Shown here: positions 1 to 64,000 of the stretch, piece by piece
How the letters are laid out: every line of letters begins with the position of its first letter
Position numbering within the stretch: the first letter of the stretch is position 1
From: Paenibacillus sp. FSL H8-0079
Lineage (GTDB): Bacteria > Bacillota > Bacilli > Paenibacillales > Paenibacillaceae
Reading direction: 5' to 3'
Length of the DNA: 64,000 nucleotides
Assembly (NCBI RefSeq): GCF_037991315.1
Contig: NZ_CP150300.1
Coordinates: forward strand, 2,356,001 to 2,420,000
Notes under the pieces: generated by a model
The model's database searches: none
What the model was told of the DNA's origin: nothing
The model's input: the letters and a program-made list of their open reading frames with translations, nothing else
Program-made: the position numbers and the translations under genes

Positions 1-1
1 G

Positions 2-448
2 AAAATCAATCAGGCTAGTGTGATCACGCAGTGGCAAGGCAATGTGGAGTATATTGTTGGCAGAGCATCACGGATGAAGATGCCGGTAGCCGCTGATCTG
101 CCTTTCTGGCTGGATAACTACAAAATTCCGGGTTCAACGATGGCGGTTAGCAGCTGGATGATCCGCAAATTTGACTCCATCACCATCATGGCGTACCGCG
201 ATACAGCGGCTGCGATCTATAGTGTAGCGAAGGATGAGCTTGCAGAAGCGGCTCTGCTTGGCAAGACGATCTCTATAGCCGTGGAAACGAAGCAAAGTAA
301 GGAAGGCGACTTCATTACCTTTTATGAAGAGGGATCTACTTATATGGAAGCACAATTGAAGTTGGTCGAAAAAATGGCTTCAGCACATGCGTCCTTTAAC
401 GGGTTCTCCGTGCATGAATACACTTCATGGAAGACAATGAAAAAGTGA
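2..448 (+). CDS. Unrecognised protein, C-terminal part (5' end outside window)
   Basis: The reading frame is already open at the first bases, with no stop before the ATG at 20, so this is the 3' part of a longer gene. About 149 residues are visible. Alternating hydrophobic strands such as SITIMAYRD and KTISIAVETK, then a final helix and HEYTSW near the end, resemble the last strands of a TIM-barrel, glycosidase-like fold. This is an inference from pattern only; no catalytic residues can be assigned. It ends at TGA and is followed by a strong hairpin shared with the convergent AraC gene. The family is not recognised. Confidence 0.6.
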   Translation, partial: KINQASVITQWQGNVEYIVGRASRMKMPVAADLPFWLDNYKIPGSTMAVSSWMIRKFDSITIMAYRDTAAAIYSVAKDELAEAALLGKTISIAVETKQSKEGDFITFYEEGSTYMEAQLKLVEKMASAHASFNGFSVHEYTSWKTMKK

Positions 449-564
449 GGCAATGTTAAGCTTCAAAATTATAGCTCTGATAGCAGCGAATGAGATGAGT
501 TCTAACTCAGCTAAAGTGGCTCAGATCAAAGCGTTATCTGACTCGTTCGCAGGAAAGTTAATAA

Positions 565-606
565 AGAAGGTGCTTGCAGCTGATGAGCTGTGAGCACCTT
601 CTTCTT
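565..606. terminator. Bidirectional intrinsic terminator
   Basis: AGAAGGTGCT (565-574) pairs with AGCACCTTCT (593-602), with an inner GCAGC/GCTG stem. A T-rich tract follows on the plus strand, and the A-rich bases at 561-566 give a T tract on the minus strand. It lies between two convergent genes and can serve both. Confidence 0.75.
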
Positions 607-1527
607 CTATACCTGAACCAGGGCAGACTCCATGGCTACGTTCTCATAGAACATTTTGCGATACTGTGAAGGCGTAGTGGCTTTATGTTTTTTAAACGTA
701 GTGATGAAGTAGCTTAGATGCTCAAAACCCACATCCATGGCGATATCGACAATTTTGTGATCCGTATTCTCAAGCTGAACACAGGCCTGTTGCACGCGGT
801 AATAGTTAATGTAATCTACAGGGGTTTTCTGCACCATCTGTTTGAAGAAACGGCAGAAATGTCCTTCGCTCATATTGGCCTCATCGGCCAGTTCTTTCAG
901 CTTTAATGGTTCGGGATAACGCTTGTGGATATAGCCGAGCACGGATTTTAGCCGCTCTACCTTGTCATGACTCCCTGTAGCCACAGTGCCTTTGAGCGGG
1001 GCAGGTCTCATATGTTCGAACATTCGGGCAAATACGAGATATAGATACGCTTTCGTTGACATTTCACACGTTTCTGTTCTGGCAGCATGGTCCGCGAATA
1101 TGCGTTGCAGGTGATCCAGAATTTCTTGTCCCCAATCCTCATCTGCTTTGATATGAAAAGGGGGAATCACGGTTTTGCGAATCAGTGGACCGATGAATTT
1201 CTCCTGTACCGCATCGAAAGTGCGGCTGCCGAGCAGCTCGGGATTAAACACAATAGAAGAGAATACACAGGGAACATTGCCCTTTAGATAACCCGCATGA
1301 ATCTCACCTCGATTGATGAAAATGGCTTCTCCAGCTTGAACCTCAACGGTGTTCATATCAATCTGAAAGACGGCACAACCTTTGGTAACCATAGTGAACT
1401 CCATCTCATCATGCCAATGGCAATCGAGAATGCTATCTCCATTGAGTTGCTGGATATCCGGGTACACACTGACTGGATACATGGCATTGCCGTGAATTCG
1501 GTCTTCCCGTAATCGTTCACGTTCCAT
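607..1527 (-). CDS. AraC-family transcriptional regulator with cupin sensor domain
   Basis: 306 residues. The N-terminal ~150 residues look like an AraC-type cupin (HWHDEMEFTMVTKG, then GEAIFINRGEIHAG), which usually binds a sugar. The last ~100 residues carry the two helix-turn-helix motifs (LKELADEANMSEGHFCRFFK and IVDIAMDVGFEHLSYFITTF) and the family-typical PSQYRK end. ATG at 1527 has AAAGGAGG about seven bases upstream. The gene is divergent from the GH31 alpha-xylosidase with 172 bases between, so it is the probable regulator of that operon. This is a context inference; the ligand is unknown. Confidence 0.9.
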   Translation of the reverse strand: MERERLREDRIHGNAMYPVSVYPDIQQLNGDSILDCHWHDEMEFTMVTKGCAVFQIDMNTVEVQAGEAIFINRGEIHAGYLKGNVPCVFSSIVFNPELLGSRTFDAVQEKFIGPLIRKTVIPPFHIKADEDWGQEILDHLQRIFADHAARTETCEMSTKAYLYLVFARMFEHMRPAPLKGTVATGSHDKVERLKSVLGYIHKRYPEPLKLKELADEANMSEGHFCRFFKQMVQKTPVDYINYYRVQQACVQLENTDHKIVDIAMDVGFEHLSYFITTFKKHKATTPSQYRKMFYENVAMESALVQV

Positions 1528-1545
1528 ATCAACGCCTCCTTTTAC

Positions 1546-1659
1546 TTCATTATTAATGTAATCGTTTCCAAAGTTTGGTGTTGATGTTCAAGAATCGGAT
1601 GGTTAATATCAAAATCGTGATATATTTGGTCAAAATAAGAGAAGAAATTCATTATTAAT
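1546..1659. promoter_or_regulatory. Divergent regulatory region: cre site and 12-bp direct repeats
   Basis: ATGTAATCGTTTCCA at 1556-1570 matches the relaxed cre consensus WTGNAANCGNWNNCA at every fixed position, suggesting CcpA control. The 12-mer TTCATTATTAAT occurs twice in the same orientation, at 1546-1557 and 1648-1659. Such direct repeats between an AraC regulator and its target are plausible AraC half-sites. The rest is very AT-rich; no clear -35/-10 pair stands out. Confidence 0.55.
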
Positions 1660-1699
1660 ATCAATATTATTATAGTATAACCAAAGGGGGAAAGAAAAC

Positions 1700-4018
1700 A
1701 TGAAATTTACTGATGGATTCTGGATGACTCGTGAAGGGTACCAAATTCAAAACCCGACTGACATTCGTGATATTGTGCAAAAAGATAATTCTTTGACCGT
1801 ATATGCGGCAACTAAATATATTCGCAGCAAAGGCGACACGTTGAACGGTACATTGCTTAAAGCAACATACAGCTCACCTATGCCTAACGTTATTCGTGTA
1901 ACCTTGAATCATCATAAAGGCGGAGTGAAAAAAGGGCCTGTATTTGAGCTTAACACGCAAGATGCAAACGTTGACATCTCGAAAAATGAACAAGGTGCAG
2001 TTTTGAAAAGCGGCAACCTGGAAGTTCAAATCGACAAAACAAACGGTTGGGACGTCAGCTTCCTGTATGAAGGAAAACGCATTACAGGTAGCGGTCAAAG
2101 AGCAGCTGGTTATATTACAGGTCCGAGCAAGGAAGCGTACTTCCGCGAGCAGCTTGATCTCGGTATTGGTGAATATGTTTACGGACTCGGTGAGCGCTTC
2201 ACGCCGTTTGTTAAGAATGGCCAAATCGTCGATACCTGGAATGAGGACGGCGGTACAAGCAGTGAGCAGTCCTATAAGAACATTCCGTTCTACTTGTCCA
2301 ATAAAGGATATGGTGTATTTGTAAACCATCCTGAACGCGTATCCTATGAGATTGCATCCGAGAATGTATCCAAAGTGCAGTTCAGCGTAGAAGGAGAGAC
2401 TCTGGAGTACTTCATTATCGGTGGTGACAATCCGAAGGATGTACTTGATAATTATACGAAATTAACAGGTAAACCAGCGCTTCCACCGGCATGGACATTT
2501 GGTCTTTGGCTGACAACATCATTCACAACCGATTATGATGAAGCAACGGTTAACCATTTCGTAGATGGCATGGCTGAACGTGATCTTCCGCTGTCTGTAT
2601 TCCATTTTGACTGCTTCTGGATGAAGGAATATCAATGGTCTGATTTCGTATGGGATGAAGCGATGTTCCCGGATCCGGAAGGCATGCTTGCACGTCTGAA
2701 AGAGAAGGGTCTTAAAATCTGTGCCTGGATCAATCCATATATTGCAGAAAAATCCTACTTGTTCGATGAAGGTATGGAGAACGGTTATCTGGTGAAAACA
2801 GCGGATGGCAGCGTATGGCAATGGGATATGTGGCAAGCAGGTATGGCTCTGGTTGACTTCACGAATCCGGATGCTGTGAACTGGTATAAGAGCAAGCTGG
2901 AAGTCCTGCTTGATCAAGGTGTAGATTCATTCAAGACAGACTTCGGCGAAAGAATTCCGACAGATGTCGTGTACTTCGATGGCTCTGATCCGGTTAAAAT
3001 GCACAACTATTATACACAGCTCTATAACAAAGCTGTATTTGAATTGCTTGAAGAGAAGATTGGCAAAAACGAAGCTGCCCTGTTTGCACGTTCTGCAACA
3101 GCAGGTGGTCAACAGTTCCCGGTTCACTGGGGCGGAGACTGCTCTTCAACATATGAATCCATGGCTGAATCCCTTCGGGGCGGCTTGTCGCTTGGACTTT
3201 CCGGTTTCGGATTCTGGAGCCATGATATCAGTGGTTTTGAAAGCACAGCGAGCCCTGATGTCTACAAACGTTGGGTACAATTTGGACTGTTATCTTCTCA
3301 CAGCCGCCTGCACGGAAGTACTTCGTATCGTGTGCCTTGGCTGTTTGACGAGGAATCCGTGGACGTTGTCCGTGACTTTACCAAACTCAAAATCAGCCTG
3401 ATGCCGTACCTGTACAATTCTGCGGTAGAGTCAACGGTAAAAGGTATTCCGATGATGCGCGCTATGCTGCTGGACTTCCCAGAGGACCCAACAACATACA
3501 GCCTGGATACGCAATACATGTTCGGTGATTCGATCCTGGTAGCTCCAATTTTCAACAAGGAAGGCGATGTGCGCTACTACCTGCCTGAAGGAACTTGGAC
3601 GAACTATCTGACAGGAGCGAAAGTACAAGGTGGACGCTGGATCAGTGAAAACCATGACTTCAAAACACTGCCAATGATGGTTAAGCCAAACAGCCTGATC
3701 GCTGTCGGTGCTGTAGATAGCAAACCGGATTATGACTTTGCGGATGATGTCTCCTTGCACTTGTTCGAACTGGCTGATGGTCAAACGGCTCAAGCTGTGG
3801 TTGTGAACCAAGCTGCAGAACAGGAACTCACAGTTAACGTTACACGTAATGGTTCAGTGCTTGAAGTTCGTGCTGAAGGCGCAGGCAAACCATGGAACTT
3901 GGTGCTTCGCGGCATTGAGAGTGTATCCAGTGTTGAAGGTGGTTCCCAAGTGTCTGGTGCAAATGGGGTTGTCGTTACGGCAGCAACAGGTGCAACCTCG
4001 CTCACAATTCAACTGTAA
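1700..4018 (+). CDS. yicI: Alpha-xylosidase, GH31
   Basis: 772 residues, the same length as Escherichia coli YicI. Retaining GH31 enzymes of this subfamily release alpha-linked xylose from the non-reducing end of xyloglucan oligosaccharides. The nucleophile motif KTDFGE places the catalytic aspartate at about residue 414. The acid/base aspartate is in GGDC at about residue 480, followed by the GFGFWSHDISGF signature. There is no signal peptide, so it acts in the cytoplasm on imported oligosaccharides. ATG has GGGGGAAAG upstream. A weak hairpin follows, then an APH-fold kinase and a GH3 enzyme in the same direction, so partial co-transcription is likely. The divergent AraC gene and a cre match upstream suggest substrate induction with catabolite repression. 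Confidence 0.93.
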   Translation: MKFTDGFWMTREGYQIQNPTDIRDIVQKDNSLTVYAATKYIRSKGDTLNGTLLKATYSSPMPNVIRVTLNHHKGGVKKGPVFELNTQDANVDISKNEQGAVLKSGNLEVQIDKTNGWDVSFLYEGKRITGSGQRAAGYITGPSKEAYFREQLDLGIGEYVYGLGERFTPFVKNGQIVDTWNEDGGTSSEQSYKNIPFYLSNKGYGVFVNHPERVSYEIASENVSKVQFSVEGETLEYFIIGGDNPKDVLDNYTKLTGKPALPPAWTFGLWLTTSFTTDYDEATVNHFVDGMAERDLPLSVFHFDCFWMKEYQWSDFVWDEAMFPDPEGMLARLKEKGLKICAWINPYIAEKSYLFDEGMENGYLVKTADGSVWQWDMWQAGMALVDFTNPDAVNWYKSKLEVLLDQGVDSFKTDFGERIPTDVVYFDGSDPVKMHNYYTQLYNKAVFELLEEKIGKNEAALFARSATAGGQQFPVHWGGDCSSTYESMAESLRGGLSLGLSGFGFWSHDISGFESTASPDVYKRWVQFGLLSSHSRLHGSTSYRVPWLFDEESVDVVRDFTKLKISLMPYLYNSAVESTVKGIPMMRAMLLDFPEDPTTYSLDTQYMFGDSILVAPIFNKEGDVRYYLPEGTWTNYLTGAKVQGGRWISENHDFKTLPMMVKPNSLIAVGAVDSKPDYDFADDVSLHLFELADGQTAQAVVVNQAAEQELTVNVTRNGSVLEVRAEGAGKPWNLVLRGIESVSSVEGGSQVSGANGVVVTAATGATSLTIQL

Positions 4019-4038
4019 AATGATATAGTAGAAGAAAG

Positions 4039-4060
4039 GACGGTGCCGCAAGGTGCCGTC
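4039..4060 (+). terminator. Hairpin, weak terminator or attenuator
   Basis: A nine-pair stem (GACGGTGCC with GGTGCCGTC, two wobbles) is capped by a GCAA tetraloop. Only TGTTTGTCT follows, so termination is probably partial, allowing read-through from the GH31 gene into the downstream kinase and GH3 genes. Confidence 0.5.
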
Positions 4061-4092
4061 TGTTTGTCTACCATGATAGGAGATTGAATGAA

Positions 4093-5103
4093 ATGAGTAC
4101 AATGAATTCGGGTTTGCACTGCACCATATCGTCAGAGATGCTGCACCACTTGGTGGATAATAATTTTGGAACCGCTACCATTGTGAAGAACTTTGCACTT
4201 CTGCAAGGTGGACTTTTTAATACAACTTATCGGATTCAGCTTGAAAATGCATCATATACGGATGTGATTTTGCGTTTGGCACCACAGCGGGGAGAGATGG
4301 TGGCCGGTTCTGCGAGTGATCCCCTTTTTTCTTTTGAACGCACCATGATGGCGGCTGAACCGGTCGTGTATGAATATTACCGTAACGCAGGCATTCCTGC
4401 TCCAAACATTATAGCCTGTGATGACAGCGGATCAATCATTCCGAGAACGTACATGTTTATGGAGTTTATCCCTAGTAAGCAGCTGGATCATTCATCAATT
4501 TCTGAGACAGACAAGGAGCGATTGTACCATCAGCTTGGCGCCTATACCGCCATCATGCATCAGATCGAGGGTGCATCGTTTGGGTGGCCGCAGGGGGACG
4601 GTTCAATTAAAGGCTCGGATCAATGGTCCGAGGTGCTGCACTCTTTTGCAGAAGAAACGGCACTTAAAGCAGCACAAGCCGAGTATATGCCAGGTGTGGG
4701 GGAGGAAATCACAGCTATCTTTATGAAAAATAAAGACTTATTCGATCAGGTGACCCGTCCGGTACTCGTTCATAATGACCTGTGGGAAGCCAACGTGCTT
4801 GTTCATGAGGAAAACGGTGAGCTAAACATTGCGGCCATCATCGACGGAGATCGTTCCATGTTTGCCGACAGGGAGTTTGAAGCCATATTGTCAACGGAAT
4901 CGGTTGCTTTTCATGAGGGATATAATTGTGCACTCGATCCATCTGCTGAAGGACAGGCACGCAGGCTTGCCTATCGAATACTGTCATCGTATTTCAATGC
5001 TTACGTTCATGAATATCAGGTCAATCAACCTGAAGATGGTCAGAAGTATCGCCAGCGCACGCTGGATTTACTGGAGCAATGGAAGCAACTTGGACACAAC
5101 TAA
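4093..5103 (+). CDS. Aminoglycoside-phosphotransferase-fold kinase of unknown substrate
   Basis: About 336 residues from ATG 4093, which has AGGAG ten bases upstream. An in-frame TTG at 4084 sits too close to that site. The N lobe has LQGGLFNTTYRI and DVILRLAP. The catalytic loop is HNDLWEANVLV with the following IDGDRSMF, i.e. the Brenner HxDxxxxN motif plus the metal-binding aspartate, so it should be active. APH-fold proteins phosphorylate antibiotics, choline, homoserine or sugars. Lying 20 bases upstream of a GH3 gene and behind an alpha-xylosidase, a sugar or glycoside substrate is more likely than an antibiotic. That is inference; no substrate-specific motif is recognised. Confidence 0.8.
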   Translation: MSTMNSGLHCTISSEMLHHLVDNNFGTATIVKNFALLQGGLFNTTYRIQLENASYTDVILRLAPQRGEMVAGSASDPLFSFERTMMAAEPVVYEYYRNAGIPAPNIIACDDSGSIIPRTYMFMEFIPSKQLDHSSISETDKERLYHQLGAYTAIMHQIEGASFGWPQGDGSIKGSDQWSEVLHSFAEETALKAAQAEYMPGVGEEITAIFMKNKDLFDQVTRPVLVHNDLWEANVLVHEENGELNIAAIIDGDRSMFADREFEAILSTESVAFHEGYNCALDPSAEGQARRLAYRILSSYFNAYVHEYQVNQPEDGQKYRQRTLDLLEQWKQLGHN

Positions 5104-5122
5104 TTTGTAGGAGGAATGAAGG

Positions 5123-8065
5123 ATGAAGGAGTACTATCAATATCCGATGTGGGATGCGTCACTTTCACTTGAGGCACGGTTGGATGACCTGATTACACGA
5201 TTGACAACGGAGGAGAAAATTCGACTAATCCCTACTCGCGAAGCAGCTGTGCCAAGACTGGGCATTCCAGCCTACAACGTTGGGGGTGAGGCCGCACACG
5301 GGGTGGCGTGGAAAGGGGAGGCAACGGTATTTCCGCAACCTCTCGGTCTATCGAGTACCTGGAATACGCGGCTCATGCGGGAGATTGGTTCTGTCATTGG
5401 CGATGAAGCGAGGGCATACCATCACCGTGATCCTGAAGTTCACGGGTTAACATTATGGGCACCTACAGTTGACTTGGAACGTGATCCACGCTGGGGTAGA
5501 ACGGAGGAGGGATACGGGGAAGATCCGGTCCTCACGGGAGAGATGTCGGCAGCACTCGTCAAAGGCATGCAAGGAAATGATCCTTTTTATCTGAAAATGG
5601 TCGCTACATTGAAACACTTTTTTGCCAATAATAATGAGAAAGATCGGCTGAATTGTTCATCCAGTATCGATCCGCGCAATCTGCGTGAATATTATTTAAA
5701 AGCATTTGAGACGCCGTTTGTGGAAGGCGGAGCCTTGTCCATGATGACAGCTTACAATTCTATTAATGGTACACCTGCCATTGAAAGTCCATACGTGAAT
5801 GATGTGGTTAAGGGTGAGTGGTCGATGCCTGGGTTTATTGTATGTGATGGTGGGGATCTGTCTCAAACGGTGGACTATCACGGGTACCATACCAGCCATG
5901 CCGAATCAGCAGCAGGTGCGTTGAAGGCAGGGGTGGACTGTCTCACAGATGAAGTTGATCTGGTCGTATCTGCTCTGGAGGAGGCTCTTGGTTGGAACCT
6001 GTTGGAGGTAGCTGATCTGGATCGAGCGATCCGCAACATCTTCGGTGTTCGAATGCGACTTGGACAACTGGATCAGTCGGGACTTAACCCGTATGCGTCT
6101 ATACCCGAGTCGGTATTATGTGCACCAGAGCATGCCAAACTCAGTTATCGTGCTGCTGCTGAATCGATTGTTTTGCTCAAAAATGACGGCTTGCTTCCCT
6201 TGCAACCAGAAGCATTCCAGAAGATCAGTGTCATTGGACCACTTGCGGATGTCGTCTATACCGATTGGTATAGCGGGACACTACCCTATCGTGTATCCGT
6301 CCTCGATGGATTGCGTAATCAGCTACCTGAAGCAGATGTGGCCTATGTCGATGGGAATGATCGTATTGGTCTGAAGACAGTAGACGGACAGGTTATTACC
6401 CTTGGTGCGGAAGGTACACTCGTGGCTGTACAGGAGAACAGTACACCTGCAGCCGAGTTCGTGCATCAAGATTGGGGCTGGGGGAGTCATACGCTGAGAA
6501 GTGTGAACAATAATCGATATGTAAGTTTAACCGAGCAAGGCATCTATCAGGCGAACGCACCAGAGATCGGTGGTTGGTTCGTGAAGGAAGTTGTACAATT
6601 CGATCCTCAAACGGACGGAAGCAACACATTGCGGACGTGGAATGGTATTCCCGTTGGACTGAGCCAATATCAGGGACATTCTGCTTTATCACCAGTACCG
6701 CCGCAGACAGAACAAGCGACCGGTACAACTCCGGATGATAACGGTGACTCTGGACGCACAAGTCAATCACCAAGCAACACACCCAAATCTGCAGCCTTCG
6801 AGATCGACATCGTGACACGCGGAATAGAACAAGCCGTAGAAGCGGCACGAAATAGTCAGGTATCTGTCGTTGTTGTCGGTAATAGCCCATACATCAACGG
6901 CAAAGAGGAAATTGACCGACCAAGTCTGTTGCTTCCGCCGAATCAGGTCGAGCTTGTTAAAGCTGTGTGCGAGGCTAATCCTAATACGGTGGTTGTCATT
7001 ATGGGTAGTTATCCATTTGTCTTGCAGGAGTTGAAAGGTATTGCCCGGGCAATCGTATATATGACACATGCAGGTCAAGAATTGGGGAACGCGCTTGCAG
7101 ATGTGTTGTTAGGTCACTATGCCCCGGCAGGCAGATTGAACATGACATGGTATGAAGATGAATCCCAGCTCCCTGACATGATGGACTATGACATTATTCA
7201 GAATGGCATGACCTATATGTATCATGAAGGGCCGGTTCAATATGCATTTGGACATGGTCTGACCTATTCGGAATTCGAATACGAGGCGATTCGTGTAAGT
7301 CGTGACACTACGGCGGAAACCACCACCACAGATCAATTGAAGATTGAAGTAGAGGTATACAATAAGGGTGAACGTGACAGTGATGAAGTCGTTCAGATCT
7401 ATGGATCTTCACATACCTCGCGTGTGAAACGCGCTCAGAAGCAATTGCTTGCTTTCCGTCGTGTTCATGTCAAAGCAGGGTCGCGTATTACGGTACGTTT
7501 CGAGGTTCCTGTTCAGAAGCTGGCGCTATGGGATGTTACCCGAGATCGATACTGCCTGGAGACAGCGACCTGGGCCATCCTTGCAGGGCGTTCTTCCGCA
7601 GATATACGCCAGTCGGCTGATATTGAGATTGAAGGTGAGACGATTCCTGATCGTCCGCTGCACTTGCTTACCTTTGCCGAGAATTATGATGCTTGTGCAG
7701 ATGTTCTGTTGGATGAATGTCTGGAAGGACGTTCGGCAGTTCGGGCAATCACTCGGGAAGAACCCTTATATCGAGATGGTCAGTCATCTTGGATCTCTTT
7801 CAACCATAATGCTGTTCAGGAACTGCACGGATTTGAAGCCAGAGTTGCAGCCTTTGGGGAAGCGGGGATACTGGAGATTCGTTCTGGAGGACCGGAGGGC
7901 GATCTGATTGGTATGTGTGAAGTTTCCGGACCTGGAGGCAGTGTGAATGGGAAAGATATCAAGTGGACAACAATTCAGTGTTCGATTGAGGCTCCACATA
8001 AGGTGAATGAACTGTATATTATTTTCAAAGGTGGAGCAGCGTTACGGCACTTTAGGTTGTTGTAG
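5123..8065 (+). CDS. GH3 beta-glucosidase/beta-xylosidase with inserted trefoil-like domain and C-terminal CBM-like domain
   Basis: 980 residues, longer than usual intracellular GH3 enzymes. The N-terminal barrel has GGEAAHGV, WAPTVDLERDPRWGR and TLKHFFANN. The nucleophile is the aspartate in VCDGGDL (about residue 242), where many GH3 enzymes have SDW. The alpha/beta sandwich domain begins near residue 340 (SIVLLKNDGLLPL). It is interrupted at about residues 415-545 by a segment with RSVNNNRYVSL and WFVKEVVQF that resembles a fascin-like beta-trefoil, followed by a Pro/Thr/Ser-rich linker. The sandwich resumes with VVVVGNSPYINGKEE. A fibronectin-III-like region follows, and the last ~130 residues (FEARVAAFGEAGILEIRSGG) look like a CBM6-type jelly roll. 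No signal peptide. Probably removes glucose or xylose from oligosaccharides inside the cell; exact specificity is not readable. Confidence 0.9.
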   Translation: MKEYYQYPMWDASLSLEARLDDLITRLTTEEKIRLIPTREAAVPRLGIPAYNVGGEAAHGVAWKGEATVFPQPLGLSSTWNTRLMREIGSVIGDEARAYHHRDPEVHGLTLWAPTVDLERDPRWGRTEEGYGEDPVLTGEMSAALVKGMQGNDPFYLKMVATLKHFFANNNEKDRLNCSSSIDPRNLREYYLKAFETPFVEGGALSMMTAYNSINGTPAIESPYVNDVVKGEWSMPGFIVCDGGDLSQTVDYHGYHTSHAESAAGALKAGVDCLTDEVDLVVSALEEALGWNLLEVADLDRAIRNIFGVRMRLGQLDQSGLNPYASIPESVLCAPEHAKLSYRAAAESIVLLKNDGLLPLQPEAFQKISVIGPLADVVYTDWYSGTLPYRVSVLDGLRNQLPEADVAYVDGNDRIGLKTVDGQVITLGAEGTLVAVQENSTPAAEFVHQDWGWGSHTLRSVNNNRYVSLTEQGIYQANAPEIGGWFVKEVVQFDPQTDGSNTLRTWNGIPVGLSQYQGHSALSPVPPQTEQATGTTPDDNGDSGRTSQSPSNTPKSAAFEIDIVTRGIEQAVEAARNSQVSVVVVGNSPYINGKEEIDRPSLLLPPNQVELVKAVCEANPNTVVVIMGSYPFVLQELKGIARAIVYMTHAGQELGNALADVLLGHYAPAGRLNMTWYEDESQLPDMMDYDIIQNGMTYMYHEGPVQYAFGHGLTYSEFEYEAIRVSRDTTAETTTTDQLKIEVEVYNKGERDSDEVVQIYGSSHTSRVKRAQKQLLAFRRVHVKAGSRITVRFEVPVQKLALWDVTRDRYCLETATWAILAGRSSADIRQSADIEIEGETIPDRPLHLLTFAENYDACADVLLDECLEGRSAVRAITREEPLYRDGQSSWISFNHNAVQELHGFEARVAAFGEAGILEIRSGGPEGDLIGMCEVSGPGGSVNGKDIKWTTIQCSIEAPHKVNELYIIFKGGAALRHFRLL

Positions 8066-8082
8066 TTGTAAATATTGAACCA

Positions 8083-8122
8083 AAGGAGCTGTCTTGCACG
8101 AATGCGTGCAGGCGGCTTCTTT
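8083..8122 (+). terminator. Intrinsic terminator after the GH3 gene
   Basis: AAGGAGCTGTCTTGCACG pairs with CGTGCAGGCGGCTTCTTT around an AATG loop, with one bulged base and several wobbles, then TTTGTGTG. It ends the GH31-kinase-GH3 transcript before the MFS gene. Confidence 0.6.
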
Positions 8123-8222
8123 GTGTGAACAAGCGGTAACATCCAACATGTCCTGCATAATCAACCTCCGAAACAAGCACAATAATGCTGTTGTGTGTAG
8201 AATCTGTAAAGGTGGTTGTGGT

Positions 8223-9524
8223 ATGAACGATAAAAAGTGGGACCTTGTCGCACTTGCTTCCATCCCTTTAATTATGACCTTGGGTAACTCCATGCTAATA
8301 CCGATCCTGCCACAGATTGAACGTGAATTGAAGGTATCTGCATTTAAGGTCAGCATGCTCATTACAGTCTACGCCGTCGTTGCCATCCTTCTTATTCCTC
8401 TCGCAGGTTATTTGTCGGATCGTTTCGGCAGAAAAGCAGTGATCATTCCCAGTCTTGTCATTGCAGCCGTCGGAGGTGCTGTGGCTGGTGTGGCAGCATG
8501 GATGCTGAACGGAAACATAGCCTACTGGACCATTCTGGGTGGCAGGTTCTTGCAGGGAATAGGCGCAGCCGGCGCATTTCCTATTGTCATTCCATTGGTT
8601 GGAGATATGTTCAAAGATGAGAACGAGGTAAGTAAAAGCCTGGGAATCATCGAGACCTCGAATACGTTTGGTAAAGTCATAAGTCCGATTCTGGGTGCAG
8701 CGCTGGCGGTCTGGTTGTGGTATGCGCCATTTATGGCTATCCCTGTACTTTGTGTGCTTTCGTTGATCCTGGTTATTTTCTTGGTCAAAACACCCAAGAA
8801 AAAAGAAAAACCGCCTACCTTTACGGAATTCGTGGCTTCCATTCGTGACGTACTGAAAGAAAAGGGACGCTGGTTGTATGCGCTGTTTGCAATCGGCGGT
8901 ATTTGCATGTTTGTCATTTTTGGCGTGCTTTATTACCTATCCGAGACGCTCGAAAGCGAATTTGCCTTGAAAGGTGTTCTTAAAGGGCTTGTTCTTGCTA
9001 TTCCGCTGGCAGCGCTATGTCTGTCTTCATTTCTGGCAGGGAAGTGGATTGGCAAGAACAAAACGCGAATGAAATGGCTTGGCTTCACAGGGCTTGCGCT
9101 TCTGACGGTATCCCTTGGCGTTATAGGTTTATTCGATAATATCTATGTTGTAGTAGGTCTTTTCACATTGGGAAGTGCCGGAATAGGTGCAACGTTGCCG
9201 TGTCTGGACGCCTTGATTACAGAGGGAGTGGACAAGAAACAGCGGGGCACGATCACAGCTCTATTCAGCAGTATGCGCTTCATTGGCGTATCTCTCGGTC
9301 CACCTGTGGTGTCTTTGCTAATTGGATCTCATCATTTTCTGCTTTTTGGTGTGCTCGCCGCTTCTGGTGCAGTGGGCGGATTACTCACTTTGTTCGCAGT
9401 CAAGCCAGATCACGGCGACCAACCTACTTCAGGAAGCGAGCCAAAACAGGATGAAACACCTATGGATGTGATCGAGACGAGTAGAGGGTATGCTCCAATA
9501 GGTCGCAAAAAAAGTCCATTCTAG
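8223..9524 (+). CDS. MFS drug-exporter-type permease
   Basis: 433 residues from ATG 8223, chosen because AAAGGTGG lies seven bases upstream; the frame is open 43 codons further but that stretch overlaps the preceding hairpin and has no membrane signal. Twelve hydrophobic segments are visible. The MFS signature LAGYLSDRFGRK is in the loop between helices 2 and 3, and ILGGRFLQGIGAAGAFPIV resembles motif C-like helix 5 of drug:proton antiporters. The soluble C-terminal tail of ~45 residues is hydrophilic. Substrate unknown. It stands alone between two terminators. Confidence 0.88.
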   Translation: MNDKKWDLVALASIPLIMTLGNSMLIPILPQIERELKVSAFKVSMLITVYAVVAILLIPLAGYLSDRFGRKAVIIPSLVIAAVGGAVAGVAAWMLNGNIAYWTILGGRFLQGIGAAGAFPIVIPLVGDMFKDENEVSKSLGIIETSNTFGKVISPILGAALAVWLWYAPFMAIPVLCVLSLILVIFLVKTPKKKEKPPTFTEFVASIRDVLKEKGRWLYALFAIGGICMFVIFGVLYYLSETLESEFALKGVLKGLVLAIPLAALCLSSFLAGKWIGKNKTRMKWLGFTGLALLTVSLGVIGLFDNIYVVVGLFTLGSAGIGATLPCLDALITEGVDKKQRGTITALFSSMRFIGVSLGPPVVSLLIGSHHFLLFGVLAASGAVGGLLTLFAVKPDHGDQPTSGSEPKQDETPMDVIETSRGYAPIGRKKSPF

Positions 9525-9600
9525 ATAGAAGGTTTCTGATAAGCCATGTTCATTCCAATGTTGCCTTAAGGTTAAACAACCGAATCTGTTCCGATAAAAA

Positions 9601-9656
9601 AACGCGTTTACGCCAAAGAAAGCAGATATTTTTGCTTTCTCGGTGTAAACGCGTTT
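9601..9656. terminator. Strong bidirectional terminator between convergent MFS genes
   Basis: AACGCGTTTAC (9601-9611) pairs with GTAAACGCGTT (9645-9655), and AGAAAGCA (9617-9624) with TGCTTTCT (9633-9640). An A tract precedes and a T-rich tract follows, so both convergent genes can use it. Confidence 0.85.
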
Positions 9657-9686
9657 CTCGTTTCTATGAGTAGAATGATTAACCAA

Positions 9687-11033
9687 TCATTCGTGTCTGC
9701 TTTTATTCGGATGGCTCCCTTCAGTGTTGCTGGTTCCAGATTGTGAATTCTTGGATTGATCTTGGTCTGGCTCATGTTCCGTTGCAGGGATATGAGTATG
9801 AGCGAGCAGTGCATGAGGTTCAATGGAGAAGCTGCCGCTTCGTTTGCCCTGAATCAGATATATAAGCAAGAACAGAATCATGAACATCACGGAGTAACGA
9901 TACATATCGGTATAACTGGTTATGGACGCAATGGCACCGAGCAGAAGTGCGCCAGTTGCAATACCCAGATCGAGCGAGTTTAGAAACATACCGTTAGCCA
10001 TACCCCGCTGAGAAGGAGATACAACCTGAATCATCCAGGTCTGCAGAGACGACTGCATGGAACCATAGCCAATCCCGTAGATAAAAGCAGCAATGAACAG
10101 GGTGGACATGGAGGTTGCGTATGAGAGCAGAATGAGCCCGATAGCAATAAATATGGCCCCTGGAATTAACAGTGCTTTTGGACCTTTGTTATCATAGATT
10201 CGTCCTGCAAATGGTCTAACCAGTAGCACAGCGAGTGCATTGAACAAAAAGAACAGCGCAGGATTGGCCAGATTGGCCTCCTTACCATACAAGACGATGA
10301 ATCCGACAAGCCCGCCATAGGTGATGGACAAAAGGCAATTCAACACACTGGGCAGAATCAGCTTGCGGTTGAAAGGCGTCTTCTGCTTTGGTTGCGAACC
10401 TGAGGCACTTGCTGTAGCCTGTGGCATAATGGTCGCACTGTTATCGGTTCTGGCAGCTTTTTTGCGTGTCAGCGTATAACTCAGTGGATAGATGACAACG
10501 AGGACACCCGCAGTACATAACATCAGGGTTATGAATCCTGCACCCTGGAGCAGAGTGACCCCTATAATTGGACCCATAGACATAGCCAAGCTAGTCGAGA
10601 GCCCGAAGTAACCCATACCTTCACCCATTCGTTTAACGGGCACAATGTCCGAGGCCATCGTTGGAAAAGCGGTACTACTCATACCAAACCCGATACCAAA
10701 CAACATTCTCAGCAACAAGAGCACAGCTATACCCGCAGCAAAATAATAGCCGAGCGTTGCCAGCAGGGCTATGGACAGGCCTATATAAATCATGGCGTTA
10801 CGAAGGCCCTTCTCTAGTGCTTTGGCGGAATAAAGACGGGCTGCAATGGCACTTAGTGCAAACAGACAGGTGAAGAGACTGACCTCAAACGCATTCGCGT
10901 GAAATCGTTCCTGAACGTAGGACGGAAGTGGAGAGACGATCATGTGCAGCTGCAAGAATAGCAAAAAGTTGCACAGCATTAGCAGAATAAAATCGGTGGT
11001 CCAGAGTCTAACTTGTGTGGATTGTTCTTTCAT
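9687..11033 (-). CDS. MFS transporter under MarR control
   Basis: 448 residues with twelve predicted membrane segments and a cytoplasmic Gln/Ser-rich loop in the middle (about residues 200-220). The C-terminal ~45 residues are hydrophilic and rich in Asp, Gln and Ser. RLLFGIGFGMSSTAFPTMASD-like and GYGSMQSSLQTW segments fit drug or metabolite exporters of the MFS. The start ATG at 11033 has GGGGG upstream. It lies 30 bases downstream of a MarR gene on the same strand, so both probably form one operon induced when MarR binds the exported compound. The substrate is unknown. Confidence 0.88.
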   Translation of the reverse strand: MKEQSTQVRLWTTDFILLMLCNFLLFLQLHMIVSPLPSYVQERFHANAFEVSLFTCLFALSAIAARLYSAKALEKGLRNAMIYIGLSIALLATLGYYFAAGIAVLLLLRMLFGIGFGMSSTAFPTMASDIVPVKRMGEGMGYFGLSTSLAMSMGPIIGVTLLQGAGFITLMLCTAGVLVVIYPLSYTLTRKKAARTDNSATIMPQATASASGSQPKQKTPFNRKLILPSVLNCLLSITYGGLVGFIVLYGKEANLANPALFFLFNALAVLLVRPFAGRIYDNKGPKALLIPGAIFIAIGLILLSYATSMSTLFIAAFIYGIGYGSMQSSLQTWMIQVVSPSQRGMANGMFLNSLDLGIATGALLLGAIASITSYTDMYRYSVMFMILFLLIYLIQGKRSGSFSIEPHALLAHTHIPATEHEPDQDQSKNSQSGTSNTEGSHPNKSRHE

Positions 11034-11063
11034 GATGATGTATTCCCCCTGAGTTGTGATTCA

Positions 11064-11486
11064 TTACAGATTGCGGTTAATGAGGGAAAGAGTATGTTTA
11101 AATGCTTCCATCTGGTCTTCCGATACACCTTCAGCAAGTTCTTTATTCATTTCTCTTTCGATCGGAACGAGGATATCAATTAACGCTTTGCCTTCCTTGG
11201 TGAGATATAACAGATAGGCTCTGCGATCCTGTTCGCTGGTCCGGCGTTCTACCCAACCCTTTTTCTCAAGCAGATCAATAATCCGGGCAGTGGTGGGTTG
11301 GTCTTTGAAGACACGTGCAGCGAGCTCCTTTTGATTCACACCTTCACCTCGGTCAACATTAAAAAGGACAGAAAATTGCTCTGTCGTAATATCATAAGGT
11401 TTGAATCGCGTTGCAAGTAAAGCTGATGCTTTACGATGTGTGAAACCTAGCATGAATCCAACAGATTGCTCCAGTGTATAATCCAT
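11064..11486 (-). CDS. MarR-family repressor
   Basis: 140 residues. The winged helix includes NQKELAARVFKDQPTTARIIDLLEKKGWVERR, broken here as recognition helix (QPTTARIID) and wing (TSEQDRRAYLLYLT), with the conserved DxR motif of the wing (EQDRRA). Flanking helices form the dimer interface. It is the first gene of an operon with the MFS gene. The promoter just upstream contains a perfect 18-bp palindrome over the -10 box, so autorepression is very likely. Confidence 0.92.
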   Translation of the reverse strand: MDYTLEQSVGFMLGFTHRKASALLATRFKPYDITTEQFSVLFNVDRGEGVNQKELAARVFKDQPTTARIIDLLEKKGWVERRTSEQDRRAYLLYLTKEGKALIDILVPIEREMNKELAEGVSEDQMEAFKHTLSLINRNL

Positions 11487-11532
11487 GTAATTGTGAGACC
11501 TCGCTTTCCGTCATAAAAATGTTCCAATCAAT

Positions 11533-11575
11533 TAGTTGTTATAACAACTATATGGCAAACAAGTATTTTTGTCAA
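11533..11575 (-). promoter_or_regulatory. MarR operon promoter with perfect palindromic operator
   Basis: Reading the minus strand: -35 TTGACA (11575-11570), a 17-base spacer, -10 TATAGT (11552-11547). The palindrome TAGTTGTTATAACAACTA (11533-11550) is perfect over 18 bp and overlaps the -10 box. This is the layout expected for a MarR dimer that blocks RNA polymerase at its own promoter. Confidence 0.85.
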
Positions 11576-11743
11576 AATGAAATATTCTCATATCGAACCA
11601 ACGTGTACGCTGTGCAATGATCCAAAAATACTGTTAGAATAGTAATGAAACCGCTCCTATGGAATCAATGTCCAGAGTGCTTCAAGAATGGAGAAAACCA
11701 ATTCGCTCTAACCGATGTTGGAGATGACCAAGGAGAGCTGTGC

Positions 11744-12223
11744 ATGCTAAAAAATATTCCTGCAATAATCCCTCCGGAGTTACTCAAAATCATGTCTGAA
11801 ATGGGGCATGGAGACGAGCTGGTTCTGGCTGATGGCAATTTCCCGGCAGCCAGTCATGCCAAGCGACTGGTACGCTGTGATGCATTGGGAGTCGTTGAAC
11901 TATTGGAAGCCATCCTGCAATTATATCCACTGGATACCTATGCCGAGCGTCCCGCTGCTGTCATGCAGGTTGTGGAAGGGGATCAGGTGATCCCGATCAT
12001 ATGGGAAGACTACCGCCGGTTGATTGAAGAATACGAAGGCATTACGGATGCGTTCGATCATGAAGATCGATTTGATTTTTATGAACGTGCTTCGCGTGCC
12101 TATGTGATTGTTGCAACTGGTGAGCGCGCGCAATATGCCAATCTGATTTTGAAGAAAGGCGTCATTTTCCCCGATGCTGATCCTGGTCAGGAACAGCAAA
12201 ATGCTGGATCGAACTCGAACTGA
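11744..12223 (+). CDS. fucU: L-fucose mutarotase FucU (RbsD/FucU family)
   Basis: 159 residues from ATG 11744, chosen because AAGGAG lies eight bases upstream; an in-frame ATG at 11645 has no ribosome binding site and adds non-family sequence. Family marks are the N-terminal MLKNIPAIIPPELLKIMSEM, the GHGDELVLADGNFPA motif holding the catalytic histidine and aspartate, and EDRFDFYERA..YVIVATGER towards the end. FucU interconverts alpha and beta L-fucose (also ribose in relatives) in the cytoplasm. No other fucose gene is nearby, so it stands alone here. It ends in its own terminator. Confidence 0.88.
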   Translation: MLKNIPAIIPPELLKIMSEMGHGDELVLADGNFPAASHAKRLVRCDALGVVELLEAILQLYPLDTYAERPAAVMQVVEGDQVIPIIWEDYRRLIEEYEGITDAFDHEDRFDFYERASRAYVIVATGERAQYANLILKKGVIFPDADPGQEQQNAGSNSN

Positions 12224-12231
12224 AGAATTAG

Positions 12232-12268
12232 GGCGACGGAGCAGCAGATGCTTTGGTCGCCTTTTTAT
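12232..12268 (+). terminator. Intrinsic terminator after fucU
   Basis: GGCGAC (12232-12237) pairs with GTCGCC (12256-12261) with an inner AGCA/TGCT stem, followed by CTTTTTATTTTT. Confidence 0.85.
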
Positions 12269-12491
12269 TTTTATTTTTGCCAATACGAAGTCAATATAAC
12301 AATTGTACTTAATTTCCATGGACTCGATAAGCAAGATGCAAATTGGAAGGGCGTATGAATGAATAGCCAATCAATGTCCAAGATACTACAAACTTTGATG
12401 CAGATGATGAATGGGGAAAGGGAAGGGATTGTTTTACAATAGAAAGGCACACAAACGATGAGACGATCGGTCTCTATCCCAAAGGAGTTGA

Positions 12492-12998
12492 ATGATAGTG
12501 CAGCACCGAATCAGACATGCAGGTCTTGCGGATCTTAACGAAGTGGTACGATTGTTCAATGAGTACAGGATGTTCTACAACCAACATGCTGACATTGAGG
12601 CAGCATGTCAGTATATTAAAGAACGAATGGAACGCGATGAATCAGTAATTTTGGTAGCAGAAACAGATGTGGTAAGTGATCAGGGGGCAGATGAAAGTAA
12701 CGGTAGATCACTCTCGAATAGCTTTATTTGTACTGGATTCGTTCAGCTATATCCCAGTTTCAGTTCGGTATCGATGGGGTCTGTCTGGGTGCTTAATGAT
12801 CTATATGTGCATCGGGATTATCGTCAGCAAGGTATTGCCAGGAAGCTCTTGCAAGCAGCCAAGCAATTGGCATCTGAGCGAGGAGTTCTTCGTATATCAC
12901 TCTCTACTGAATTAACTAACAAGCAAGCGCAAGCTTTATATGAATCCGAAGGATATGCACAGGATACCAAATTCATGTATTATGAACTTAATGTATAA
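12492..12998 (+). CDS. GNAT-family N-acetyltransferase
   Basis: 168 residues. The acetyl-CoA binding motif A is visible as LNDLYVHRDYRQQGIARKLLQAA (strand, then RQQGIA pyrophosphate loop), and LSLSTELTNKQAQALYESEGY-like motif B follows in the form SLSTELTNKQAQALYESEG. The N-terminal start ATG 12492 is four bases from AAAGGAG; an in-frame GTG at 12498 has better spacing, so the start is uncertain by two codons. A Ser/Gly-rich insertion (about residues 57-75) sits between strands 3 and 4. Substrate unknown. Confidence 0.88.
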   Translation: MIVQHRIRHAGLADLNEVVRLFNEYRMFYNQHADIEAACQYIKERMERDESVILVAETDVVSDQGADESNGRSLSNSFICTGFVQLYPSFSSVSMGSVWVLNDLYVHRDYRQQGIARKLLQAAKQLASERGVLRISLSTELTNKQAQALYESEGYAQDTKFMYYELNV

Positions 12999-13075
12999 GA
13001 GGTTGCTCAAAAAGACGCATTATATAAATGAATGGCAGAATCGTGTCTTCGGAAAAGAGGGAGGGGAGTCGCAAC

Positions 13076-13696
13076 ATGATGCAGTGGATTGCCATGATCA
13101 CGATGTTGATTGATCATATAGGGGCTGTCTTTTTTCCGCATATTATAGAACTGAGAATCATAGGTCGCATCGCTTTTCCAATCTATGCTTTTGCAGTGTA
13201 TATCGGGTATAAACATACACGAGACGTACAAAAATACATATGGCGGTTGTTCTGGATTGCAGTTATATCGCAAGTGCCGTTCATGGCCGCGTTTAATCAT
13301 TACTCTTTGAATGTAGTATGGACCCTGTGGTCAGCTCTTTTGGTACTTTTTGTTATCGATAAGTTGCCATCCCGTCTATTGTCTATACCAATCGTCATTG
13401 GAGCAGGTTGGTTCATGGAAATTAGCCAGATGGATTACGGGATGTATGGGTTATTATTGGTCCTGTTATTCCGTTATTTCCAGGGTCCTGTACTTGTCGT
13501 GGCACATGTCGTGTTAAATGCACTATATCTTTTGCTGCATAACAGCTCTGTGCAAATGTATAGTGTGCTGGCAACCGCTGGCATTGCCATTGCTCAGTAC
13601 TACCAAGCAGGATTCCGCATGAAGGGGCCGCGTTGGGTGTGGCGTTATTTCTATCCAGCGCATCTCGCCATCATTGCAATAATCCGCTGGGTGTAA
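13076..13696 (+). CDS. TraX-family integral membrane protein
   Basis: 206 residues from ATG 13076, seven bases after GAGGGGAG; the frame is open further upstream but without a ribosome site. The start MMQWIAMITMLIDHIGAVF and the following RIIGRIAFPIYAFAVYIGY match the TraX family (acyltransferase-like polytopic proteins; TraX of F plasmid acetylates pilin). About seven hydrophobic segments. The conserved DH (LIDHIG) in the first helix is present. Chromosomal TraX proteins in Firmicutes have no settled role. Nothing nearby suggests conjugation. Confidence 0.85.
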   Translation: MMQWIAMITMLIDHIGAVFFPHIIELRIIGRIAFPIYAFAVYIGYKHTRDVQKYIWRLFWIAVISQVPFMAAFNHYSLNVVWTLWSALLVLFVIDKLPSRLLSIPIVIGAGWFMEISQMDYGMYGLLLVLLFRYFQGPVLVVAHVVLNALYLLLHNSSVQMYSVLATAGIAIAQYYQAGFRMKGPRWVWRYFYPAHLAIIAIIRWV

Positions 13697-13741
13697 AAGA
13701 TTGATCTAGAAACGCTAAATATGTCTGAAAATGCGAAGTAA

Positions 13742-13784
13742 AGAAGCCACCTTCTCGTCAGTGAATGACGATGAGGTGGCTTCT
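13742..13784. terminator. Bidirectional terminator between traX-like and NRPS genes
   Basis: AGAAGCCACCTTCTCGTCA (13742-13760) pairs with TGACGATGAGGTGGCTTCT (13765-13783), nearly perfect. It separates two convergent genes. T-richness after the stem is modest on the plus strand. Confidence 0.7.
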
Positions 13785-13821
13785 GCGTGTTCCTATTAGT
13801 TAAAGTTGAACTTCACGGAAC

Positions 13822-16800
13822 TTACTCCATTGCTGTAGAAGTGCCGTTATGGCGCCGGATTGCAGACGGGAAATATCCAATCTGAACGGCGTAGTCTAAC
13901 ATGGCGGAGATGAAGCGATCATCTGTTTTCGCACATGAGATTCCGGCAGGTTCCACATAAGCCGTTGTGACAGGGCAGGCATAGACATAAGCTGAATCCT
14001 TGGCTCCGTCTCCTTCAAGCTGTGCAATAGCCAACTGAAGAGCTTCCGGTTCTTTGCTGATGCTAGCATCGAATAACCAACGTGTGTAATCCGCGATAGG
14101 TAGCGTTTCGACTTCATAACCAGCCCGATTCACCGAACGGATCAGCTCATCATAGCGGATTGGCTCCGGATTACAGATGTGGAATACACGACCGGCTGTA
14201 TCCTGACGCAAGGCCAGATGAACAATGGCTTCACTTGCATAATCGATAGGTGTAAAATCAACCATCCAATCAGCAGCAGGCGCCTTGCCGAGCAATAACA
14301 TCGCTTTGAACATACGATAGAAGGCGTTGCTATCAATATTGGACTGGAAGCGTCCAGTCTCAGAGTGACACGTGAGATTACCTGCACGATAGATGCTGAC
14401 AGGTACCCCTTCCTCTGCCGCAATCATGAGCACTTTCTCGGCTTCAAGCTTGCTGTCCGAATACAGGTTGTCCACATGCAAGTCAGCCGGGAACCGATCA
14501 TATTGCAGTGAGGATTCCCATTGTCCGCTGAGTGCGAGATCTTCCGGAATACCCATCGTGGATACATGGTGGAAGGAAGCCCCTGGTTTGCTGCGAATCA
14601 GTTCCAACAATGCGACTGTTCCTGCCACGTTCGTTTTGGCGAACTGCTCGGCATCCCCAAAATGACGTACGTCTGCAGCACAGTGGATGACACGGTCAAT
14701 TCGTTCCTGGACATAAGCCGTTTGTTCAGCCGACAGACCGAGATTAGGTTGTTCGAGATCCCCTTCAATAATCTCCACGCGAGCCGCGAGTTGATCAGTC
14801 AGTTGTTTGCCGAAATATCCTTCCAGCACTTTAGTCAAACGTTCCATTGCAGTTATTCCATTGGATGGTCGACGAACAAGGGCGTAGATTCGTGTACTGG
14901 AATTCAGAATTAACTGTTGCAGCACATGAGAGCCCAGATAACCAGTTGCTCCGGTCAGTAACACATGCTCAGCTTCACGAATGAGCGGATACCCCAACTG
15001 GGGTGTTAGCTCCACAGGGTGTTCGGATAATTGTGTAATCATGCCATCCGTCACTGCCGAATGTGTAACTTCTGCTGCACTTTGAGATAGTACTTCCACG
15101 CGACGAGCGAGAGCACGGACTGTTTTCTCAGCAAAGAAGTCGGCAATTTTCAGCTGTGGATAATACGGCTTCAGAATGACCAGTACATGAATGACCCGGA
15201 GAGAATCACCACCTACATTGAAGAAGCTGTCTTCGACACCGAAGTCATCGTGCTGAAGAATTTCTTTCCATGCGTCCAGGATAATGGATTCCGTTTCCGT
15301 CTCAGGCATGACCCGATCAGGGCGATCTTCATGTCGTTCCACATGAGGCAGGGATACCATCGCTTTGCGATTGATTTTCCCAGTCGGAGCAATCGGCATT
15401 TCATCCAGCTGACAGATCCACTTTGGTACAAAATAGGAAGGCAGTTTTTCTGTCAATTCTGCCTTGATATCCGCAACAGATAGGGTACTGCCATCTTTCG
15501 ATGTAAAGTAACCCACCAGCATATTTTGTCCGTCGGATTCTTTCTTCGGAATGACGGCAACGTTCTGGATCTGATCCAGGCGAGCAAAGTGATCTTCAAT
15601 CTCTCCGATCTCAATCCGGTGACCACGAATTTTTAGCTGTGAGTCACTGCGACCGACATATTCCAGTAACCCCGTGTCCAGCAATTTGGCAATATCGCCA
15701 GACTTGTAGATTTTCTCACCTATCGCAAACGGATTCTCAATGAATGCTTGTTCTGTTCGTTCTGGCTGATTCAGATAACCTTTGGCCAGTGCAGGGGTAG
15801 AAATATATACCTCACCAGGTACACCTACCGGACAGAGCTGATGTTCTTCATTCACAATGTATACTTTGTAGTTATGAATCGGTTTACCGATAGGGATATT
15901 CACTACATGTTCGGGAACTTGCTCACTGATGCGGTGAGTGGCTGTGGCTACTGTACATTCGGTAGGTCCGTACACATTAACAATATCAATCTGGTTTCCG
16001 AATTTGCGCTGGAAGGCACGAACCTGTTCACCATAGAGAGCTTCTCCGGCTACAGTAATGATTCTGACTTTGGCCAACTTGTGGAAACCTTCTTCAGATA
16101 AGTAGGAAGCGAGCTGATTAAAGAAAATCGTAGGCAGTATTGTAATGATGGTTGTTCCTGTCCGTTCAATTGCACTTGCGAATTCTTCAACAGATACGCG
16201 TTCTTCCGCAGACAACAGATATAATTCTGCTCCATAGAACAAGGCGCCAATGGTATCCCACACGGATGCATCGAAGCTGTATGTAGCAAACTGGGTTAAC
16301 ACATCACCTGGTTGAATGTCACAATCACGCTGAACGACACTGCCAAGATTGGTTACACCCCGATGGGCAATCAGCGCACCTTTGGGCTTACCTGTTGACC
16401 CTGACGTATAGATGATATACGCAAGATCATCTGGCTGAATATCGAGATTGGGGTTGCTTGCTGCAAATCCGGCTAGACGACCATCCACAGCGAGAATCTG
16501 GCGGACAGTAGCTATACTGGAGAACAAGCTGGAAGCTTGGTCATAAGAAGCCTCCGTTGTCAGAACGAATGATGACGCCGTATCTTCCACAATATAGCTG
16601 TTACGTTCTTGTGGATGCTCTGGGTCGATCGGAACATATGCACCACCTGCCTTTAGAATACCGAGCAGGGAGATGATGGTTTCCAGACTTCGATCCATAA
16701 AGATACTGACGAATTCACCTTTTTGCAATCCATTGGATATTAGAACACGTGCAACCTGATTAGCTCTTTCATTCAATTCTCTGTACGTATAACGTGCGGA

Positions 16801-17529
16801 TGGCGAGGTAATCGCCGGTGAATCCGGATATGCTGCCGCCGTTGCTTCAAACCAGCCGTGAACCGTCTGATTCGCTGGTTCGAGAACGGAAGTATCATTC
16901 ATTTCACGGTACAGCAACCGATCAGAGGCGGAAAGAATATCCACCGCACCGATTGCTTTTTCACCGTCACGCAAGAGGGCAAGTAGAAGAGTCTGATAGT
17001 ATTCTGCATATCTCAACACGGTAGACTCTTTCAACAGTGAACTGTCATAGAACAGATCGAGAATGAGCATGTTCTGGTCATCTCGAACGTTCCAATTCAA
17101 TATTTGAGGCGCTTGAGGCAACTGTACGCTATTCAGCATAAACAACGTTTCAGGATATCCACCGGTTTGCAGCGTGTAGTCAATCTTGAGCTGCTCTGAA
17201 ACCTGATGACATAGTTCGCCAAAGGTCAATTTGCCTTGAATCTGTAATGAGAGATAGGAAGCTGCCTGATCGGGAGCTAGTACACCTATGGCAAGTTCCT
17301 GTTCAGCTGACAATCGGAATAACAAGGCTGCATAAGCTGAGAGGAGTACCGGGTACACCATCTGTTCTCCAAACTTCTGTTTAAGATCACGACTCAGAGA
17401 AGCATGTAATGTAATTTGAGCAGATTGATAAGAGAATGATTGTTGACGTCGCCCAAAATCCAGTGGAATCTGCAGAACCGGCAAGCTAGATTCCATGGAA
17501 TGGGAAGATGATGATTGGTTTTCAATCAC
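13822..17529 (-). CDS. NRPS-like protein: condensation remnant, adenylation, carrier and thioester reductase domains
   Basis: 1235 residues from GTG 17529. AAGGAGG eleven bases upstream of that GTG decides the start; the in-frame TTG at 17553 would place this site inside the gene. Residues 1-205 resemble the C-terminal half of a condensation domain but lack HHxxxDG. The adenylation domain (about 210-705) has YIIYTSGSTGKPKG, NVYGPTEC, YKSGD and GKINRK. The eight pocket residues read by eye are D-A-W-T-T-A-V-V-A, which I cannot assign to an amino acid. The carrier motif GGDSL has its serine near 776. The reductase domain (about 850-1205) has the NADPH loop TGATGYLG and YSDSK as YxxxK. Such proteins activate an acid and release it as aldehyde or alcohol. 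The MCP gene lies 46 bases upstream on the same strand. Confidence 0.88.
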   Translation of the reverse strand: MIENQSSSSHSMESSLPVLQIPLDFGRRQQSFSYQSAQITLHASLSRDLKQKFGEQMVYPVLLSAYAALLFRLSAEQELAIGVLAPDQAASYLSLQIQGKLTFGELCHQVSEQLKIDYTLQTGGYPETLFMLNSVQLPQAPQILNWNVRDDQNMLILDLFYDSSLLKESTVLRYAEYYQTLLLALLRDGEKAIGAVDILSASDRLLYREMNDTSVLEPANQTVHGWFEATAAAYPDSPAITSPSARYTYRELNERANQVARVLISNGLQKGEFVSIFMDRSLETIISLLGILKAGGAYVPIDPEHPQERNSYIVEDTASSFVLTTEASYDQASSLFSSIATVRQILAVDGRLAGFAASNPNLDIQPDDLAYIIYTSGSTGKPKGALIAHRGVTNLGSVVQRDCDIQPGDVLTQFATYSFDASVWDTIGALFYGAELYLLSAEERVSVEEFASAIERTGTTIITILPTIFFNQLASYLSEEGFHKLAKVRIITVAGEALYGEQVRAFQRKFGNQIDIVNVYGPTECTVATATHRISEQVPEHVVNIPIGKPIHNYKVYIVNEEHQLCPVGVPGEVYISTPALAKGYLNQPERTEQAFIENPFAIGEKIYKSGDIAKLLDTGLLEYVGRSDSQLKIRGHRIEIGEIEDHFARLDQIQNVAVIPKKESDGQNMLVGYFTSKDGSTLSVADIKAELTEKLPSYFVPKWICQLDEMPIAPTGKINRKAMVSLPHVERHEDRPDRVMPETETESIILDAWKEILQHDDFGVEDSFFNVGGDSLRVIHVLVILKPYYPQLKIADFFAEKTVRALARRVEVLSQSAAEVTHSAVTDGMITQLSEHPVELTPQLGYPLIREAEHVLLTGATGYLGSHVLQQLILNSSTRIYALVRRPSNGITAMERLTKVLEGYFGKQLTDQLAARVEIIEGDLEQPNLGLSAEQTAYVQERIDRVIHCAADVRHFGDAEQFAKTNVAGTVALLELIRSKPGASFHHVSTMGIPEDLALSGQWESSLQYDRFPADLHVDNLYSDSKLEAEKVLMIAAEEGVPVSIYRAGNLTCHSETGRFQSNIDSNAFYRMFKAMLLLGKAPAADWMVDFTPIDYASEAIVHLALRQDTAGRVFHICNPEPIRYDELIRSVNRAGYEVETLPIADYTRWLFDASISKEPEALQLAIAQLEGDGAKDSAYVYACPVTTAYVEPAGISCAKTDDRFISAMLDYAVQIGYFPSAIRRHNGTSTAME

Positions 17530-17575
17530 TTCAGTTATTCCTCCTTGGTTCAAACCGAATGTTTGTGGATTTGAA

Positions 17576-19342
17576 TTATTGTTTGCTTACATTAAAATGA
17601 GAGATCAGTTCTTGGAGTTCCTCAGACATGTTATTAAGGCGTGTGGAGGAGTCTACCAGTGTAATCAAAGATGCTTTTTGCTCATCAACCGATGAGGAGA
17701 TTTGTTCACTGCTATTTGCTGTCTTACTTACGCTTGAAGACAAGTCATCTGCTGTAGCGGTCATTTCCTCCGTACCTGCAGAGATTTCCTCTGTCGCGCT
17801 TGAAACTTCCTGAATCTGATTAGACACTTTTTTCGCTGCTTCTAAAATATCTTCGAACAATTGTCCTGTTTGATCGGCTACACTGAGCCCTGTATCTACT
17901 TCTGACGTACCTTGTTCCATAGCACGTACAGCTTGTTTAATTCCAGCTTGAATCTCTTGGATCAATACGCCCACCTGGCTGGTCGCTTGTTCAGACTGCT
18001 CGGCAAGTTTGCGTACTTCACCTGCGACAACTGCAAATCCTCTTCCTTCTTCACCGACACGTGCTGCTTCAATGGATGCATTAAGGGCCAGCAAGTTCGT
18101 CTGGCTTGAGATTCCCGAGATAATATTAAGAATATCGCCGATTTCCTGTGAACGACTCTCCAGAACATCAATGGCAGAAGCTGTATTCTTAACCGATTCC
18201 GTAATCAGATTCATCTGCTCAGATACCTGACGGACAACGCTGTTACCTTGTTGTGAACGACGTTCCATCTCATAGGCTTCATCCGCTACACTTGCGGAGC
18301 TGCTGGCAATCGTCTGGATTACAGTAGCCATCTCGGACATGGCACGTGCACTATCCCGGGTTGCCTGTTCCTGTGAACGAATGTTGGACGTGATTTGGGT
18401 AACGTTGTTATTGATAGAATCTGCATTCTCACTGTTACGTTCAGAAACTTCATATAGTTCTTTGGCAGATTGATTCACTTCTTGTGATGTGATTTGCACT
18501 TTTACGATAGTATCGTTGATTTTGCGAACCATCGTGTTGAACTTCTCGTTAACGAGTCCCAGATCGTCCTTGCCTGTCGGAATGTTGACATTCAAATTAC
18601 CCCGACTTACGTCATCAATTCCTTTGATCAAGTGACGGATAGGGGAAAGTGTGTTTTTAACCACAAGGTATTGGATAATCAGGAATAATAGCAAGAAGGC
18701 CACCAAGATGATAATTCCGTTCTTAAGCAAGGAGTTCAGTCCTGCCGGTACGGCTGTTGCATCTGCATCGATGGCAAAATAGGAGAAGATCTTTCCGTTG
18801 CTGTCTTTAATTGGATATGCAATGGTTGTCCATGTTCCGAAATCATCAGAATAGAACGTTGTGAAGGTTGGACGATCCGTATTGAGCATTTCTTTCAGTG
18901 CATTGGCTACAACGACTGGCTGCTCATACATGTCACCGATATTTACGTTCTCGCTTTGAAAAGCCTCTCTTAGGTTGGTCGGCATCGCTACAAGGGAAGT
19001 TAACCTCTTGTTATCGCCACCAAGTTCAACACCGAAGATGTAGGCTTGTGCAATGTTAGGATAATATTCTTGCATTTCATCGAAATACGCTCGTAATTTT
19101 GTTTGTGTTGCTCCATCATAGCTGCCTTCCGCAATAGCAGCTTGTACTTCGGTGGGATTGATATCTTCAGCCCACTTTTTAGTAATTTGTTCCACCTGTC
19201 CATGCAGCTGATCAACAAGAACTGTTTTTTGAAAATAGTAACTGCTTGCAATCAGTGCTACCCCGATGATAATGATATTGGTAAATGAGAGTAACAAGTT
19301 TTTGGAGAAAAACGACATGCTTTTCCAACTTAATGATTTCAC
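17576..19342 (-). CDS. Methyl-accepting chemotaxis protein
   Basis: 588 residues from GTG 19342, with AGGAG nine bases upstream. One membrane helix near residues 12-32, an extracellular Cache-like sensor (about 35-200), a second helix (about 203-225, [19 protein letters not shown]), HAMP (about 226-280, [15 protein letters not shown]), then the long signalling coiled coil with the conserved tip [19 protein letters not shown]. The tip should contact CheA/CheW. No chemotaxis genes are nearby. The NRPS-like gene begins 46 bases after its stop with no terminator between, so both probably share one transcript. The ligand is unknown; the sensor could perceive a related metabolite. Confidence 0.92.
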
Positions 19343-19828
19343 TAAATTCCACTCCTGATCTTCTTTAAATTAAGAAACTTTAGGGTTGCTTTGGTACAGT
19401 GAACTAGATCATTCCGTTATCCCCTCCAAAGGAAATTTATGCGACCATGGTCTTGGTTTATTAGTCGCTTTCGTAGAGACTTATGTACCGTATGAACCAT
19501 AGGTGTCTAATTATTAAAACACATCTATAATTAATATGTCGTATAAAATGTCGTTAAATTGAATAGTATCGTTAAATTTTTTTTAATATTTTACGTATTT
19601 ATGGACATATCTGATGAATTATAGGTATTTAGAACTGTTTATTTAAAAATTTCCCATTTTTTAGCTTCATTCTGTATTCTATAACATGGTGGGCAAAAAT
19701 ACATCCTTAAACATTGGAAAAAATAAGATCAAAGATGCAACATAAGGCACGGATATACATCGGAAGCGGTTTTATCTATAATAACTACATATGCATTTCT
19801 CAAATTATGAGCAGGCGGGGGTTTATAG
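19343..19828. other. 486-base divergent intergenic region, AT-rich
   Basis: It separates the MCP gene (minus) from rpiA (plus). The MCP-proximal half contains short complementary segments on the minus strand (GCGAC with GTCGC, and the palindrome ACCATGGT at 19444-19451), so a structured leader is possible, but it matches no riboswitch consensus I know. The middle (about 19515-19680) is almost only A and T. A TATAAT-like box (TATAATAAC near 19776) precedes rpiA. No open reading frame of interest. Confidence 0.4.
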
Positions 19829-20500
19829 ATGAATCTTAAACAAATAGCAGCGGAGCGTGCGGCAGAATATGTTGAAGATGGGATGAAGGTTGGATTAGGT
19901 ACAGGTTCAACAGCTTATTATGCCATCTGCCGAATCGGTGAGCGGGTACGCGATGGATTGAATATTCAAGCGGTTGCCACTTCGGAAGCTTCGGACAAGC
20001 TTGCTCGGGAATGGGGTATTCCCATCGTTCCATTTGACCAGATTGGACGTCTGGATCTGACCATTGATGGCGCAGATGAAGTAGATCCCGAATTTAACCT
20101 GATTAAAGGTGGCGGCGGGGCTCTTTTGCGTGAAAAAATCGTGGCGGCCAATAGTGACAAACTGATTATTGTAGCGGATGGCAGCAAATCAGTGCAAAAG
20201 TTGGGTGAATTCCCGTTGCCAGTTGAGGTTGTTCCATTTGCTTCAGAGTGGACCTACCAGGCGCTCGAAAAACTGGGGTGTCGACCACAGTGGCGCATGG
20301 ATGGAGAGCAGCGTTATCTGACAGACAACGGAAACCTGATTGCGGATTGCCACATGGAAGTGATTGATCATGCTGCAGAACTGAATGTTCAATTGAACAT
20401 GTTACCAGGTGTTGTTGATAACGGACTATTTGTGGATATGGCTAGCACAGTCATTCTTGCCAATGCAGACGGAAGTATCGAAGAGCTTCATCGTTCTTAA
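19829..20500 (+). CDS. rpiA: Ribose-5-phosphate isomerase A
   Basis: 223 residues, the normal RpiA length. It interconverts ribose 5-phosphate and ribulose 5-phosphate in the pentose phosphate pathway. Seen motifs: GLGTGSTAYYAI (phosphate binding), TIDGADEVDPEFNLIKGGGGALLREKI (active-site loop, split here as DGADEVD and KGGGGALLREK) and GVVDNGLFVDMA near the end. ATG at 19829 is preceded by GCGGGGGTT. It is followed at once by the remnant of an acetyltransferase in a different frame; the RpiA C-terminus itself looks intact. Confidence 0.95.
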   Translation: MNLKQIAAERAAEYVEDGMKVGLGTGSTAYYAICRIGERVRDGLNIQAVATSEASDKLAREWGIPIVPFDQIGRLDLTIDGADEVDPEFNLIKGGGGALLREKIVAANSDKLIIVADGSKSVQKLGEFPLPVEVVPFASEWTYQALEKLGCRPQWRMDGEQRYLTDNGNLIADCHMEVIDHAAELNVQLNMLPGVVDNGLFVDMASTVILANADGSIEELHRS

Positions 20501-20502
20501 AA

Positions 20503-20712
20503 TGGAAGAGGGTTCGGGTTGGACTGACCACATGGTCTGGCAATGAACGAATGATGCGTTCGGCTGCAAAAGCCGGATTACAGGTGGAGGGGCGAATGCG
20601 GAAGTGTCGTATCGTTCGCGGGGAGTACTATGATTCAATTCGTATGGGAATGCTTCGCGAGGAGTGGGAGCAGAAGCTGTCCTCTAATGCGAGCCGAAAT
20701 GTAAACAACTGA
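20503..20712 (+). pseudogene. C-terminal remnant of a GNAT acetyltransferase
   Basis: Directly after the rpiA stop, in the +1-shifted frame, about 70 codons read WKRVRVGLTTWSGNERMM, RSAAKAGLQVEGRMR and YYDSIRMGMLREEWE, ending at TGA 20710-20712. This is the familiar C-terminal part of RimJ/RimL-type acetyltransferases (the 'NERxxRxxxKxGF xxEG' and 'DxxxMGxLxxEW' blocks). There is no in-frame start with a ribosome site before it and the acetyl-CoA loop is missing. A deletion that fused the 3' end of a GNAT gene to the rpiA terminus explains it best. Confidence 0.75.
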
Positions 20713-20727
20713 TGGAGGATTATTGAA

Positions 20728-21189
20728 ATGCTGAACACGGAGGACAACCGGGAACTGTCTTTACAATTATTCGTGGTTCTTGTTCGAGCCTACAATTCTG
20801 TGACCTCACGTTCCAATCGGGACATCCAGAGTCACGGACTGAATACGACAGAATTTGGTGTACTTGATTTGTTATATCATAAGGGACCGCAGGCTTTGCA
20901 AAAGATCGGTGAAAAGGTGTTAATGTCCAGTGGTAATATTACGTATGTTGTAGATAAGTTGCAAAATAAAAATCTGCTGTTTCGTCGGCCATCCAAGGAA
21001 GATCGGCGTGTTATTTACGCTGAATTAACCGAGGAAGGAAGGCAACTGTTCACAGAGATATTTCCTCAACATCATCAGGTCATTATTGATGCTTTGGAGG
21101 GACTTGATCCTTCCGAGAAAGTGGATGCGATTAAGATGTTGAAGAAACTGGGACTGGCTGCAGAAGGGAAAACTGACTTGCGTTCTTAA
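20728..21189 (+). CDS. MarR-family transcriptional regulator
   Basis: 153 residues; ATG 20728 follows ATGGAGGATTATTGAA. Winged-helix motifs are clear: LNTTEFGVLDLLYHKG, QKIGEKVLMSSGNITYVVDKL (recognition helix) and PSKEDRRVIYAELTEEG (wing with the DRR motif). This subtype, without cysteine near the N-terminus, is like the HosA/SlyA or YkvE type of Bacillus. No transporter or enzyme gene follows in the same transcript; a terminator overlaps its last codons. Its targets are therefore elsewhere or the B12 sensor genes downstream; ligand unknown. Confidence 0.9.
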   Translation: MLNTEDNRELSLQLFVVLVRAYNSVTSRSNRDIQSHGLNTTEFGVLDLLYHKGPQALQKIGEKVLMSSGNITYVVDKLQNKNLLFRRPSKEDRRVIYAELTEEGRQLFTEIFPQHHQVIIDALEGLDPSEKVDAIKMLKKLGLAAEGKTDLRS

Positions 21190-21207
21190 CGCAGGTCAGT
21201 TTTTTTT
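21169..21207 (+). terminator. Intrinsic terminator overlapping the end of the MarR gene
   Basis: AAAACTGACTTGCGTT (21169-21184) pairs with AACGCAGGTCAGTT (21188-21201), followed by seven T. The stem includes the last codons of the MarR gene. Confidence 0.88.
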
Positions 21208-21470
21208 ATGAAAATCGAAAGGTGCAGACAAATACTGGCTGAGTGACTTGCACCCTTCTCCATAATATAGGAAGATTATTCTATACATTCATAGCGTAAA
21301 TACATGCTCATTGAAAGTTCATGTATAATGGAATAACTATTAAGGTCGGAATGGATGGATTGGATAAGTAGAGGAACCTATCCCGAATGGAAGTTAGCTA
21401 ACATCGATCTCATTCCAGATTAGTCACGAATGATGAATGAGGTGTGAAGCGGGTAGAGGAGGGGGCGTCT

Positions 21471-22559
21471 ATGAGTCATCAAGAAGCAGGAGAACGTTTA
21501 CTTCAAGAAGCAGGTAATTTGGCTGATAAAATAACGGAGAAACAGTATCTCAGGCAGCCCGATTTACTTGAGCGATTTGGGGAGAACGGAAAAATGCGAA
21601 CCAAACAGGATTCTCAGTACAGCTTGAACTACTTGGCTGAAAGTGCGCTTGTACAGAGTCCTGAACTGTTTACGCATTATATTGCTTGGCTGAAAGTTCT
21701 ACTTAAGGGTTACAAGGTATCGTCAGAAGACTTGGCGATGAATCTCCATCTGATTAAAGAGACATTGGAAGAGGAATTTGACCATCCGTCAAAGGCGTTT
21801 CTGCTCGATTATTTGGAGATGGGAATATATAGAACAACACAAATAGAGCCACAAGCGGGTTACATTAACGAATCCATGCCATATGGAGAGGCCGCACAAT
21901 CGTACTTGCAGTGTTTGCTTGAGAATAAACGGAAAGAAGCCTTCGAGATCATTGAAACTCAGTTAGAAGCCGGAGTGACGATTCGTGATATTTACCGATA
22001 TATCTTTCAGCCCACCCAATACGAAATTGGTCGATTGTGGCAATGCAATCGGATCAGTGTGGGGCAGGAACACTTTTGTACGGCAGCGACCCAATCATTC
22101 ATATCACGTCTCTATTCTTCCTGGTTGATTCATACAGGCCAGGAGAAAAAGCTGGTTGCCACCTGTGTAGGCAGTGAACAACATGAGATCGGACTACGTA
22201 TGCTCACAGATGTGTTCGAGATGGAAGGTTGGGATACGCACTATCTGGGAGCCAATGTTCCCAATGGAAGTGTAGTAGAGGCCATAGAACGCCATCAGGG
22301 CGATATTGTTGCGATCTCTGTTACGATGACGTATCATCTTCATCTGGCGAAAGAGTTGATTTCTCTGATTCGTCATCACCCGGCAACGGCGCATGTGAAG
22401 GTTATGGTAGGGGGATATCCATTTAATATTGATCAGGAGTTGTGGAAAACGATAGGAGCAGATGGTTATGCGCCAGGAGCCGATGAAGCGGTTGCGGTTG
22501 CAGAACAATTGCTGGCTCAGCCAGATACATGTAATCATCTTGATATGGTTAGGGATTAG
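21471..22559 (+). CDS. Cobalamin-binding sensor protein (CarH-like B12 module)
   Basis: 362 residues from ATG 21471, chosen for GAGGAGGGGG just upstream; an in-frame GTG at 21444 lacks such a site. Residues ~45-130 are an all-helical N-terminal domain. Residues ~135-220 are the four-helix B12-binding-2 domain with the W-x9-EH motif (W190, E200, H201) that caps adenosylcobalamin in CarH/LitR photoreceptors. Residues ~225-350 are the Rossmann B12-binding domain: E-x-H-x-x-G with H238 as lower cobalt ligand, then SVTMTYH and VGGYPF. It has no DNA-binding domain. The residue after W190 is Gln, where Thermus CarH has the His that ligates cobalt after photolysis. The hybrid kinase starts 12 bases downstream, so it is the likely signalling partner. 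Confidence 0.87.
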   Translation: MSHQEAGERLLQEAGNLADKITEKQYLRQPDLLERFGENGKMRTKQDSQYSLNYLAESALVQSPELFTHYIAWLKVLLKGYKVSSEDLAMNLHLIKETLEEEFDHPSKAFLLDYLEMGIYRTTQIEPQAGYINESMPYGEAAQSYLQCLLENKRKEAFEIIETQLEAGVTIRDIYRYIFQPTQYEIGRLWQCNRISVGQEHFCTAATQSFISRLYSSWLIHTGQEKKLVATCVGSEQHEIGLRMLTDVFEMEGWDTHYLGANVPNGSVVEAIERHQGDIVAISVTMTYHLHLAKELISLIRHHPATAHVKVMVGGYPFNIDQELWKTIGADGYAPGADEAVAVAEQLLAQPDTCNHLDMVRD

Positions 22560-22571
22560 GAGAGGGATGAT

Positions 22572-24287
22572 GTGTTGTCTAATGAGAACGGAGAGATACA
22601 GAGGCTACGCAGAACGATTGAGCAGTTATCGGATCAGATGATCCGTAGCAGAGAGCAGGAGGAACGGACTCTTGCGGAATTCTCGGATATGAATAATGAA
22701 CTGGTCACACTACAGCGTTTGCTTGCGAAGAACAATAACAGCCTTGAAGCTGCACGTCAGCAAGCAGTAAATGCAGGTGAATCCAAAAGCACATTTATTG
22801 CAGGGATCAGTCATGATTTTCGTACGCCATTAAATGGTATATTGGGGATGGCTGAGATGCTTAAGCTTTCTCCATTGTCTGAAGAACAGGAGAATTCCGT
22901 TTCTGTTATACAGGATGCTGCCAGACTGCTGCTTAAGCTGATTCAGGATCTACTGGATGTGTCCAAACTTGAGGCGGGTCAGATGCAACTTGAACTGGGA
23001 GAAGTGCATCTGCATGAGACGATAAATTATATTGTTCGTTTGCTCGAACCCCAAGTCAGAAAGAATGGAAATCAGTTGTCAATTGATTGTGATCCCAGAA
23101 TCTCTGTCTTACTTGAAGGAGATTCAACGCGAATTACGCAGATTCTAATCAATCTAATTCAGAATGCGAACAAATTCACATCAGAAGGCTCTGTAGGAAT
23201 ACGAGTCGCTCTTGTTAAAGATGATGAGAGTACACAAACGATTCGATTTGAAGTTGAAGACACGGGCATTGGTATTTCGGAAGAAGATCAGACCCGATTA
23301 TTCCAACCCTACATGCAGACCGAACGAGGACGCTCGAGAGAGTATGAAGGAACAGGTCTTGGACTATCAATCTGCAGATCGCTCGTTATCCTAATGGAAG
23401 GTCAGATTGGAGTAGACAGTATAGAGGGTGAAGGATCAACATTCTGGTTCGAACTTGCACTGGGCAAGAAACACGTTAACCAGTCCGTTCACGAGTCTAG
23501 CACATCTTCGTCTCAGCAGATTCAAGACCAGGTTGTGCGTGATGAAGCTCCTTCCGTATCTGTCTTGCTGGCCGATGATAATGTCATTAACCGGCAGCTT
23601 GTGATGTTGCAGCTCAAAAAATTGGGAATAACCCAAGTGGACGCCGTCTCGAATGGGGAAGAGGCAGTAGCCGCTTTTCTTAGCAAAAAATACAGTTTGA
23701 TTCTCATGGACTATATGATGCCATTAATGGACGGCTTGGAAGCAACACGCAAAATCCGTTCGATAGAAATGGATGAAATGCGTCATACCACGCCAATCAT
23801 TGCGATGACTGGAAATGTCATGCAAGGAGAGAAAGACAAGTGTATGGAAGCCGGGATGAATGATTTCATTGGCAAACCGTTCACACTGGAGATTCTAAGT
23901 ACGATGATCCAGAAGTGGCAGCAATCGTCTGAACCGACAGAGGTACTCAATATGAGCATCGTGCATGAGATCGCGGAATTGAACACAGATGGTGATCGTA
24001 CACTCCTCAGTATGTTATTGGACATGTATCGAACTGACACACCTGGCAAGATCGAAGTGCTGCGCAGACATATTGTCACGGGGGACCATTTAGCAGCAAC
24101 CGAGGTAGCCCATGATTTGAAATCAGGGAGTTTGAGTCTGGGGATTCGTTATCTATCGACTTTGTTCGCCCAGATAGAGCAGTTCGCGAAGGAAGAGCAG
24201 TCACGTAAAGCAGAACCGTTGCTTGATGCTTTGCTCCCCGCCTATCAAGCGGCATGTGCTGCGCTGCAACGAGTAAGTAAAGATTGA
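22572..24287 (+). CDS. Soluble hybrid histidine kinase: coiled coil, HisKA, HATPase, receiver, Hpt
   Basis: 571 residues from GTG 22572, with GGAGAGGG upstream overlapping the end of the B12 gene. Residues ~5-70 form a coiled coil without membrane segment or PAS domain. The phospho-accepting histidine is H81 in ISHDFRTPLNG. The ATPase has NLIQNANKFTSEG (N box), DTGIGIS and GTGLGLS. A receiver follows (about 330-450) with LADDN, D380 in LMDYMMP and the lysine in GKPF. A C-terminal Hpt domain has H514 in AHDLKSGSLSLG. It therefore contains a whole His-Asp-His relay but no output domain. With no sensor of its own, the B12 protein encoded just upstream probably supplies the signal. The final response regulator is not in the window. 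Confidence 0.92.
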   Translation: MLSNENGEIQRLRRTIEQLSDQMIRSREQEERTLAEFSDMNNELVTLQRLLAKNNNSLEAARQQAVNAGESKSTFIAGISHDFRTPLNGILGMAEMLKLSPLSEEQENSVSVIQDAARLLLKLIQDLLDVSKLEAGQMQLELGEVHLHETINYIVRLLEPQVRKNGNQLSIDCDPRISVLLEGDSTRITQILINLIQNANKFTSEGSVGIRVALVKDDESTQTIRFEVEDTGIGISEEDQTRLFQPYMQTERGRSREYEGTGLGLSICRSLVILMEGQIGVDSIEGEGSTFWFELALGKKHVNQSVHESSTSSSQQIQDQVVRDEAPSVSVLLADDNVINRQLVMLQLKKLGITQVDAVSNGEEAVAAFLSKKYSLILMDYMMPLMDGLEATRKIRSIEMDEMRHTTPIIAMTGNVMQGEKDKCMEAGMNDFIGKPFTLEILSTMIQKWQQSSEPTEVLNMSIVHEIAELNTDGDRTLLSMLLDMYRTDTPGKIEVLRRHIVTGDHLAATEVAHDLKSGSLSLGIRYLSTLFAQIEQFAKEEQSRKAEPLLDALLPAYQAACAALQRVSKD

Positions 24288-24324
24288 TCACATCTTAATT
24301 AGGAAAGAAAGGTAGGACACGTTC

Positions 24325-25302
24325 ATGTTATTCTACGTATTTGGGGCTCTAGTCCTGATCGTTCTTGCTCTTCTATGGGCAGGTGGGCTCTACTTTTTCA
24401 AAACTGCCATTCGTCGTACGCCCAAAACATTTTTGGTAGACAACCCGAATCTGATGCCTGAGCCAGACAATGAAATTATCAGCAGTGCTGCTGACCTGAA
24501 GTGGCTGGATGCTCAGCCTACAGAAGAGATATCTGTACAATCACATGATGGATTAAAACTGCACGGTACATGGCTTAGTTCCAATAGCGGGTCAGATCAG
24601 ACCGTTATTCTGGCACATGGCTATTCTGGGAAAGGCCGAGAAATGGCTGGTTTTGCCCGATTCTATGCGGAGAAGCATGGATATAACGTGTTAATGCCGG
24701 ATGACCGGGGTCATGGACAGAGTGAAGGTGACATCATTGGTTTCGGCTGGTTAGATCGGAAGGATTATGTTCAGTGGACCAACTGGGTGCTTGCAAAAGT
24801 GGGTACACAAGGGGAAATCATATTGCATGGCATATCCATGGGAGGAGCAACCGTACTGATGACAGGTGGTGAATCCCTGCCGATTCAGGTGAAAGCGATT
24901 GTCTCTGATTGTGCGTATACATCTGTGGAAGAAGAACTGACGTTCCAGTTGAAACAATTATACAAGCTTCCTGCATTTCCGTTTATACCTGTCACCAGTC
25001 TAATCTCCAGGTGGAAAGCAGGATATTCCTTCAGGGAGGCATCCGCTCTCAAGCAACTTGCCAAAGTCAACGTGCCTGTGCTGTTCATCCATGGTGAGGC
25101 CGATACGTTCGTACCAACGGAAATGGTGTATAGGTTGTATGAAGCTTGCCCAACCGAAAAGGAATTGCTGACCGTTCCCCATGCGGGTCATGGCACAGCG
25201 TTTCAAGTGGATCGTACCGGATATGAAGCGGTGCTGGAATCCTTCTTAGAAAAGAAACTGTCACCTTCGAGCTTCGTATCCGAAAGTTCAGAAGTTAAGT
25301 GA
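24325..25302 (+). CDS. Alpha/beta hydrolase with N-terminal membrane anchor (YqkD-like)
   Basis: 325 residues. A single hydrophobic helix at residues 3-25 anchors it. The hydrolase domain has VILAHGYSGKG (oxyanion HG), DDRGHGQSEG, the nucleophile elbow HGISMGGATV, FIHGEADTFVPTEM (acid) and PHAGHGTA (histidine). This matches the YqkD/YfhR-type serine hydrolase family of Bacillus, whose substrates are mostly unknown. RBS GAAAGAAAGG is modest. It starts 37 bases after the hybrid kinase gene, so it may be co-transcribed with it. Confidence 0.88.
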   Translation: MLFYVFGALVLIVLALLWAGGLYFFKTAIRRTPKTFLVDNPNLMPEPDNEIISSAADLKWLDAQPTEEISVQSHDGLKLHGTWLSSNSGSDQTVILAHGYSGKGREMAGFARFYAEKHGYNVLMPDDRGHGQSEGDIIGFGWLDRKDYVQWTNWVLAKVGTQGEIILHGISMGGATVLMTGGESLPIQVKAIVSDCAYTSVEEELTFQLKQLYKLPAFPFIPVTSLISRWKAGYSFREASALKQLAKVNVPVLFIHGEADTFVPTEMVYRLYEACPTEKELLTVPHAGHGTAFQVDRTGYEAVLESFLEKKLSPSSFVSESSEVK

Positions 25303-25426
25303 AACTGTGACCTTGAGCCATGCACATCTCTCATGAAAAGGTATGTGGGAATGAAGTGATTCCTGTGTGGCATTTCGGGTATTAAGTAGAAGTGCAGTTG
25401 ATTTTCTAAACGATGGGGGTGTCTTG

Positions 25427-26140
25427 ATGGGCAATGATAAATTTGAGGCTGCGCGAAAAGCAGAGGCAGGTTATCATTCCAACTTCTATCAGAATAATGA
25501 ATTATTCGCCTCCGGCACCTGGATGTCGAGGCCCATGCCTATGGTGATGGATATGCTGGAACGTCTACTTGCTCACAAGCAGGAACTGCATGTTCTCGAT
25601 CTGGGATGCGGAGTCGGGAGACATGCCATACCGATTGCACAGCGTCTTGCCGAGACCAACAGTGAAGTCATCGGTGTGGATTTACTGGATGAGGCGGTAG
25701 ACGGACTTCGCAAGTATGCGAAAGAATATCAGGTCGATCATATCGTGCAGGCAGTAAAAGCAGACGTTGAGCATTATGCTGTTCAGGCAAACTATTTTGA
25801 TTATATTGCTGCTTGTTCTTGTCTGGAGCATGTGTCCAATAAGCAAGCTTTCATTGAAGCACTTGAACGATTACAAGCGGGAACCCAAACAGGTGGTATT
25901 CATTGTATTACGATGAGTACCAATGTGGAAGAAACAGAAATGAACACAGGCCGTGAGATCGATCCGTTAATTGAACTGAACTTGCCGACAGTTGAAGCGA
26001 TCGCTTTGCTGGAGGATGCCTACAAAGGCTGGAATATTCTGCTTCAGGAACATGTTACACAGACGATTGAAGAGGAAAAGTATGATGAACCGACACAATT
26101 TCGTTGTGAACTGCTTCGTTTTGCTGTACAAAAGCAATAA
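25427..26140 (+). CDS. Class I SAM-dependent methyltransferase
   Basis: 237 residues from ATG 25427, which has a G-rich stretch (GATGGGGGTG) upstream; the longer in-frame reading from 25367 adds non-conserved residues. Motif I is HVLDLGCGVGRHAIPIA, with the acidic end of strand 2 in EVIGVDLLDEAV and motif post-I around VKADVEHYA. YDEPTQFRCELLRFAVQKQ-type end resembles TehB/UbiE-like methyltransferases. The substrate is not recognisable. It stands between the hydrolase and an ASKHA kinase in the same direction. Confidence 0.87.
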   Translation: MGNDKFEAARKAEAGYHSNFYQNNELFASGTWMSRPMPMVMDMLERLLAHKQELHVLDLGCGVGRHAIPIAQRLAETNSEVIGVDLLDEAVDGLRKYAKEYQVDHIVQAVKADVEHYAVQANYFDYIAACSCLEHVSNKQAFIEALERLQAGTQTGGIHCITMSTNVEETEMNTGREIDPLIELNLPTVEAIALLEDAYKGWNILLQEHVTQTIEEEKYDEPTQFRCELLRFAVQKQ

Positions 26141-26208
26141 ACTCTCTGCCGGGACCTTACAATGGACCCGGCACTCTTAATGTATGGTCGGAAGGGAGAT
26201 GGTTAAGG

Positions 26209-27195
26209 ATGAATACATATGTAATAGGGATGGATGGAGGAGGGAGCCACACGCGTGTGGCTGTCGCAGATCAGAACGGGAAGATTTTATCCTATGTGCA
26301 AAAGAATGGTTGCAACCGCTATCACGATACCCATGCCGAGCAAAATGTGCTGGAGGGTATCGCTGAAGCTATAACTCAGGCTGGAGTCCAATTAGATCAG
26401 ATCGCTGCCATTCAGGCAGGAATGGCGGGTCTGAATCGGTCTGAAGATACAGTTTGGGCGGAGGCATTACTCGCTCGAACGGGGATTACAGGCAGAATCA
26501 GTGCAGTAAACGATACGCTCATCGCACATACAGCGGCATTCAACGGTGAGCCAGGTATTGTCGCCATTGGAGGTACAGGCTCTCTGATCCTTGGCAGAAC
26601 GGAACAGGGAGCTTGGCTCCGCAACGATCAGTTCGGTCATTATGCGCCGACAGCAGCACGTTTTTTGGCTTACGACACGGTTCATTCCATACTGGCAGGA
26701 CGTTATGAGTCGCAGGATCAAGAATGGATTGAGCAGGTGTTAACGTATTGGCATGTAAGCTCTATTCGAGAGCTTGCTGATCTGGGAGTGTCTGGTTTTG
26801 CTGAAAATAAACAGGCTACCAATCGAAGATTTGGTCAAATGGCACCTTTGGTGACTGAAGCAGCTGCCCGGAATATTCCCCTCGCAGTTAGGGTGTGCGA
26901 CTCGGCTGCTGACACGGCTGTTGTGGGCATCCTGATGCTGGCATCCTGTTTCGATCAGCCAACAGTGTCCATGACGCTTACCGGAAGCTGTCTAAGTTCA
27001 TCATATATGGTGGATGCTGTTCAGAAAGGACTGGATGCTGCCTATAGGCCCAAAGGGAAAAGAATTCAATACATAACCAGTAACTTGCCGGCAGTTGGGG
27101 GCGCACTGCTGGATGCCTATCATTTGGCGCAGATCAACGTATCGGATAACATCTCAACTGTGCTTCAATCGGAGCTGAATCGGCACACGACTTGA
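26209..27195 (+). CDS. BadF/BadG-type ASKHA kinase (N-acetylglucosamine kinase family)
   Basis: 328 residues. The phosphate-1 loop is YVIGMDGGGSHTRVAV; phosphate-2 is in GIVAIGGTGSLILGR; the adenosine region is LTGSCLSSSY. This is the BadF/BadG/BcrA/BcrD ATPase family, which in Firmicutes mostly holds N-acetylglucosamine or related amino-sugar kinases. Length fits. No phosphotransferase, deacetylase or deaminase gene is nearby, so the substrate assignment is from family only. ATG at 26209 follows GGAAGGGAGATGG. Confidence 0.85.
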   Translation: MNTYVIGMDGGGSHTRVAVADQNGKILSYVQKNGCNRYHDTHAEQNVLEGIAEAITQAGVQLDQIAAIQAGMAGLNRSEDTVWAEALLARTGITGRISAVNDTLIAHTAAFNGEPGIVAIGGTGSLILGRTEQGAWLRNDQFGHYAPTAARFLAYDTVHSILAGRYESQDQEWIEQVLTYWHVSSIRELADLGVSGFAENKQATNRRFGQMAPLVTEAAARNIPLAVRVCDSAADTAVVGILMLASCFDQPTVSMTLTGSCLSSSYMVDAVQKGLDAAYRPKGKRIQYITSNLPAVGGALLDAYHLAQINVSDNISTVLQSELNRHTT

Positions 27196-27258
27196 ACTTT
27201 TAGAGGCTAACGACTACAATACGATAACGGAAACAAGCAAGGTATAGGAGGAATCAAG

Positions 27259-27696
27259 GTGTTAATTAATCTGAAATCACGCATACAGGAGCCGGAAGTG
27301 CAGGAGCTGTTGTCTTACTCGGTCTTTCCTGATCCGGATCATCTGAACCGTGCGTTGCAACAATATGTAGAGAAAGACGAATTGCAAATGGGCGGTTACG
27401 AAGATGAGGGACAATTGATCGGTCTGATTGGATATGAGAAGACAGGAACAAGTGAGGTTACCATTCATCATATCTCGGTTTTGCCTGAAAACCGCTTTAA
27501 AAATTATGGACGTGGTATGATCTCACAACTGTTGGCAACATACAACCCTGATAGACTGATTGCTGAGACCGAGCTGGAAGCCGTCGAGTTTTATCGGAAT
27601 ACGGGGTTTGTGGTATATAGTCTGGGTGAATTATACCCAGGTGTGGAGCGATTCCGTTGTGTGCTTGAAAAAGAGGAAGATACAGACGAAGAGTAG
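27259..27696 (+). CDS. GNAT-family N-acetyltransferase
   Basis: 145 residues from GTG 27259, with GGAGGA seven bases upstream. Motif A reads VTIHHISVLPENRFKNYGRGMISQLL in two parts: strand IHHISVLPENR and the loop FKNYGRGM. LIAETELEAVEFYRNTGF is motif B with the usual aromatic. Substrate unknown. It follows the kinase gene by 63 bases in the same direction and ends at an intrinsic terminator. Confidence 0.87.
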   Translation: MLINLKSRIQEPEVQELLSYSVFPDPDHLNRALQQYVEKDELQMGGYEDEGQLIGLIGYEKTGTSEVTIHHISVLPENRFKNYGRGMISQLLATYNPDRLIAETELEAVEFYRNTGFVVYSLGELYPGVERFRCVLEKEEDTDEE

Positions 27697-27743
27697 CACA
27701 GAGGCATTTTATTACTTTAAGAAATATATGGATCATAATCATT

Positions 27744-27792
27744 ACAGGATGTTGGATTTGGCAATGAGCTGAGTCGGACGTCCTGTTTTTTT
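27744..27792 (+). terminator. Intrinsic terminator
   Basis: ACAGGATGT (27744-27752) pairs with ACGTCCTGT (27778-27786), followed by a run of T. It ends the kinase-GNAT transcript and isolates the MarR/MMPL operon. Confidence 0.7.
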
Positions 27793-27824
27793 GTCGTTTT
27801 CATCAAAAAAGCAGGAAAAAAGTA

Positions 27825-27889
27825 TTGCTTTATAAGATTGTTTCATTATAGAATAGTTTCACAGAAGAATAGTTCGTTAAGTGAACTAT
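27825..27889 (+). promoter_or_regulatory. Promoter and palindromic operator of the MarR-MMPL operon
   Basis: -35 TTGCTT (27825-27830), 16-base spacer, -10 TATAGA (27847-27852). ATAGTTC (27869-27875) and GAACTAT (27883-27889) form a perfect inverted repeat with a seven-base centre, about 15 bases past the -10 box, near the expected transcription start. This is the expected place for autorepression by the MarR protein encoded next. Confidence 0.75.
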
Positions 27890-27914
27890 ATTGATTCGGA
27901 AAGGAGAATGAAGA

Positions 27915-28373
27915 ATGAACAGACCAGATGCGAAAAGTTTGGTGAACCGCTATTTGGATGCTTCTTTTCTGGTAAACAAGCGGTTTGATACGCGGATACG
28001 CGAACAAGTGGGGCTGACGATAACGACCGATCAGTTCTGCGCACTTCGTCTGATTGAGGAGAAACCTTCCTGCACACCCTCTGATCTGGCAGAGCTTCTG
28101 TGCATAGGCAAGAGCAGCATTACTGCTTTGGTCAACAAGTTGGTGGATCGCGATCTGGTCCATCGGGCTGGCGATGAACGCGACCGCAGGGTTGTGTATT
28201 TGACATTAACGGACAACGGACGGGAAGTGTACAGGGAAACGGAAAAAGAAATTCAGCAGATTCTGGAGCCATATCTGGTTCATTTTAAACCGGAAGAGGT
28301 TCGTAATTTCATTGAATCTTTTGAGAAGCTTGCAGCTTTGCTAACGCATGAAGGAGGACAGGAGAACGAATGA
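27915..28373 (+). CDS. MarR-family repressor of the adjacent exporter
   Basis: 152 residues. TDQFCALRLIEEKPSCTPSDLAELLCIGKS (split over the first HTH helices), ITALVNKLVDRDLV and AGDERDRRVVYLTLT are the recognition helix and wing, with the DRR motif. It overlaps the MMPL gene by four bases (ATGA), so the two are translationally coupled, as in the Bacillus subtilis ydgG-ydgH pair. A perfect inverted repeat lies in its promoter, so autorepression and control of the exporter are likely. The inducer is unknown. Confidence 0.92.
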   Translation: MNRPDAKSLVNRYLDASFLVNKRFDTRIREQVGLTITTDQFCALRLIEEKPSCTPSDLAELLCIGKSSITALVNKLVDRDLVHRAGDERDRRVVYLTLTDNGREVYRETEKEIQQILEPYLVHFKPEEVRNFIESFEKLAALLTHEGGQENE

Positions 28374-31300
28374 GAGCGATATTGAAAGCACGATGGTGGT
28401 TAATGGGGCTATGGGTTGTTGTAGCTGCCGTATTAATGTTTACCGCCCCTAACATGAGTGAACTGATTCGGGAAAAGGGACAGTTTTCGGTTCCGGAAGG
28501 ATACTCTTCCACCCAGGCAGCAGCGATTCTGAATGAAGCTGCAGCGCAAAAAGGAGAACAGCAAGGCAGCCAGATCGCTCTTGTATTTTATAATCCGGAT
28601 GGTCTAGGTACCACGGGAAAACAAGAGGCAGAGAAGGCTATTAAGAACTTGGAAGCCGACAAGCAGAAGTTGGGCATTCTGTCCATTCTGGAACCTTTCT
28701 CTCAGCCTGAGTTATCCGAGAAGATGATCTCAGCTGACGGCAAAACCATTCTAACGTCGCTATCCATTGATCAGGGAGATCGTACGGTCAAGGAAATGCG
28801 GGAAGACCTGAATGAAGCATTGAAATCTGTCAATGTGGAGCACTACATAACCGGTAAAGGTCTGATCGACGAAGATACCATTGAAAGTTCCCAAGAGGGG
28901 CTTAAGAAATCGGAATATATTACTGTTGTCTTTATTTTACTCATTCTGTTCCTGGTGTTCCGTTCGTTTGTAGCTCCGTTTGTACCGCTACTGACGGTGG
29001 GGATCAGCTACATAGTATCGCAACAGATTGTCGCATTTCTGGTGGATGGGCTCGACTTCCCGATATCCACGTTTACACAGATATTTATGGTCGCAGTCAT
29101 GTTCGGGATTGGTACGGATTACTGCATCCTGTTGATCAGTCGGTTCAAGGAAGAACTGGCTCATCATGAGAATACGTGGGATGCCATCATTGCAACCTAT
29201 CGTACTGCCGGTAAAACGGTACTCTTCTCCGCACTTGCCGTGCTGGTTGGATTCATTGCCATTGGCTTTGCCCAGTTTATGTTGTACCGCTCTGCGGTTG
29301 CCGTAGCTGTAGGTATTGCTGTGATGATGCTTGCCTTGGTGACCATCGTACCATTCTTCATGGCGGTGCTAGGCAAGAAGCTATTCTGGCCGTCGAAGGG
29401 TTCACTTGATCATGCCGAGAGCAAGATCTATGGTGCAGCGGGTCGCTTCTCGCTGAAACGTCCATGGGCTGCGCTGCTCATCGTGGCAGCTGTCTGTGTG
29501 CCACTTCTGGCAACCTACGATGGTAAACTGTCGTTCAACAGTCTCGATGAGATTGGTGAGAAGTATGATTCAGTAAAAGCATTCAACATTATCTCCAACA
29601 GCTTCGGTCCGGGTGAATCATTGCCAGGTCAGATCGTTATTCAGAACGATGAAGCGATGGATAATGCGAAATATATGGCCGTTGCTGAGAAAATTAGCAG
29701 GGAAGTAGAGAAAGTGCCCGGGATCTCCGGTGTCCGCAGTATGACACGACCTACGGGTGATGAGATCAAAGATTTTGAAGTTACACAGCAAGTGGGAACA
29801 TTATCGGATGGACTGGGTGAAGGCAAGACGGGTCTGGACAAAATCCGTGATGGTCTGAGTGAAGCCAGCAGTCAGTTAAGTAAAAATGAACCACAGTTAA
29901 AAGAAGCTGCCGATGGGGCAGGTGAACTTACCAAAGGAACCACCCAGTTGCAATCGGGTATCACGCAACTCAGTGAGGGACTTGGGCAGATTGAAAAAGG
30001 TATTCGAGATGGTTCCGCAGGTGCGGGTGATCTGAAAGCAGGACTGCAGCAAGCCAAAACGAGCGCAGATCAACTTGCTCAAGCGAACAATCAGTTGCTT
30101 GAAGCCTATCGTCAGGCGGGAGCAGGAGTCGCTGCATTGGGCGATGGAACCCATGAACTGGAGCAACAGCTTAATGGGGTTTCAACGGCTTTAACCAGTC
30201 TGTCCGAATCCTTCACAGCACTTGAAGAGAGGTATCCTGAATTACAGCAAGATGCTGATTACCAGCGTATCAAAGGTACGATTGGTGAAACAGGTTCTGG
30301 CACAGCGCAGCTTGCTCAAGGTTTGGGTCAGATTAAGACCAAGCTGGGAGAAGCCGCTGCTGGAATTAATCAGGCCAATGAAGGCTTTGCTTCCGCAGCA
30401 GCCGGACAGAAGGCGCTTGCCGATGGTCTAAGCCAGATTGTAACGGGAATCAGTCAGCTTGAGACAGGTCTGAAACAGGCCGCTGATGGTCAAGGAAAAG
30501 TCATTAAGGAGATACCTTCCATCCAGAACGGTCTTGGTCAGCTTCAAGGTGGACAGGAGAAAATCCAGCAAGGCTTCTCGGATCTGAGTGGACAGCTGAC
30601 ACAATTGACAGATGGGTTGAATCAAAGTGTCGATGGTATTAAACAGGTATCCGGAGGACTGGATTCAGCGCAGGACTACCTGAAGCAATTACAAAATTCA
30701 CCGGATTCCGATCTGGCAGGCTGGTACGTTCCTGATGAAGCACTGAACAGCAAAGACTTCACACAGGTATTTGATACGTATCTGTCCCAAGATCGGAAGA
30801 CGATGACGATTGATGTTATTTTCGCCGAAAATCCATACGGAACCGAAGCTATTGATCGTGTGCCTGACATTGAGGCGGCTGTACATCGTGCGGTACAAGG
30901 CAGTACGCTTGAAAAAGCAGACATCGCCATAGGCGGAGTTACGAGTACATTTGCAGATCTGCAGGAGATCTCGAATAACGACTATACACGTACTGTAATG
31001 CTGATGCTGGCGGGTACATTCATTATTCTGGTCGTGCTGCTTCGCTCGGTCATTATGCCATTGTATCTGATCGTTTCCTTATTACTGGCTTATTTCACAT
31101 CGATGGCGTTAACCGAAGTGATCTTTGTTAATATCCTCGGATTCGCAGGTATTAGCTGGGTTACTCCGTTCTTCGGATTTGTCATGCTGATTGCACTCGG
31201 TGTGGATTATAGCATCTTCCTGATGGACCGTTTCAATGAGAACAAGGGCATGAAGGTACAGGATGCGATGTTGTACGCGATGAAGAACATGGGGACTGTT

Positions 31301-31537
31301 ATCCTCTCTGCAGCGGTCATTCTGAGCGGTACATTTGCTGCGATGTATCCATCCGGTGTTCTCTCGATGATGCAGATTGCCACAGTAGTCCTTAGCGGAT
31401 TGATCTTGTACTCTCTGCTGTTCCTACCATTCTTCGTCCCAGTGATGGTGAAGATGTTTGGCCGGGCCAACTGGTGGCCGTTCCCTAACAAGGAACAATC
31501 AGATTCCGTTGATTCGGATCGGACCATAGGCATGTAA
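28370..31537 (+). CDS. MMPL/RND-family membrane transporter (YdgH-like)
   Basis: 1055 residues in two MMPL halves. The first has one N-terminal helix, an extracellular segment and a bundle beginning near residue 185 (YITVVFILLILFLVFRSF), with GIGTDYCILLISRFKEE as the conserved RND/MMPL block; the second has the equivalent ALGVDYSIFLMDRFNE. Between them (about residues 470-770) lies a long Gln/Gly/Leu-rich repeat region with recurring units such as LxxGLxQLxxG, forming an extracellular coiled-coil stalk like that of YhgE/YdgH proteins. Substrates are lipids or toxic amphiphiles in relatives. It is co-transcribed and overlapping with the MarR gene and ends at a terminator. Confidence 0.93.
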   Translation: MRAILKARWWLMGLWVVVAAVLMFTAPNMSELIREKGQFSVPEGYSSTQAAAILNEAAAQKGEQQGSQIALVFYNPDGLGTTGKQEAEKAIKNLEADKQKLGILSILEPFSQPELSEKMISADGKTILTSLSIDQGDRTVKEMREDLNEALKSVNVEHYITGKGLIDEDTIESSQEGLKKSEYITVVFILLILFLVFRSFVAPFVPLLTVGISYIVSQQIVAFLVDGLDFPISTFTQIFMVAVMFGIGTDYCILLISRFKEELAHHENTWDAIIATYRTAGKTVLFSALAVLVGFIAIGFAQFMLYRSAVAVAVGIAVMMLALVTIVPFFMAVLGKKLFWPSKGSLDHAESKIYGAAGRFSLKRPWAALLIVAAVCVPLLATYDGKLSFNSLDEIGEKYDSVKAFNIISNSFGPGESLPGQIVIQNDEAMDNAKYMAVAEKISREVEKVPGISGVRSMTRPTGDEIKDFEVTQQVGTLSDGLGEGKTGLDKIRDGLSEASSQLSKNEPQLKEAADGAGELTKGTTQLQSGITQLSEGLGQIEKGIRDGSAGAGDLKAGLQQAKTSADQLAQANNQLLEAYRQAGAGVAALGDGTHELEQQLNGVSTALTSLSESFTALEERYPELQQDADYQRIKGTIGETGSGTAQLAQGLGQIKTKLGEAAAGINQANEGFASAAAGQKALADGLSQIVTGISQLETGLKQAADGQGKVIKEIPSIQNGLGQLQGGQEKIQQGFSDLSGQLTQLTDGLNQSVDGIKQVSGGLDSAQDYLKQLQNSPDSDLAGWYVPDEALNSKDFTQVFDTYLSQDRKTMTIDVIFAENPYGTEAIDRVPDIEAAVHRAVQGSTLEKADIAIGGVTSTFADLQEISNNDYTRTVMLMLAGTFIILVVLLRSVIMPLYLIVSLLLAYFTSMALTEVIFVNILGFAGISWVTPFFGFVMLIALGVDYSIFLMDRFNENKGMKVQDAMLYAMKNMGTVILSAAVILSGTFAAMYPSGVLSMMQIATVVLSGLILYSLLFLPFFVPVMVKMFGRANWWPFPNKEQSDSVDSDRTIGM

Positions 31538-31554
31538 TGCCTTGCAATGGATTA

Positions 31555-31585
31555 GGCTCTGCCGCGTTATGCGGCAGGGCTTTTT
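31555..31585 (+). terminator. Intrinsic terminator after the MMPL gene
   Basis: GGCTCTGCCGC pairs with GCGGCAGGGC around a GTTAT loop (31555-31580), followed by TTTTTCTTTTTTT. Confidence 0.9.
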
Positions 31586-31737
31586 CTTTTTTTACCTCTA
31601 CAGGAAAACTACAATCTTGTGCAAAAAGAAAGGTGCATGCCTAAGGACACCATCCCGCGCCTTGTCTTGCCGCTCATCATAAGATATAGAGCAGTTCATT
31701 ATTGTTCAGAGAAATCACAGCAGAGAGGGGCGACGGG

Positions 31738-32364
31738 ATGGTATATCGATATGTGGCTATAGGTGATTCATTAACGGTAGGTACAGGAGCGTTGCTGGGC
31801 ACCGGCTTTGTTCCTTTATATCGGCGAATGGCCGAAATGAATGTTCGTACGTTTGTATCCATGGAAAATATGGGCGTGAATGGACTGACGTCGGGGGAAA
31901 TGTTGCAGATGATCTCTTCGCATCCCCGTGTGCGGCAATCACTTCGTGAAGCAGATATCATTACCATATCCATTGGCGGGAATGATCTGATTCGTACGTT
32001 TAAAGCAAGTAACGGCATTCCAAATGCCAGCAAAATGACACAGGTGCTCGGAGAAACCCGCAGTAATGTATCCCAGATCATGCGACACATTCGGCAGTTA
32101 AAGGGAAACAGTGAGTATATGGTCCGATCCATCGGATTGTACAACCCGTATCCACAAGCGACGGAAGCTGCGTACTGGGTGCGACAATATAATTCGTTTT
32201 TGAATGGAGCGGGATCAGGAAACTATGCGTGTGCTCAGGTCTATGACAGGTTTGAAGGTCGTGAACGTGAACTGTTGTTTTGGGATAGAGTGCATCCTAA
32301 TGCAAGAGGGTATCGTGTCATCGCGGAGCAGCTTAATCGGACCGGATATTATCCGTTCTCTTGA
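31738..32364 (+). CDS. SGNH/GDSL esterase, similar to spore lipase LipC
   Basis: 208 residues from ATG 31738, seven bases after AGAGGGG; the in-frame ATG at 31702 lacks a site. SGNH blocks: AIGDSLTVG (serine), the glycine of MGVNGLTSGEM, ISIGGNDLIR (asparagine) and WDRVHPNARGY (aspartate and histidine). It lines up with Bacillus subtilis LipC (YcsK), a spore-coat phospholipase acting early in germination, notably at YNP-type and RVHP blocks. The function in spores is inferred from that similarity. No signal peptide. It stands alone, just upstream of the IS630 insertion. Confidence 0.85.
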   Translation: MVYRYVAIGDSLTVGTGALLGTGFVPLYRRMAEMNVRTFVSMENMGVNGLTSGEMLQMISSHPRVRQSLREADIITISIGGNDLIRTFKASNGIPNASKMTQVLGETRSNVSQIMRHIRQLKGNSEYMVRSIGLYNPYPQATEAAYWVRQYNSFLNGAGSGNYACAQVYDRFEGRERELLFWDRVHPNARGYRVIAEQLNRTGYYPFS

Positions 32365-32480
32365 TCACTTTCGAACAGAACTATATAAGTTGAACTAAAG
32401 ATTAGAAATCTATGGTAAAGATTTCGTGGCTAAATGTCGAAGTAATATAGATAATGACTTCAGACAGGCAGGGGAATCTA

Positions 32481-32990
32481 ATGGACCATAGCGCATCTTT
32501 TCAAGAGATTGAAACCGCGATGAAGCAAGCGAAAAAACGGCGGATGTACGAACGATATCAAACCCTATATTTGTATCTACAAGGAACAGAAATCGAACAA
32601 ATTGCCCAGACTATCAATCGAGCTACGAAAACCGTAAAAGGTTACATTGAGACGTATCAAACCGGAGGGCTTTCCGGTCTCCAAATGAATCACTCACCAG
32701 GTGCGCCTGTTCGATTAACTTCAGAACAACAAGAACAGTTGAAACAAATGATCGTGAGCTCCGTTCCACATGATGTAGGCTTTACGGCACGGCACAATTG
32801 GACACTGGAGATCATTGCTGCCCTGATTGAGCGGGAATTTGGCGTAACGTATTCGCTTCGTGGTATCTCCAAAATGATGCATCGCCAGGGACTAAGTTAC
32901 ACCAAACCAACGTATACCTTGGCAGCGGCGAACGAAGAAAAACAACGAGTATTTACAGAAATCACGTTTCCCGACTTAAAAAAAGAGTGA
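32481..32990 (+). CDS. IS630 transposase, N-terminal frame (orfA)
   Basis: About 169 residues from ATG 32481 (AGGGGA upstream; an in-frame ATG at 32454 is also possible). It carries helix-turn-helix DNA-binding segments (EIEQIAQTINRATKTVKGYI and the LRGISKMMHRQGLSYTK winged part) that bind the terminal repeats. The frame ends in CTT AAA AAA GAG TGA; the run A-AAA-AAA-G at the overlap is a classic -1 slippery heptamer that would join it to orfB. Confidence 0.87.
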   Translation: MDHSASFQEIETAMKQAKKRRMYERYQTLYLYLQGTEIEQIAQTINRATKTVKGYIETYQTGGLSGLQMNHSPGAPVRLTSEQQEQLKQMIVSSVPHDVGFTARHNWTLEIIAALIEREFGVTYSLRGISKMMHRQGLSYTKPTYTLAAANEEKQRVFTEITFPDLKKE

Positions 32991-33520
32991 TGAAGGATGA
33001 AATTCAGCACGTCCTTTTTGAAGACGAATCCATGATTCGCGACTACCAAGCGATTCAGAAAACGTGGTTTCTCCGCGGCAAGCAACGGATTATTCCAACC
33101 ACAGGTAAGCATCGTGGAGTCAAACTGCTCGCAACCGTGGACTACGAAACAGGCAAGATTGTGTGGCAGGAAGATGAGCAGTATACAGCAGAAACATTTC
33201 TACGTTTCTTGAAAAAAGTTGTAGATGAATACCCCACAGGCACAATTGTGATGATATTGGACAATGCCCGAATCCACCATGCCAAGCTGCTAATCCCGTT
33301 TCTCTCGGAGATGGAAGACCGACTTGAGCTCGTTTTCTTGCCTCCTTACAGCCCTCAACTGAATGCAGTCGAGGGGTTATGGAAATGGCTTAAATCCGTT
33401 GTAATTAACAACGTCTTCTACCACACGGTCACTGAAATTCGCATCAACGTGCAGCAATTCATGGACGAGATTATGAAAGTGCCTTTGACGATCATTGACC
33501 GGCTCTGTGTCAGGTTCTAA
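32987..33520 (+). CDS. IS630 transposase, catalytic frame (orfB)
   Basis: About 177 residues in the -1 frame relative to orfA, overlapping it by four bases. It holds the DDE catalytic triad: first Asp in LFEDESMI, second in ILDNARIHH, and Glu in LNAVEGLWKWLK after the family block LPPYSPQ. All three are present, so the fused transposase should be active. Whether the GTG at 32987 is used for separate translation is unclear; frameshift fusion is more likely. Confidence 0.88.
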   Translation: MMKDEIQHVLFEDESMIRDYQAIQKTWFLRGKQRIIPTTGKHRGVKLLATVDYETGKIVWQEDEQYTAETFLRFLKKVVDEYPTGTIVMILDNARIHHAKLLIPFLSEMEDRLELVFLPPYSPQLNAVEGLWKWLKSVVINNVFYHTVTEIRINVQQFMDEIMKVPLTIIDRLCVRF

Positions 33521-33620
33521 ACCATCGTTTCTTTAGTTCAATTTATTATAGACCGAGCGATGGACTTCCTTTAAGATAAATAGAAGACAGTTCCATTTTG
33601 TGAGATAAAGGGGTTAATAT

Positions 33621-34682
33621 TTGGTGCAAAACATCGATTCCGGTTCCCTCCATCATTCAGAGCAGCAGCGTATATCCGAAGTGTTGGCCTTATATGGTTT
33701 CACATCGGACTGGAAAGGTGAGCGTGGAAAGGGTGGAATGAATAATTCTACCTATATGCTCGATGTAGACGGGGCAAGTTACGTACTGAGACAATATGAA
33801 ACACATAATGATCCGATGAAAATCGCCTTTGAACACGAGGTGCTGGAAGCCCTCCAACGTTCGGATTTTAAGCTTGATACACCTTCACCTGTAAGACGGT
33901 TATCTGGTGAGGGAGGTACATTTCTTGCTGTAAAAGATAACCTCACAGGTCACACCAAAATCGCGACTCTGTTTCATTATAGGGAAGGTGTCAATCCCAT
34001 CTGGCATACACCAGATCAATTGCTAGGGCTCGGTAAAGCGGCGGGGGCGCTGTCTTCTGTTATGGCTACGCTGGATATAGCACTTGAACCTGTATATCCA
34101 CCATATTATCGAATTCAGGATGCGTATCCGCTCTGTTCACCAGAACGATTATTACAGTTATGTACATCGCCGCCGGAGCAATTGGTCGCATGTGCGAATG
34201 AACTGAAGCAGTTGAGGCATGTGCTGCCAGAACTGTTTGAAGCCTTGCGGGGTATGGAACAGTTGCCGCATCAATTGGTTCATGGGGATGTGAATGCCTC
34301 GAATGTGTTGGCAGATCAGCAGGGTGAAATCTGTGTCATTTTGGATTTTGAATTTGCCACATGGGATTTGCGGGTAATGGAACTGGCTGTTCCGATGTCT
34401 GACCTACTTACCATGGACAAGAGTGAAGATTGGATGTGGCAGGCACAAGAGGGACTGATCAGGGGATTTCGGGAACGGGTCCATTTGGAACCGGAAGAGT
34501 TGGTAGCCATACCGCGTTTGATTCTGCTACGCAGTCTGGATGTGGTCATGCATTTCATCAGTCGTATGTTCGAAGGTACAGATGAGCCGGAAGTGGCTGT
34601 GGATCAGATTGTGAAGCTCAAACACCGGATCGACTGGATGCGTCTTCATGAAGACCGACTGCGTGAGATATTGGTGTATTAA
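33621..34682 (+). CDS. Aminoglycoside-phosphotransferase/homoserine-kinase-fold protein
   Basis: 353 residues from TTG 33621, seven bases after AAAGGGG; GTG 33624 is an equal alternative. N lobe: GGMNNSTYMLDV and YVLRQYETH. Catalytic loop LVHGDVNASNVLAD (HGDxxxxN) and metal aspartate in VILDFEFATWD. The layout is nearer to ThrB2-type homoserine kinase and spore CotS-like proteins than to antibiotic kinases. No context gives the substrate: the IS630 element lies upstream and a terminator downstream. Unlike the kinase at 4093, it is not in a sugar operon. Confidence 0.82.
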   Translation: MVQNIDSGSLHHSEQQRISEVLALYGFTSDWKGERGKGGMNNSTYMLDVDGASYVLRQYETHNDPMKIAFEHEVLEALQRSDFKLDTPSPVRRLSGEGGTFLAVKDNLTGHTKIATLFHYREGVNPIWHTPDQLLGLGKAAGALSSVMATLDIALEPVYPPYYRIQDAYPLCSPERLLQLCTSPPEQLVACANELKQLRHVLPELFEALRGMEQLPHQLVHGDVNASNVLADQQGEICVILDFEFATWDLRVMELAVPMSDLLTMDKSEDWMWQAQEGLIRGFRERVHLEPEELVAIPRLILLRSLDVVMHFISRMFEGTDEPEVAVDQIVKLKHRIDWMRLHEDRLREILVY

Positions 34683-34693
34683 AATCATGTCTA

Positions 34694-34753
34694 TAAATAA
34701 AGTGCACAGTTTCTGCTTCTCAAACGAGGGCAGAGATCAGTGCACTTTATTTA
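34694..34753. terminator. Strong bidirectional terminator
   Basis: TAAATAAAGTGCAC (34694-34707) pairs with GTGCACTTTATTTA (34740-34753), with inner TCTGC/GCAGA and CTC/GAG stems. It lies between convergent genes. Confidence 0.85.
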
Positions 34754-34803
34754 TTGGTTAGAAGAGTTATATATTTGCGTGTTATAGCGTAAATCGAACG
34801 ATT

Positions 34804-35481
34804 CTACAATCCACGCTTGCGGAACCAACTGCGGACAGCCCAGCGGCGCTCCTGACGTTTCTTGTATTTGGGCAATGAACGATACACGTTCAAGGATTGC
34901 TCGTATGCCTGCTTCGCATCTGTATTGCGTCCGAGAGAACGATGAACCGAGCCGAGCAGATAATAAGCTTCACTGGAAGAGGAATGAATCTCCTGAAACT
35001 GATGCACATAATCCAGCGCTTTGTCCTCATGCGTATCTTTGAAAGCTCCAGCAAGAGTGAGATACGGACGACCGTACTTGACTCTGGGGTTGATCTCGAG
35101 GGCTTGTAAAATGTGACGTTCGCCTTTTTCGATGTTTCCCAAATGAAGCTCAGTTGTCCCTAATGCCTCCCAGTACTCAGCTGATTGCTCGTATGGGCGT
35201 TCCAGTTCAAGCAATAACGCATGTGCCTCACTGTAACGTTTGCGTTCAATCAGCAGGCGAGCCAGCTCCAACTTGGAAGAAACTTCATTGGGACTCATCG
35301 CAAGCTGTTGCCGAAGCCGGGAGATGTTACGCATACGTTTGAGCGGTTTCGTGAAGCTTGGGAATACGCCAACATAGCGACGATCCAGAAAGTACAGTAT
35401 AACGAGTAAAATCAGAATGGCAATGAACGGATTACCTATAATCCGCCACAGAAGGCCAAAGATAAGAAATTTAATAAGCAC
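34804..35481 (-). CDS. Membrane-anchored tetratricopeptide-repeat protein
   Basis: 225 residues from GTG 35481, with GGAG eight bases upstream. Residues 2-32 are very hydrophobic (one or two membrane segments). The rest is helical with TPR-type units of about 34 residues, e.g. ELARLLIERKRYSEAHALLLEL, WEALGTTELHLGNIEKGERH and YYLLGSVHRSLGRNTDAKQAYEQSL. The C-terminus is very basic (KKRQERRWAVRSWFRKRG). It begins 14 bases after the Tet(M)-like gene on the same strand and is probably co-transcribed with it. TPR proteins bind partners; none can be named. Confidence 0.85.
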   Translation of the reverse strand: MLIKFLIFGLLWRIIGNPFIAILILLVILYFLDRRYVGVFPSFTKPLKRMRNISRLRQQLAMSPNEVSSKLELARLLIERKRYSEAHALLLELERPYEQSAEYWEALGTTELHLGNIEKGERHILQALEINPRVKYGRPYLTLAGAFKDTHEDKALDYVHQFQEIHSSSSEAYYLLGSVHRSLGRNTDAKQAYEQSLNVYRSLPKYKKRQERRWAVRSWFRKRGL

Positions 35482-35495
35482 AAGGTCAACTCCAT

Positions 35496-37484
35496 TTATG
35501 ATGTAATCGCGTTTCGTACACTTAAAATATACTTCGATTGATCCAGCGGGTTAATCCCTCTCCGTTTGCGAGCATGAGTCACATCCGCAGGACAATCCTG
35601 ATATCCGGCAAACGAAGTCGTAAACACCCCGCGACCGCTTGTCTCGGAACGCAGCTTCACTGGATAATCCATTGAGGTGGCAAGAGGCATGAGCCCTTCA
35701 ATAATACAACGCCCGTTACCGATGGCGGGGGCTTCGAAGGTTGCCCGCATATGGACCAGATCGCTGAGGGCTTTTCCGCCATATTCCTCCGGGACCGTAA
35801 GTCTGAACTGAAGGAGGGGTTCCAACAACGTAGTACCTGTTCTAGCCAATCCATCCATGATTCCCATAGGCGTGGCTACGACAAAATCCAGCGGATGGGT
35901 ATGCCAGACATGATGTTCCCCTTCCACCAGCGTGATTCGTAGATCGGTTACTTCCCAACCGAGCATACCTTGAGACAAGGCTTCCGGAATCCGCCGTTCG
36001 ACTTCATTCTGATAACGTAGCAGCAGATCATCTGTCCTTACGGTTGAGGCATAGATCAGACCGCTTCCGCGAGGCAAAGGTTCAATCTTGAAGCGGAGGA
36101 TGGCCCAGCAGGGCTTAGGCATCGTATAGGCGATGTAACCTTCTCCAGCTGCACGAGGCGTTTCCTTATAGATAACGGATGGCGGATCAAACACGACATC
36201 TAATCCGAAACGACTCAGCAACAGGCTGGATAAAATCTCAAGCTGAATGGTCCCCATGACCTTGAGATGCAGTTCTCGTTCCTCCGGCAACCATTGCAGG
36301 TCGAGTAAGGGGTCTTCATCCGTCAACTCTTGCAATGCTGCGACAAGATCGGGGTAACGTGCCGGGTCCTTGCCATGTACTTGTACGGTCAGCAAAGGTA
36401 CAGCCATCTGTGGCAGAGGAGGTACACCCTCAGGATTGCCGATAATGTCACCCACATGGGTGTCACTCAGTCCGTACAGCGTAGCGATCTGCCCCGCGTG
36501 AACGGCACCGGTATCCGCCCATTTTCGTCCATCCATGCGGCGAATCTGCGTTATTTTCTCTTCAAGCTCCCGCGTCGAATTTTGGATGGTATCCCGGTTG
36601 TGGAGACTACCACCATACATGCGGACGTAGGCCGTGCGTCCCATCGTGCGGTCACGTTCAATCTTGAAGACAACACCCGATACGGGAGAATCCACTGGCT
36701 GTGCAGGTGGGGGCAGGAATGCAAGGACTGCGTCCAGCAATGCCGTGACGCCAATTCCTTTGCCGGAAGCACCATAACACACAGGGAACATCTCACCCTG
36801 ATGCACATACCGCAGGAATGCCTCATTCAGATCCCTTTGCGATAACGGAGTCTCCTGGATGTAGGCTTCCATGACTTCTTCGTCCAACTCGGCAAGCATC
36901 TCGAACAGACCTGGAATGGAAGGTATGCCACCGGACAGCGTATCTTGATTCTCATTCCATAGGGAGTCGATGCCATGAAATGACTCTTCGTGGCGTTGAT
37001 ACGTTTGGATTTCGCATGCGAAGGGGGACAGGGTGGAACGGATCTGCTCCATTACCGCTGGGGCAGACGCGCCAATCCGATCCATTTTATTAATATAGAT
37101 GATGGTAGGGATGCGAAGTGAACGAAGGGCATGCCAGATGGCTTCACTCTGGGACTGAATCCCCTCCACTGCGGATAGAATCAGAATAGCGCCATCCATT
37201 ACGCGCAGTGCTCGCTCTACTTCGGAGCTGAAATCAATATGCCCAGGCGTATCAATGAGGTCAATGATGGTGTTCTTCCAGATCAGGGAGGTCATAGCTG
37301 CTTGGACGGATATGCCACGTTCTTTCTCAATGTCCAGCGAGTCTGTGGCTGTTGTTCCGTCATCCACACGTCCCGGACTGCGGACAACACCACTCTCATA
37401 TAACATATGCTCGGTGGTGGTTGTTTTCCCCGCATCCACATGGGCGAAGATGCCGATATTCCTGCGATTTAATTCGTTTAACAT
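35496..37484 (-). CDS. Tet(M)/Tet(O)-like ribosomal protection protein (EF-G-type GTPase)
   Basis: 662 residues (Tet(M) has 639). GTPase motifs: AHVDAGKTTTTE, DTPGHIDF and NKMDR. The overall domain order is that of EF-G without ribosome-translocation features and the block GTTLLEPLLQF matches Tet(M). Tet(M)-type proteins free ribosomes from tetracycline. Here the domain IV loop that in Tet(M) reads YSPVSTPADF is replaced by a shorter HTHPLDF-type segment, and the C-terminal helix differs. It is therefore a divergent chromosomal homologue and resistance should not be assumed. There is no Tet(M)-style leader peptide attenuator. A TPR gene follows in the same transcript. Confidence 0.87.
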   Translation of the reverse strand: MLNELNRRNIGIFAHVDAGKTTTTEHMLYESGVVRSPGRVDDGTTATDSLDIEKERGISVQAAMTSLIWKNTIIDLIDTPGHIDFSSEVERALRVMDGAILILSAVEGIQSQSEAIWHALRSLRIPTIIYINKMDRIGASAPAVMEQIRSTLSPFACEIQTYQRHEESFHGIDSLWNENQDTLSGGIPSIPGLFEMLAELDEEVMEAYIQETPLSQRDLNEAFLRYVHQGEMFPVCYGASGKGIGVTALLDAVLAFLPPPAQPVDSPVSGVVFKIERDRTMGRTAYVRMYGGSLHNRDTIQNSTRELEEKITQIRRMDGRKWADTGAVHAGQIATLYGLSDTHVGDIIGNPEGVPPLPQMAVPLLTVQVHGKDPARYPDLVAALQELTDEDPLLDLQWLPEERELHLKVMGTIQLEILSSLLLSRFGLDVVFDPPSVIYKETPRAAGEGYIAYTMPKPCWAILRFKIEPLPRGSGLIYASTVRTDDLLLRYQNEVERRIPEALSQGMLGWEVTDLRITLVEGEHHVWHTHPLDFVVATPMGIMDGLARTGTTLLEPLLQFRLTVPEEYGGKALSDLVHMRATFEAPAIGNGRCIIEGLMPLATSMDYPVKLRSETSGRGVFTTSFAGYQDCPADVTHARKRRGINPLDQSKYILSVRNAITS

Positions 37485-37591
37485 GGAATGTTAAGCTCCT
37501 CTGACAACGGAATGCAATGTTTCCGACAAGTAATAATCCAGATTATCATACCACATCTTCCATATGGAAGAATATGTGGATATATATGATT

Positions 37592-37660
37592 AGGGTGTGT
37601 CTCCAAACTCGTGGAGTTTTCAGATACACGCCCTAGAGCCCGGGACCTATGCTACGGGCT
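37592..37660. terminator. Two tandem hairpins between the AraC and Tet(M)-like genes
   Basis: Hairpin 1: AGGGTGTGTCT...AGATACACGCCCT (37592-37634) with inner AAACTC/GAGTTT. Hairpin 2: AGCCCG/CGGGCT (37637-37660), then GTTTCTATTTT on the plus strand. Both follow the minus-strand AraC gene but lack a clear T tract in that direction, so they may be a weak terminator or RNA processing structure. Confidence 0.45.
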
Positions 37661-37669
37661 GTTTCTATT

Positions 37670-38545
37670 TTAACGTGAACTGTTCATGGTTCTGCGGTAA
37701 GCTGCGGGTGTTGTGCCGGTTAATTTTTTGAATTGACGGTAAAAGTGGGGCAGGCTGTCAAACCCGCAAGCATCAGCAACGGCTGCCATCGTCTCATCGC
37801 CTTGCACCAGGTGCTCTTTCGCCATAATAACCCTTCGCGCTAATGCGTAATCCGTTAGAGTCATACCCGTGTATCGTTTGAAGGCACGACTGAAATGGGC
37901 AGGGGATACCGCGGCATACTGAGCCAGTTCATGCAGGGAAAGGCCATTTCGAAGGTTGTCATCAATATGAGAGATCGTAGAAGAGAGCCACGAGGGACCT
38001 GGAGTGGATTTACTCGGATTCGCAGGCCCCGAGGCTTCCAGACGTTCCAGAAAAATAAGCAATAGTTGCAGCCTTAACAGGGCCGCATGTGCACTCAGAT
38101 GATGTCCGAGCTGAAATTCGGTCTGAATATCATCAATAAGGGCGGCGACCTGTGATCGCTCCTTCGTGTCCAGATGTCTCTTATACACCCGTTGTCTGCG
38201 GCAACGTTCAAACAGACTTAGCAAGGAAGAAGTAGCTCCCCCAGCCGTCGATGCTAGCATTCCCGGGCTGAAGAACAATGCGGAAGATGTGACAGGATTG
38301 CCTGCATCCGGCAAGGCGCGGTGAACCGTGCTACCCGGAATAATGAACAGATCTCCTTCCTGCATATCCTCAAGTCCTGTATCAATAAAGATGCTGCCCT
38401 GACCACGATATACATAGATGATCTCATGCCAATCGTGAAGGTGATCCGGCAATTCGTTCTGAGGGGATTTTGTGTCGCTGTACACCAGGCGGAACGGAAT
38501 ACCGGATTCTGCCTGAATAGTCGTACGAACAGGTGAACGCTCCAT
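37670..38545 (-). CDS. AraC-family regulator, probable regulator of uxaB-uxaA
   Basis: 291 residues from ATG 38545, where AAAGGAG lies five bases upstream; the frame is open 17 codons further without a site. N-terminal cupin (LHDWHEIIYVYRGQGSIFIDTG and LFIIPGSTVHRALP). C-terminal double HTH: SLHELAQYAAVSPAHFSRAFK, then MAAVADACGFDSLPHFYRQFK, ending GTTPAAYRR. It is divergent from the galacturonate genes with ~190 bases between, so it likely activates them on tagaturonate or galacturonate. That ligand is an inference from position. Confidence 0.9.
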   Translation of the reverse strand: MERSPVRTTIQAESGIPFRLVYSDTKSPQNELPDHLHDWHEIIYVYRGQGSIFIDTGLEDMQEGDLFIIPGSTVHRALPDAGNPVTSSALFFSPGMLASTAGGATSSLLSLFERCRRQRVYKRHLDTKERSQVAALIDDIQTEFQLGHHLSAHAALLRLQLLLIFLERLEASGPANPSKSTPGPSWLSSTISHIDDNLRNGLSLHELAQYAAVSPAHFSRAFKRYTGMTLTDYALARRVIMAKEHLVQGDETMAAVADACGFDSLPHFYRQFKKLTGTTPAAYRRTMNSSR

Positions 38546-38657
38546 AGAGACTCCTTTCCAAACCAGCGTCTTCAACAAGATGTCATAGCTAGTCATGAGA
38601 GAGTATATTTACCGCAATATAAGCAATTTAATTTCCTTTTATTGATGATACAATGAA

Positions 38658-38672
38658 TTTAAAGCGTTTACA
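38658..38672 (+). promoter_or_regulatory. Probable cre site upstream of uxaB
   Basis: TTTAAAGCGTTTACA matches WTGNAANCGNWNNCA with one mismatch (T for G at position 3). A TACAAT box at 38649-38654 is just upstream, so a CcpA complex bound here would sit in the early transcribed region. Confidence 0.5.
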
Positions 38673-38736
38673 ATAAAAGGGTGCTAAGCCTTGAGCTGCA
38701 TTCCGATAGTACAAATAATCGATGAGGTGAGTGTCC

Positions 38737-40254
38737 ATGTCGGCAAGCACGAAACGACCAAGGTTGAAGCTGAATTTGCTTGGGAGCGATGGTCAGCGCA
38801 AGTGCAAGGAGATTATGGAGCGTCCCGTGAAGGTTTTGCAGATTGGAGAAGGTAATTTCTTGCGGGGATTTGCAGACTGGATGCTTTATGAGAGTGCCAG
38901 ACAAGGCAAATTTCATGGAAGTGTAGCTGTTACCCAGCCACGACCGGGAGGCAAGGCCAAACTGGAGCAGATTCGCGATCAGGATGGGTTATATACCATG
39001 ATCACGCGTGGGCTGTCTCAAGGGAAGCCGGTTGAGCGGACAGAGTTGATCTCCATTTTCTCACAGTGTATCAATCCGTATGAGGAATGGGATGCCTTTC
39101 TGAACTTGGCGGAGCTGCCTTCACTTGAGTTCGTTATTTCCAATACAACTGAATCAGGATTGAAATATATGCAGGCAGACTATATCGAGGGTGAACCCGT
39201 TCAATCATTTCCGGGGAAATTAACGGTTTTCCTGCATCAGCGATATTTGAAATTTGATGGGGATCCATCCAGAGGTTTGATTCATCTGCCATGCGAGCTG
39301 CTCGAAGGCAATGGTGATGTGTTGCGCAGTTGTGTCCTTCGTCACAGCGAAGATTATGGGTATTCGGATGGCTTCCGCTCATGGATCGAGAACCATAATC
39401 ACTTCCTGAACAATCTGGTAGATCGAATCGTCACAGGTGCACCGACCCAGGAGGAAGCCGATTCCCTGACGAATCGCTGGGGTTATGAGGACCAGTTGAT
39501 TAATACGGCAGAGCCATATCATTTCTGGGCCATTCAGGGTGATGAATCATTGGACAAAAAGCTACCCCTCAAGCAAGCGGGCCTCAATGTACATTGGGTG
39601 AAGGATCTGAAGCCGTTTCAGATACGCAAGGTTCGGATTTTGAATGGAGCACATACCCTAATGTCATCACTCGGAATTCTGCAAGGCAAGCAACATGTGA
39701 GAGAGACGATGGAAGATTCACATTTTGGCCCATGGATCCGGGAAGCTGTACATCAGGAGATCGTACCTGCTCTGAATATGCCAGATCATCAGCTGGATCA
39801 GTACGCGGAAGAAGTATTCGAACGTTTCCTTAACCCGTATATTGATCACAAATTGCAAGATATTGCATTAAATATGATCGGAAAATTCAAGGTTCGTGTG
39901 CTGCCTACATTGCTATCCTATAAAGAAAATCAGGGCAGCTGGCCAGAACGTTTAATTCAGGGGTTTGCTGGATTACTGTGTCTCTATCGTCCTGTAAATA
40001 CGCCGGAAGGTTACAAGGCACAACGACTGAATGGGGAGCACATTCTGCTGCGGGATGACCCGGATGTCCTGGCTGCTTTGGCTGCACACTGGGAAGGTTA
40101 TGACACGCTTAACAGGGATCAGAACCAACTGGGTGACCGGGTAGCGGCTGTGTTGTCGGATACCCTGATCTGGGGCGAGAATCTAGATGCAAGAGAGGGG
40201 CTGCGTGCAGCACTTGTTCATGAAATCGGTTTGTTGGAAGGTGAAGGGAAATGA
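38737..40254 (+). CDS. uxaB: Tagaturonate reductase
   Basis: 505 residues from ATG 38737, six bases after GAGGTGA; GTG 38731 is too close to that site. It is a mannitol-dehydrogenase-family enzyme reducing D-tagaturonate to D-altronate with NADH in galacturonate catabolism. Seen: VLQIGEGNFLRGFADWM (dinucleotide loop variant), VISNTTESG, the catalytic lysine region KVRILNGAHTLMSSLG, and the C-terminal alpha domain. It overlaps uxaA by four bases (ATGA). uxaC, kdgK and kdgA are not in the window. Confidence 0.92.
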   Translation: MSASTKRPRLKLNLLGSDGQRKCKEIMERPVKVLQIGEGNFLRGFADWMLYESARQGKFHGSVAVTQPRPGGKAKLEQIRDQDGLYTMITRGLSQGKPVERTELISIFSQCINPYEEWDAFLNLAELPSLEFVISNTTESGLKYMQADYIEGEPVQSFPGKLTVFLHQRYLKFDGDPSRGLIHLPCELLEGNGDVLRSCVLRHSEDYGYSDGFRSWIENHNHFLNNLVDRIVTGAPTQEEADSLTNRWGYEDQLINTAEPYHFWAIQGDESLDKKLPLKQAGLNVHWVKDLKPFQIRKVRILNGAHTLMSSLGILQGKQHVRETMEDSHFGPWIREAVHQEIVPALNMPDHQLDQYAEEVFERFLNPYIDHKLQDIALNMIGKFKVRVLPTLLSYKENQGSWPERLIQGFAGLLCLYRPVNTPEGYKAQRLNGEHILLRDDPDVLAALAAHWEGYDTLNRDQNQLGDRVAAVLSDTLIWGENLDAREGLRAALVHEIGLLEGEGK

Positions 40255-41765
40255 ACACCACAAGTATAGTAAATGATTGGATTGCCATTCAACCACAGGA
40301 TGATGTCATTATAGCGCTTCGGGATTATGCCAAAGGAGAACGCATTACCCTGCCAGACGGAGTTTCTTTTACCTTGCTAGATGACGTGCCCAAAGGGCAT
40401 AAGATTGCTGTGCATACCCTGGCACCGGGTGATGATGTGATGAAGTATGGTTTCTCCATCGGCATTGCTAAAGAGCAGATTGAGCAGGGAAGCTGGATTC
40501 ATAGTCACAACTTGAAGACGGGTCTGCACGGATTGCTTGAATATGAATACCAACCGGGGGCCCAGGTTCAGACGGACATGCCTCCGGAACATCTACTCTC
40601 ATTCGATGGATATTTGCGTCCCAATGGTGAAGCGGGTATCCGTAATGAAATCTGGATTGTGAATACGGTCGGGTGTATCAATAAAGTGTGTGAAGCATTG
40701 GCGCGTATGGGTCATTCTCAATTTGGAAGCCGGGTAGATGGGGTATATCACTTTCCACATCCATTCGGGTGTTCACAGCTTGGCGATGATCTGAAGTATA
40801 CACAACAGTTGCTGGCCTCCTTGGTGGAGCATCCGAATGCAGGGGGCGTGCTCGTTATCGGTCTGGGCTGTGAGAACAACCAAGTAGACGAGTTCCGTGA
40901 ATGTATTGCTCCGGAATACCGAGGCAAAGTACGGTTTCTCAAAGCGCAGGAAGCGGATGACGAGCTTGAGGAAGGGCTTCGAATGATGGAAGAACTTGTG
41001 GAGATCGTCGAACATGAACAACGGCAGCCGCTTCCGCTCAGTAAACTCAAAATTGGTTTGAAGTGTGGCGGTTCCGATGGTTTATCTGGCATTACAGCCA
41101 ATCCGCTGGTCGGTGCAGTTGCGGATATGCTGGTTGCTGCCGGGGGTACGGCTATTCTGACGGAAGTTCCGGAGATGTTTGGTGCGGAGACGATCTTAAT
41201 GAACCGGGCTGCCAATGAGCAGGTGTTTCACGATTTGGTGGACCTCGTGAACGGCTTCAAGCAATATTTTGTGAACCATGGCCAGAACATCTATGAGAAT
41301 CCTTCACCTGGGAATAAGGCTGGTGGCATCACAACGCTAGAGGAAAAGTCACTTGGATGTACGCAAAAGGGAGGACGTTCTTCCGTAGTCGACGTTCTAC
41401 GTTATGGCAAACGTGTATCTCAAACCGGTCTGAACATTGTAGAAGCACCGGGTAATGACCTGGTGTCTGTAACGGCGCTGTCTGCGGCCGGTGCACATAT
41501 TGTGCTCTTCACAACAGGGCGGGGGACTCCCTTCGGAGGTCCGGTACCTACCGTCAAGATTGCGACCCAATCCGATCTGGCGAATCGCAAAAAACACTGG
41601 ATTGACTTCAACGCGGGCCAGCTGTTGGAAGGGCGCACGATGGATGAGGTCAAAGTACAGCTGTTCAGTCAACTGATTGACATTGCTTCAGGACGGTCAC
41701 ACACACTCAGTGAGCAGCATGGATTCCGAGAGATTGCCATATTCAAGGATGGCGTAATTCTCTGA
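40251..41765 (+). CDS. uxaA: Altronate dehydratase
   Basis: 504 residues. It converts D-altronate to 2-keto-3-deoxygluconate. The N-terminal ~95 residues are the SAF-like domain (GVSFTLLDDVPKGHKIAVH), joined to the large dehydratase domain with RNEIWIVNTVGCINKVCEAL, VLVIGLGCENNQ, LKCGGSDGLSGITANP and ETILMNRAANEQ. The conserved cysteines and histidines for iron or manganese are present (e.g. GCxNK, CENNQ, CGGSD). Start ATG overlaps the uxaB stop. It ends before a clear terminator. Confidence 0.93.
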   Translation: MNTTSIVNDWIAIQPQDDVIIALRDYAKGERITLPDGVSFTLLDDVPKGHKIAVHTLAPGDDVMKYGFSIGIAKEQIEQGSWIHSHNLKTGLHGLLEYEYQPGAQVQTDMPPEHLLSFDGYLRPNGEAGIRNEIWIVNTVGCINKVCEALARMGHSQFGSRVDGVYHFPHPFGCSQLGDDLKYTQQLLASLVEHPNAGGVLVIGLGCENNQVDEFRECIAPEYRGKVRFLKAQEADDELEEGLRMMEELVEIVEHEQRQPLPLSKLKIGLKCGGSDGLSGITANPLVGAVADMLVAAGGTAILTEVPEMFGAETILMNRAANEQVFHDLVDLVNGFKQYFVNHGQNIYENPSPGNKAGGITTLEEKSLGCTQKGGRSSVVDVLRYGKRVSQTGLNIVEAPGNDLVSVTALSAAGAHIVLFTTGRGTPFGGPVPTVKIATQSDLANRKKHWIDFNAGQLLEGRTMDEVKVQLFSQLIDIASGRSHTLSEQHGFREIAIFKDGVIL

Positions 41766-41832
41766 ACCCATTCTGGCTGGATGTTGTTTATCGTCTGCAA
41801 TATCATCTGCGATATATTATATGATGAACTGC

Positions 41833-41880
41833 AGCCAATTCCGGTTGAAATGTGCACTACAACCGGGATTGGCTTTATTT
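41833..41880. terminator. Bidirectional terminator after uxaA
   Basis: AGCCAATTCCGGTTG (41833-41847) pairs with CAACCGGGATTGGCT (41860-41874) with one wobble or mismatch, then TTATTT. It lies between convergent genes and overlaps the stop of the minus-strand gene. Confidence 0.8.
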
Positions 41881-42565
41881 AGATTCCATGGATGCCAAGG
41901 GCTTTGGCGATGCTTGATAATGCGGCTGGTGAAGCATGTTGTTGCAGTTGAGCAACCAGCAGTTCACGCGCCTCTGCAACGCTACCTTCAAACGGCTTAA
42001 TACCGTGACGTTCCATCCAGTGACCAGCAGTCTCGTATGCGGAGCTGTTCCAGGCAACTTTGCCTTCCGAGAGCCCTTCTTTTTCTTTGGTGCCACTGAT
42101 CACAATGGCTGCACAGCCCTGAAGGTCCAGAAGTCCGCGGTCAAATGCTTTTTTGTCTTCTTTTGCTCCGAATCCTGCCTGAGAACGAAGGGCACGTCCA
42201 TCGATACCTTCCTGTTCTGCAACTAACGCATGGAGTTTGAATGCTTCACGGGACAATAGACCTGCTTCATACTGTTCCTCGATGCTTCTAGAGTCGGCAA
42301 GCAGTCGGTGTATCCAAGGGAAGTATTCATTCGAGATAAGAAGCGCTTTCTTTTTGACGAACTTTCCATATGCAGCAACGCCCTCTTCAGCCAGGCGTGA
42401 ACGCCATAACCAGGGATCCAATTCATCATCCTTGTGCCAATGTTCTTTGGGGGTTAGCGATGACAGTGAAGGGTATTCGGTAAATAGGGGAGCAAGAGGC
42501 AGCAGTCCTATAGACTGGATACGCTGTACTGCTTCTTCGTACGTTACAACGGGTTCATATGTCAT
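41879..42565 (-). CDS. Conserved hypothetical protein (possibly AlkZ-related)
   Basis: 228 residues; ATG 42565 with AAAGGAG eleven bases upstream. Features: LLPLAPLFTEYPSLSSL, DPWLWRSRLAEEGVAAYGKF and a C-terminal helix-rich region with RALRSQAGFG. I recall such Firmicute proteins being labelled AlkZ-related, but the helix-turn-helix and catalytic Gln-x-Gln of the AlkZ DNA glycosylase are not evident here. No signal peptide. It precedes no other gene on its strand; the WYL regulator lies 38 bases upstream of its start in the same direction, so the two may form an operon, with this protein a regulator target. Confidence 0.7.
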   Translation of the reverse strand: MTYEPVVTYEEAVQRIQSIGLLPLAPLFTEYPSLSSLTPKEHWHKDDELDPWLWRSRLAEEGVAAYGKFVKKKALLISNEYFPWIHRLLADSRSIEEQYEAGLLSREAFKLHALVAEQEGIDGRALRSQAGFGAKEDKKAFDRGLLDLQGCAAIVISGTKEKEGLSEGKVAWNSSAYETAGHWMERHGIKPFEGSVAEARELLVAQLQQHASPAALSSIAKALGIHGI

Positions 42566-42603
42566 GATATCAGCAGGCTCCTTTAGGCAGTATGGTGAAG
42601 CAA

Positions 42604-43557
42604 TTACTTGGTTGAAGCAAGGTATATCCGGCTTACTTCCTCGGCATGCTGACGAATCTCGCTGCGAAGTTGGAGAGGTTCGATCACTTCGGCTTCACGT
42701 CCCAATCGGTAAAAGAATCGTACGGCCCAGTCCCACTCTCCTGGTGGACAAAGGAATGACAATTCCCAGAGATCCGGGGCAATTTCAATCATCTTTTCGC
42801 CGATATGCTCGTCCTGTTCAGCTTCAATCATTCCCCGATAACTTAGTCGCACTGTAACCCGGGTTAGCGGCTGCTCTGGAGGGAGCGGCCTGCTCTGCTG
42901 TTGCTGCGCGTGTTCGTTCAGCACCTGTGCATCCTGTGATTCGATCGCCTTGACATCGATAATTCGGTCGATACGGAACAGACGCTGTTCACCATGTTCG
43001 ATGGAATATGCTTCACAGTACCAGAAGCCGGAGGAAGCATATACTCGTGTGGGACAGACACGCAACCATCGCTGACGTGATACGGAGCGATACAGCACAT
43101 TCAGCCACCCATGTTCGGGTATGCATGCCAGGAGTGCATCCAGATGAGGAAGGATGTAATTGCGGTCCGGAATATGATGATGCAGCTGTTGGAGCATGGG
43201 ATCTATTCGCGACATGATATCATCCGGAATGATGGCCTTAACTTTGTTCATCAGGGTCCAGCGTTTCTCATGAAAGGGTGTGTCGGCGTAGCGACTTAGA
43301 CCTTCAAGAGCGAATATGAGCGTCGCTGCTTCAACCGGGTCCAGCTGTAATGGGGGCAATACGTAACCCTCCATAAGTCTGAAACCGCCTCCCGGACCGG
43401 AAATGGCAATAATGGGCACATTCATCTCGGAGAGGGACTGAATATCCCGTAGAATGGTGCGACGGGAAACTTCAAATTTCTCGCCCAATGAGTGTGCCGT
43501 TTCGTGACCATGCTGTAATGCCATAACGATGGCAGCAAGCCGATTTGTTCTGTTCAT
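42604..43557 (-). CDS. HTH/WYL-domain transcriptional regulator (YafY-type)
   Basis: 317 residues from ATG 43557 with CGGAG eight bases upstream. N-terminal HTH of the DeoR/HTH_11 type: RLAAIVMALQHG, LGEKFEVSRRTILRDIQSL. The middle is a WYL domain (RVYASSGFWYCEAYSIEHGEQRLFRIDRI, split as SSGFWYCEAYS and FRIDRI), which binds nucleotide or oligonucleotide-like ligands in relatives. The C-terminal WCX extension is present. It is followed on the same strand by the hypothetical gene at 41879. Confidence 0.9.
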   Translation of the reverse strand: MNRTNRLAAIVMALQHGHETAHSLGEKFEVSRRTILRDIQSLSEMNVPIIAISGPGGGFRLMEGYVLPPLQLDPVEAATLIFALEGLSRYADTPFHEKRWTLMNKVKAIIPDDIMSRIDPMLQQLHHHIPDRNYILPHLDALLACIPEHGWLNVLYRSVSRQRWLRVCPTRVYASSGFWYCEAYSIEHGEQRLFRIDRIIDVKAIESQDAQVLNEHAQQQQSRPLPPEQPLTRVTVRLSYRGMIEAEQDEHIGEKMIEIAPDLWELSFLCPPGEWDWAVRFFYRLGREAEVIEPLQLRSEIRQHAEEVSRIYLASTK

Positions 43558-43566
43558 GTCAGCCAC

Positions 43567-43996
43567 TCCGTTTCGATCTTTGCGCCGCCGGAAAGTGATG
43601 TCGTAGTTATAATTCTATTGTAACAGCTTATAAGTGACATCATGAGTGTCACCAATATTTCAACTGTTCATTAATTTATAATGGATCAGCATCAGGATTC
43701 ACAAGCATGTTCCGGCAGGCGTTGTTAAAATGTGTTTCTCGTCCAATTCGCTTTGCATACTGATATTTCCTTCTATCAAAAAGACCAAAGATCATGCCAA
43801 AAACCCGCATCCGGTGTAGACGGATACGGGAAGTAGCAGCTTTTGGCTTACAGAAGATGATAAAGGTCTGGAATCTATACCAATATGCTCATTGAAGACA
43901 AAAATAAGCTTAAAAGGGATGAACATGTGACACTTTGTATCACGTGTTTTTCCTTTGTATATATAATTCTATATATTACCAATGTAGCGAAATACC
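43567..43996. other. 430-base intergenic region
   Basis: It lies between the WYL gene start and the GH42 gene end, both minus strand. It holds the GH42 terminator (43799-43830) and, next to the WYL gene, its presumed promoter. The stretch at 43885-43990 (the far left side of the GH42 stop) has no convincing gene; an in-frame stretch there has no ribosome site. Nothing else seen. Confidence 0.5.
43799..43830 (-). terminator. Intrinsic terminator for the GH42 gene
   Basis: Read on the minus strand, CCCGTATCCG and CGGATGCGGG form a stem with a seven-base loop, followed by TTTTT. It lies about 165 bases after the GH42 stop. Confidence 0.75.
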
Positions 43997-46033
43997 TTAT
44001 TTCATTTCAAGCAATTGTACCCCACGGGCTTCAATCTCAACGCTACCCGAAATTTCGCGATCGGTGAGCAGATCATGTGCCTTGGCTGTGCCCAGATCAT
44101 AGGATTGTGTGGAAGCGTTATGGTTCATGACGAACAGGTAGGGTTTGCCGTCTTTGGTACGTGCGCTTACTTCAACACCTTCCGGTGTCTCAAGCAAGGA
44201 CTCTACGCTCTTGGCTGTTGCAAGCTGTCCCAGCAAACCATCGAGGAAACGTTCATCCGGGTCGGATGCAACGTACCAGGCTTCACCTTCACCATAGGTG
44301 TTACGTGTTACAACAGGCATGCCTTTATAAAAATCGTCTCCATACTCCGCGATGACTTCAGCTCCTTCACTGTGCAGCAGGTCACACAGTATGCCGCAGC
44401 CATACTCTCCTTGAAGATCGCCGTAGGCTTCTTTGAGGACTATGCTGTTCTTTTGTTCAGGCAGCAGGGCATCAATCTCTTCCACCCAGATTCCGAGCAG
44501 CTTACGTAACTCTCCCGGATACCCACCTGTGGTCACGAGGTCGTTCTCATTGACAATGCCGCTGAAGAAGGTCGTCAGGAATGTTCCACCTGCTTCAACA
44601 TACTTCTCCAGTTTGGCGGCAAAACCTGGTTTAACCATGTAAAGGACAGGCGCGAGAACGATGTCGTATTTGCTAATATCCGTATCCACACTGACGATAT
44701 CTACCTGTATGTTGCGGCGGAAGAAAGCGGCGTAATATTTATGAATCTGATCTACATAATTCAGGGCAACCGTAGGTCCACTTGATTTTTCAATGGCCCA
44801 CCAGTTATCCCAGTCGAACACAATGGCTACTTTGGATTCAACAGATGCATCCAGCGTGGTGTCACCAAGGATCTGCAATTCCTTGCCCAGCTCAGCGACT
44901 TCGCGGAATACACGTGTGTTCTCGTGACCAGCATGTTCAATAACTGCACCATGATACTTCTCACAGGCACCGATGGAGCGGCGAAGCTGGAAGAACATAA
45001 TGGTATCGGCCCCATGCGCAACAGACTGGTAACTCCATAGACGCATGACGCCAGGGCGTTTCAGTGAGTTATATGGCTGCCAGTTCTGCTGACTTGGTGT
45101 TTGCTCCATCAGCATGAAAGGTTGACCATCTTTCAGTCCGCGCATAAGGTCATGGGCCATTGCCGTGAAGCTGACGGGTGTTGCGAGACCAGGATAACTG
45201 TCCCAGGAGACGATATCCATATATTTTGCCCATTTGAAATAGTCCAACTGCTTGAAGAATCCCATCAGATTGGTAGTCACGACAGAGTCGGGAATGTGTT
45301 TCTTGATTGCATCGTACTCCAACCGATAACAGTCTAGCATGCTGTCGGAGTTGAATCGGGAGTAGTCCAGAGAGATTCCCTGGAACGTGGAGTTATTGTT
45401 ACCCCAGTGTTCGCTCAGGTTGCTCGGTAGAACAATCTCGTCCCAATCGTAGAAGGTATGCCCCCAGAAATTCGTGTTCCATGCTTTGTTGACCTGTTCC
45501 AGGGTCTGATAGCGTTCTTTCAGATACACCCTGAATGCTTTCTCACAGTTGTCACAGTAACAGTCACCGCCATATTCATTGGAGATGTGCCATACGAGAA
45601 CTGCGGGGTGATCCTTGTATCGTTCAGCCAGTTTATCTGCAATCTTCTCGGAATATTTGCGATAGGTCGGGCTGTTGGGACAGGAATTATGGCGCCCACC
45701 GAATTTGCGTTTGCGTCCATCGGCATCTACACGAAGTACGTCTGGATATTTCTTCGCCATCCAAGCCGGATGGGCAGCAGTGCTCGTCGCCAGGCATATA
45801 TAGACACCATTTTCATATAGACGGTTAATTAGTTGGTCCAGTTCTTCAAAATGATAAGTAACTTCATCAGGCTGAATCAGTGCCCATGAAAATACGTTGA
45901 TTGTGGCAATATCAATGCCTGCCAATTGGAACATGCGCAGGTCTTCAAGGTGGGTTTCGTGATCCCACTGTTCCGGGTTATAATCGCCCCCGTAGAACAT
46001 TTTGGGCAGTTTGCTGCTAATCAATGTGTTCAC
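43997..46033 (-). CDS. GH42 beta-galactosidase, intracellular
   Basis: 678 residues. It hydrolyses terminal beta-linked galactose. The acid/base glutamate is E153 (HISNEYGGDC) and the nucleophile E310 (FMLMEQTPSQ). The zinc-site cysteines typical of GH42 are C118, C158, C160 and C163. N-terminal barrel, then a trimerisation-type domain and a C-terminal beta domain. No signal peptide. It is divergent from an AraC regulator with 119 bases between. Galactose from xyloglucan, galactan or arabinogalactan side chains are the likely substrates; context does not settle which. Confidence 0.94.
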   Translation of the reverse strand: MNTLISSKLPKMFYGGDYNPEQWDHETHLEDLRMFQLAGIDIATINVFSWALIQPDEVTYHFEELDQLINRLYENGVYICLATSTAAHPAWMAKKYPDVLRVDADGRKRKFGGRHNSCPNSPTYRKYSEKIADKLAERYKDHPAVLVWHISNEYGGDCYCDNCEKAFRVYLKERYQTLEQVNKAWNTNFWGHTFYDWDEIVLPSNLSEHWGNNNSTFQGISLDYSRFNSDSMLDCYRLEYDAIKKHIPDSVVTTNLMGFFKQLDYFKWAKYMDIVSWDSYPGLATPVSFTAMAHDLMRGLKDGQPFMLMEQTPSQQNWQPYNSLKRPGVMRLWSYQSVAHGADTIMFFQLRRSIGACEKYHGAVIEHAGHENTRVFREVAELGKELQILGDTTLDASVESKVAIVFDWDNWWAIEKSSGPTVALNYVDQIHKYYAAFFRRNIQVDIVSVDTDISKYDIVLAPVLYMVKPGFAAKLEKYVEAGGTFLTTFFSGIVNENDLVTTGGYPGELRKLLGIWVEEIDALLPEQKNSIVLKEAYGDLQGEYGCGILCDLLHSEGAEVIAEYGDDFYKGMPVVTRNTYGEGEAWYVASDPDERFLDGLLGQLATAKSVESLLETPEGVEVSARTKDGKPYLFVMNHNASTQSYDLGTAKAHDLLTDREISGSVEIEARGVQLLEMK

Positions 46034-46039
46034 CTCTTG

Positions 46040-46114
46040 TATAAGAATAATCCTATACTATATGATACATATGACTTTTAAAATATAATAAAAGTAATGA
46101 ACTATATAAGAATA
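46040..46114. promoter_or_regulatory. Divergent promoter region with repeated TATAAGAATA
   Basis: The 10-mer TATAAGAATA occurs at 46040-46049 and again at 46105-46114 in the same orientation, 65 bases apart, between the GH42 gene and its divergent AraC regulator. AT-rich repeats like these are candidate AraC-type binding sites. No strong -35/-10 pair was assigned. Confidence 0.4.
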
Positions 46115-46152
46115 CGGAAGTATATTTCGGCTTATATCCAAGGAGGCATCGC

Positions 46153-46986
46153 ATGTTTATCTCACCCCGACATCAACGATATTTCATGACATCACGTGAT
46201 CAGCCGCTACCCCTTTATATTGAGAGCCTTGGCTATAATGGCAATCAAGAGAAGGTGTCCAGACCTGTGGGGTATCCATGTTACCACTGGCTTCAGACCG
46301 TGAAGGGAGCGGGGGAATTCAGATTTGCCGGGTCCACGGTCATACTGGGGGAAACATCGGGTATTTTGTTGCCGCCGAATGAGCCACATGAATATGTGCG
46401 CGCTCAGGGAGAGTGGGAGACACTTTACATTACATTTGGCGGTTCGCAGTGTCCGGGAATTATGGAGTCGCTGGGTCTGGGTGAAGCGGCGTTCCATCAG
46501 TGGGAGCAGTGCAGCCCGTTCAACGATTATGGCCAGGAAGTGCTGGATTCGATCAGCAGTGATCAGGATTTGTCAGGACTCGAAGCGTCAGCGGATATAT
46601 ACCGATTTCTGATTTTGCTCAAAAAACATGGCATGACAGGCAATCGGTCTTCGATCTCACATGCCGTGGAGAGACTCGCTCCGCTCATTGCATTCATGGA
46701 ACAGCACTATGCGAATCCCGAAATTGGTCTCGAACATATGGCTACTGTGACGGGGATCTCATCCAGACATCTGAACACTTTGTTCAAACAATCTTTTGGC
46801 ATGACCGCTTATAGTTATTTCATTTTGCTTCGTATTCGCAAATCTAAGGAGATCATGACCGGCGATACTGCCCTGACAATCCGGGAAACCGCAGTTCGGG
46901 TCGGCTTTCGGGATTCAAGCCATTTTGTTGCTACCTTTCGCAGGATTGAGGGGGTGACCCCCGAACAGTTCCGTAATTTGTACTAA
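46153..46986 (+). CDS. AraC-family regulator divergent from the GH42 gene
   Basis: 277 residues; ATG 46153 follows AAGGAGG at 46140-46146. Cupin part: YPCYHWLQTVKGAGEF and GILLPPNEPHEY. C-terminal HTH: LEHMATVTGISSRHLNTLFKQ, then TIRETAVRVGFRDSSHFVATF, ending GVTPEQFRNLY. Position next to the beta-galactosidase suggests it controls that gene, probably as activator with a galactoside. Confidence 0.9.
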   Translation: MFISPRHQRYFMTSRDQPLPLYIESLGYNGNQEKVSRPVGYPCYHWLQTVKGAGEFRFAGSTVILGETSGILLPPNEPHEYVRAQGEWETLYITFGGSQCPGIMESLGLGEAAFHQWEQCSPFNDYGQEVLDSISSDQDLSGLEASADIYRFLILLKKHGMTGNRSSISHAVERLAPLIAFMEQHYANPEIGLEHMATVTGISSRHLNTLFKQSFGMTAYSYFILLRIRKSKEIMTGDTALTIRETAVRVGFRDSSHFVATFRRIEGVTPEQFRNLY

Positions 46987-47025
46987 CTTGTACTCAAATG
47001 ATTAAAAAGTGATGCCAGGAAGGTA

Positions 47026-47090
47026 TTGATGCATGGGGGTCATTGCCGTTATGATGGTATCGATTCCTGAGATTCGAAAACGTTTAAACG
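47026..47090 (+). promoter_or_regulatory. Probable promoter of the esterase operon with palindrome
   Basis: -35 TTGATG (47026-47031), 18-base spacer, -10 TATGAT (47050-47055). The palindrome CGTTTAAACG (47081-47090) lies about 30 bases downstream, a possible operator; it is not a cre. Confidence 0.5.
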
Positions 47091-47130
47091 GACACCTTGT
47101 ATCCGTTCTACCTAGAGAGGATGATTGAAG

Positions 47131-47919
47131 ATGACAACAACGATACCCTTATGGGACCATGCTGCACCGTATGCAGCCCAAGGCCATGAAGACGAAATGC
47201 CACATTTGATTCCATTTATTCAGCCCGGTTCCGAGAGCGCTGTCATTGTGTGTCCTGGTGGCGGCTATGGATTTTTGGCGGATCACGAAGGTGCTCCAAT
47301 AGCCGAGCTGTTGAACCGTGCGGGCATCAGCGCATTTGTCCTGAAATATCGCGTAGCGCCTCACCAGCATCCTGCACCGATAACAGATGGTCAGCGTGCC
47401 ATACGTTATGTTCGTGCGCATGCCGAGCAGTATGGCATCAATCCTGCCAAGATTGCCGTACTTGGTTTCTCCGCAGGCGGGCATCTTACAGCAACACTAG
47501 GAACGTTGTATGACGAGGGGCAACCGGATCATGAGGACCTCATTGAACGCCAAAGTTCACGCCCGGATCGGGTTATCCTCTGTTATCCGGTCATTACGAT
47601 GGAGTCTTATGGACATGCTGGTTCCCGTGAAAATTTGCTTGGGCCGAATGCGTCTGCTGAGCAGATCAAGGCATTCAGTGCGGAACAACAGGTGAGAGCG
47701 GATGCTCCAGAAGCGTTCATCTGGCATACTAGCGATGACCAGGCAGTACCTGTGGAGAATAGCTTGCGTTACGCACTTGCACTAGGTGCGCATGGCATTC
47801 CCTATGACTTGCACGTTTTTGAGAAAGGTTCACATGGTCTCGGATTGGCCGAAGACAACCATGCGGTTCGGGCATGGTCTGATCTATGCTTGACGTGGCT
47901 TAAAAATCAAGGCTGGTAA
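47131..47919 (+). CDS. Alpha/beta-hydrolase esterase (BD-FAE/acetyl esterase type)
   Basis: 262 residues from ATG 47131, ten bases after GAGAGG. Motifs: VCPGGGYGFLADHEG (oxyanion HGGG-like), GFSAGGHL (nucleophile serine), TSDDQAVP (acid) and EKGSHGLGL (histidine). This family includes bifunctional feruloyl/acetyl xylan esterases such as BD-FAE. No signal peptide, so it would deacetylate imported oligosaccharides. It is the first of three genes (esterase, SGNH hydrolase, SMP-30) with gaps of about 36 and 16 bases, likely one operon. Confidence 0.88.
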   Translation: MTTTIPLWDHAAPYAAQGHEDEMPHLIPFIQPGSESAVIVCPGGGYGFLADHEGAPIAELLNRAGISAFVLKYRVAPHQHPAPITDGQRAIRYVRAHAEQYGINPAKIAVLGFSAGGHLTATLGTLYDEGQPDHEDLIERQSSRPDRVILCYPVITMESYGHAGSRENLLGPNASAEQIKAFSAEQQVRADAPEAFIWHTSDDQAVPVENSLRYALALGAHGIPYDLHVFEKGSHGLGLAEDNHAVRAWSDLCLTWLKNQGW

Positions 47920-47955
47920 TCATATTAGCGCTCTTGAGCGAAGGAGAAAATGACG

Positions 47956-48618
47956 ATGAAATTGCAGAAAAATGACAAGCTTCTGTTTATCGGAGATTCG
48001 ATTACGGATTGTGGTCGGGAACATCCTGTAGGCGAGGGCAGTTCAGGTCTGGGCCATGGTTATGTTGCGCAAGTCCATGCACTGTTGCGGTCCATCTATC
48101 CGGAATTGATGTTGCGTATCCAGAATGTGGGTAATGGTGGAAATACGATCCGTGATCTGAAACAGCGCTGGGATCGTGATGTGCTGGACCTAAAACCGGA
48201 TTGGTTGACGATCATGATCGGCATTAACGATGTATGGCGTCAGTTCGACAACCCATTGTCAACAGACTCCCATGTATTTCTGGAAGAATACGAATCCACA
48301 TTGCGTGAACTGGTGGCTTCGGTTCGTCCCAATCTGAAGGGTCTGGTACTGATGTCTCCTTACTATCTTGAGGCCAATCCGGAAGACCCGATGCGGGCAA
48401 CGATGGATATTTACGGAGAAGCGGTACGCAGGGTAGCCAGCGAGTATGATGCGGTGTATGTGGATACACAGGCTGCATTTGCTCCATTTTGGGATCATTT
48501 CTATACGGCTGTGCTGACTTATGACCGGGTACATCCGGATGCAACAGGCCATATGGTACTGTCCAAAGCATTCTTGGATGCTATCGGATTTGAATGGTCA
48601 GGCGGCGTCAAATCTTAA
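47956..48618 (+). CDS. SGNH/GDSL hydrolase, probable carbohydrate acetylesterase
   Basis: About 220 residues from ATG 47956, which has better spacing from GAAGGAG than the ATG at 47950. SGNH blocks: FIGDSITDCG (serine), NVGNGGNTIRDL (glycine), IMIGINDVWRQ (asparagine) and YDRVHPDATGH (aspartate/histidine). This subfamily includes acetylxylan and rhamnogalacturonan acetylesterases. No signal peptide. It is the middle gene of the esterase operon. Confidence 0.88.
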   Translation: MKLQKNDKLLFIGDSITDCGREHPVGEGSSGLGHGYVAQVHALLRSIYPELMLRIQNVGNGGNTIRDLKQRWDRDVLDLKPDWLTIMIGINDVWRQFDNPLSTDSHVFLEEYESTLRELVASVRPNLKGLVLMSPYYLEANPEDPMRATMDIYGEAVRRVASEYDAVYVDTQAAFAPFWDHFYTAVLTYDRVHPDATGHMVLSKAFLDAIGFEWSGGVKS

Positions 48619-48633
48619 AAAGGACGTGATGGC

Positions 48634-49515
48634 ATGAGCGACGTAACTGTAGCAGTACAAACTCCGGCATTGCTGGGTGAAGGCCCAAGCTGGGATGCGG
48701 AGAACAATCGATTACTGTGGGTAGATATTGAAAGCTTCAAGTTGCATGTGTATGATCCGGTTACAGGGCAGGATCAGGCTTATGATGTCGGTGAACATGT
48801 CGGCGCGGTTGTTCCGTATCGTGGTGACGAGGTTGTGGTTGCTTTACGTAGTGGATTCCACACGTATAATCTGCTTACGGGTGAGCTGCATGCCATTGAG
48901 GACCCTGAACAAGATAAGGGTACCAATCGTTTTAATGATGGCAAATGTGATGCACAGGGGCGCTTCTGGGCAGGCACGATGAGCTTGAATAATGAGAGTG
49001 AAGCCGGATCACTGTATTGTTTGGAACAAGGACAACCTGTGCGCACGATGGTACAAGGCGTGTCTACATCCAACGGCCTGGGCTGGAGTCCGGATCGACA
49101 GACCATGTATTATATTGATACCCCGACACGTGCTATTGACCGGTTTGATTTTGATCTGGCAGCCGGTACGATACAGAATAGGACAAGCGTCATTCACATA
49201 CCCGAAGAATTCGGTTTTCCGGATGGCATGACGGTCGATGGTGAAGGAATGTTGTGGGTTGCGCACTGGGGTGGAGGAAGAGTCACACGCTGGAACCCGG
49301 ATACATCAGAACTGTTACAGCAGATCGAAATACCCGCAGATCAAGTAACATCCTGCTGTTTTGGTGGACCGGAGCTTGAAGATTTGTACATTACAACAGC
49401 ACGTACCGGGATTAAGGAAGAACGTCTGAATGAGACACCGGATGCTGGCTCACTTTTTGTCATCAGACCAGGGGTTAAAGGCCAGGAGACTCACGCGTAT
49501 GGTAGCCAGAAATAA
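48634..49515 (+). CDS. SMP-30/gluconolactonase-family protein
   Basis: 293 residues. Six-bladed propeller with the calcium ligands of this family: LLGEGPSWD (glutamate), RFNDGKCDAQGRFWAGT (asparagine), SNGLGWSPD and GFPDGMTVDGEG (aspartate). Family members hydrolyse sugar lactones. Starting 16 bases after the SGNH gene it is probably the last gene of that operon, acting on lactones of oxidised sugars. No sugar dehydrogenase is nearby, so the exact lactone is unknown. Confidence 0.88.
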   Translation: MSDVTVAVQTPALLGEGPSWDAENNRLLWVDIESFKLHVYDPVTGQDQAYDVGEHVGAVVPYRGDEVVVALRSGFHTYNLLTGELHAIEDPEQDKGTNRFNDGKCDAQGRFWAGTMSLNNESEAGSLYCLEQGQPVRTMVQGVSTSNGLGWSPDRQTMYYIDTPTRAIDRFDFDLAAGTIQNRTSVIHIPEEFGFPDGMTVDGEGMLWVAHWGGGRVTRWNPDTSELLQQIEIPADQVTSCCFGGPELEDLYITTARTGIKEERLNETPDAGSLFVIRPGVKGQETHAYGSQK

Positions 49516-49598
49516 ACGGTTGCAAGTCATGCAGTGAACTTCTGACTAGTTTTCCGGAAGAAACGATTCTACTTTTTGAGCTTTCATATGAAATGTCG

Positions 49599-49627
49599 AA
49601 AGATGCTGCTAAAACAGCATCTTTTTT
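49599..49627 (+). terminator. Intrinsic terminator
   Basis: AAGATGCTG and CAGCATCTT pair around a short loop, followed by TTTTT. It ends the esterase-SMP-30 operon. Confidence 0.88.
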
Positions 49628-49758
49628 GTTGTATAAACAAGATAAAACACTGAAAATATTTTACATAAATAGGAATTTAGACGAAGGGGTTTGGCATTTG
49701 CCATCGAATGTTATTTATTGAGAGTATTATCCATATAACGACGAAATAAGAGTTGTTT

Positions 49759-49773
49759 TGTAAGCGCTTAACA
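49759..49773 (+). promoter_or_regulatory. cre-like sequence with one inserted base
   Basis: TGTAAGCGCTTAACA differs from the palindrome TGTAAGCGCTTACA, a strong cre, by one extra A. It lies about 130 bases upstream of the GH74 start. Confidence 0.4.
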
Positions 49774-49905
49774 AAAGGGCTGAAAGGGGGTGAGATTTCT
49801 TGTAATCATGCATGCATGAATTCGTCTGACACGCCATCATCAGCACGATGAGACAGCGGGAAGACCGGAATACATTTACCAAGTTGAAGAGGAGGCTGTG
49901 TAAAA

Positions 49906-52900
49906 ATGAGAACGTTTATGGGGAAATTACGGATCATGAGTCTGACGGTTGCCGTGGTAACGGCTTCGCTAGGAGGACTCGCTGGAACCACAGCAGCGGC
50001 ACCGAGTGAGGCTTATGAGTGGAAAAATGTAGTGACTGGCGCAGGAGGCGGATTTGTACCGGGTATCATTTTCAACGAGTCGGAAAAGGATCTGATCTAT
50101 GCCCGTACCGATATTGGGGGAGCTTATCGCTGGAATGCGGCTAACGAGAGCTGGATCCCGTTAACGGATTTTGTTGGCTGGGATGATTGGAACAAAAACG
50201 GTGTAGACGCGCTGGCTACGGACCCGGTTGATCCCGATCGGGTGTACATGGCAGTTGGGACGTATACGAATTCATGGGACAAAAATAATGGCTCTATCTT
50301 GCGCTCTACAGACCGTGGAGATACATGGCAGACCACAACACTTCCGTTCAAAGTTGGCGGCAACATGCCGGGACGTTCGATGGGAGAACGTCTGACCGTG
50401 GACCCGAATGATAACAGTATCCTGTATTTCGGTGCACGAAGTGGTCATGGACTTTGGAAAAGTACCGATTACGGTGTGACCTGGAACGAAATCACAAGCT
50501 TCCCGAATCCGGGAAATTATGTGCAAGATCCTTCGAATGAATATACCAGTGACATTGTAGGTCTGGCATGGGTTACGTTAGACAAAACAACAGGTTCGGC
50601 AGGGCAGGCAACTCAGACAATCTATGTGGGTGTTGCTGATAAAGATCAAAGCGTATATCGCAGCACGAATGGTGGTCTGACTTGGTCAGCTGTTGCTGGT
50701 CAACCTACAGGTTATATTCCGCATCATGGTGTGCTTGATTCCGATGGAAGCCTTTATATCACGTATAGCGATGGTGTGGGACCCTATGATGGGGAGGAAG
50801 GTGACGTATGGAAACTGAACACATCGACAGGTGTCTGGACCAACATCAGCCCTGTGCCAAGCAGCAGCACGGATAATTATTTTGGATATGGCGGGTTGGC
50901 TGTCGATGCACAGAATCCCGGTACATTGATGGTTGCGACATTGAATTCATGGTGGCCGGATGCCACCTTGTTCCGCAGTACAGATAGTGGAGCGACGTGG
51001 ACGCGCATATGGGAATTCGACGGATATCCGAACCGGAAACTACGGTATACACAGGATATTTCGGCAGCGCCATGGCTCACATTTGGGATCACGCCTGCCC
51101 CGCCCGAACCATCTCCAAAACTGGGCTGGATGATCGGTGATCTGGAGATTGATCCATTTGATTCGGATCGCATGATGTATGGAACAGGTGCTACGATCTA
51201 TGGAACGAAGAACCTGACGGACTGGGATGATGATAAAAAAATCAATATTTCAGTGATGGCGAAGGGTGTCGAGGAGATTGCCGTACTGGATCTAATCAGC
51301 CCGCCAAGTGGTGCGCATTTGTTAAGTGGAGTGGGGGATGTTTCAGGATTCCGTCATAACAATCTAGATCAGGCTCCAGCTACCATATTTACGAGTCCGA
51401 ACTATTCTTCCACAGAAAGTCTGGATTTTGCAGAGTTAAGTCCGAATACGATGGTTCGCGTAGGTAAAGCAGATTATGCTGCTGATCCAAATGCAAAATC
51501 CATTGGTTTATCCAGTGATGGAGGTACAACGTGGTATAAAGCCAATGCAGAACCTGCTGGCACAACTGGAGGGGGAACTGTAGCCATCTCTGCGAATGGT
51601 AACCGACTGGTATGGAGCACGTCAGACAAAGGCGTACATTATTCGACTGGCGGTAATTCCTGGACGGCAAGTACGGGCATACCTGCACAGGCGAAAGTGA
51701 TTTCGGATCGTGTAAACCCTAACAAATTCTATGGATTTGCAGCGGGTAAAATCTATGTGAGTGTGAATGGTGGTGCTTCCTTCACGGCATCGCTTGCGAC
51801 TGGACTTCCGATCGAAGGAAATGCAGATCTGGATGCCGTTCCGGGTGTGGAAGGCGAACTGTGGTTTGCTGGCGGTAGTGAGGAAGAAGGTCCTTACGGA
51901 TTGTGGCATTCCACGGATTCAGGAGCGACATTCACGAAGCTTGCCAATGTAGAGGAAGCAGATAGTATCGGTTTTGGTAAAGCTGCCCCTGGTCAGAGCG
52001 TTGTCGCGTTATACACGGTTGCACAGATCGATGGAACACGTGGATTCTTCCGCTCCGATGACGGTGGGGCCAATTGGGTTCGGATCAACGATGACCAGCA
52101 TCAGTATGCTCGTGTAACCACGATTACGGGTGATCCGCGTCTGTATGGAAGAGTATATCTCGGAACGAATGGCCGCGGAATTTTGTATGCTGACCGTGTT
52201 GGAGGTAACAATGGCGGAGGAGACGGCGGGGGTACACCAGTGACCAACTCTGTGATTACACCGGTCACTGCCGAATTTGATCGCAAAGCAGACAGTCAGG
52301 TTAACATTCCAGTCACGTTAACGCTGAACGGTAATACACTTGTATCCATTCGTAATGGGAATGCAACGCTGGTTTCAGGTACAGATTACACGTTAACAGG
52401 CAATGAGGTCATATTGAGTAAAAACTATCTGGCTTCACTGCCAAATGGCGCAGCGGCACTAACCTTTCAATTCAGCGCAGGCACTCAGGCGACCTTGAAT
52501 CTGCTCATCAAAGATACGACAGCTGCATCAGCTGGAACCATACGCATTGAGATGTTTAATAGCAACATTTCGGCGACGGGCAGCTCCATCAGTCCCAAAT
52601 TCAAACTGACGAATACGGGCACTACAGCATTGAATCTGTCCGATGTGAAAATCAGATACTACTACACGATTAACGGTGATCAGCCTCAGAACTTCTTCGC
52701 TGACTGGGCGACAGCTGGCAGTGCGAATGTAACAGGCACGTTCAGTGCACTCAACCCAGTACGGACAGGTGCTGACCACGTACTTGAGATCGGCTTTACG
52801 GCTTCGGCCGGAACACTGAATGCGGGACAAAGCACGGAAATCCACACTCGCATCTCCAAGAGCAATTGGACCAACTATACACAAACCGATGATTACTCCT

Positions 52901-52986
52901 TTGCAGCTAGTCAGACTTCCTATACGGACTGGACCAAAGTTACCGGTCATATAGCGGGAAGTCTTCAGTGGGGAATCGAACCTTAA
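49906..52986 (+). CDS. Secreted xyloglucanase GH74 with X2 and CBM3 modules
   Basis: 1026 residues. Signal peptide at 1-31 (MGKLRIMSLTVAVVTASLGG, cleavage near TTAAA-APSEA). The catalytic part (to about 765) is a double seven-bladed propeller with many Asp-box-like motifs (e.g. STDRGDTW, STDSGATW, SSDGGTTW). The GH74 catalytic aspartates are D69 (YARTDIGG) and D478 (GVGDVSGF). A Gly-rich linker (768-778) leads to an X2 module (about 780-870) and a CBM3 (about 876-1026, ending SLQWGIEP), which binds cellulose. It cuts the xyloglucan backbone outside the cell. The following two-component and ABC genes probably sense and import the products. Confidence 0.95.
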   Translation: MRTFMGKLRIMSLTVAVVTASLGGLAGTTAAAPSEAYEWKNVVTGAGGGFVPGIIFNESEKDLIYARTDIGGAYRWNAANESWIPLTDFVGWDDWNKNGVDALATDPVDPDRVYMAVGTYTNSWDKNNGSILRSTDRGDTWQTTTLPFKVGGNMPGRSMGERLTVDPNDNSILYFGARSGHGLWKSTDYGVTWNEITSFPNPGNYVQDPSNEYTSDIVGLAWVTLDKTTGSAGQATQTIYVGVADKDQSVYRSTNGGLTWSAVAGQPTGYIPHHGVLDSDGSLYITYSDGVGPYDGEEGDVWKLNTSTGVWTNISPVPSSSTDNYFGYGGLAVDAQNPGTLMVATLNSWWPDATLFRSTDSGATWTRIWEFDGYPNRKLRYTQDISAAPWLTFGITPAPPEPSPKLGWMIGDLEIDPFDSDRMMYGTGATIYGTKNLTDWDDDKKINISVMAKGVEEIAVLDLISPPSGAHLLSGVGDVSGFRHNNLDQAPATIFTSPNYSSTESLDFAELSPNTMVRVGKADYAADPNAKSIGLSSDGGTTWYKANAEPAGTTGGGTVAISANGNRLVWSTSDKGVHYSTGGNSWTASTGIPAQAKVISDRVNPNKFYGFAAGKIYVSVNGGASFTASLATGLPIEGNADLDAVPGVEGELWFAGGSEEEGPYGLWHSTDSGATFTKLANVEEADSIGFGKAAPGQSVVALYTVAQIDGTRGFFRSDDGGANWVRINDDQHQYARVTTITGDPRLYGRVYLGTNGRGILYADRVGGNNGGGDGGGTPVTNSVITPVTAEFDRKADSQVNIPVTLTLNGNTLVSIRNGNATLVSGTDYTLTGNEVILSKNYLASLPNGAAALTFQFSAGTQATLNLLIKDTTAASAGTIRIEMFNSNISATGSSISPKFKLTNTGTTALNLSDVKIRYYYTINGDQPQNFFADWATAGSANVTGTFSALNPVRTGADHVLEIGFTASAGTLNAGQSTEIHTRISKSNWTNYTQTDDYSFAASQTSYTDWTKVTGHIAGSLQWGIEP

Positions 52987-53021
52987 GTGTGCGATGTAAC
53001 GAAATAAAGGGTTGAAAATAG

Positions 53022-53068
53022 GAGTCCTGATTCGCCAAATGATCGAAAGGCGATTCAGGGCTTCTTAT
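53022..53068 (+). terminator. Intrinsic terminator after GH74
   Basis: AGTCCTGATTCGCC pairs with GGCGATTCAGGGCTT (one internal mismatch), followed by CTTATTTTG. Confidence 0.75.
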
Positions 53069-53159
53069 TTTGTCGAAATATAGTGTAAACTATAGAGAGT
53101 TACCATTGCTTAAACAATCGTTTTAGGATATAAAAAGATGTACAATTAATTTAAAATTA

Positions 53160-53203
53160 ATGTAACCGCTAACACTGGAAAGTGTTTATAACCGATATAT
53201 AAT
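53160..53203 (+). promoter_or_regulatory. cre site and promoter of the two-component operon
   Basis: ATGTAACCGCTAACA (53160-53174) matches WTGNAANCGNWNNCA at every fixed position. It abuts a -35-like CTGGAA (53175-53180), with TATAAT (53198-53203) 17 bases later. CcpA bound here would block or, as in some operons, aid the polymerase. Confidence 0.7.
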
Positions 53204-53258
53204 AGATGGTATAGCCTGTACAGATATAGAGAAAAGATTAGACAAGGGGGTCGCGATC

Positions 53259-54806
53259 ATGAACCGGTTATGCAAGGTGCTGATTGTTGACGATGAGTTT
53301 CTGGTAAGACAGGGCATAAAGCACCATATGAACTGGGAAGCCGAAGGATTTATCATTGTGGGTGAAGCTTCCAACGGTGAAGAAGGATTACAGCAGGTGA
53401 GTCTGTTAAAACCGGATATTGTGATTACCGACATTGTCATGCCTGTCATGGATGGCGAGACTTTTGTCCGTACACTAAAAGCCAGTAATCCGCAGATTGA
53501 AGTGATTGTACTTAGCAGCTTCAGTGAATTCGAATATGTACGTTCAACGCTTCAGCACGGGGCAGCAGATTATATTTTGAAACCGAAGCTGGATACGAAT
53601 GAATTATTACAGGTCCTTCAACGCACAGCAGGTAAAATTCCGGAGCTACAGTTTGAGCCGTCGCATGATGGCTGGAGACTCGGTCAACTGATGGAGAAGA
53701 TGCTGTCCGGATTTACACTGGACGAAGACAGCGAGATGCCGATGCTTCGAGACACCTTTCCGCACGAATCTTTTCGCTTGTTAGTGTATAGACCGATGGA
53801 CGCTGACGGGAATCCACTGAAGCTGGATCAGGAACAGATCGAATCCAGGCTCCGCAGTGATCTGCCTGAAGTGGAATGTGCAATGGTTCCGGCAGAGGGC
53901 ACACTGCCCGTCATGCTTCTCAATGTCGATCCTGCGCGAGATGAATGGATGGTTGAACGGATCAGACAGCTAGCTAGTGAAAATGCAGCGGGACAAGGTA
54001 ATCCTGGATGGGTGCTGAGTGACAGCTTTACTTCATTTGAACAGATGGGTATCGTATACCGTGAACGCCTGATCAAGCTAATGGAGTATCGCTTCTATTA
54101 TAAGGATCGACCAATCTTGGTGTATGGTGAACTTCCGCCGATGCATCCGGCAGGTTATCAGTTCAATGTGAATATGTTTTTGCAGCATGTGAAGCGTAAC
54201 CGGGTTGAAGCGGCAAGAGAGTACTTGCAGGATCACGCGACAACCCTTGGACGGGATTATATTGCGGATGTGTTTGAGATCAAGTCCTTCCTCGGTAACC
54301 TGATCTTCAACGTAACGATTACCCTCGCGGATATGGATGTTCAGTCTGCAGGCCTTGAAGAGAGCAAATATACGTATTTTAAAAATGTGGATGGGGCTTC
54401 AAGTCTGTCTGAAGTCATGACCGTGCTTGATCAATTCATGATGGAAGTTCAGGAGTGTGCTGTCGGTACAGGTGGAAAACGAAGTGATCCGAATATGAAG
54501 ATGCTGCTGGATTACATGCATGAGCATTTTGATCAGCCGCTTGGGCTAACTGAAGTAGCCAAGCACTTTCATTTTAATCCATCGTACTTATCCAGCTATT
54601 TCTCATCTCACAAAAAAGAAGGATTCAATGAATATTTGAATAAAATTCGGATTGAAAAAGCCGAGGAACTGCTCCGATCCGATGATGTAACGATCTCGGA
54701 GATTAGCAGCATGGTAGGGTATTCCGATCATAGTTACTTTTGCAAAGTGTTCAAAAAATTCACCGGACTATCACCAAGCCGATACCGGCGCAAATTCTGG
54801 GCATAA
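53259..54806 (+). CDS. yesN: YesN-type response regulator (receiver + AraC HTH)
   Basis: 515 residues. Receiver: VLIVDDEFLVRQG, the phospho-acceptor aspartate in IVITDIVMPVMDGE, FSEFEYVRSTLQHG and ADYILKPK. Middle is an uncharacterised ~220-residue linker. C-terminal AraC HTH: LTEVAKHFHFNPSYLSSYFSS and TISEISSMVGYSDHSYFCKVF, ending GLSPSRYRRKF. It pairs with the downstream kinase (18-base gap) and probably activates the ABC transporter and GH2 genes. The order RR then HK, and the cre in its promoter, fit a sugar-responsive system. The symbol denotes family, not proven orthology. Confidence 0.9.
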   Translation: MNRLCKVLIVDDEFLVRQGIKHHMNWEAEGFIIVGEASNGEEGLQQVSLLKPDIVITDIVMPVMDGETFVRTLKASNPQIEVIVLSSFSEFEYVRSTLQHGAADYILKPKLDTNELLQVLQRTAGKIPELQFEPSHDGWRLGQLMEKMLSGFTLDEDSEMPMLRDTFPHESFRLLVYRPMDADGNPLKLDQEQIESRLRSDLPEVECAMVPAEGTLPVMLLNVDPARDEWMVERIRQLASENAAGQGNPGWVLSDSFTSFEQMGIVYRERLIKLMEYRFYYKDRPILVYGELPPMHPAGYQFNVNMFLQHVKRNRVEAAREYLQDHATTLGRDYIADVFEIKSFLGNLIFNVTITLADMDVQSAGLEESKYTYFKNVDGASSLSEVMTVLDQFMMEVQECAVGTGGKRSDPNMKMLLDYMHEHFDQPLGLTEVAKHFHFNPSYLSSYFSSHKKEGFNEYLNKIRIEKAEELLRSDDVTISEISSMVGYSDHSYFCKVFKKFTGLSPSRYRRKFWA

Positions 54807-54824
54807 AGTCAGAAGGATAAGATC

Positions 54825-56594
54825 ATGAAGAAATGGATGAACCAATTATCTCGTCTCGGATTATTTCCCAAGTTGTTTCTGGTTATGGTCGTCAGTATCG
54901 TTCTCGTCTCTGTACTCATCTTATGGACGACCATTCACATGTCCACCAATCTGTTTACCGAGACGTTTAGTATCACGAACTCTAAGGTGCTTAACCAGAT
55001 CAAGACGAATTTTGAATCATTTAATGAAGCTATTGCTGCCGTATCCAACAATGTGACGCAGAGTGGAGCGATTCGAGGATTCCTGTCCGAAGGGGATGCC
55101 GACTCCCTCACCATGGCGAAATCCTTCTATAATATGAGGGAAACGATGGACCGGATTCAATCCATAACAGAATCCTACGAAGTAGGGATAACGATTATCG
55201 GGATTAATGGACGCAGCTACTCCACCAATCGTGCCCACCTTCAGATGTCAGTGGATGAATTGAAACAGGAGCCGATCACGATGGAAGCCGCTGAGACGCC
55301 AAGTCGTCTTATCTTTGATGATTACCAAAACGATGAAACTGTCGGAAGTCAGCAGATGGTTTCTGCCACGAAGGCGTTGACAGATCGAACTCGCAGCCGA
55401 ATATATGGTACGCTCTATGTCACTATGAGGGAGGATGCATTCCGGCAGTTCTATGCCAGCTTTACAAGTCGAGGCAATGACGTAGTCATTATGAACGAAA
55501 AAGGTGAGATTGTATCTTCGAATCGTGAAGACTGGATCGGGACAACCCAGCTGGATTTGTTATCGTATGCCCGAGAAATGAACAAAAACTCTCCGAGAAG
55601 TATCAATGCCCGTGTGATGGATCAGGATAGCGTTGTTCTATCCGAGTATTTACCGTTCTATCGGTTTTACATTGTCAATGTAGTGGATAAGGATCTGGCG
55701 ATGGGTCAACTCATCGACATGAAGACGGTTGCCCTGATCTGTGCAGCTATTGTCGTGGGAGCACTCATCCTCGTGTTTCTCATCACCAGCCAGATTACCA
55801 AGTCACTGCGCAGGCTTGTGAAGCAGATGTCCAACATTACGAAAAGTGACCTGGACAACTATATTCCGGTCAGCGGAAGTTACGAGAGCAGGCAGCTGGG
55901 CCATGCTTACAATTACATGCTTGATGAACTGCATGATTATGTGGATCAGCTAGTACAGACCCAACGTGAACAACGTAACGCAGAACTTGCGGCATTACAG
56001 AGTCAGATTAATCCTCACTTCTTGTACAATACCCTTGCCTCTGTCAAAGTTCTGGTACAACAAGGTAACAAGGACAGGGCAGCAGAGACGATTAACGCAT
56101 TAATTGGATTGCTGCAAAATACGATCAGTGATGTGAGTCAGACTGTTACAGTGGAACAAGAAGTCGAGAATTTGAAAAATTATGTCTTCATTAATCACGT
56201 CAGATATGGTGGTCGGATTAAAGCAGCCTTCTACGTCGCTCCGGATTGTACTCACTACCATGTACCGAAGCTGGTGATTCAGCCGTTTATCGAGAATGCT
56301 TTTTTCCATGGATTTATCAAAAAAGAAACGGGTACGATTCATGTCATGGTTTCCAGAGCGGGAGAATCCCTCATCTGTGAGATTATGGACAATGGTGATG
56401 GAATTGAAGGGCTTGTGATGGGAGAAACGTTGCCCAATCCAAAGAACAATCGACAACTGTTCAGCGGTATCGGCATTCGTAATGTGCATGATCGCATTGA
56501 GCTATTATATGGTTCACCTTACGGTGTCACCATTATGAGCAATGTCGGTGAAGGAACGAGAGTGACCGTTACACTGCCTTTAATCACGAGTTGA
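54825..56594 (+). CDS. yesM: YesM-type sensor histidine kinase
   Basis: 589 residues. Membrane helices near residues 14-36 and about 300-325 (LICAAIVVGALILVFLIT) enclose an extracellular Cache-like sensor. HAMP follows (KSLRRLVKQMSNITKSDLD). The phospho-acceptor histidine is in the His_kinase block QSQINPHFLYNTLASV; the ATPase has EIMDNGDGI and GIGIRNVHDRIELLYG. It likely senses a xyloglucan oligosaccharide directly or through the solute-binding protein encoded downstream. No sequence feature names the ligand. It ends at a terminator before that gene. Confidence 0.92.
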   Translation: MKKWMNQLSRLGLFPKLFLVMVVSIVLVSVLILWTTIHMSTNLFTETFSITNSKVLNQIKTNFESFNEAIAAVSNNVTQSGAIRGFLSEGDADSLTMAKSFYNMRETMDRIQSITESYEVGITIIGINGRSYSTNRAHLQMSVDELKQEPITMEAAETPSRLIFDDYQNDETVGSQQMVSATKALTDRTRSRIYGTLYVTMREDAFRQFYASFTSRGNDVVIMNEKGEIVSSNREDWIGTTQLDLLSYAREMNKNSPRSINARVMDQDSVVLSEYLPFYRFYIVNVVDKDLAMGQLIDMKTVALICAAIVVGALILVFLITSQITKSLRRLVKQMSNITKSDLDNYIPVSGSYESRQLGHAYNYMLDELHDYVDQLVQTQREQRNAELAALQSQINPHFLYNTLASVKVLVQQGNKDRAAETINALIGLLQNTISDVSQTVTVEQEVENLKNYVFINHVRYGGRIKAAFYVAPDCTHYHVPKLVIQPFIENAFFHGFIKKETGTIHVMVSRAGESLICEIMDNGDGIEGLVMGETLPNPKNNRQLFSGIGIRNVHDRIELLYGSPYGVTIMSNVGEGTRVTVTLPLITS

Positions 56595-56631
56595 GTTGAA
56601 ATCTAATCCAACTAAATACACCCGAAAATGC

Positions 56632-56672
56632 GATCCCTCGCTTCTGTATTTATACAGAGGCGGGGGATTTTC
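56632..56672 (+). terminator. Intrinsic terminator after the kinase gene
   Basis: GATCCCTCGCTTCTGTAT pairs with ATACAGAGGCGGGGGATT (wobbles), then TTT. It separates the two-component transcript from the ABC transporter operon. Confidence 0.75.
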
Positions 56673-56935
56673 ACGTGTCAGAGGTAAAGCGAAATACATA
56701 TTTGTACTATTTCAAGATCAAGAAATTACAAAATCAAAAGAAATTACAAAAAACCAAATTTAATGCAAACGGTTTCTGTAAAGGTTTTCATTGTGGCAAT
56801 AAGATGACAAATCCGTACAAAATTATTACTAACGAATGGAGATATGGGAATGATAAGATGAATACATCGAAAGCAACCGCTTTCAGAAAACGCAAACAAA
56901 TTACACACAAAGAGGTTGAAGGGGAGTTGAATGTT
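56673..56935 (+). promoter_or_regulatory. Leader of the ABC operon with two cre-like sites
   Basis: ATGCAAACGGTTTCT (56763-56777) and AAGCAACCGCTTTCA (56871-56885) each match the relaxed cre consensus with one mismatch. The frame of the solute-binding gene is open all the way from 56675, but that reading is poor in conserved residues. The real start is decided by AAGGGGAG at 56919-56926. No certain -35/-10 pair was found. Confidence 0.5.
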
Positions 56936-58228
56936 TTGAAAAAAATGTGGGTATTGATGCTCGTTACAGTATTGCTGTTGTCTGCATGTTCATCCGGTGG
57001 TGGAGGTAATTCCGCTAGTGGTGGTGACGAAAAAACAAATGAAATTACGGTCTGGGCTTGGGACAAAGCTTTTAACGTTGCTGCAATGGAAACAGCAAAA
57101 GAAGCATACCAAAAAGCAAATCCTGATGTAAAAATTAACATCATTGAATACGCTCAAGCTGATATCATTCAGAAACTGAACACAGGTCTTAACTCCGGAA
57201 CTGCCAGCGGTCTTCCAAACGTAGTTCTGATTGAAGACTATCGCTCACAAAGCTTCCTGAATGCATATCCTGATGCGTTCAAAGATCTGTCTTCCAGTAT
57301 CACGGCTTCCGATTTTGCAGATTACAAACTCGGACCAACAGCGTTTGATGGCAAACAATACGGAGTACCATTTGACTCCGGCGTTGCTGGCTTGTACTAC
57401 AGAACTGACTTGCTCGAAGAAGCAGGCTACAAAGCTGCTGACTTGCAAGACATCACTTGGGATGACTACATCCAAATTGGTAAAGACGTAAAAGCTAAAA
57501 CAGGTAAAGAGCTTCTTTCTCTTGACCCGAATGACCTTGGTTTGATTCGTATGATGATCCAAACTGCAGGTAAATGGTATTCCGCAGAAGATGGTAAAAC
57601 ACCTGACATTGCTACTAACGCTGCACTGAAAGAAGCTTTCATCACATACAAAGCGATGATGGATGCCAACATTGTTAAATTGCACTCTGACTGGAGTCAA
57701 TTCGTTGCCAACGCCAATAACGGTAGCGTAGCAACAATTCCTACAGGTAACTGGTTCTCACCATCTGTACGTCAAGAAGCTTCCCAATCCGGTAAATGGG
57801 CTGTGGCTCCAATTCCGAAAATGGCTGGTCAATCAAACTCTGTTCACGCATCCAATTTGGGTGGTAGCTCTTGGTATGTGATGAACAACGTTCCTGGTGC
57901 AGATCAAGCAGCTGATTTTGTAGCAAAAACATTTGGTTCTGACAAACAATTGTATCAAGATCTGTTGAACAACATCGGCGCAATTGGTACGTACAAACCA
58001 GCAGTTGATGGCGAAGCTTATGCGAAAGCAGACGAGTACTTCGGCGGACAAAAAATCTTCACAGACTTTGCGAATTGGACAAAAGAAATTCCAAGCGTAA
58101 ACTATGGTATCAACACATATGCCATTGAAGATATTCTGGTTGTAGAAATGCAAGCATTCCTGAACGGTAAATCAATCGATGACGTTCTGGCTGATGCACA
58201 AAAACAAGCTGAAGCACAATTAAACTAA
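56936..58228 (+). CDS. Sugar ABC transporter substrate-binding lipoprotein (CUT1)
   Basis: 430 residues from TTG 56936, nine bases after GGGGAG. The lipoprotein signal is LKKMWVLMLVTVLLLSAC, with the lipobox LLSAC and cysteine near residue 18, then a Gly/Ser-rich tether. The rest has the type I binding-protein pattern: EITVWAWDKAFN, NIIEYAQADIIQKLN, VLIEDYRSQSF, and YGVPFDSGVAGLYYRTDLLEEAGY. It should bind oligosaccharides at the cell surface and deliver them to the two permeases. Its own ATPase is not encoded here, which is usual for CUT1 systems sharing MsmX. Xyloglucan oligosaccharides are the probable ligand by context. Confidence 0.9.
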   Translation: MKKMWVLMLVTVLLLSACSSGGGGNSASGGDEKTNEITVWAWDKAFNVAAMETAKEAYQKANPDVKINIIEYAQADIIQKLNTGLNSGTASGLPNVVLIEDYRSQSFLNAYPDAFKDLSSSITASDFADYKLGPTAFDGKQYGVPFDSGVAGLYYRTDLLEEAGYKAADLQDITWDDYIQIGKDVKAKTGKELLSLDPNDLGLIRMMIQTAGKWYSAEDGKTPDIATNAALKEAFITYKAMMDANIVKLHSDWSQFVANANNGSVATIPTGNWFSPSVRQEASQSGKWAVAPIPKMAGQSNSVHASNLGGSSWYVMNNVPGADQAADFVAKTFGSDKQLYQDLLNNIGAIGTYKPAVDGEAYAKADEYFGGQKIFTDFANWTKEIPSVNYGINTYAIEDILVVEMQAFLNGKSIDDVLADAQKQAEAQLN

Positions 58229-58246
58229 GATACCCAAGGTAACTTA

Positions 58247-58328
58247 TAGAACCCTAGGAAACATCGGAGCCGTCTCCCATGTCCGGCGCAAGTCGAACCG
58301 GATATGGCGAGAGGCTCCGTGGGTTCTA
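58247..58328 (+). other. Long intercistronic stem-loop between binding protein and permease
   Basis: Paired blocks: TAGAACCC (58247-58254) with GGGTTCTA (58321-58328); CGGAGCC (58265-58271) with GGCTCCG (58313-58319); TCTCCCAT (58273-58280) with ATGG and GAGA (58304-58312, one bulge); GTCCGG (58281-58286) with CCGGAT (58298-58303). The loop is 11 bases. No T run follows, so it is more likely an RNA-stability or processing element that keeps the binding-protein message abundant. Confidence 0.75.
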
Positions 58329-58360
58329 CCCATGTTCCATGGAGAGAGAGGAGCCATACT

Positions 58361-59260
58361 GTGAAAGCCATGAATACAGGAGACAGTCTCCAAAAGAAAA
58401 ATAATTTGACTGGATGGGCTTTTGTTTTGCTGGCTGTTGTCGGGATTGTTGCATTTTACTTCTACCCGATGGTTCAAGCGCTGCTCTTATCGTTCAAGTC
58501 TGGTGTAGGAGCCAATCTTGAATTTACGGGCCTTTCTAACTACAAAAGATTGTTAGTTGATACAACGTTCCGTACAGCATTATCGAATACATTTATCTAC
58601 TTGATTATTCAAGTGCCTGTAATGATTATTCTTGGTTTGTTTATTTCCGTATTGCTGAATGACAGCACACTACGCTTCCGGAGCTTCTTCCGTACAGCGA
58701 TTTTCTTGCCTTGTGTAACTTCATTGGTAGCGTACTCTGTTGTATTCAAATATTTGTTCGCACCAGATGGAATGGTGAATCAATTCCTGATGGGCTTGCA
58801 CATTATTGGCGATCCAATTCAATGGATCACAGACCCGTTCTGGGCTAAAATTACGATCATAATCGCCGTTACTTGGCGTTGGACCGGATATAACATGATT
58901 TTCTATCTGTCATCCCTGCAAAACATCGATCAATCGATCTATGAAGCTGCAAGAATTGACGGAGCGAATGCTTTTACACAATTCTTCAAAATCACAGTAC
59001 CTTTGCTGAAACCGATTATCCTCTTCACGTCGATCACATCAACGATTGGTACATTGCAAATCTTCGATGAGATCATGAATATTACCAAAGGTGGTCCAGG
59101 TAATGCGACCATGTCGATTTCACAATACATCTACAACCTTTCGTTCAAATATTCACCGGACTTCGGTTATGCAGCAACAGTGTCGTATTCCATCGTAATC
59201 TTGATTATTGTATTGTCCATTATCCAGTTTAAAGTGGCAGGTGATAATAAAAATGGCTAA
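58361..59260 (+). CDS. Sugar ABC transporter permease, MalF type
   Basis: 299 residues from GTG 58361, seven bases after GAGAGGAG. Six membrane segments, first at residues ~20-42 (LTGWAFVLLAVVGIVAFYF). The EAA loop that touches the ATPase reads YEAARIDGANAFTQFFKITVPLL, near residue 205. It is the first of the permease pair. The stop overlaps the next gene's start. Confidence 0.93.
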   Translation: MKAMNTGDSLQKKNNLTGWAFVLLAVVGIVAFYFYPMVQALLLSFKSGVGANLEFTGLSNYKRLLVDTTFRTALSNTFIYLIIQVPVMIILGLFISVLLNDSTLRFRSFFRTAIFLPCVTSLVAYSVVFKYLFAPDGMVNQFLMGLHIIGDPIQWITDPFWAKITIIIAVTWRWTGYNMIFYLSSLQNIDQSIYEAARIDGANAFTQFFKITVPLLKPIILFTSITSTIGTLQIFDEIMNITKGGPGNATMSISQYIYNLSFKYSPDFGYAATVSYSIVILIIVLSIIQFKVAGDNKNG

Positions 59261-60083
59261 AGCTAAAGCAAAACGGATTTTCACGTATGTGTTCTTATCC
59301 ATCGTCGCCTTTGTATCCATTTTCCCATTTTTCTGGATGCTGGTCAGTGCAACAAATGCATCAGTTGATGTAACGAAGGGCAGATTGCTGCCGGGTTCAG
59401 CCTTCCTTGATAACTTCAACAAATTGATTGAATCGACGAATCTGGTACAGGCTCTCGGAAACTCGGCGATTATCTCTGTAATCTCCACTGTCTTGGCGCT
59501 GTTTATTGGTTCCATGGCAGGTTATGGCTTCGAGGTATATCGCACGAAGTCCCGTGATATCGTGTTTAATATCCTGTTGTTATCCATGATGATCCCGTTT
59601 GCAGCGATCATGGTACCACTGTATCGTATGTTCGCAACCATCTCGGGAGTAGCACCAGTTATCGGAATCAACACGATGGCAGCGGTTATCCTGCCAACCA
59701 TCGCAACAGCGTTCCTGATCTTCTTCTTCCGTCAGAACACCAAAATGTTCCCGAAAGACTTGCTGGAAGCTGGACGTATTGATGGTTTGAGTGAACTCGG
59801 CATCTTCTTGAAGATCTATATGCCAACCATGAAAACAACATATGCAGCGGCAGCAATCATTACATTCATGAGTAGCTGGAACAACTATCTGTGGCCACTC
59901 ATTGTATTGCAAACACCTGACCAACAAACGATTCCATTGTTGATCTCGAATCTTGGTGCTGGTTATTCTCCGGATTACGGAGTAATCATGACAGCGATCG
60001 TTATTGCAACACTACCTACAGCAATCGTATTCTTCATCATGCAGAAACATTTTGTTGCAGGTATGGTAGGTTCCGTGAAGTAA
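59253..60083 (+). CDS. Sugar ABC transporter permease, MalG type
   Basis: 276 residues from ATG 59253, overlapping the previous gene by eight bases, with AGGTGAT upstream. Six membrane segments. The EAA loop is LLEAGRIDGLSELGIFLKIYMP. Translationally coupled to the MalF-type permease. A hairpin-T structure follows before the GH2 gene. Confidence 0.93.
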   Translation: MAKAKAKRIFTYVFLSIVAFVSIFPFFWMLVSATNASVDVTKGRLLPGSAFLDNFNKLIESTNLVQALGNSAIISVISTVLALFIGSMAGYGFEVYRTKSRDIVFNILLLSMMIPFAAIMVPLYRMFATISGVAPVIGINTMAAVILPTIATAFLIFFFRQNTKMFPKDLLEAGRIDGLSELGIFLKIYMPTMKTTYAAAAIITFMSSWNNYLWPLIVLQTPDQQTIPLLISNLGAGYSPDYGVIMTAIVIATLPTAIVFFIMQKHFVAGMVGSVK

Positions 60084-60127
60084 TGAAAACAGCATAATCC
60101 GTGCGAATGACGGGTGCAGGAAAGAAG

Positions 60128-60163
60128 AGAGGACGCCAGTTATGGCGTACCTCTGTCTTTTTT
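60128..60163 (+). terminator. Intrinsic terminator/attenuator between permease and GH2 genes
   Basis: AGAGG..GCCA with TGGC..CCTCT around GTTA, two asymmetric internal loops, then GTCTTTTTT. It is placed inside an otherwise continuous operon, so it may lower GH2 expression or separate a second promoter, which I could not place. Confidence 0.65.
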
Positions 60164-60227
60164 GTCTATGTAAAGCAAAAAGGAAATCCAGATGAAACCT
60201 TGAATAAGTCAAACTATAACGTTTTAA

Positions 60228-63290
<3,063 letters not shown>

Positions 63291-63313
63291 ATAAAAAAAA
63301 ATTGCAATAAAGG

Positions 63314-63346
63314 ACAGAGGCCTTCGCTTGTTGGAGGTCTCTGTTT
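63314..63346 (+). terminator. Intrinsic terminator after the GH2 gene
   Basis: ACAGAGGCCT pairs with AGGTCTCTGT (one wobble), followed by TTTTG. Confidence 0.8.
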
Positions 63347-63442
63347 TGTTATGTCCAGGAATGGCTTGAGATGTGATGTATGAAACCGTTCTCTCTCCGG
63401 CCACGTAATGTACAAGATAGGAAACATAAGAGGGGGTTCAAG

Positions 63443-63748
63443 ATGAGTAGAAAAGCAAAGACAGGTATATGGGTGACGGTGTTGGTCTTTCTGGGCATCA
63501 TTGTTGGATGTTTCATATGGTATTTCAATACGGCTTCGGGTGAACGTGCCCTCAAAACGATGAGATCCAATAACTCGGGCGGCTTGGAGCGGGTCGTTAA
63601 AGTGTACAGCAATAATGGTGAATTGATTCAGACCTATGATGGCAAAATTGACGTGCAAGATACGGAATACGGCAATAAAGTATTATTCGATCTCAATGGG
63701 AAACGTGTCGTGATCTATAATGCAACGATTGTTGTTGAAGAGAAGTAA
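63443..63748 (+). CDS. Small membrane-anchored protein of unknown function
   Basis: 101 residues from ATG 63443, six bases after AGAGGGGG; the open frame extends to 63380 but without a site. One membrane helix at residues 8-28 (GIWVTVLVFLGIIVGCFIW). The remainder, VVKVYSNNGELIQTYDGKID to the end, is a small beta-rich domain likely outside the membrane. The family is not recognised by name; it resembles short Bacillus/Paenibacillus membrane proteins of unknown role. Confidence 0.75.
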   Translation: MSRKAKTGIWVTVLVFLGIIVGCFIWYFNTASGERALKTMRSNNSGGLERVVKVYSNNGELIQTYDGKIDVQDTEYGNKVLFDLNGKRVVIYNATIVVEEK

Positions 63749-63856
63749 AGCGTAAATTGTCAGTCTTGAAGAAGCGCTAGTTCCGAATTTGCAATGACAC
63801 CCTATTGCTTATAAGGTAAAATTAAGGAAATGATATAAGGGTCGGGTGAGATTTTT

Positions 63857-64000
63857 ATGATGGATATGTACCTCATAATCACTGTTGCAATTTTGGGAAT
63901 GATTCTGTTCTATAGCTTGATCGCTTATTTCTTGATTCGTTTCATTTCGAGAAAAGCATTCAAGCTTACGTTAACCAAATATGAAATGACGGAGATTATG
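63857..64000 (+). CDS. Start of a membrane protein, truncated by window end
   Basis: ATG 63857 opens a frame without stop to the end of the window (48 codons). It begins MMDMYLIITVAILGMILFYS, a typical single membrane helix, then a basic stretch (IRFISRKAFK) suggesting a cytoplasmic part. The ribosome site (GGGTGAG) is weak. No family can be given. Confidence 0.55.
   Translation, partial: MMDMYLIITVAILGMILFYSLIAYFLIRFISRKAFKLTLTKYEMTEIM

Follow-up and report, generated by a model that had tools for sequence, protein, structure and literature searches.

What might a B12-binding protein and a soluble histidine kinase encoded side by side sense, and how could a signal pass from one to the other? 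The question is raised by two adjacent genes in the window (the whole analysed stretch of 64,000 nucleotides from Paenibacillus sp. FSL H8-0079), the features of which are collected in Table 1. The first gene begins with an ATG that has GGAGG close upstream, and the second with a GTG 12 bases past the stop codon of the first. Upstream lie rpiA and a MarR-type gene, and downstream an alpha/beta hydrolase gene, a methyltransferase-like gene (SAM-type, at 25418) and others. No cognate response regulator gene was found adjoining the pair and no cobalamin gene or riboswitch beside it, no Rfam family was matched between window positions 19500 and 26500, promoter-like sites around the pair were not in excess (5 vs 5.7 in shuffles), and the repeats upstream of it were short and weak only. 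On the reverse strand of the window (13822-17553) a single chain has adenylation and carrier domains as well as NAD-binding ones of the reductase type and matches a condensation domain in part, and its gene adjoins a chemoreceptor gene.

Table 1. Positions in the window of the two genes and of the domains, motifs and residues discussed in the text.
Feature	Positions	Strand	Basis or remark
Photocobilin gene, 362 aa	21471..22559	+	Globin first, followed by the B12 cap and the B12 Rossmann domain
Photoglobin (phycobilisome-type globin), residues 1-125	21471..21845	+	
Asp47, aligned with SasPcob biliverdin contact Asp270	21609..21611	+	Alignment
Trp73, aligned with SasPcob Trp296 (next to bilin ring D)	21687..21689	+	Alignment
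Cobalamin-binding domain, residues 136-353	21876..22529	+	
W190-x9-E200-H201 adenosyl-pocket motif; Gln191 at TtCarH His132 position	22038..22073	+	
E-x-H238-x-x-G lower-ligand motif (E236-Q-H238-E-I-G241)	22176..22193	+	
Soluble hybrid histidine kinase with Hpt, 571 aa	22572..24287	+	Pfam and catalytic motifs
Conserved partner helix, kinase residues 30-58 (EERTLAEFSDMNNELVTLQRLLAKNNNSL)	22659..22745	+	Alignments; common to photocobilin-associated outputs
HisKA, residues 71-136	22782..22979	+	Pfam, exceeds cut-off
HATPase_c, residues 183-297	23118..23462	+	Pfam, exceeds cut-off
Receiver domain (Response_reg), residues 331-446	23562..23909	+	Pfam, exceeds cut-off
Hpt domain, residues 482-562	24015..24257	+	Pfam, exceeds cut-off

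The initial annotation described the first protein as a CarH-like B12-binding module without a DNA-binding domain. The motifs on which it relied, W-x9-EH in the helical cap and E-x-H-x-x-G in the Rossmann domain, are both present, PF02607 (residues 143-214, 49.1 bits) and PF02310 (residues 227-341, 91.7 bits) exceed their Pfam cut-offs, and no Pfam match to a MerR-type DNA-binding domain was found at E 0.1 or better. The idea of a bare module had to be given up because the protein carries an N-terminal globin domain that had been overlooked; judged by its sequence, it is a photocobilin in globin-B12 order. Within the best 50 Foldseek matches the cobalamin half alone was matched, and the globin appeared only among further PDB-linked rows. 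Another assignment, an MtbC/MtgC-type corrinoid protein belonging to a methyltransferase system, with the kinase adjacent by accident, has in its favour that the best NCBIfam matches are of this type and that several relatives bear the name methanogenic corrinoid protein MtbC1. With the globin domain, the linkage to a kinase and no such methyltransferase partner among the neighbours scanned (the SAM-type one is of another kind) standing against it, we regard it as extremely improbable; the matches reached 65.8 bits against a cut-off of 350 and 64.5 bits against 370, and the candidate was rejected.

Chromophore-contact residues were compared with SasPcob, in which the chain number plus 5 gives the published numbering (anchored on Trp61, Glu71-His72 and His108), and in which Asp270 contacts biliverdin and Trp296 lies next to bilin ring D (PMC10979010, excerpts). 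D47, W73, W190, E200, H201 and H238 were each invariant in all 76 aligned relatives, and position 44, equivalent to the Cys of the photoglobin motif CXQD (PMC10151467, excerpts), was Thr in 35, Cys in 24 and another residue in 17 of the 76. The signature of light-responsive cobalamin domains comprises GxxW, EH, GxxH and GxxxP (PMC11796333, excerpts), and G187..W190, E200-H201 and G260..P264 are present in the window protein; the GxxH element reads SxxH, S235 replacing a Gly (Gly in 32 and Ser in 18 of 76 relatives), at which the published contact is the main-chain carbonyl (PMC11796333, excerpts). The residue following the motif Trp had been taken to make light sensing uncertain, as the second His ligand (TtCarH His132) is absent and Gln191 stands instead. 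SasPcob likewise has Gln there (PMC11796333, excerpts) and is light-active. Gln191 therefore does not count against light sensing, and light-blindness on this ground was rejected; of the 76 relatives, 71 carry Gln and 5 carry His at this position.

For the second protein, Pfam domains, motifs and hydropathy all agree with its earlier description as a membrane-free kinase with HisKA, ATPase, receiver and Hpt domains. The H, N, G1, F, G2, receiver and Hpt motifs of a hybrid kinase with Hpt were all found, and the highest 19-residue mean hydropathy was 1.43 (1.13 for the photocobilin), neither protein having a membrane-like stretch. Ahead of the phosphoacceptor domain the partner helix alone remains, with no other recognisable input domain, and the predicted structure has a single helix (residues 3-98) before the catalytic part (pLDDT 81, pTM 0.43, 18 sequences).

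In order to assess how far the two genes travel together, genome contigs were searched and the best 80 of 399 relatives found were used as loci, 57 of them in records with a Paenibacillaceae label or the like (one carries the label Neobacillus) and the other 23 in Gammaproteobacteria, Acidobacteriota, Chloroflexota, Desulfobacterota, Verrucomicrobia, Bacteroidota, further groups and, going by its record title, one archaeon. A same-strand kinase ORF starts at most 600 bases past the photocobilin end in 76 of these 80 loci; a same-strand kinase follows 21 of the 876 other ORFs in these loci that have a downstream neighbour. Outside the 76 are L066, L067, L072 and L082: the L072 kinase was recognised by Pfam, bringing the total to 77, L082 holds a cut photocobilin followed by unrelated genes, and L066 and L067 are taken up below. 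The L072 pair (7959-10231) stands in a record of the methanogen Methanohalophilus euhalobius. Conservation across Paenibacillus, which the initial annotation had made a test of its proposal, was borne out in a sample of 75 genomes of the genus, 53 of which have a photocobilin match; in 52 of the 53 the kinase N-terminus lies 24-293 bases downstream on the same strand, the exception (G029) having a photocobilin fragment only and no kinase gene in the neighbourhood of that fragment. A strong kinase N-terminus match without a photocobilin match occurred in five of the 75 genomes. Photocobilin remnants lie between the MarR gene and the kinase in G033, G018 and G039, whilst G031 and G009 have kept the kinase with no photocobilin trace, the G031 kinase being altered in its G2 box and receiver acid pair (GLALS, AEVN). 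Broken or remnant photocobilin genes were noted in G029, G033, G018, G039, G045, G067 and G068, and of these, G068, G045, G033, G018 and G039 have an open kinase reading frame. The kinase N-terminus profile gave weak matches elsewhere in most of the 75 genomes, covering, among the matches listed, just the generic end adjacent to the H-box. Mirror-tree distances across 35 loci (L006, L016, L049, L057 and L060 having been left out beforehand) correlated at r 0.945 for photocobilin and kinase and 0.929 for photocobilin and RpiA (partial 0.567), a weak test because all three proteins follow the species tree.

Fusions join the same components in one chain. The L075 protein (1281 aa) consists of photocobilin, PAS, HisKA, HATPase, two receivers and Hpt, and when its first 720 residues were used as a query, 18 of the best 120 of 7720 proteins had both B12 domains, 16 of these also carrying HATPase_c. 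The six residues invariant in the 76 aligned relatives were kept in 14 of the 16 fusions (alignment of the first 460 residues), the exceptions being P0132, without an aligned globin, and P0166, unaligned there.

Alignment of the adjacent kinases revealed a shared N-terminal segment of ~30 residues with a LNNELxxLQRELAK-like consensus, in which E36, N41, E43, R49, L51, K53 and L58 (window numbering) were identical in all 18 aligned kinases. The motif occurred in 68 of 76 adjacent kinases, and in none of the 24 other kinases that these loci encode. A profile built from 13 partner N-termini of the long form described below and searched against 3410 sequences (the ORFs of the 80 loci and 240 proteins) matched 75 of the 76 adjacent kinases, the archaeal L072 kinase (residues 2-32), a diguanylate cyclase downstream of the L066 photocobilin, a 171-aa stand-alone protein downstream of the L067 photocobilin, and 17 of the 18 B12-bearing chains, in which the helix comes after the B12 domain; the remaining matches were two L075 chains and P0137, P0142 and P0154, which have no listed B12 domain. 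The L067 protein (9015-9530) is a partner module from which an output domain is absent. Outside most Paenibacillaceae a domain of ~110 residues precedes the helix, and this full-length module was found in 26 of the 76 adjacent kinases (19 of 20 outside Paenibacillaceae, 7 of 56 within). The domain had no Pfam match in the six proteins scanned and looks, by eye only, PAS-like; it recurs in the partners of L061, L063, L064, L070 and L073, not all five of which were among the six scanned.

The module was also searched for in 22 whole distant genomes (that of L054 was left out). Of the 28 photocobilin matches there, 25 have the module directly downstream or in the same chain, and these positions account for 25 of the 30 module matches. 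At least one pair per genome is expected since the genomes were picked via the 80 loci, and the informative part is the scarcity of module matches elsewhere. No photocobilin was found within the 7-8 kb around the five other module matches, two of which, a kinase (L105) and a GGDEF protein (L106), have the long module, the others covering mainly its generic end; because of these two the module is not confined to photocobilin neighbourhoods. The Chloroflexi genome of L068 encodes this GGDEF protein (L106 3134-4144), with no photocobilin in the surrounding stretch, and also a second photocobilin (L108 3407-4486) without an adjoining partner, and the two might work in trans.

Could the photocobilin act mainly on some other target, the kinase being merely co-transcribed? 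Stand-alone photocobilins can act on several partners in vitro (PMC10979010, excerpts), and three of the 28 photocobilin matches in the distant genomes have no adjoining partner module, although two of the three are degenerate. The adjacency across phyla, the fusions and the shared partner helix make this very unlikely in our estimation, and we infer that the helix is the site where the photocobilin acts on the kinase. In a wider proposal, to which we give an even chance, photocobilins would have a dedicated output port, namely the ~30-residue helix (plus the ~110-residue domain in most non-Paenibacillaceae partners), that links the same sensor to histidine kinases, hybrid kinases, diguanylate cyclases or a stand-alone adaptor, either as two genes or fused; most Paenibacillaceae would have kept the helix alone of this port, giving a kinase with a separate light sensor as its only recognisable input.

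Are both chromophores available? The host genome has one heme oxygenase match with a phytochrome-GGDEF gene ~1.7 kb from it. In L085 (6897-11714) an IS110-type transposase gene on the other strand lies between a heme oxygenase gene and a phytochrome-GGDEF gene. Photocobilin, heme oxygenase and phytochrome occurred together in 30 of the 75 genomes, photocobilin and heme oxygenase without phytochrome in 13, photocobilin alone in 10, heme oxygenase and phytochrome in 6, heme oxygenase alone in 2 and none of them in 14. With relatedness ignored, photocobilin and heme oxygenase co-occurred (both 43, photocobilin only 10, heme oxygenase only 8, neither 14; odds ratio 7.5, p 3e-4), as they did, with the same caveat, in the 39 phytochrome-free genomes (13, 10, 2 and 14; odds ratio 9.1, p 0.008). 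A PF01126 match was lacking in 10 of the 53 photocobilin genomes, yet D47 and W73 are kept in all five of the ten that were read, so biliverdin may not be the ligand there, and these ten genomes stand against a general biliverdin role. They lend weight to a green-light sensor using B12 only, with a globin that is structural or for another ligand and biliverdin uninvolved in this organism, as does AbDPcob, which still responds to light with poor biliverdin binding (PMC10979010, excerpts). The heme oxygenase of the host, the co-occurrence above and a key contact that is Asp rather than the His of AbPcob weigh the other way, and we think such a sensor somewhat unlikely.

Cobalamin supply bears on a different possibility, in which the pair senses cobalamin status or redox, AdoCbl occupancy or upper-ligand exchange setting the kinase and light being incidental. 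The architecture fits ligand sensing equally well, the genome encodes a PduO-type cobalamin adenosyltransferase and contains two cobalamin riboswitches, and the dark activity of AbDPcob differs between its apo and AdoCbl-bound forms (PMC10979010, excerpts). Against this, the W-x9-EH pocket and a bilin-type globin in which D47 and W73 are invariant fit light-driven photocobilins, and neither cobalamin gene nor riboswitch adjoins the pair; we judge this explanation improbable. The host genome encodes a second B12 protein (L002 1369-2328, reverse strand; G000:C1:6045602-6046030), a MerR-type regulator, probably a CarH/LitR relative, in which both B12 domains are accompanied by the motifs W-x9-EH and E-x-H-x-x-G and by Glu after the Trp.

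We consider it likely that the two genes encode a phosphorelay under light control and divided between two soluble proteins, with the photocobilin acting as sensor on the adjacent kinase via the helix. The genes, their domains, the conserved chromophore-contact residues, the conservation of the pair, the fusions and the genes for both chromophores are there in the sequence; the scheme adds presumed chromophore binding, light reaction and docking, and a response of inferred sign and target. The C-terminal domain would hold AdoCbl, and the N-terminal globin biliverdin when available. Green light absorbed by B12, or red light relayed from biliverdin, would, as in SasPcob and CarH, break the Co-C bond, and would change the photocobilin dimer. 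Through direct contact between the proteins this change would reach the N-terminal helix of the kinase and alter autophosphorylation. From the H-box, phosphate would then travel via the receiver and Hpt to a response regulator whose gene lies elsewhere. Points against this light-regulated relay are the kinases kept alone in G031 and G009, S235, the ten genomes without heme oxygenase and the absence of an adjoining regulator.

Coupled photoglobin and B12 domains are reportedly predicted by Schneider et al. 2022 (Comput Struct Biotechnol J 20:261-273) to be light sensors tied to signalling domains, and the globin-B12 order and links of photoglobins to signalling are already known in outline. In the literature searched, which did not extend to that paper, we found no report of the photocobilin-kinase pair and no precedent for the shared partner helix; the terms 'histidine kinase' and 'Paenibacillus' are absent from the photocobilin paper (PMC10979010). 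That work showed in 2024 that photocobilins steer a diguanylate cyclase in vitro, and left the action of stand-alone ones open (PMC10979010, excerpts). The conserved pair and its candidate contact helix, found in bacteria without a known need for photosynthesis, make this action testable with two small soluble proteins, and if confirmed would open phosphorelays to green/red light and supply optogenetic design with a modular contact element.

Amongst known systems, SasPcob, a stand-alone photocobilin of Saccharothrix syringae (PDB 8J2W, 8J2X) that converts in green light and, with biliverdin bound, also in red (PMC10979010, excerpts), shares with the window protein the CarH-type cobalamin domain and bilin globin, the W/EH/H residues, the Gln after Trp and the Asp and Trp contacts. 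The window protein differs in its reversed domain order, globin first, and in having an adjacent hybrid kinase as partner; the family includes members with the AdoCbl domain at either end (PMC10979010, excerpts). AbDPcob (PDB 8J2Y for the isolated sensor) likewise combines a photocobilin with an enzyme output, but is a fusion to a diguanylate cyclase with c-di-GMP output and has His at the Asp270 position with weak biliverdin binding, as is the case in AbPcob; AbPcob and SasPcob also change diguanylate cyclase activity in trans (PMC10979010, excerpts). L066, with its cyclase as a separate downstream protein, is the two-gene counterpart of AbDPcob. The CarH/LitR repressors have the same cobalamin fold, W-x9-EH and E-x-H, whereas the window protein has neither their MerR domain nor a bis-His ligand and its output is a kinase. 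The BBAG-2 globins, of a lineage related to that of the window globin, bind biliverdin and sit with B12 proteins and heme oxygenase, but there globin and B12 protein are separate genes (PMC10151467, excerpts), whereas here they form one chain.
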